Of a stretch of DNA of 22,966 bases, positions 1 to 22,966 are shown piece by piece; the stretch's first letter is position 1, and each line of letters begins with the position of its first letter. The position numbers and the translations under genes are program-made. The notes beneath the pieces were generated by a model. That model saw only the letters and a list, made by a program, of their open reading frames with translations. It did no database searches and was not told the origin of the DNA. Source of the DNA: a virus; IMG/VR virus record IMGVR_UViG_3300037336_000048, positions 1 through 22,966 of that record. One strand, written 5' to 3'.

Positions 1-1
1 G

Positions 2-568
2 TTCTATTGTTCAGGTACATCTACTACGGTTAACTCCTACGTGGTCTATAACTACGCGGAAAACATCTGGTATTACGGCACGCTGGCACGGACTGCATGG
101 CTAGACTCGCCGCTTCGCTACTACCCACTAGCTGCGGGGTATAGCGGCCAACTGTTCTACCATGAGAACGGCGTTGACGACGGCTCTACAAACCCACCTA
201 GCGCTATGGAGTCCTTTATCCAATCTGCGGACTTTGATATTGGCGAGGGGCACAACTACGGGTTTGTCTGGCGTATGATTCCCGACGTGAGCTTTACAGG
301 GTCAACAGGCGCAGCCCCACAGGTTACGTTGACTACTCGCCCGCGTCAGAACCCCGGCGCACCCTATGGCGCAGCGCCCGCCCCAACGGTTAGCAGTGCT
401 AATAACTACACCAACACGCGTGATTACGTTGTGCAGGAATTTACTGAGGTTGTGTATACCCGCATTAGGGGTCGCCAGATGGCGTTTAAGATCAGCTCCT
501 CAGAGGTAGGAACGGCTTGGCAGTTGGGCGCTACTCGAATCGACATGCGTTCCGATGGGCGTCGCTAA
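2..568 (+). CDS. Phage stabilisation / tail-hub protein, P22 gp10-like, C-terminal part (cut by left edge)
   Basis: The reading frame is open from base 2 without a stop, so the GTG at 41 is an internal valine and not the start; only about the last 188 residues are present. The text is typical of a family annotated as packaged-DNA stabilisation proteins (P22 gp10-like) in podoviruses and aquatic phages: VVYNYAENIWYYG, ARTAWLDSPLRYYP, SADFDIGEGHNYGFVWRMIPD, and a C-terminal block around RGRQMAFKISSSEVG ending in a basic DMRSDGRR. These proteins sit in the neck or tail hub below the portal and help keep DNA in the filled head. The stop overlaps the next start (TAATG at 566-570), so the two genes are translationally coupled. 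Family assignment is from remembered sequence pattern; fold and exact place in the virion are inference. Confidence 0.75.
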   Translation, partial: FYCSGTSTTVNSYVVYNYAENIWYYGTLARTAWLDSPLRYYPLAAGYSGQLFYHENGVDDGSTNPPSAMESFIQSADFDIGEGHNYGFVWRMIPDVSFTGSTGAAPQVTLTTRPRQNPGAPYGAAPAPTVSSANNYTNTRDYVVQEFTEVVYTRIRGRQMAFKISSSEVGTAWQLGATRIDMRSDGRR

Positions 569-918
569 TGGCTAACATTCTTACTTCAGGTCAGACTCTT
601 GCGCGGACGGTTGCGCCTCGGTTACCTACGGCACCGGGTGCCTATGATCGTCAGTTTATGGAGCAGCTCAATAACGTTCTACGTCTGTACTTTAACCAGC
701 TAGATAACATTCTGGGGCAGATGAGCGCAGACTCGACGGTTATCCCCCCAACAACGGTATTTACGGTCGCAGCGCTACCTAGTGCGGCTACTTCTGGCGC
801 TGGGTCTAGGTCTTTTGTGTCCGACGCAGCGAGTCCTACGTTTGGCGCTACTGTTGCGGGTAGTGGGGCTGTGACCGTCCCTGTGTACTCTGATGGGACT
901 AACTGGAAAGTTGGATAG
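568..918 (+). CDS. Small minor structural (tail/neck) protein, 116 aa
   Basis: The start is taken as the ATG at 568, which overlaps the previous stop by one base; an in-frame GTG at 517 would add 17 residues inside the upstream gene and is less likely. Residues 1 to about 52 look helical (QFMEQLNNVLRLYFNQLDNIL). The rest holds a pattern common at the C-terminus of phage tail and fibre proteins: FTVAALPSAATSGAGSRSFV, then VPVYSDGTNWKVG at the very end. That C-terminal module is seen on many otherwise unrelated phage proteins. Position between the gp10-like gene and the ejection genes fits a virion role. Exact function is not known. No strong ribosome binding site is visible, which fits coupling to the upstream gene. 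Confidence 0.7.
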   Translation: MANILTSGQTLARTVAPRLPTAPGAYDRQFMEQLNNVLRLYFNQLDNILGQMSADSTVIPPTTVFTVAALPSAATSGAGSRSFVSDAASPTFGATVAGSGAVTVPVYSDGTNWKVG

Positions 919-960
919 CCCCCGCTTCCCATTTGTACTTTGACATACTAAAATATACCT

Positions 961-2616
961 ATGAACAACCTACACCCAATTGCGCAGTCTGTCCAGTCAC
1001 AAGGTCGCGGCGAAGATACCCAACTGGTGCACATGACCCCCGGCGAAGTGCAAGGCTTGCAGGCACTAGCTAAGGCGCATGGCGGCTCCCTAACAATTAA
1101 CCCCGAGACGGGTCTGGTCGAAGCAGGCTTCCTAAAGTCCATTCTCCCCACGGTTGCTGGTGTTGGGCTGTCTATGATGGGCGTTCCGCCCCCGCTAGCT
1201 GCGGGTATTGTGGGCCTTGGTACTACTGCGCTGAACGGTGGTGATCTGGGTAAAGGTTTAATGGCGGGTATCGGCGCGTATGGTGGAGCAGGTCTAGGTC
1301 AGAGTCTGTTTGGCGCGAGTTCGGGATTGGTTTCAGGGGCTCCGGCGGTTAACAGCTCTATACAAGCAGCAAACACAGGGTTGGCTACGCAAGGGGCTTC
1401 AGGTCTTGGGACTTCCGCCGCACAAAGCGCGTCAGCAAACAACTTTCTGACCCAATCGGGTATGACTGGGTTACCACAGGCCAGTTTGGCTCCGCAGGGT
1501 CTAGGCGCTATTCCTCAAACCGTTACGCCTATGGCTACCTCGGCAATGAGTAAGCTGGCAACACCGGGTTTCTACGGTGACAACGCTTTAAATATAGGCG
1601 CTGCTGCGGCGCCAATGCTGTTCCAAGAGCCCAAGACTCAATCTGCTCCTGTAGACAATGAGCAGTACCAATACACATACAACCCCGGTAGGGCATCTCA
1701 ATCAGACTTAGACGCGCAACGTTTGGCCAATCCGGACGGCGAACTGCGGTATTTCACACCTTCTTATCAAGGGCCAAATAAAGTTCGGGTTGCTCAGGGC
1801 GGCATCTTGGGCTTAGCTGAAGGCGGCATGCCAGAAGAGTACACGTTCGATCCCGTAACTCAGAAGTACACTAAGAAGCCCGGTGTTGCGCCCACAGTCC
1901 CTATGGCAGCAGTTAAGCCTATCGGCATCGACTCGTCTGGGGGGTATGAGTCAACCGTGTCCGCTCCGAATTCTGGTTATTCGGGTCCCGGCCTTATGAG
2001 TATGGCCCTTGGCAATTTTGGGCAGTCTCCAGCTCCTGTTGATAGCAGCCAACAAACGTTCTCCCCAGCGGCGGCGGCACAAGCGGAACAAGCCGCAAAT
2101 ATTAACTCGTCTCCTGACGTAGGTGTGGGGGGCCCAAGCGGCGGCGGCGGTTTTGATGGCGGCGGCCTTGGTGGGAGCATCGGCGGAGGTGGGGGCGTTG
2201 ATGGCGGCGGCTTGGGAAACGGGGCGTCTATGGCTGCCGGTGGACTTATGGGTTTAGCTGCTGGCGGTATGGCTAAGGGAGGCTTTGTTGTCCCCGCCGA
2301 CGTTGTTAGCGCCTTGGGTAACGGTAGTACTGATGCGGGGTTACGCTCGCTGAAAGCTAGGTTTGGCGCGGTTAAGCATATCAAAGGTAAAGGCGACGGC
2401 CTGAGCGACTCGATTAATACTAGCATTGACGGTAAACAACCCGCCCGTGTTGCTGATGGGGAGGCGTATATCGACCCTAAGACCGTTGCTATTATCGGCA
2501 AGGGCGACCCTAAGAAAGGCGCTCAAAAGTTATACGCTATGATGGATAAAATTCGCGGTCAAGCGCATGGTAAAACCACTCAGCAACGTAAAGTAGACCC
2601 CCGTAAAGTCGTGTAA
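961..2616 (+). CDS. Glycine-rich virion / internal (ejection-type) protein, 551 aa
   Basis: I recognise the N-terminal pattern (VHMTPGEVQGLQALA near residues 23-37, then GGSLTINPETGL and a hydrophobic stretch of about residues 57-105 with GVGLSMMGVPPPLAAGIVG) from hypothetical structural proteins of aquatic phages. The middle is Ala/Ser/Gly-rich; residues about 385-430 are nearly pure glycine with Asp/Ser. Two copies of a GG-hydrophobic-A-GG motif occur (GGILGLAEGG near residue 280, GLMGLAAGGMAKGG near 430). The C-terminus is basic and may contact DNA. The hydrophobic segment and its neighbours suggest an ejection or internal head protein, but this is inference. The ATG at 961 has no recognisable ribosome binding site in the 42-nt gap before it. 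Its stop overlaps the next start (TAATG at 2614-2618). Confidence 0.65.
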   Translation: MNNLHPIAQSVQSQGRGEDTQLVHMTPGEVQGLQALAKAHGGSLTINPETGLVEAGFLKSILPTVAGVGLSMMGVPPPLAAGIVGLGTTALNGGDLGKGLMAGIGAYGGAGLGQSLFGASSGLVSGAPAVNSSIQAANTGLATQGASGLGTSAAQSASANNFLTQSGMTGLPQASLAPQGLGAIPQTVTPMATSAMSKLATPGFYGDNALNIGAAAAPMLFQEPKTQSAPVDNEQYQYTYNPGRASQSDLDAQRLANPDGELRYFTPSYQGPNKVRVAQGGILGLAEGGMPEEYTFDPVTQKYTKKPGVAPTVPMAAVKPIGIDSSGGYESTVSAPNSGYSGPGLMSMALGNFGQSPAPVDSSQQTFSPAAAAQAEQAANINSSPDVGVGGPSGGGGFDGGGLGGSIGGGGGVDGGGLGNGASMAAGGLMGLAAGGMAKGGFVVPADVVSALGNGSTDAGLRSLKARFGAVKHIKGKGDGLSDSINTSIDGKQPARVADGEAYIDPKTVAIIGKGDPKKGAQKLYAMMDKIRGQAHGKTTQQRKVDPRKVV

Positions 2617-3020
2617 TGCAAGTTCAACGCGTAGACATCTCGCATGTAAACCAAGTTTGGCCCATGGTCGAGCAGTTTGTTGCGAACGCACTTGAGCACT
2701 CCTGCGGGGACTATACGATCGAACAAGCCAAAACGCTTGTGATTATGGGGCACTGGACTCTAATAGTCGCGGTCGATGATGCTGGCGTTCAGGGCGCAGC
2801 TACGGTATCATTCAGTAATCGCCCAAATGACAGGGTAGCGTTTATCACGACTATTGGCGGCAAACTAATATCTAGCGCAGATACTTTTGTCCAGCTTAAA
2901 CAAGTTCTTGCATCTACTGGTGCTACATATATTGAAGGTGCGGCGCGTGAATCCATTGCCCGCTTATGGTCTCGGTATGGTTTTGCCGAGAAGTACCGAA
3001 TCGTTGGAGTAAAAATATGA
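2616..3020 (+). CDS. GNAT-like small protein in the T7 gp13 position, 134 aa
   Basis: This resembles the GNAT-fold phage proteins that precede the large ejection proteins in T7-like phages (T7 gp13, internal virion protein A, is such a case). Supporting text is MVEQFVANALEHS near the N-terminus, WTLIVAVDDAGVQGAATVSF (the beta-strand pair), and the end ARESIARLWSRYGFAEKYRIVGVKI, which looks like the usual GNAT C-terminal strand and helix. I do not see the acetyl-CoA loop of true acetyltransferases (Q/R-x-x-G-x-G/A), so an enzymatic role is doubtful and a structural or assembly role more likely. The gene is coupled on both sides: TAATG with the gene before and an ATGA overlap at 3017-3020 with the gene after. 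Confidence 0.6.
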   Translation: MQVQRVDISHVNQVWPMVEQFVANALEHSCGDYTIEQAKTLVIMGHWTLIVAVDDAGVQGAATVSFSNRPNDRVAFITTIGGKLISSADTFVQLKQVLASTGATYIEGAARESIARLWSRYGFAEKYRIVGVKI

Positions 3021-5728
3021 GTATGTCTCGTCGTGATCTATATGCCATGGGTGAGCCTTTTGGCGATTCTGCTACGCAGCACAAAGTTGGGGGCGGTCGT
3101 ATTTATGGCGGTGGCGGTTCTGGCGGTGGCAGTGGTAGTCAAACAAGTACGCAAATACAGGATGTACCAGATTGGGCCAAGCCCTACGCCAAAGAAGGTC
3201 TCGGTAAAGCCGCTGCGCTAACGGACACCACACAGAACCCCTATCAAACGTACGACCAGTCTCGGCAAGCGGGTTTTACTGACCTGCAGAATCAAGCCTT
3301 TACTGGCGCTCAGAACGCCGCTCCCTCCGCGGCTATGGGCACTGCTGCGAATATGGCTGGCACTGCGGGCTTAGGCGCGCTTAATGCCGGGGCAAACTTT
3401 AACCCCTACCAGACGGGTCAGTTCGGCGGTCAAACCGCTCAGAACTACATGAACCCCTACATGCAAAATGTGGTGGACATCCAGCAACGCGAAGCGCAGC
3501 GAACCGCGGACATTGCCGGTACTGGGCGGAATGCGCAGGCTGTTAAATCCGGTGCGTTTGGTGGTTCTCGCCAAGCTATTATGGACGCCGAGGCTAACCG
3601 CAACTTGTCCACCCAGATGGGCGACATCCAAGCGCAAGGGCTAAACCAAGCGTACAACCAAGGTCAGCAGCAGTTCAACACTGAGCAGCAACTTCGCGAG
3701 CAGTCAAATCAGTTTGGTAATAGCTTAGGTATGCAGGGCTTTCAGACGGCGCTTACCGGCGCGGGTCAACTATCTAACATAGGCCAGCAAACATTCGGCC
3801 AAGAGATGGACATTAACAAGCTGCAGCAGCAATACGGTACGCAGCAGCAGGCGTTTGACCAGCAGGGTAAGGACAACAACTATCAGGACTTCCTGAACCA
3901 GCAACGCTACCCATATCAACAGCTAGAGTTTATGAACTCCATGCTGCGCGGCACCCCAATGGGCACTGTGCAGTCTATGTATGCGCCACCTCCAAGTCAG
4001 TTATCTCAAGTCGCCGGTCTTGGCGCTACCGCGTACGGTATAAGTAGAATGGCTGAGGGCGGGGCCGTTAAAGGTTACGCAGTTGGCGGCGGTATTACTG
4101 GCCTGCTAAACGACTCACAGTTGCAGCAGCGTACTCAGATGCCGACCGTATCTACGCTGGGTAGGATGGCCGCACAAGACGAGATGCAAGACCGTGCACA
4201 GATGCGGTCTGGTTCTGCACAACAAGCCCCTCAAGATGGGCAACCCTCGGTAGCTGACGAATACCTGATGTCTCGCGGTGTCGCAAGCTTGCCCGTTGGA
4301 GAGATGGATTTCGCTGGCGGCGGTATCTTGGCATTTGCAGAAGGCGGTTCACCTCGCAATGCAACAGATGGTCGCGGTAAACCCTTAGATGCTAGGGCGC
4401 AGGCGCTGCTACAACAGGCTGAAGGTGACCGCGAAGGATTTATGGAGGTAGTAAAAAAACTTGGCGCTGCGGGGTACGACATTGCTACGTTACTCCCACG
4501 TGGGGCCGCCGGGGCCATAGATTCCACATTGATTCGTGGAGCACGTGCGGTAACGGGTTTGGATATTCCCTATCTCGGGTCTGTAATTGACACTGATTCG
4601 ATGACCCCAATGATGGATGATGTCCGTCGTGGGCAAAATGAACTTAACGAAGACCAACAACGCCGAGCTGAATTGGGCGCGCAAGGTGTTGCCGAAGAGC
4701 AAGCTAACCCGTACAACGACAGCCAGAGATTTGCAAACCAAGCCGTTGGCAATGTGGCGGGCGTAACGAACCGGAGTCTTACGGGCGGCCAAGACGCGCC
4801 CCCTGCGGATACTGGAGGGAAAACAAGTCAAGGCGGAGCTGGTATAGGCGCTCCTCGTGCAACGGGGCTGGCGGAACTCAAAGCGATGTACGCAGCCGAC
4901 CCCGCCGCCGCACAGAAGTACATAGACCAGATGGACTTGGCCAATGCCGCAAATGAAGATGTTGCAAGACAAGGCATCGCAAACGTTAAGCGCGATCAAA
5001 CTGAAATGGGTGATTATGGTACGGAACGTGAATCTAAACTTAAAGATCAAGAAGCTGGTTTGGCAGGGCTGGAAAAGCGTAACCAGAGTATGGCATTCAT
5101 TGATGCTGGACTGGCGATAATGGCGGGTAACTCCGCTAATGCCTTTGAGAACATTGGTAAAGGCGCACTGGTTGGCACCAAGGCTTACAAAGAAGGCATG
5201 GACAAGATCGACACCAAGCGTACTAAGCTGGACGAGGCGTTTATGAACCTGTACGACATACGTCGCGGGGAGAAGGTTGCCAATAAGAAGGACCTCCGCG
5301 CTGCTGAAAACGCATTTGAGATGGCCAAAGCGCAGAGCGAGAAGACAATGGCGGACGTTACCGGTAAGCTGTATGACGGTAGCCAAGCCGCTGCAAAGGC
5401 CGCCGTAGACGCCCACCTTAGAGCCACAGAAAACCAATTAGCCCGCGACGCAACTATAGAGGCTGCGCGTATCGCTGCCGCGGCTAAAGGGGAAACTAAA
5501 GAGATGACCCCGGCGCAGATAGTCTCGGCCAAACAAACGGCTATAGCGCAAGTAGATAAAACAATTGCCGCTAATGTGAGTCTGCAGCAACAGGTACAGA
5601 AAGACCCAACTATCCGAACCCGCATGTTGCAGCAAGCGTTCAGAGAGGCTGGTGTGCCTACCGGTGGACAAAGTGGGGCGGGAGGGAGTAAACTTAGGTT
5701 TGACGCGCAGGGGAACCTTATTTCATAA
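3017..5728 (+). CDS. Large Gln/Ala-rich virion (ejection-type) protein, 903 aa
   Basis: The start is the ATG at 3017, which has GGAG at 3006-3009 with 7-nt spacing and makes an ATGA overlap with the previous gene. A longer reading from 2966 is rejected because it would lie inside that gene. Residues about 25-45 are a Gly/Ser linker. Residues about 50-330 are rich in Gln, Asn and Ala with phrases such as PDWAKPYAKEGLGKA and NPYMQNVVDIQQREAQR that I know from aquatic-phage structural proteins. GG-A-GG motifs recur near residues 345-360 (MAEGGAVKGYAVGG) and 431-445 (FAGGGILAFAEGG). The last third is charged and likely coiled-coil (about residues 640-830), with one hydrophobic stretch (FIDAGLAIMAGNSANAF). 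No enzymatic motif is seen. It probably plays the role of T7 gp14/gp15, but homology to them is not visible. Confidence 0.62.
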   Translation: MSMSRRDLYAMGEPFGDSATQHKVGGGRIYGGGGSGGGSGSQTSTQIQDVPDWAKPYAKEGLGKAAALTDTTQNPYQTYDQSRQAGFTDLQNQAFTGAQNAAPSAAMGTAANMAGTAGLGALNAGANFNPYQTGQFGGQTAQNYMNPYMQNVVDIQQREAQRTADIAGTGRNAQAVKSGAFGGSRQAIMDAEANRNLSTQMGDIQAQGLNQAYNQGQQQFNTEQQLREQSNQFGNSLGMQGFQTALTGAGQLSNIGQQTFGQEMDINKLQQQYGTQQQAFDQQGKDNNYQDFLNQQRYPYQQLEFMNSMLRGTPMGTVQSMYAPPPSQLSQVAGLGATAYGISRMAEGGAVKGYAVGGGITGLLNDSQLQQRTQMPTVSTLGRMAAQDEMQDRAQMRSGSAQQAPQDGQPSVADEYLMSRGVASLPVGEMDFAGGGILAFAEGGSPRNATDGRGKPLDARAQALLQQAEGDREGFMEVVKKLGAAGYDIATLLPRGAAGAIDSTLIRGARAVTGLDIPYLGSVIDTDSMTPMMDDVRRGQNELNEDQQRRAELGAQGVAEEQANPYNDSQRFANQAVGNVAGVTNRSLTGGQDAPPADTGGKTSQGGAGIGAPRATGLAELKAMYAADPAAAQKYIDQMDLANAANEDVARQGIANVKRDQTEMGDYGTERESKLKDQEAGLAGLEKRNQSMAFIDAGLAIMAGNSANAFENIGKGALVGTKAYKEGMDKIDTKRTKLDEAFMNLYDIRRGEKVANKKDLRAAENAFEMAKAQSEKTMADVTGKLYDGSQAAAKAAVDAHLRATENQLARDATIEAARIAAAAKGETKEMTPAQIVSAKQTAIAQVDKTIAANVSLQQQVQKDPTIRTRMLQQAFREAGVPTGGQSGAGGSKLRFDAQGNLIS

Positions 5729-5759
5729 CCCTGCCAAATACCACGAAAGTGAGACCTAA

Positions 5760-8700
5760 ATGGCGATTGAAGCGCAACTAGCGGACGGACGAATTCTTGA
5801 GTTCCCAGATGGAACCGATCCAACCGTTATACAAAACACAGTTAAGCGCATAATTGCCGAGGGTCAAGCCGCCCAACAGCCCGCGATACCGCAGGAAGAC
5901 CGTGAAGGTTTCGGTGCTGCCGCTGCAGCATCCATGGCGCGTATGGAGGGGGAACGGGCTCTTGCTAAAGGCAAGGCGGGCCTAATTAGTGAAGAAGAAG
6001 CGATGCGCGTATACAACGCGCAAAAAGCTGAGGCCGATCGGCTCTTCACTCCTACAGACGACACTTTCTCGTTTCGCAATCTTAAAGAGCTGGCCGGTGG
6101 CTCCCTGCCGTATATGGCGGCCCCAGTTGCTGCAGGCGTTGCGGGCTCAGTTGCCGGATCAGTTATACCGGGGGTAGGTACGGCGCTTGGTGGTATTGGT
6201 GCATCCTTTGCTGCCTCTGCAGCACAATTCTCTGGCTCCAACTTGGCACGCCAGATCGACGAAGGTAAGTCTTTCCAAGAAGCCTCTGGCGCTAAAGCCC
6301 TTGCAGGCGCACTTCCTATGGCGGCGTTAGACACGTTCGCACTGGGTAAAATTCCCGGCGTTCGCCAAATTCTAGGCCGCGCTGGTATTGAGGTGTCTGA
6401 AGGTGCCGCCGCAGCTATTGCCCGTAAGGGTGTCGCCAATGCCGTAATAGATTACACAACGGCTACTGGTAAAGCCCTGACATACGAAGGCGCAACTGAA
6501 GCCGGACAGCAGTTTATCGAGCGCCTGCAGGCCGGACTAAATATTGGTGATGAAGCCGCACGTGGCGAGTACTTTGACAGCTTTATTGGCGGTGCTATAT
6601 TGGGCGGCGCCATTGCTCCTGCGGGTCGATTCTTAGAACGCCGTGGGGCTCAGAAAGATGTTGAGAATAAAGCCGCAAAAGAGGAAAGCGAAACTCTGCA
6701 GGATCAAGTCCTTGCGAGACAGGCCGAAGAAGAAGCGGTAATCGCTGCGCAGGATATTGACCCCGATGCTTCTGTTGATGATCTACTGCGGGAGCAAGCG
6801 ACCTTACGTAATTCCGGAGAAACGGACCCGGTAACCAGAGCGCGCTTAGCGGCTCTCAACGCGGTAATTCGTCCCCAACTAGCGGGTGATGTAGAAGCCC
6901 TTCGCGCCCAAACTACGGCGGAGCAGGACGTTGCCTTGCAGGAGCAGACCGCGCAGGATGATAACGATGCTAGGGCTCGGGCCAGCGCGTTTTCTACCGC
7001 GGAAGAAGATATATTTGGTAATCTGGTATCTCCTGCCGCAGCGCTATCCACGGAGCCTGAAGTCGAGGCCGCATCTACTCCGGCGGCAATGCGGCGTAGC
7101 CGTCAAGAGGCCAAAGACGCGGGTCAGATAGAGCTGCCACTACGCCGCACACCGGCTGGTCGGCCAACAACTACTCCTATCCCCGAAACGCCGTCAACGA
7201 CTCCCCTGCCTGAAGGGGCGCTATCCCTACAAGACATTAAGGACACGAATGTCCCAATGAAAACCTCAAAGGGCTGGTTCGAGGCGAACGTAGTAGGGAA
7301 AACCCCAGAGGAAGTACAGGCGCTGGTTACTGCGGACCCAACCTTGGTTGTCGGACCCGGAAAGCGCGCCAAAGTACTGCGTGAGATACTAGCACCTATA
7401 CCCCCCGCATTTAAAGAGGCCCCCCGTGACATTATCCTTGCAGAACCGGGACTTACCAATGGACCCGCAGCTACCGAACCTACCGTTTCTGAGCGAGCAA
7501 CAGATGAGTCAAGCTTGGGCCTACCTGATGTCGCCGCTCCCATTGCTGAACCCACCGGAGAGCCTGCAGCATCTGAACAGTCGGGAGTGGTCAGTACTGG
7601 ACTACCTGCTGGAGATGGAGATGCAAAGCCTAAACGAAGCCGCGTACGTACACTAAAACCTGTCCGCGCCGAAGACATAGTTGCCGGAAACGAGCTTAAT
7701 AAATGGCGCACGACCCGCGCCCGCGTAACAACCCCCGGCGCAATGGTTGGTAATACCGAGGTAGAGGCGTTCCTGCATGCGATAGACACTCAAGATGGTG
7801 CGGGTGCGCAGATAGCCCTTGACGACATAGCGCGAGTCCTACGTAGCCTGCCTAAAAGCGGGGATCAAGCTGCGCGTGCGTTTGTTACGTACATGAATAA
7901 GCAGACCGATGGAGGTTTTGACGGCCCGTTGAACAATGCGTTTAACCGTATTAGGGAAACTTCTAGTGCTTCGGCTCCTATAGCTGAGACAGCGCCGCAA
8001 GAGCGCACGCGCCGTAAGGCCCCAGTAGATAAGAAGTATCTCGAGCCGGTACGTATAACTAACGACAATATGGTTGTGCGTAGTAGCCAGCGCTTGCTTG
8101 TCCCTATGGGTGACGACGTTGCTAAGAAGTACCTGATGGAGCGCGGGCTTAATGCGGCGGAACGTAAGCTCGATGAGATAGATGCAGCACCAAAACGCGA
8201 TACACCCCAAGCTGGTCAGCAGGAGCTAGACTTCACCGCGCCTGTACAGGAGGCCAAGAAGCCCAAACCCGTAGAGGCTGCGAAACCTACGGTGCAGCCG
8301 TGGATGGATGACATCGCGTCGCAATTTAACGGTGGTGCTAGAGTCGTTCCTGTGTCTGATACGCTAGCCGTAGCCGTAGTCCAGTCAGCAGAAAAAGACA
8401 ACATAATTATTGGCGTTAAACACAAACCAACTGCCAACGACCCTAACAACTTTACCTACACTACGCAAGATTTATCTGCAGGGATTCCTAAGAGCTTTAC
8501 AGCCGAAGAGACCGCCCTGATAACAGATGCGCATTCTAAGTTAGTTAAAGAGCGCGCTGACTTAGACGCTAAATACCCAGATGGAAAGTTTAGCGCTACG
8601 GACTCAAACGTAAAAGCCACTCCTGCAATGGAGCCCTACGCAAAGTTTGTAGAGGGACTGCTAAAGCAGTTGGGGCTAAGCGATCAACGCATCATACTAA

Positions 8701-11700
8701 TCGCCAGCGGAGAAACGCGCTCTAACCCATTAGCGTATGGCCTGACCCCCAGCATGGAGTGGTTTGATTCAAAACTAGGCGCAGAAACTCAGGGAACGCA
8801 TCGTGCACGCCTTAGTAAGCCCGGGGTCAGCGGAATTACCCTTAACCCCTCCGTGCTAGCTACTGGCGATCGCCAGCTAATTATTGAAACTATTGCGCAC
8901 GAGTTGGGGCACATGATCGAGCATCGTGCGTTGGCGTCTGCCTCTCCGGAGGTCCGCGCAGGTCTACAGAAAGCGCACGAAGCGTGGCTCCGCCAACAAA
9001 AAGGCAAGACCGCCAAAGAGTTAGTAGAAGCGCTACGTAACCGCAAGATGGCGGAGTCTGGCATTAACGCCATGTCGTTCGCGCAGCAAGCAGATTCGGT
9101 AGACACCCCCGCTAGCCGGGAAATGGAAATACATGTCGACTACCTCAAATCGTTTAGCGAGTGGTTTGCGGATAACGTATCCCGCTGGACGACTACAAAC
9201 GAGAAACCAGTTGGGTTGGTCGAGAAGTTCTTTGCAGACCTAGCGAAGCAGTTACGCAAACTAGCTAGTATCGTTACCGGTAAGCGCTTTATGCCAGACC
9301 GCGCAGTAGCCAAGTTTCTGGACGAGATGGGGGCAATGGACTTCACTAGCGTTAACTCGGCATTGAGCGGTCGAGTCGAAAACTTCGCTAAGAGTACGCC
9401 TATTGATGCTATCGTGGCGTCAAGTGAAATGGCTCAGGTGCCGCCCGGCCTAATGACGCGCGCTGTGAAAATGATGATCGAAGCCTTTAGCGCTACCGCA
9501 GGGATTGACTTTGTGGATAAGTTTCGCACGTTGACTGTTGACGCTGCTGCCTCCGCGGAACGACGCTTAAATGTATTGTTTGATGGGGCCGTACGCTCCT
9601 CCAAAGGTATCTTAAACCCGATGGGGCTATACCGCCAAGCTCAGGACACCAGCAAGCTCTTGCTGGATTGGTTCATTGACGGCGCCCTCGCGAAGGACAA
9701 ACTGACCGGCACTTACAGTACTGCCAAAGGCGCGCACTCAATGAACGAGGTGCTGACTATGGTGAAAGCATGGGGTACGGCCAACGGGTACAAGTTCGAA
9801 GAGGCATACAACACGCTCTCTAAAGTGTTTGAGGCTAAACGGCTGGACTCTCTACGTAAAGAAAACGTCATCCTTAAGAGTAACGGCGAGACCCAGTACG
9901 GCATAAACGCGTTATCCAAAAAACGCGAACAGCAGGGAGTTAGCAAAGATCAGCAGATTGACGAGGCGTTGGCGTTTGCTGAGAAACATAAGAAAGCAGT
10001 TGACGAGATTCAAACTGCTATGGACAGCGTTCGTTTCGGCCTAATCGACGGCATGGTATCTACTGGCCGGTTATCTGCGGCGGACGGTGTTAATTGGAAG
10101 AAGAACTCAAACTACATTCCTTTTGAGCGCATGTCCGAGTACGACGACATGTTTCGTACGCAAAAAAGTACGGGTAAGGGGATTTCTCAACTTAAAAAAC
10201 TACCCGAGTTTCTCGGCTCAGAAACCCGTGAAGTCGGCAATACCTTCGACAACTTTGTGAAGACTTCTGGGTGGATGATTGAGCAGACTATAAAGCAAGA
10301 CGCCAACCTTTCCACTCTTAAGATGCTGGAGCGCTTAGGTCAAGCTACTCGTCATCGGGCTAAAGGCAACATATCAGACTCAAAACTCGTGCCCGCGTTC
10401 GACAAGGGCGAGAAGATTTACTACGAGTTGCCTTCTCGCTGGGATGTCATGGCGTTTAAAGACCTCGCACCGCCAAAAGGCGCGTTGGTTAACTTCCTGT
10501 CCAGCTTCTCTAACGTCCTGCGTACAACTATTACGTCCATGCCTCCGTTCGCGGTTCGACAAGTTGTAAACGACATCCAGCGTGCGTTCGCTACGTCGGG
10601 CGTGGAGCAGCCTCTAAAACTCGTGTACCCTGCGCTACGTAACTTTTTAGTAATTAGCGGAGCTGAGTTAATGGGCAGGCGCCATCCTTCCGTACGTGAG
10701 TTTGGGAGACTGGGCGTTATAGGTGATTTTGACTTTAACACTCGCGACCCGATGAGCTCTATCCTGTACGACCTTGGCTACCAGTCCCGCGGTAAAGTAA
10801 AAGAAGTGTTACACCGATTGGAAGGTATTACCCGTGCGTCTGACTTGGCGGTTCGTAAGGCAATCTACGACCAGACCATAGCCGAGAAAGGTGACGCCCT
10901 GCTGGCTACTACACGTTCACGCGAGTTTATTAACTTCCGTAGGCGTGGGGCCAGTAGTGTGATGCCCGCCTTAGCAAGCACCATTCCATTCTTTAACGCG
11001 TACCTGCAGGGTATGGACGTATTGCTTCGCGCCGCCACAGGTAAATCTGCTGCTGCGGGACTAGATAAAGCCGCTGCTAAAAAGATGTTCTATGCGAAGG
11101 TAACGCAGATGGCCGCGTTCTCAACGCTATACGCCATCATGTCTTCTGGTGAAGACTACTACGACGAGGCGGGCCTGCAAATTCGCCACAACAATTGGAT
11201 GTTACCCGGTGGAATCGAGTTTCCGGTGCCAGAGGAATTGGGCGCAATCTTTAAGGTGCCTGCGGAGATGATGGTCGAGTACTTCATGCGTAACGGCACG
11301 AAAGAAGAGATGCAGGCATCGGATGCCACCTTCACTGCGCTAAAGTATGCGTTTGCTCAATACTCCCCAATCGGCGGGCGCATGACTCCAATCCCTGCCG
11401 CCATCAAGCCCGTCATTGAGGCGGTTACAAACTACTCGTTCTTTACAGGACGCGAACTGGAGGGTGTCTACCAACGCAGTCAACTTCTGCCATCACAGCG
11501 TACACGTGGTAACACCAGCGAGCTGGCACAGGCAATATCAAAGTTCACGGAGACTCTCCTTGGAGAAAACAACGCCATCTCCCCCATCATGATCGACAAC
11601 ACACTGCAGGGTTACTTTGGCTCTGTGGCGGGCATAATCACGATGGGTACAGACCAGTTGATAAACCCTGACCGGATGGACCGCCCCCTGCAGAAATACT

Positions 11701-12065
11701 GGATGCTGAGTAACTTCCTATACGACCCAATTGGTAGCCGCCGCTTAGACGAGTTCTACGAGTTGCGCAGCAAGACGTTTGGGGTAAAAGGTACGCTGGA
11801 TAAACTGGCCAAGGAAGACCCCGATGCCGCAGTGAAGTTCGCAAACGAGCACATAAACGAACTGTCGCTGGCGCAAGGTATTGGCTCGGCACTAGGACAA
11901 CTCTCCGACACGCGCAAGTACAAGAACTACCTAAACTCAAATATGGCGGCGCAGTCGATGAGCCAAGACGAGCGTGCGACCAGTATGGAAGAGACTCGTC
12001 GTCTGGAGCAGGGGCTGGTCGGTTGGCTACGTGAAGTTCAGGCGGATATGAACAAGGCTAAGTAA
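5760..12065 (+). CDS. Giant ejection-type protein with HExxH metallopeptidase motif and LPD38-like region, 2101 aa
   Basis: The N-terminus (AQLADGRILEFPDGTDPTVI) is a signature I know from the large internal virion proteins of T7-like and pelagic phages. Residues about 113-190 form a Gly/Ala-rich hydrophobic region that could enter a membrane. Residues about 295-420 are charged and probably coiled-coil; a Pro/Thr-rich linker follows. At residues 1047-1055 is HELGHMIEH, the HExxHxxxH form of a zinc metallopeptidase site, with SEWFAD about 90 residues later as possible further ligand region. The C-terminal part (about 1500-1800: LRTTITSMPPFAVRQVVND, then IPFFNAYLQGMDVLLRA) resembles LPD38 of polyvalent proteins. 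T7 gp16 carries a transglycosylase at its N-terminus instead; I see none here. Inferred role: injected with DNA and opens a path through the cell wall. The start at 5760 has only a weak GTGAG upstream. Confidence 0.75.
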   Translation: MAIEAQLADGRILEFPDGTDPTVIQNTVKRIIAEGQAAQQPAIPQEDREGFGAAAAASMARMEGERALAKGKAGLISEEEAMRVYNAQKAEADRLFTPTDDTFSFRNLKELAGGSLPYMAAPVAAGVAGSVAGSVIPGVGTALGGIGASFAASAAQFSGSNLARQIDEGKSFQEASGAKALAGALPMAALDTFALGKIPGVRQILGRAGIEVSEGAAAAIARKGVANAVIDYTTATGKALTYEGATEAGQQFIERLQAGLNIGDEAARGEYFDSFIGGAILGGAIAPAGRFLERRGAQKDVENKAAKEESETLQDQVLARQAEEEAVIAAQDIDPDASVDDLLREQATLRNSGETDPVTRARLAALNAVIRPQLAGDVEALRAQTTAEQDVALQEQTAQDDNDARARASAFSTAEEDIFGNLVSPAAALSTEPEVEAASTPAAMRRSRQEAKDAGQIELPLRRTPAGRPTTTPIPETPSTTPLPEGALSLQDIKDTNVPMKTSKGWFEANVVGKTPEEVQALVTADPTLVVGPGKRAKVLREILAPIPPAFKEAPRDIILAEPGLTNGPAATEPTVSERATDESSLGLPDVAAPIAEPTGEPAASEQSGVVSTGLPAGDGDAKPKRSRVRTLKPVRAEDIVAGNELNKWRTTRARVTTPGAMVGNTEVEAFLHAIDTQDGAGAQIALDDIARVLRSLPKSGDQAARAFVTYMNKQTDGGFDGPLNNAFNRIRETSSASAPIAETAPQERTRRKAPVDKKYLEPVRITNDNMVVRSSQRLLVPMGDDVAKKYLMERGLNAAERKLDEIDAAPKRDTPQAGQQELDFTAPVQEAKKPKPVEAAKPTVQPWMDDIASQFNGGARVVPVSDTLAVAVVQSAEKDNIIIGVKHKPTANDPNNFTYTTQDLSAGIPKSFTAEETALITDAHSKLVKERADLDAKYPDGKFSATDSNVKATPAMEPYAKFVEGLLKQLGLSDQRIILIASGETRSNPLAYGLTPSMEWFDSKLGAETQGTHRARLSKPGVSGITLNPSVLATGDRQLIIETIAHELGHMIEHRALASASPEVRAGLQKAHEAWLRQQKGKTAKELVEALRNRKMAESGINAMSFAQQADSVDTPASREMEIHVDYLKSFSEWFADNVSRWTTTNEKPVGLVEKFFADLAKQLRKLASIVTGKRFMPDRAVAKFLDEMGAMDFTSVNSALSGRVENFAKSTPIDAIVASSEMAQVPPGLMTRAVKMMIEAFSATAGIDFVDKFRTLTVDAAASAERRLNVLFDGAVRSSKGILNPMGLYRQAQDTSKLLLDWFIDGALAKDKLTGTYSTAKGAHSMNEVLTMVKAWGTANGYKFEEAYNTLSKVFEAKRLDSLRKENVILKSNGETQYGINALSKKREQQGVSKDQQIDEALAFAEKHKKAVDEIQTAMDSVRFGLIDGMVSTGRLSAADGVNWKKNSNYIPFERMSEYDDMFRTQKSTGKGISQLKKLPEFLGSETREVGNTFDNFVKTSGWMIEQTIKQDANLSTLKMLERLGQATRHRAKGNISDSKLVPAFDKGEKIYYELPSRWDVMAFKDLAPPKGALVNFLSSFSNVLRTTITSMPPFAVRQVVNDIQRAFATSGVEQPLKLVYPALRNFLVISGAELMGRRHPSVREFGRLGVIGDFDFNTRDPMSSILYDLGYQSRGKVKEVLHRLEGITRASDLAVRKAIYDQTIAEKGDALLATTRSREFINFRRRGASSVMPALASTIPFFNAYLQGMDVLLRAATGKSAAAGLDKAAAKKMFYAKVTQMAAFSTLYAIMSSGEDYYDEAGLQIRHNNWMLPGGIEFPVPEELGAIFKVPAEMMVEYFMRNGTKEEMQASDATFTALKYAFAQYSPIGGRMTPIPAAIKPVIEAVTNYSFFTGRELEGVYQRSQLLPSQRTRGNTSELAQAISKFTETLLGENNAISPIMIDNTLQGYFGSVAGIITMGTDQLINPDRMDRPLQKYWMLSNFLYDPIGSRRLDEFYELRSKTFGVKGTLDKLAKEDPDAAVKFANEHINELSLAQGIGSALGQLSDTRKYKNYLNSNMAAQSMSQDERATSMEETRRLEQGLVGWLREVQADMNKAK

Positions 12066-12336
12066 CTCGCCAGACGCGCACCCCATAGAGTCCGTACTCA
12101 CAACGATTGCGGGTCTCTATGCGTATGCGTAGCCATCTAGTGTACGGACGTAACGCCTTGTGTACGTCCTCTGCCTGCGCCGTTGTAGGTAAGAAAAAGG
12201 ACGAGCCGTGTGTCAGTCTGTCCCACATTATGTAGAAGGTCACCCCAAGAAACGGGAACACGTTAATGTCCTCGCTGGGGATGGCAGGTTTCTTAAAGGT
12301 CTTGGTCTTCGTTAAACGCCGTCGATTCGATGCCAA
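12058..12336 (-). CDS. Conserved small phage protein of unknown function, TTG start, 92 aa
   Basis: I recognise the pattern FKKPAIPSEDINVFPFLGVTFYIMWDRL, then GSSFFLPTTA and RCEYGLYGVRVWRV, as a small conserved phage protein usually next to replication genes; its function is unknown to me. There is no ATG. The TTG at 12336 has GGAG with 6-nt spacing in front of it, which decides the start. The gene begins inside the last 44 nt of the primase-helicase gene and is probably coupled to it. Its stop (TAG at 12058-12060) overlaps by 8 bp the 3' end of the plus-strand ejection gene, so the two blocks meet tail-to-tail with no spacer. The protein is basic and aromatic-rich, with several Arg near the C-terminus, so nucleic-acid contact is possible but not shown. 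Confidence 0.7.
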   Translation of the reverse strand: MASNRRRLTKTKTFKKPAIPSEDINVFPFLGVTFYIMWDRLTHGSSFFLPTTAQAEDVHKALRPYTRWLRIRIETRNRCEYGLYGVRVWRVT

Positions 12337-15139
12337 TTAGTGCTCCATCAAAAATGTAACATCTCACGGGGATACCGCTCATACTGCCTAGCGCTCCGGC
12401 CCCAAGACGAGTCAGGTGTGACTTGCCCTCATGCTTGAGGTAGTTCAGCTTGGTCAGGTTCGCTATTGCCCGTTTAACATCCACTGAGCGGCTCGAGAAG
12501 AACTTGCGAAACTCCGCCACCGGTATAGCCAGCTCATTACTTGCTGGGTCGTACCGCATCTTTAACTCCCCCTTGGGCATCATGGCGGGTCTTTGCGGCG
12601 CGCCGCCTGCTGCAGAATACGGTGCTACCAATGCGTTGTTAATATTCGCATGGATAAACTGAGCCAACGTTTCACGTGCTACAGCCGTAGGGTCGCTTAC
12701 ATCGGTACTGTGAACCAATTTACGCTGGGCAATCTCTACCTGCATGGACTGGTAGACCCGCTTGATGTCAATGCTGTGCAGACCCAACCGCTGTGAGATG
12801 AGTGCGCCCGTAAAGCAAATCGTCAGTAAGCATGAGTAGAAACGGTCACGCTGGTCTAACTTAAACTCCCGGTCAACCTTCTTCTGCATGTCAGCCAGCA
12901 TCTCCATCACTTTGTCCATATTCTGGATGATGTAGTCGATGTAGACAGGGCCCGCCACACCGTAGTTCGTGCTCAGCTTAGAGAACACTGCGTCGATTTC
13001 TTCTTTGCTAGCGCCCATATACACAGGTACATCCAACTGCAGGACGCGACGTAACTCACCATCAGACATATTCTTGTTCTGCATCAGCATGTCGATTACT
13101 GACGAGTTAGAAGAGGTGATAGTAATGTTGCACCAAGTGGTTGTGTTCTGGCGCAGAGTGTTGGACTGCGCGTTCATACGGTTCTTACCGCGCCCATCCG
13201 TCACACCATAGGCCATGTCCGACACCATCTCGGGCGTGTCGTTGCTAATCTCGTCAATCGTAGCCACGATGCTATTCAACATACCGACCAAGTGGTTCTT
13301 AGATGCCGCGGTATCCTTTGGGCGAATCAACAAATCCTCGGGGGAACCGAAGATTGAGTTAGCCACCATCTGTGCCGTTGACTTACCCGCGCCAGACTCT
13401 GCGTTGTACAAGTGAACCAGCACGCCCTTAACAACTGGGTGGTTCAGCAGCTTCAACAAAGGTGAACCAAACCCGCAGAACAACGTGAATGCATGCGCCT
13501 CTAGCCCAACTCGGTCGTAGAAGTTGGCAATGGTTTTCCACTCTTCTAGAGTACCGGTTGGCTTGAACGCTGCCGCCATTTGTCTCGTTCCACTTGCGGG
13601 GGGAGCCAGTTTTGTACCGCTTGCGGTGTACTCAAGGTCGCCAACAACAAACCCAAGTCTGTCAGAGGTCCAACCCATCTGGTGGCGAGTCCGGTTAGCC
13701 GCGTATTGTGACTGCAGGCGGCGCAGTGAGGATGCAAAGTAGGCCATAAGCTCTTGTGTATGTTTTCCATAAGTAATAACGCCGTTGCGCACTAGCAAGT
13801 CACGCAAGGTGTCGGGCTTCATGATGTCCTTGACGGAGCTGTAGAACCGGCGTAAGCCGTCCTTGCGCATGTGCAGGTTGATGCCTACCATCTCGCCTTC
13901 GCCGTCCCCATTAGTATCCGAGTCGTAAAACCGTTCAGTTAGATACAGGTCATCTCGGTATATTTCAACCTCCGTCTCGGTCTCGCCGTCAGCGGCTTTA
14001 ACCTTCTTGAACACACCACCGTTCACACCACGAAAATATGGGTGGCCGTACGAGGGGACGCTAATCTCTCTAGACGCGTGGTCCTCATCTTCTGGTGCGG
14101 CAATAGTGTATTCACCTTCCGCAGTGAGCGGAGCTTCCGCAACAGTCTTACCCAGCATCAAAGGCGTACTGACGGTCTGCTTACAACCCTCACACCCAGC
14201 GCCATAGTTCTCTTTGTACCAGCTACACAGGTACGGACCTTTAGTCTCTGCTGCCTTCTCTTCCGTGGTCGTTGGCTCGTAGTCTGGGTGCGGACTAGAC
14301 AACTTGTGGATAGCAATTACGCGGTCAGAGCAACGCGTAGCGATAGACAGCGCGGCACGCCACAAAGGCTCCTCTAGCGTAGTTGACTCCCGCAGTGCCC
14401 GGTCGATCTGCGCACAGCCATTACCTTTCAGGCTGAGCTTGGCTAGCTTCTTAAACGAACACTCAGGGTAGTCCCCAGCCAGTTCGCGTGATGTGTCATC
14501 CATGCCGAACATCTTTGCTGCGGATAAATCCACAGGCGGCGTAGGCAGGAGGCCTAACATTGTCTCGACATCTACAGGCTGACCCTGTGAAATGATTTGT
14601 ACCGGACGGCTCTGGCCGTTCTTAAAATTAGCAGTGCCCGGCAAACGCAAAATACGAGCCGCGTCTGTAGTCACAGAAGGGTCGGCGTGCAAAGCTTGGG
14701 TGCTACATAACTGTTTTAGGGAACGGGCCATAGGCTTCCATTCTTCAACAGTCACATCGCGAGTCAGCGGCCAATATACGTGCAGGCCGCCACCAGAATT
14801 TACAAGAGTAGGCGTGGGTAATCCCGTTGCCGTAATAAATGCAGAGAGCGCTTTAGCGCCGTCCGCTTGGTCGATGTAGTCTTTCTTAGGTCCGCAATCA
14901 ATATCAAGGAACAAAGCGCGAAGGAACTGGACATTGGGTAATTTACGCATGCCTTGGTCATCATAAGATGCCATTGCAAAATACGCGTCTACACCCGTAG
15001 AGTTATGCCCGTCCGCAACCGCCTCGACTTCCTCAAGGGAATCGTAAAACGTCTGGTGAACCACACCACCGCGAATACCAACGGCGCAATACCTGCCACT
15101 CGTAGGTAAGATGGAGCGAAGAAAATCTGTCACATGCAC
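12293..15139 (-). CDS. AEP-type primase fused to DUF927-like superfamily helicase, 948 aa
   Basis: Predicted to prime and unwind phage DNA at the fork. Residues 1 to about 200 match archaeo-eukaryotic primases: FLDIDCG gives the metal-binding D79 and D81, NSGGGLHVYW gives H120, and DAARILRLPGTANFK the third conserved block. A cysteine cluster (C305, C316, C319) may bind zinc. Residues about 360-760 are the helicase half of DUF927 type: Walker A SGAGKST at 582-588, Walker B IVATIDE at 624-630, and ITITSSN at 673-679 as a sensor strand. The end (about 840-948) may be winged-helix. The start is GTG at 15139; a GTG two codons further in (15133) has AAAGAG at better spacing and is equally possible. 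A terminator-like hairpin ends 20 nt upstream of the gene, which suggests controlled read-through. Confidence 0.88.
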   Translation of the reverse strand: MHVTDFLRSILPTSGRYCAVGIRGGVVHQTFYDSLEEVEAVADGHNSTGVDAYFAMASYDDQGMRKLPNVQFLRALFLDIDCGPKKDYIDQADGAKALSAFITATGLPTPTLVNSGGGLHVYWPLTRDVTVEEWKPMARSLKQLCSTQALHADPSVTTDAARILRLPGTANFKNGQSRPVQIISQGQPVDVETMLGLLPTPPVDLSAAKMFGMDDTSRELAGDYPECSFKKLAKLSLKGNGCAQIDRALRESTTLEEPLWRAALSIATRCSDRVIAIHKLSSPHPDYEPTTTEEKAAETKGPYLCSWYKENYGAGCEGCKQTVSTPLMLGKTVAEAPLTAEGEYTIAAPEDEDHASREISVPSYGHPYFRGVNGGVFKKVKAADGETETEVEIYRDDLYLTERFYDSDTNGDGEGEMVGINLHMRKDGLRRFYSSVKDIMKPDTLRDLLVRNGVITYGKHTQELMAYFASSLRRLQSQYAANRTRHQMGWTSDRLGFVVGDLEYTASGTKLAPPASGTRQMAAAFKPTGTLEEWKTIANFYDRVGLEAHAFTLFCGFGSPLLKLLNHPVVKGVLVHLYNAESGAGKSTAQMVANSIFGSPEDLLIRPKDTAASKNHLVGMLNSIVATIDEISNDTPEMVSDMAYGVTDGRGKNRMNAQSNTLRQNTTTWCNITITSSNSSVIDMLMQNKNMSDGELRRVLQLDVPVYMGASKEEIDAVFSKLSTNYGVAGPVYIDYIIQNMDKVMEMLADMQKKVDREFKLDQRDRFYSCLLTICFTGALISQRLGLHSIDIKRVYQSMQVEIAQRKLVHSTDVSDPTAVARETLAQFIHANINNALVAPYSAAGGAPQRPAMMPKGELKMRYDPASNELAIPVAEFRKFFSSRSVDVKRAIANLTKLNYLKHEGKSHLTRLGAGALGSMSGIPVRCYIFDGALIGIESTAFNEDQDL

Positions 15140-15149
15140 TCTTTCAGAA

Positions 15150-15184
15150 AAGAGGATAAAAGGGTGGCACTAGGTGCCACCCTT
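15150..15184 (-). terminator. Intrinsic terminator-like hairpin between HTH gene and primase
   Basis: A perfect 11-bp inverted repeat (AAGGGTGGCAC / GTGCCACCCTT, 15160-15170 with 15174-15184) has a 3-nt loop. Read on the minus strand it is followed by TTATCCTC and then TTTT, giving a moderate U-tract. It starts 9 nt after the HTH gene stop and ends 20 nt before the primase start, so no promoter fits between. It should either terminate part of the transcription or act as a processing or stability element. On the plus strand no T-tract follows, so it is oriented for the minus-strand genes. Confidence 0.7.
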
Positions 15185-15193
15185 CGGACGACA

Positions 15194-15442
15194 TCACTTG
15201 TAGTATCGGGAAACGAATTTCTCAATAGCCGCAAGGTGAAGACGTGAGCGTGGAGCGGAACTACCGGTCAGCCAGTTGTACACGGTCGCCCGAGTAACAC
15301 CCAACTTATCTGCTACGAACATCACAGGATATTCTTTTAGTAGAAGTAGCGCCGCCAAGGTTTTTACGGGCTCGGTAAGAGCCGCACGTTCCACACGCCG
15401 CAAGAAGTGGACGCTATGTCCACGCCCTGAATTAATCTTCAT
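15194..15442 (-). CDS. Small helix-turn-helix DNA-binding regulator, 82 aa
   Basis: Residues about 43-60 (VADKLGVTRATVYNWLTG) form a clear helix-turn-helix of the kind found in Cro/XRE-like and transposase-type regulators, with VTRATVYNW as the recognition helix. The N-terminal part (residues 1-40) is basic then helical. Similar small proteins beginning KINSGRGHS occur in aquatic phages. The start ATG at 15442 overlaps the SSB-like gene stop by 11 nt, so the two are coupled and share the promoter at 16,856-16,883. A terminator-like hairpin lies just after the gene. It may repress early replication genes or its own operon; the sites it binds are not known. Confidence 0.75.
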   Translation of the reverse strand: MKINSGRGHSVHFLRRVERAALTEPVKTLAALLLLKEYPVMFVADKLGVTRATVYNWLTGSSAPRSRLHLAAIEKFVSRYYK

Positions 15443-16340
15443 CGTCAGTCAACCACTGGCTCAACACGTCCTCTGCGGCTTTGCCAACTTTCGCGGGCTC
15501 TGCTTTTTGCTTTGGACGAATAACCGGCTCGTCTTCTACATCCTCCACTGGCTCTTCCACTTTAGCTTTCTTCGCTACTACTGGAGCTTGCGTGAACGCC
15601 GCGGGTAATGCGGGTGCATTGTCTTTCTTAGGAGCAAAGCGCAATTCCAATGCCGCGCGGACATCGTCAGTTGTACTCTGAGCCTTAGCGACATTCCACT
15701 CCTGCTCACTCAACGGGCGAACTGCACGGAACTTCAACACTGGCACTGCTTCGCTTGTATCAAAACGAGCTTCGGTAACAACGCCTGTGATTGGAATACC
15801 GTGACCGGACAAGAATTTACCGTACGCTTGTAGTGGCATCTTGTCGCCATCAGGACGACCAAACAAAGACTTAGCCGGAACCGTCAGACGGTACACATTG
15901 CCACTGATGTCGTTTTCTAATGTCACCGCGATACGTTTGCTAAATCGGCATGCACGCGCTTTGCCTTCGCCTGAACCTTCGATGTTTTGCGGGCATGTAC
16001 CGCAGTTAACACTTTGGCGAGACTCGGCAGCCACTTCTTCGTTGGGCACGATACCTTCAGAAGACCAGCATGATGGGCGGATGTCCTTGCCTTCTTCGTA
16101 CTTCTCAGCGTAGAACGTACGCTGTGTACCTTTACTAGTCGCGATAATGACCATAGGCATCGAACGCTCTTCGTTCTGCCCGACTTGTTCACCACCAACC
16201 ATCATGCGCCATACACCACCTCTAATGGAGATGCTCTTACCGCCGGAGTTACCAGCAAGTTCGCGGGTCGCCTCATCAGCGACGTTACGGAGGTAGTCAG
16301 GGATTACTGAACCGGACTGAAACAGACTAATATTACTCAT
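15432..16340 (-). CDS. SSB-like single-stranded DNA-binding protein with Cys cluster and acidic tail, 302 aa
   Basis: The start is set at the ATG at 16340, which has AAAGGAAA upstream; an in-frame start at 16358 would add six residues without a ribosome site. I read it as a phage ssDNA-binding protein because of its place beside primase and polymerase genes, its length, and the C-terminal LSQWLTDDED, like the acidic tip by which SSB proteins recruit partners. Residues about 34-235 form the folded part. Four cysteines (C91, C113, C116, C131, in the order C...CGTC...C) could bind zinc, as in T4 gp32, though I see no sequence match to gp32. Residues about 236-290 are a Pro/Ala/Lys/Glu linker. 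It could instead be another fork protein; no OB-fold motif can be proved by eye. Confidence 0.65.
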   Translation of the reverse strand: MSNISLFQSGSVIPDYLRNVADEATRELAGNSGGKSISIRGGVWRMMVGGEQVGQNEERSMPMVIIATSKGTQRTFYAEKYEEGKDIRPSCWSSEGIVPNEEVAAESRQSVNCGTCPQNIEGSGEGKARACRFSKRIAVTLENDISGNVYRLTVPAKSLFGRPDGDKMPLQAYGKFLSGHGIPITGVVTEARFDTSEAVPVLKFRAVRPLSEQEWNVAKAQSTTDDVRAALELRFAPKKDNAPALPAAFTQAPVVAKKAKVEEPVEDVEDEPVIRPKQKAEPAKVGKAAEDVLSQWLTDDED

Positions 16341-16361
16341 GGTATTTCCTTTAAACAAGTT

Positions 16362-16754
16362 TTAATTTGCACGCGAACGAGTGACCGTAACAGCATAACG
16401 TGAGACTACGTTAGTACCTTCGGGCAGCAAGTCTGGGCGCTGGTTTATGAATTCTGCGAAAGCGGTTTGGCTGAGTCGTCTCTCAAGAAGTTCGGGTACA
16501 CCGTGCTCCTTAACAAACTCATACATCCGTCCCCAGTCGCTCGTGTCATAACGGGTTTTGACCGAACGCTTGAAAGAACCGAACTCGGTCTTCCCGCCAT
16601 CTTGGCCAGTATCTTTACACAACTGCAGAAGCTCTTGCTCAATTACATCGAGCTGTACCTGCAGAACATCAATTATTTTTTTAGCTTCCGTTTCGGCTTC
16701 GCGCTTTGCGTCCCGAATCTTAACGTAGGCTTTTATCAGCTTCTGTACGTCCAT
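16362..16754 (-). CDS. Conserved phage coiled-coil protein, 130 aa
   Basis: The start is the ATG at 16754, with AAGGAG at 16762-16767 and 7-nt spacing; the upstream in-frame extension would run through the structured leader and is rejected. Residues 1 to about 48 are a long charged helix (VQKLIKAYVKIRDAKREAE, then QVQLDVIEQELLQLCKD), likely coiled-coil. The second half has KTEFGSFKRSVKTRYDTSDW and LLERRLSQTAFAEF, a layout I know from many phage early proteins of unknown function beside SSB genes and sometimes compared with Gam or Gp157-type proteins. I do not claim that function. It is the first gene after the sigma70-type promoter, with 21 nt between its stop and the SSB-like start. Confidence 0.75.
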   Translation of the reverse strand: MDVQKLIKAYVKIRDAKREAETEAKKIIDVLQVQLDVIEQELLQLCKDTGQDGGKTEFGSFKRSVKTRYDTSDWGRMYEFVKEHGVPELLERRLSQTAFAEFINQRPDLLPEGTNVVSRYAVTVTRSRAN

Positions 16755-16773
16755 TCTCTTTCTCCTTATAGGT

Positions 16774-16848
16774 ATGAGCGGGGGCTCACATAAAGCAGTG
16801 TTTTCATCCACCAACACTACGGCGCTAACCCGTATCTCCCCCGCCCAT
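16774..16848 (-). ncRNA. Candidate structured 5' leader (three-way junction) of the coiled-coil/SSB/HTH operon
   Basis: The transcript from the adjoining promoter is predicted to begin at about 16848. There it enters P1, an 11-bp helix (AUGGGCGGGGG at 16848-16838 with CCCCCGCUCAU at 16784-16774, one G-U pair). P1 encloses P2 (UACGG/CCGUA, 16834-16830 with 16822-16818, 7-nt loop) and P3 (GUGUU/AACAC, 16817-16813 with 16802-16798, 10-nt loop), with no bases between P2 and P3. The P1 3' strand ends 6 nt before the AAGGAG ribosome site of the coiled-coil gene. The layout resembles translational leader RNAs, but I match it to no known riboswitch class. The fold was drawn by hand. Confidence 0.5.
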
Positions 16849-16855
16849 GAATCAA

Positions 16856-16883
16856 ATTATACACTGTCAATCCTTTGAGTCAA
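16856..16883 (-). promoter_or_regulatory. Sigma70-type promoter for coiled-coil/SSB/HTH genes
   Basis: On the minus strand, TTGACT (16883-16878) is followed after 16 nt by a perfect TATAAT (16861-16856). The -35 box overlaps the stop codon of the SNF2 helicase gene (TGA, 16880-16882). This is the best promoter in the window and points to use of host RNA polymerase for this sub-operon. The predicted start of transcription is about 16848. Confidence 0.8.
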
Positions 16884-18436
16884 GGACTTTCTATTTCTTG
16901 TTTGTAAAGTTCTACAAGGTCCATGTGCATGTCGATCTTTTGCCCCAACATAACGTACATCCGCTTCTCTACAGGCGACCCTTGCAGGTGGGTGACTGTA
17001 ACCTTATTCTTCTGCCCTTGGCGGTGTGCACGCGAATTTGCTTGTAAATAAATCTCGGTGGAGCTTACTGGACCCCACCACACTACTTGGTCAGCGCGAG
17101 TCAACGTGATACCGTGCGCAGTCGCTTGCGGAACCATTAACAAGATACGCACGTTGTCTTCGGTTTGAAAGTCCTTAATAATCTCGGCTCGGTTCGGTGC
17201 TGATATTCCCCCGTGGATTGTGGCTGATGTATACCCTGCCGCACGAATCTTATCTTCCACCAACGTCAACGCGTGGCGATACGGTATAAACACCAATACC
17301 TTCTGGTCGGTTTGGTCGATCACATCCACCAGCGCCTTGAATCGGTTAGCCACATCAAACTCCACCACGTCCCTATCGTCCGTATACACCGCCCCTTGTG
17401 AAATCTGCAGCAGCTTGTTCAGCATCGACGCGGCGTTCACTGCGGTAATCTCAGCGCCAGCGGCTAGTGCCACCATTTGCTGCTTAATGTTTGTGTAGTA
17501 CTTACTCTGCTGGGGGGTCAATGGTACATCTCTAACCGAGTACAACAGGTCAGGCAGGTCTAGGCACTCTTCCTTAGTGAACCGAATCGCTGGCTGTAAG
17601 GCTTTATGTACGACATCCTTGGAGTCCTGCTTTGGCACCCACTTGTACTGCGTAATCTTAACCATGACTTGATCCCGAAACTTTCCATAGAACATCGGCA
17701 CGGTGCTGGGGTTAACCAGCTTGGCCAGACCATACGCATCAAGCGGTGACTGAGAGGCCGGTGTGCCCGTCATAAGCCACAACCTAGTAGTTGGGTCCGT
17801 CAGCGCCGCGATCGACTTCCAGCGGTCTGTCTGCACGTTCTTAATGGCGTTGGCTTCGTCCACAATAATCAAATCAAACCCGCCCGCCTTCAACTCCTTC
17901 TCGACTACCTTCACACCGTCAAAGTTGATGATGACAAATTCGTAGTCCTTGCTGAGGACTGCCTTGCGTTGCTCCCTACTGCCCTGCGCAATAGCACATG
18001 AGCGGTGCATGACAATCTTGAACAAGTCTGAGCGCCACGCGGTATCCATAATAGATACAGGGCAGACAACCAGTACCCGTTTGATTAGCCCCTTGTTCAT
18101 CAGGTAGTCGGCAGCCCATGCCGCCGCAGCGGTCTTACCTGTACCCGCCTCGTTAAACACAAAGCAGCGGGGGTGCGTGGCTAAGAAAACCGCGGTGTCC
18201 CTCTGGTGATTGAACGGGGTGTACATACCGGGCCACTTGTACCGTCCCAGAATGGGATGAGGTACATCTTTGATGCCGAGGTTACGCAGAATCCGCATCT
18301 CGTCCAAGTCCCAATGAACCATGACTTTTGATACGCCATCGTTCTCGTCAAGGATGTGGCTCTTAGGTATGAGCGCAGTGATTTGTGACGCCTTCCGTGT
18401 ATTAAACACGAGCGCCCTGTCTTGCAGGATTTCCAT
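16880..18436 (-). CDS. SNF2/Rad54-type superfamily 2 helicase (ATPase), 518 aa
   Basis: An ATP-driven DNA translocase or helicase, probably acting in phage replication or recombination. Motifs in order: HQRDTA near residue 77 (Q-like region), Walker A NEAGTGKT at 95-102, VLVVCPVSIM (motif Ia) at 121, LIIVDEANAIKN with DEAN at 193-196 (motif II, more usually DEAH), LMTGTPAS (motif III) at 221, then in the second RecA fold VLVFIPYRHAL (IV), ATAHGITLTRADQVVWW (V) and SRAHRQGQ (VI) at 468-475. The ATG at 18436 is preceded by GGTGG; a longer reading from 18502 is rejected because it would run through a terminator hairpin. The length is that of short phage SNF2 proteins, without extra domains. The gene lies alone between a terminator-like hairpin and the next promoter. 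Confidence 0.88.
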   Translation of the reverse strand: MEILQDRALVFNTRKASQITALIPKSHILDENDGVSKVMVHWDLDEMRILRNLGIKDVPHPILGRYKWPGMYTPFNHQRDTAVFLATHPRCFVFNEAGTGKTAAAAWAADYLMNKGLIKRVLVVCPVSIMDTAWRSDLFKIVMHRSCAIAQGSREQRKAVLSKDYEFVIINFDGVKVVEKELKAGGFDLIIVDEANAIKNVQTDRWKSIAALTDPTTRLWLMTGTPASQSPLDAYGLAKLVNPSTVPMFYGKFRDQVMVKITQYKWVPKQDSKDVVHKALQPAIRFTKEECLDLPDLLYSVRDVPLTPQQSKYYTNIKQQMVALAAGAEITAVNAASMLNKLLQISQGAVYTDDRDVVEFDVANRFKALVDVIDQTDQKVLVFIPYRHALTLVEDKIRAAGYTSATIHGGISAPNRAEIIKDFQTEDNVRILLMVPQATAHGITLTRADQVVWWGPVSSTEIYLQANSRAHRQGQKNKVTVTHLQGSPVEKRMYVMLGQKIDMHMDLVELYKQEIESP

Positions 18437-18455
18437 ATACCACCAATATAACAAA

Positions 18456-18489
18456 CACACAAAAAGGGCTCGGAAGCGAACTTCCGGGC
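18456..18489 (-). terminator. Rho-independent terminator with UUCG loop, just upstream of the SNF2 gene
   Basis: On the minus strand GCCCGGAAG, a UUCG tetraloop and CUUCCGAGC form a 9-bp stem with one G-U pair, followed by CC and UUUUUGUGUG. This is a textbook intrinsic terminator. It lies after the HNH gene and its hairpin ends 31 nt before the SNF2 start codon; no sigma70-type promoter is visible in between. SNF2 expression should therefore depend on read-through or antitermination, or on an unrecognised phage promoter. Confidence 0.8.
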
Positions 18490-18512
18490 TAAATTCCAAC
18501 AAGGATAGAACC

Positions 18513-18531
18513 GTCGGCGGAGAAGGCCGAC
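18513..18531. repeat. GC-rich inverted repeat in the HNH-SNF2 gap
   Basis: GTCGGC (18513-18518) and GCCGAC (18526-18531) are perfect 6-bp arms with a 7-nt loop. It lies between the HNH gene stop and the UUCG terminator. On the minus strand no T-tract follows, so it is not itself a terminator. A further GATAG/CTATC pair around it could extend the fold. It may be an operator or an RNA element; together with the terminator it accounts for most of the 126-nt gap 18437-18562. Confidence 0.5.
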
Positions 18532-18562
18532 AACTAATCTTACCCTACCTATCGCCGCAGCG

Positions 18563-18835
18563 TTAGGATTTTTTAGTTTTAATCGCCCCTGTTTTGGTAC
18601 GGGGGAAACTCCGATTGACATTCTTACTTACAGCGCGTAGGTTACTCGCGGCGGTTGAACCGCCCTTTGACAACGGCTTCTTATGGTCTACGTCCATGCC
18701 GTCTCCCTTGGAGACTCGGCCTTCCTTCATCAACTGACTGCGGGCAGAGTTTCGCTTGGCGCGATTCTTCTTCTGGTCCGGGGTGCCTTGGTACTTGTCG
18801 TACTCGGCACGGTAATCTCTTTTAGCATTAGCCAT
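18563..18835 (-). CDS. Small HNH-type endonuclease, 90 aa
   Basis: Residues 48-74 (MDVDHKKPLSKGG, then SNLRAVSKNVNRSF) carry the core of an HNH nuclease: D50-H51, N65 and N72/N74. The last position is Asn instead of His, which is common in small phage members. The N-terminal third is very basic (about residues 4-42) and fits DNA binding. The start is the ATG at 18835, which overlaps the preceding nuclease gene by 8 nt (ATGGCTAA); an upstream TTG would add six residues. Such proteins are found next to phage polymerases and helicases, and may nick DNA for replication, recombination or packaging. The specific role here is not known. Confidence 0.72.
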   Translation of the reverse strand: MANAKRDYRAEYDKYQGTPDQKKNRAKRNSARSQLMKEGRVSKGDGMDVDHKKPLSKGGSTAASNLRAVSKNVNRSFPRTKTGAIKTKKS

Positions 18836-19487
18836 GGTTTTCACAAGATTCAACTGGGCAAAATCTGCACAGCGCGGAAGCGCGAGGATTCCATACCCCG
18901 TGCGTCAATGCTGCGTTGATACCGTCCGCTCTGCCTGCCCACTTTGACAGAATCTCAGGTAGTTCTGCCCTAGTGTACTTGGCTTTAATGACATCGCCAA
19001 CTACCAGAAACAGCAGTGCCCCCTTGACAACTTGGACTTCCGGGTGGTGCACAAACGTCATGGCCGCCATCAACTCCAACTGCCCCTTGTCTGCATACTT
19101 GCTTGACTTCCCGGTCTTGTAATCCACAACAAAAGCGGTCTCCTTAGCATCATCTACCAACAGGTAGTCTGGGACACCTCGGAACCACGCATCAGCCGCA
19201 AAGAAGTCTGTGGGGCGAAAGTTAGCGGTAATAGCCATCTTGCGTTCGCAGTACACGATTCCTTCCATATGAGCCAGCGGTTCGGCAAACTTCTGGAACT
19301 GTGCGAACTTGGGGGGTATCGCTACCCCGTCCTGCACGTAGTCCTCGAGTGCTTTGTGTACGGCAGTACCGTACAGCGTAGCGTCAGTGTCTTTCGATTT
19401 AAACTGTTTGAGAATCCGAACCGTATGAAACCTGCGAGGGCAACCCTCAAAATCTTTAATTGAGGAATACGAGTGCACGAGTGCCAT
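18828..19487 (-). CDS. RecB/Cas4-like PD-(D/E)XK nuclease with probable Fe-S cluster, 219 aa
   Basis: Motifs match the RecB-family nuclease fold: YSSIKDFEGCPRRF with C16, YGTAVHKALEDYV with H44, RGVPDYLL with D107, VVDYKTGKS with D122 and K124, and QLELMAAM with Q136. The C-terminus has C207, C210 and C215 (CRFCPVESC), which with C16 gives the four-cysteine set that binds an iron-sulphur cluster in Cas4, AddB and related phage exonucleases. Expected action is exonuclease digestion of DNA ends during recombination or host DNA breakdown. It lies 39 nt after the polymerase gene and overlaps the HNH gene by 8 nt. No CRISPR array or other cas gene is present, so it is a phage replication nuclease and not part of an adaptation module. 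The ribosome site (AGG, 9 nt away) is weak. Confidence 0.82.
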   Translation of the reverse strand: MALVHSYSSIKDFEGCPRRFHTVRILKQFKSKDTDATLYGTAVHKALEDYVQDGVAIPPKFAQFQKFAEPLAHMEGIVYCERKMAITANFRPTDFFAADAWFRGVPDYLLVDDAKETAFVVDYKTGKSSKYADKGQLELMAAMTFVHHPEVQVVKGALLFLVVGDVIKAKYTRAELPEILSKWAGRADGINAALTHGVWNPRASALCRFCPVESCENHG

Positions 19488-19526
19488 AGAAACAACCTGT
19501 AGTTCTTTGAGTTTTATAGTATAACG

Positions 19527-21377
19527 CTATCCACCATAGCTATCCCCTACATCTGATTCACACCCAAGGGGTAATCCTTTGGCCCAGCTTGGCTGCCACG
19601 ACATGCACGTCTCAATGTGCGCCTTCGCTTCTTCCTCCTCCTCGCGCTTAGCCAGCGCCCCCACCGAGTCGTGTACGGTTAACGCCACCTTATACCGCTG
19701 AGCAACACGCAGCATCTGCTCGGCCACTACGCAACGGGCTACTGCTTGAGTAAAGTTTTCCACGATTTTCCCGCCGTATATGTACGTCTTGATACCCTTG
19801 GACATATACGTCCACTGGTCGCGTCCTTTCTCCGCGTCAAACGCCTTCGCTAAACCCGGGTACTGGACAAATAGCCCACTAGGCAACGTCAGTCCTGAGC
19901 CCGGCACCGCATTAATAACGCCCGGTACATCAACCTGAAACGTCTGCCCCATGCGTAGCGCCTCCAACGCCTCGTCCGCTTTGTACCATAACTCTTTTAT
20001 GCGAAAGTTCGATGCGCGGTATGTATCAATCATGCGCTTGGCTTCTTCTAACTCGACCGTAACCCCCGCCTGCGTCTTCAAGAACGCCTGTAGCTTGTGA
20101 TGCCCAACGCCAAAACCGGCACCGAGAATAACCACCTTGCCTACCTGACGCTGCTGCTTATCTATCTTTTCCCGGGGAGTGTCGTAGATTGCCTCCGCCA
20201 TAATTTTGTACACGTCTTCCTTGTTAGTAAACGCCTCAATCAAGTCTGTCTGGCCAGCTAGCCACGCCAAGGTACGAGCTTCAATCTGAGCCGAGTCGCA
20301 GTCAATAAATACATAGCCTTCGGGCGCTCTGATCGCCTGCTTAATCTTCTTCGCGTTAGCCCCACGGCTCGGCAGGTTCTGCAGGTTTATCTTATCCTGA
20401 CCCGACCACCGCCCGGTGTGCGCACCGTAGTACCGCAATGGAACTGGGAACGCGCCTCGGTCAGCCATGTCAATAAATCGCTTGGTACGTGTCTCCTCAA
20501 TGGTGGACTTGTTACCTAAACGTGCCGCAACAAGGGACTGAATACGGTCATCCTCATGCTCCGTCAACGCCTGAAACTCCTCGTCTGTCTTGGCGAACGC
20601 GTATGTTTGCTTACCTGTGGTCGGGCTGGTTTTCATTGGCGGCTCTACACCGTAGTTCTCCAGCAGTGTTGCAAACTTCGGGTTGGACATGAGCAACTTC
20701 TTAACGTCCTCGTCCTCATCCGCTTTCAGGATTCTACGCACACTATCCAGTAGCAATTCCTTGCGCGCCAGCACGTCATCGTAGTGGTCTATCAAGTGCT
20801 CCTTATCTAACACCAACGCAGGTTCTGTAAACATACGCAGGGTTAAGTCGATGAGCTTTAGCTCCTTCTTGGGGAACCCCATCTCCATGTAGATGTTGAA
20901 CAAGCCATACGTCAGCGACACATCATTGCAGCAGTAGGAACCGTACCTCGCCAGCTCCTTCGCAGTGAAGTCATCATAGTGTTTACCCAGCGCGTTCAGA
21001 ACCTCGTCGCCTTTTACCCCGATACGAAACCGCTCTGCCTGTTTAGCTAGTGAGTGCGCCCGCTCATGTGGGTATAACGCGCGAGACATACCCAGTGTGT
21101 CCGCCCATGCCATCGGCTTGATGCCGTAACGCCACGCCATGATTGCCCCATCAAACGCGGTGTTCTGCGCCACGACCATCGCATCAGACCAATCAATACT
21201 GGCAAGGTGGGCGGCTACTTCATGCTTGGGGAACCATACTGGCGGCTCGTTGTTAATCTGTGTCGCTACCCCAATCGTCTCGAACTGGGAAGAGCGTACG
21301 TACTCTTCGGTTGTTAATTTGGTGAGACTAAACTGTCGGTCGTAGTACGTCTCAAAGTCAATCGTTATTAGCTTCAT
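19527..21377 (-). CDS. Family A DNA polymerase with 3'-5' exonuclease, 616 aa
   Basis: The replicative polymerase. The exonuclease domain spans about residues 1-165: DFET with D7/E9, AQNTAFD with D76, and CCNDVSLTY with D152. The polymerase domain spans about 310-616: HTGRWSGQDKINLQNLPSRG, motif A DCDSAQIEAR with catalytic D361, motif B RQVGKVVILGAGFG with R410 and K414, and motif C VHDS with catalytic D570. Aligned to E. coli Pol I, L418 falls at position 762 and F422 at 766, and S571 replaces the usual Glu of HDE; these variants may lower speed and raise fidelity. There is no 5'-nuclease domain, as is usual in phages. The ATG at 21377 lies inside the VRR-NUC gene (20-nt overlap) with a weak GAGAAG before it. 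Confidence 0.95.
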   Translation of the reverse strand: MKLITIDFETYYDRQFSLTKLTTEEYVRSSQFETIGVATQINNEPPVWFPKHEVAAHLASIDWSDAMVVAQNTAFDGAIMAWRYGIKPMAWADTLGMSRALYPHERAHSLAKQAERFRIGVKGDEVLNALGKHYDDFTAKELARYGSYCCNDVSLTYGLFNIYMEMGFPKKELKLIDLTLRMFTEPALVLDKEHLIDHYDDVLARKELLLDSVRRILKADEDEDVKKLLMSNPKFATLLENYGVEPPMKTSPTTGKQTYAFAKTDEEFQALTEHEDDRIQSLVAARLGNKSTIEETRTKRFIDMADRGAFPVPLRYYGAHTGRWSGQDKINLQNLPSRGANAKKIKQAIRAPEGYVFIDCDSAQIEARTLAWLAGQTDLIEAFTNKEDVYKIMAEAIYDTPREKIDKQQRQVGKVVILGAGFGVGHHKLQAFLKTQAGVTVELEEAKRMIDTYRASNFRIKELWYKADEALEALRMGQTFQVDVPGVINAVPGSGLTLPSGLFVQYPGLAKAFDAEKGRDQWTYMSKGIKTYIYGGKIVENFTQAVARCVVAEQMLRVAQRYKVALTVHDSVGALAKREEEEEAKAHIETCMSWQPSWAKGLPLGCESDVGDSYGG

Positions 21378-21708
21378 CTAGAATCTTCTCGTAAGGGTGA
21401 TAGTTGTGCACAGCGTTATGGATGTCAGCGAGGCACGTGTGCAGGTAGTCAAGGTTCTTCTCGTTAATAACGAGGGCCAAGCCGCCAGCCTTATCAATCT
21501 TTCGCAGGCTGAGTACTTGGATACCTGTTGGTTTGTTGTAGCCAGCTTTCGCCTCGATTCCAATGAACCGGCCATCAAGGCAGGCGAGTATATCTGGGGT
21601 TCCGTTTGCTGCGTACATACCACCGATGTAGTTTACGGCGTATGCGCCAGCGTCTTTAAGCGCTTTGTGTATCTTCGCTTTTACTTTGGCTTCGGGTGTT
21701 GCGGCCAT
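21358..21708 (-). CDS. VRR-NUC domain nuclease (Holliday-junction resolvase-like), 116 aa
   Basis: A stand-alone VRR-NUC protein of the PD-(D/E)XK fold. The catalytic pattern is NGTPDILACLDGRFIGIEAKAG with D39, E52 and K54, followed by PTGIQ with Q64; AGGLALVI is the strand that normally follows. Phage members of this size are thought to cut branched DNA such as Holliday junctions or flaps. It is coupled to the polymerase gene by a 20-nt overlap. The start ATG at 21708 has a strong AAAGGAG site. Directly upstream is a predicted pseudoknot (21730-21763), so expression of this gene and of the polymerase may be controlled at the RNA level. Confidence 0.88.
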   Translation of the reverse strand: MAATPEAKVKAKIHKALKDAGAYAVNYIGGMYAANGTPDILACLDGRFIGIEAKAGYNKPTGIQVLSLRKIDKAGGLALVINEKNLDYLHTCLADIHNAVHNYHPYEKILDEANND

Positions 21709-21729
21709 GAGTTCTCCTTTGTTAGGGGT

Positions 21730-21763
21730 GGGGGGATATGTAGATTCGGTGCCCCCCTCACCG
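21730..21763 (-). promoter_or_regulatory. Predicted H-type RNA pseudoknot upstream of the VRR-NUC ribosome site
   Basis: On the minus strand CGGUG (21763-21759) pairs with CACCG (21751-21747), leaving A and GGGGGG (21757-21752) in the loop. The six G can pair with CCCCCC (21735-21730) after an 11-nt A/U-rich linker. Loop lengths 1, 0 and 11 nt with stems of 5 and 6 bp are the classic H-type geometry. The last C is 10 nt from AAGGAG of the VRR-NUC gene. This is a hand-made prediction without comparative support. Confidence 0.45.
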
Positions 21764-21799
21764 TGTGGAGAATGGCGCTACCTGCAAAGGTCACTGTCT

Positions 21800-21835
21800 A
21801 TGCGGACAAGTAGCACCCCCAAAACATGTTCGCAT
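21800..21835. repeat. Imperfect inverted repeat in the 157-nt gap before VRR-NUC
   Basis: ATGCGGACA (21800-21808) and TGTTCGCAT (21827-21835) are 9-nt arms with one mismatch and an 18-nt spacer. The gap between the DUF3310 and VRR-NUC genes (21709-21865) otherwise holds the pseudoknot and no recognisable sigma70 promoter. The repeat could be an operator for a regulator such as the HTH protein, or a stem in the same leader RNA. Neither is shown. Confidence 0.35.
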
Positions 21836-21865
21836 CTACAAGGCTTGCATGCGTTGGGCAGATTT

Positions 21866-22123
21866 TTACCACATAGACTGAACCTCTTCTAACTTTTGCA
21901 TGTAGTGTTTGGCCTTGCCTGCATCGTCTGTGCCTGCCTTACGTCCGGCGCGCAGGCTGTACTTGATGATGTTGCCCTTTAGGAACCCAACGAATTCGTC
22001 GTGCGTCAGCACCGCTTCCATTACCGCCCACGGCTGTACCGCCATCTCTGTGTAGTGCGAACCGCCGTGCTGTATATCATCGGCGCCACGGTATAAGGCG
22101 TCAGTAAGAATCTTTGTCGTCAT
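21866..22123 (-). CDS. DUF3310 family protein, 85 aa
   Basis: The sequence IQHGGSHYTEMAVQPWAVME, then FLKGNIIKYSLRAGRK and AKHYMQKLEEV, is characteristic of DUF3310, a short all-helical phage protein of unknown function often found with nucleotide or replication genes. The conserved points are the GGSHY, QPW, NIIKYxxRAGRK and KAxHY blocks. The start is the ATG at 22123, with GGAG at 7-nt spacing; the in-frame extension to 22159 has no ribosome site. The start lies inside the preceding 48-aa gene (23-nt overlap), so translation is probably coupled. Confidence 0.85.
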   Translation of the reverse strand: MTTKILTDALYRGADDIQHGGSHYTEMAVQPWAVMEAVLTHDEFVGFLKGNIIKYSLRAGRKAGTDDAGKAKHYMQKLEEVQSMW

Positions 22124-22247
22124 GGGGGGTCTCCGGTTTGTGTGGGGTGGGTAGCGCAAGGACGCTCATTAAGGCTCGTCGCAAGATGCCGTTTTCTTCC
22201 CTTAATTCCGCTACCAAAAAATCAAGCTCACGTTCTGTTTCAGTCAT
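22101..22247 (-). CDS. Small coiled-coil protein, 48 aa
   Basis: The start is the ATG at 22247, which has GAGG at good spacing (GAGGACGACG before it) and overlaps the preceding gene by 8 nt; the frame can be read further up to 22286 but without a ribosome site. The first 25 residues (TETERELDFLVAELREENGI) are a charged helix with Leu/Ile at heptad spacing, like a short coiled-coil or leucine zipper. The tail is Pro/His/Asp-rich. No family is recognised. Coupling on both sides and a good ribosome site are the evidence that it is a real gene. Confidence 0.6.
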   Translation of the reverse strand: MTETERELDFLVAELREENGILRRALMSVLALPTPHKPETPHDDKDSY

Positions 22248-22482
22248 CGTCGTCGTCCTCATCGCAGTACATATCTTCGAACTCAAGGTATATAGAGGTC
22301 AAAGCGCATATGACGCTCGCCATCTCTAAATTTTCGCGCATGGCAACGTGCGCCAATGCGGTAAGGAGGACGTTCACCTGCTCATCACCCGCTCCCGACA
22401 CACCCAACGTGAGGGTGATCTTGCGGTGTGCTGACTCCCTAGCAGCGGGTGTTACGTTTAGCTCGCGGCGGTGTCCGCTCAT
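22240..22482 (-). CDS. Small acidic-tail protein of unknown function, 80 aa
   Basis: The ATG at 22482 has AAAGGG upstream at 5-6 nt. The first 25 residues are basic (GHRRELNVTPAARESAHRK); the middle contains a helix (VNVLLTALAHVAMRENL); the end is strongly acidic with six Asp/Glu residues in the last seven (EDDDDD). No family is recognised. A basic head with an acidic tail might fit a DNA mimic or a partner-binding protein, but that is speculation. It lies 9 nt after the small membrane peptide gene and overlaps the next gene by 8 nt. Confidence 0.6.
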   Translation of the reverse strand: MSGHRRELNVTPAARESAHRKITLTLGVSGAGDEQVNVLLTALAHVAMRENLEMASVICALTSIYLEFEDMYCDEDDDDD

Positions 22483-22491
22483 ATAAACCCT

Positions 22492-22584
22492 TTAGTGTGT
22501 AGCCAAGGCCCACAGGAACCCTGTGGTGGCTGAAATAATCATAACCGCAATTAGCGTCAATCCGAGTCTATATACGTCAATCAT
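22492..22584 (-). CDS. Single-span membrane peptide, 30 aa
   Basis: A short gene between two overlapping small genes. It begins with ATG at 22584, in an ATGA overlap with the stop of the gene before, and has AAGGAG about 8 nt upstream, one of the best ribosome sites in the block. The product is MIDVYRLGLTLIAVMIISAT followed by TGFLWALATH: one hydrophobic segment of about 20 residues after a short polar start. It could be a membrane-anchored modulator or an early inhibitor of a host membrane function; no family is recognised. The last third of the gene contains a 7-bp hairpin. Confidence 0.65.
   Translation of the reverse strand: MIDVYRLGLTLIAVMIISATTGFLWALATH
22510..22526. repeat. Perfect hairpin inside the membrane-peptide gene
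   Basis: CCACAGG and CCTGTGG form a 7-bp perfect stem with a 3-nt loop near the 3' end of the 30-aa gene. There is no T-tract, so it is not a terminator. It may be an RNA element that separates this gene from the next, or chance within coding sequence. Confidence 0.4.
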
Positions 22585-22766
22585 GTGTTCTTCTCCTTTG
22601 GGGGTACGGGGGTCTGCGGCTTCATAGCGTCTGCATACCCACGCTCATACTCTTTGCGTAGCAGTTCTTCGGGCTCCCACGGTAAGGGCGTACCCGCGTG
22701 TTTGTATGCTTCGGCACGCCACATGGACGCGCTCAGTTTGTATCGTTCGCAGTCGTTGCAAGTCAT
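22581..22766 (-). CDS. Small protein with CxxC motif, 61 aa
   Basis: The ATG at 22766 has AGGAG at good spacing (CAGGAGAAAGAA) and sits in an ATGA overlap with the gene before; its own stop is in an ATGA overlap with the membrane-peptide gene. Near the N-terminus is TCNDCERYK, a CxxC pair with only two cysteines, followed by a helix (SASMWRAEAYKHAG). The middle contains PWEPEELLRKEYERGYADAM, probably helical and charged; the end is Pro/Lys-rich. The family is not recognised. Good ribosome site and coupling argue for a real early gene. Confidence 0.65.
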   Translation of the reverse strand: MTCNDCERYKLSASMWRAEAYKHAGTPLPWEPEELLRKEYERGYADAMKPQTPVPPKEKNT

Positions 22767-22966
22767 TTCTTTCTCCTGTGATATTTATAAAAAACATGAA
22801 ACCCAATTACTTCAGTCATTTCCAACCTGCCCGCCCACTTGGGGTAAACAGCTATTGTGTGGTAATGCGTTGACTTTCTCGTGTTGTCCTTCAATCGCCC
22901 CGCCATTGCCTTGGCCACTACTCGTTGCACCTTCTGTGTGTACGCCACCAGCCTTGGGTTTCTAGC
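22763..22966 (-). CDS. Small basic protein, start uncertain, possibly cut by the right edge
   Basis: The frame runs without a stop to the right edge. A GTG at 22948 gives a 61-aa product and has AAGG a short distance upstream, but the gene may begin outside the window. The sequence is strongly basic (QKVQRVVAKAMAGRLKDNTR and a KYHRRKK end) with several Tyr and His, so nucleic-acid binding is possible. No family is recognised. Its stop overlaps the next start (ATGA, 22763-22766). Confidence 0.5.
   Translation of the reverse strand, partial: ARNPRLVAYTQKVQRVVAKAMAGRLKDNTRKSTHYHTIAVYPKWAGRLEMTEVIGFHVFYKYHRRKK

Follow-up and report, generated by a model that had tools for sequence, protein, structure and literature searches.

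A phage replication operon begins with a predicted RNA element, here called type A, whose structure and conservation, consisting of three helices (P1, P2 and P4) with invariant loops, are well shown by comparison of copies from related phages. We tentatively favour, with a little less than even confidence, the reading that type A is a portable accessory RNA module that would act through its own fold and that here also serves as a 5'-terminal leader. The DNA examined, called the window throughout, comprises all 22,966 bases of a virus record in IMG/VR. The hundreds of copies in environmental phages, their invariant complementary loops and the lack of an Rfam family imply a conserved partner, one that is either required or exploited by many phages.

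The leader and its predicted fold

The features around the start of the operon, all on the minus strand, are the following:

16880-18502, minus strand: helicase gene, SNF2 family, ending inside the promoter
16856-16883, minus strand: sigma70-type promoter TTGACT-16-TATAAT, 11/12 consensus, overlapping the helicase gene stop codon
16767-16855, minus strand: whole type-A element with flanks, matched by covariance model R1 with 72.0 bits and E 6.8e-24, the R1 training set including this leader (L002)
16838-16848, minus strand: P1 5' arm, ATGGGCGGGGG, its first base the predicted +1, pairing with 16774-16784
16818-16834, minus strand: P2 hairpin, TACGG-GTTAGCG-CCGTA, loop 16823-16829, loop AGC invariant
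16801-16817, minus strand: J2/3, GTGTTGGTGGATGAAAA, hypervariable, holding the 5' part of a previously proposed hairpin, P3
16787-16800, minus strand: P4 hairpin, CAC-UGCUUUAU-GUG, predicted from covariation, loop GCU invariant and complementary to the AGC of P2
16774-16784, minus strand: P1 3' arm, CCCCCGCTCAT, pairing with 16838-16848
16762-16767, minus strand: Shine-Dalgarno AAGGAG, assigned by sequence, outside the fold
16362-16754, minus strand: first gene, 130-aa coiled-coil-type protein, PHROG 13900
15185-15159, minus strand: strong intrinsic terminator inside the operon, between the HTH gene and the DUF927 primase/helicase gene

The promoter, which a preliminary description of this DNA had pointed out and which is indeed present on the minus strand, far outscores the other three candidates found in the 11 kb scanned, and the transcription start (+1) is predicted from its position. 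The end of the -10 box lies 7 nt from the start of P1, an 11-bp helix including one G-U pair that, as also described before, runs from the predicted +1 and leaves 6 nt between its closing pair and AAGGAG. From P1 to the ATG of the 130-aa protein there are 19 nt; the resemblance of this protein to Mu Gam/Gp157 and Pam3 gp33 domains is weak and below cutoff. The folding energy of the leader is -32.7 kcal/mol, compared with -24.6 +/- 3.2 kcal/mol for shuffled sequences (z -2.5, 3/200). Between 16848 and 16754 we found neither a U-tract hairpin nor a terminator, and the leader fold does not cover the Shine-Dalgarno; the leader therefore has no visible expression platform. ARAGORN predicted neither a tRNA nor a tmRNA in the window.

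Inside P1 the preliminary description had placed two 5-bp hairpins, P2 and P3. P2 holds up, and P3 (GTGTT/AACAC, 16817-16798) is present in the window sequence, where, taken alone, the fold with P3 (-29.8 kcal/mol) is favoured over that with P4 (-28.4 kcal/mol) by 1.4 kcal/mol. The two hairpins are mutually exclusive, because P3 uses the CAC that belongs to P4. In relatives the region of P3 is hypervariable and the overlapping P4 is conserved instead; the check for paired substitutions in related phages thus bears out P1 and P2 and replaces P3 with P4.

Covariation and invariant loops

With patterns that fix parts of the loops we gathered at least 220 distinct copies, and a structure alignment was built from 74 non-redundant ones. 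Paired cells made up 79.9% of this alignment against 60.7% after shuffling, the score was 0.496 against 0.169 (0/500 shuffles), and when the registers were slid by 1-3 columns pairing was only 30-43%. In the alignment, 95% of P2 cells are paired, with double changes in the three outer pairs, and the middle pair of P4, paired in 100%, occurs as A-U, G-C, C-G and U-A; the innermost pairs of P2 and P4 are uninformative because the search pattern preset them. The score of P1 is lowered in a fixed alignment because this helix has two registers relative to P2, and when scored copy by copy it reached at least 6 in 220 of the 222 matches listed. Among the matches listed, P2 contains 25 G-U pairs and 3 A-C mismatches, an asymmetry that argues for function as RNA of this strand.

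When loop 1 was left unconstrained, AGC occurred in all 107 distinct copies among the matches listed and the loop ends varied; with loop 2 unconstrained, GCU was present in 119/119 distinct copies among the matches listed, followed by two variable bases, and the U at the start and the AU at the end of this loop were near-invariant as well. The resulting consensus is N-U-Y-A-G-C-N for the P2 loop and U-G-C-U-N-N-A-U for the P4 loop, in which AGC and GCU are the only invariant triplets. Since these are mutually complementary, we infer that P2 and P4 may dock by an AGC-GCU kissing contact to give a compact fold. A scan for copies with a changed G in AGC, leaving the loop-2 partners free, found none, and the invariance of both triplets puts the contact beyond a covariation test; nor is it proof of kissing, because an outside ligand could fix both triplets as well. 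J2/3 ranges from 11 to 44 nt in 114 non-redundant copies and differs even between close relatives. It contains UCCU in 39 of these 114 copies (8.4 expected); the window's own J2/3 lacks it.

A cassette at the start of similar operons

Searches with three proteins of the operon yielded about 100 loci in which the helicase gene is followed by those for the coiled-coil and then the SSB-like protein. Nearly all of them retain the promoter, including its -10 TATAAT, but not the leader: among 56 distinct leaders of the gene cluster, 8 carry type A, 2 carry a motif B (GGGGAAAGCGGATGCTG...CAGACGCAGCGAGTACC) and 46 neither. Of the remaining leaders a few form nothing more than a plain stem (GTGGG..CCCAC, for example); most are short and unstructured, as is the leader at the same site in most relatives whose SSB-like protein is ~60-70% identical. 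There is a single insertion point, 6-7 nt after the -10 box and hence at +1, and the ancestral leader, where recognisable, resumes past the insert (L076: ..ATC/GTGGGC..GCCCACACCCA/GTTCAACGCAAATCAAAGG). Judged from these leaders, the element is a cassette: exactly at the predicted +1 it is either there or missing, and motif B or a bare stem can take its place. Since otherwise similar operons differ in having or lacking it at +1, nature supplies with/without pairs for a direct test. R1 also matches L007, L008 and further contigs. Within the window's own group, L008 compensates in P1 (GGCGGGG to GGTGAGG with CCCCGCT to CCTCACC), L009 does so similarly, and L007 maintains the pairing through G-U. 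Motif B, in the form GGGAAAGCGGATGCTG...CAGACGCAGCGAGTACCC, was seen at 10 loci (L057, L084, L131, L141, L146, L217, L228, L278, L300 and L302).

The preliminary description had further called one downstream product SSB-like and suggested that the leader controls the downstream genes through it. We could not confirm the identity: the protein had no Pfam match and no PDB sequence match, and its AlphaFold2 model was poor (mean pLDDT 50) and gave no fold match. The proposed control is not supported, given the scarcity of type A among leaders of the same cluster and its occurrence elsewhere before unrelated genes or in arrays, and the SSB-like product is an unlikely ligand because most of its relatives lack such a leader.

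Genomic contexts

A promoter with at least 9/12 consensus lies upstream of 37 of 132 copies, and in 29 of these 37 its -10 box ends 6-7 nt before P1, which places P1 at +1 repeatedly. Most promoter-linked copies are followed by a member of the coiled-coil gene family seen here, an association that recurs in several phage clades, and some by a Cro-like gene. Downstream of copies that lack such a promoter, the genes include those for a terminase small subunit, a primase and a winged-helix protein. Other phages have type A as part of long non-coding arrays that also contain further structured modules, and tRNA-Met follows two of the copies. In such non-coding stretches a conserved hairpin frame, CATGGGGAYTG...CARTCCCCAGCC, brackets varied small cores, twice type A itself. 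Among the 220 copies listed, the promoter lies at +1 in 34 and the hairpin frame adjoins 65, one copy having both. These neighbouring arrays of structured modules point to more undescribed phage RNAs.

The frame, in the form A[CA]RCATGGGGAYTG...CARTCCCCAGCCGTG, was also observed to bracket many different structured cores in phage non-coding arrays, at loci that include L117, L126, L129, L131, L142, L202, L211, L218, L220, L222, L302, L367 and L371, and the frame loci scanned gave no Rfam match. At L132, L201, L220 and L223 a conserved non-coding stretch of ~400-500 nt lies near type A, downstream of a promoter-like site of its own; it is not GOLLD by Rfam.

Distribution in viruses and bacterial genomes

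The pattern GGGTTAGYGCC-N15..45-CTGCTTYATG matched at least 120 stretches in IMG/VR viral contigs, where ~2 were estimated by chance from pattern length and collection size, and the element was single in 26 of 27 matched contigs, including contigs of 50-60 kb. The same pattern gave 17 matches in bacterial and archaeal genomes against a chance estimate of ~15. Roughly 8 of the 17 fit the model well, 7 of them in Burkholderiales or other betaproteobacteria, and several well-fitting copies adjoin phage genes for a repressor or for replication. Genome matches at chance level, L232, L234, L237-L240 and L243-L245 among them, were excluded from the model. A copy was found in 6 of 401 sampled genomes from the family of one positive genome, and in broader samples of that genome's phylum and of another phylum the starting genome was the only one with a copy. 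Hosts are not given in IMG/VR records; judged by these genome matches and by the family and phylum samples, many of them are probably Burkholderiales.

No copy was found in isolated phages with related proteins (Xp15, Rollin, HHU4, Limnohabitans DC33, BPP-1, Amjad_SA and two spring phages), and a 17-bit match in another such phage, RHph_TM29, was not credited. In Achromobacter dolens (G005, C12:67703-67906) a tandem pair of type-A matches lies beside phage-like genes, and a Curvibacter copy (L235), flanked by gyrA and a divergently oriented gene, seems not to belong to a prophage.

Comparison with known RNAs

Agreeing with the earlier remark that the leader matches no known class, Rfam 15 at gathering thresholds returned no family in the window or in 15 type-A loci, and permissive scans gave only weak sub-threshold matches. 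A literature search with the conserved strings found no relevant paper; it covered few subscription journals and no preprints, so that an earlier description is possible.

Purine-riboswitch-type RNAs are three-way junctions with kissing loops, and in type A, too, P1 closes two hairpins with complementary loops; type A differs in that its invariant bases lie in the loops and J2/3 is hypervariable, as well as in having no Rfam match. T4 gene 32 has an autoregulatory leader, to which a leader near a gene claimed to be SSB-like bears some likeness, but here the SSB identity is unconfirmed and most relatives of that gene are without the element. HK022 put RNA suppresses termination through the zinc-binding domain of the RNA polymerase beta' subunit. 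HK022 putL shares with type A its two hairpins, its small size (~70 nt) and its place at the front of an early phage transcript, just downstream of the promoter, whereas the large closing helix of type A has no counterpart in the put description consulted (PMC9378689). R1 had no match in bases 1-40000 of HK022 at E<=10. GOLLD and ROOL are structured phage non-coding RNAs, often near tRNA islands, with kissing loops (PMC12286853); the type-A copies in long arrays or beside tRNA-Met recall them, but type A is a ~75-nt domain, and neither family was matched in the window or the loci scanned.

Possible functions

The accessory module is the reading that we preferred after an expression platform, a put-like role, an SSB ligand and a plain cap had each fitted poorly. 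P1, starting at +1, would enclose P2, the hypervariable J2/3 and P4, and kissing between P2 and P4 would compact the fold, so that the module could dock a conserved host or phage factor, display the variable J2/3 strand, or both, rather than switch a single gene. In this phage it would form the 5' terminus of the replication-operon mRNA and thereby also cap the 5' end; in other phages it would be expressed within the non-coding RNA arrays. In its favour we count the covariation, the G-U/A-C asymmetry, the complementary invariant loops, the repeated start of P1 at +1, the single copies per contig, the cassette-like presence and absence, the arrays with other modules and the UCCU enrichment in J2/3. 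Points against it are the lower stability of P4 than of P3 in the window sequence alone, the lack of UCCU in the window's own J2/3, and the frequent position of promoter-linked copies before the same gene family, which is compatible with regulation in cis. Under such regulation type A would be a translational operator or riboswitch, and how strongly the first gene is translated would depend on the binding of a small molecule or of a protein such as the SSB-like product. The closing helix adjoins the Shine-Dalgarno, at least 24 copies lie between +1 and a Shine-Dalgarno, and the coiled-coil gene family recurs downstream in several clades; we nevertheless judge this unlikely, given the free Shine-Dalgarno, the absent terminator, a very stable P1, a J2/3 junction that is not conserved as a ligand pocket would be, the 46 of 56 gene relatives with neither A nor B, and the many copies that do not precede a gene. 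Sequestration of the Shine-Dalgarno by J2/3 was rejected, pairing with its own Shine-Dalgarno (-7.0 kcal/mol) being no better than with swapped ones (-7.4 kcal/mol).

That type A is a cis-acting antiterminator of the HK022 put type, binding RNA polymerase as it leaves the promoter, we consider very doubtful. Besides the resemblance to putL, the operon does contain a terminator (15185-15159), with ~20 nt to the next start in the window and kept in most relatives. Most relatives that lack the element have this terminator all the same, however, while in some that carry the element it is absent or undetected, and because this test of co-occurrence showed no correlation a put-like role is unsupported; many copies, moreover, are not promoter-proximal. 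A simple 5'-terminal structure that shields the mRNA from decay, the details of its core mattering little, would suit a fold that starts at +1 and relatives that have only a plain stem or motif B there. We rate it as quite unlikely, since a plain hairpin needs no invariant loops, array copies lie away from the 5' end, and a cap leaves both the loops and the single copies per genome unexplained. Such small invariant loops, one copy per genome and the co-location with other small structured phage motifs could also belong to a self-cleaving ribozyme or to a DNA-level element such as a single-strand initiation site, but the G-U/A-C asymmetry and the alignment with +1 point to RNA and no Rfam ribozyme was matched, which makes this highly improbable. 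A wider reading, which we regard as unlikely, extends the accessory module to a cassette system: type A would be one of several exchangeable RNA cores on swappable stems, largely in Burkholderiales phages, placed at the +1 of an early operon or in frame-bracketed arrays, and its kissing-loop scaffold would display the fast-evolving J2/3, which would act in trans on RNAs or proteins of the host or of defence.

Elsewhere in the window, on the plus strand, a single open reading frame (5760-12065) encodes a 2101-aa product that weakly resembles minor head/DNA pilot proteins of phages.
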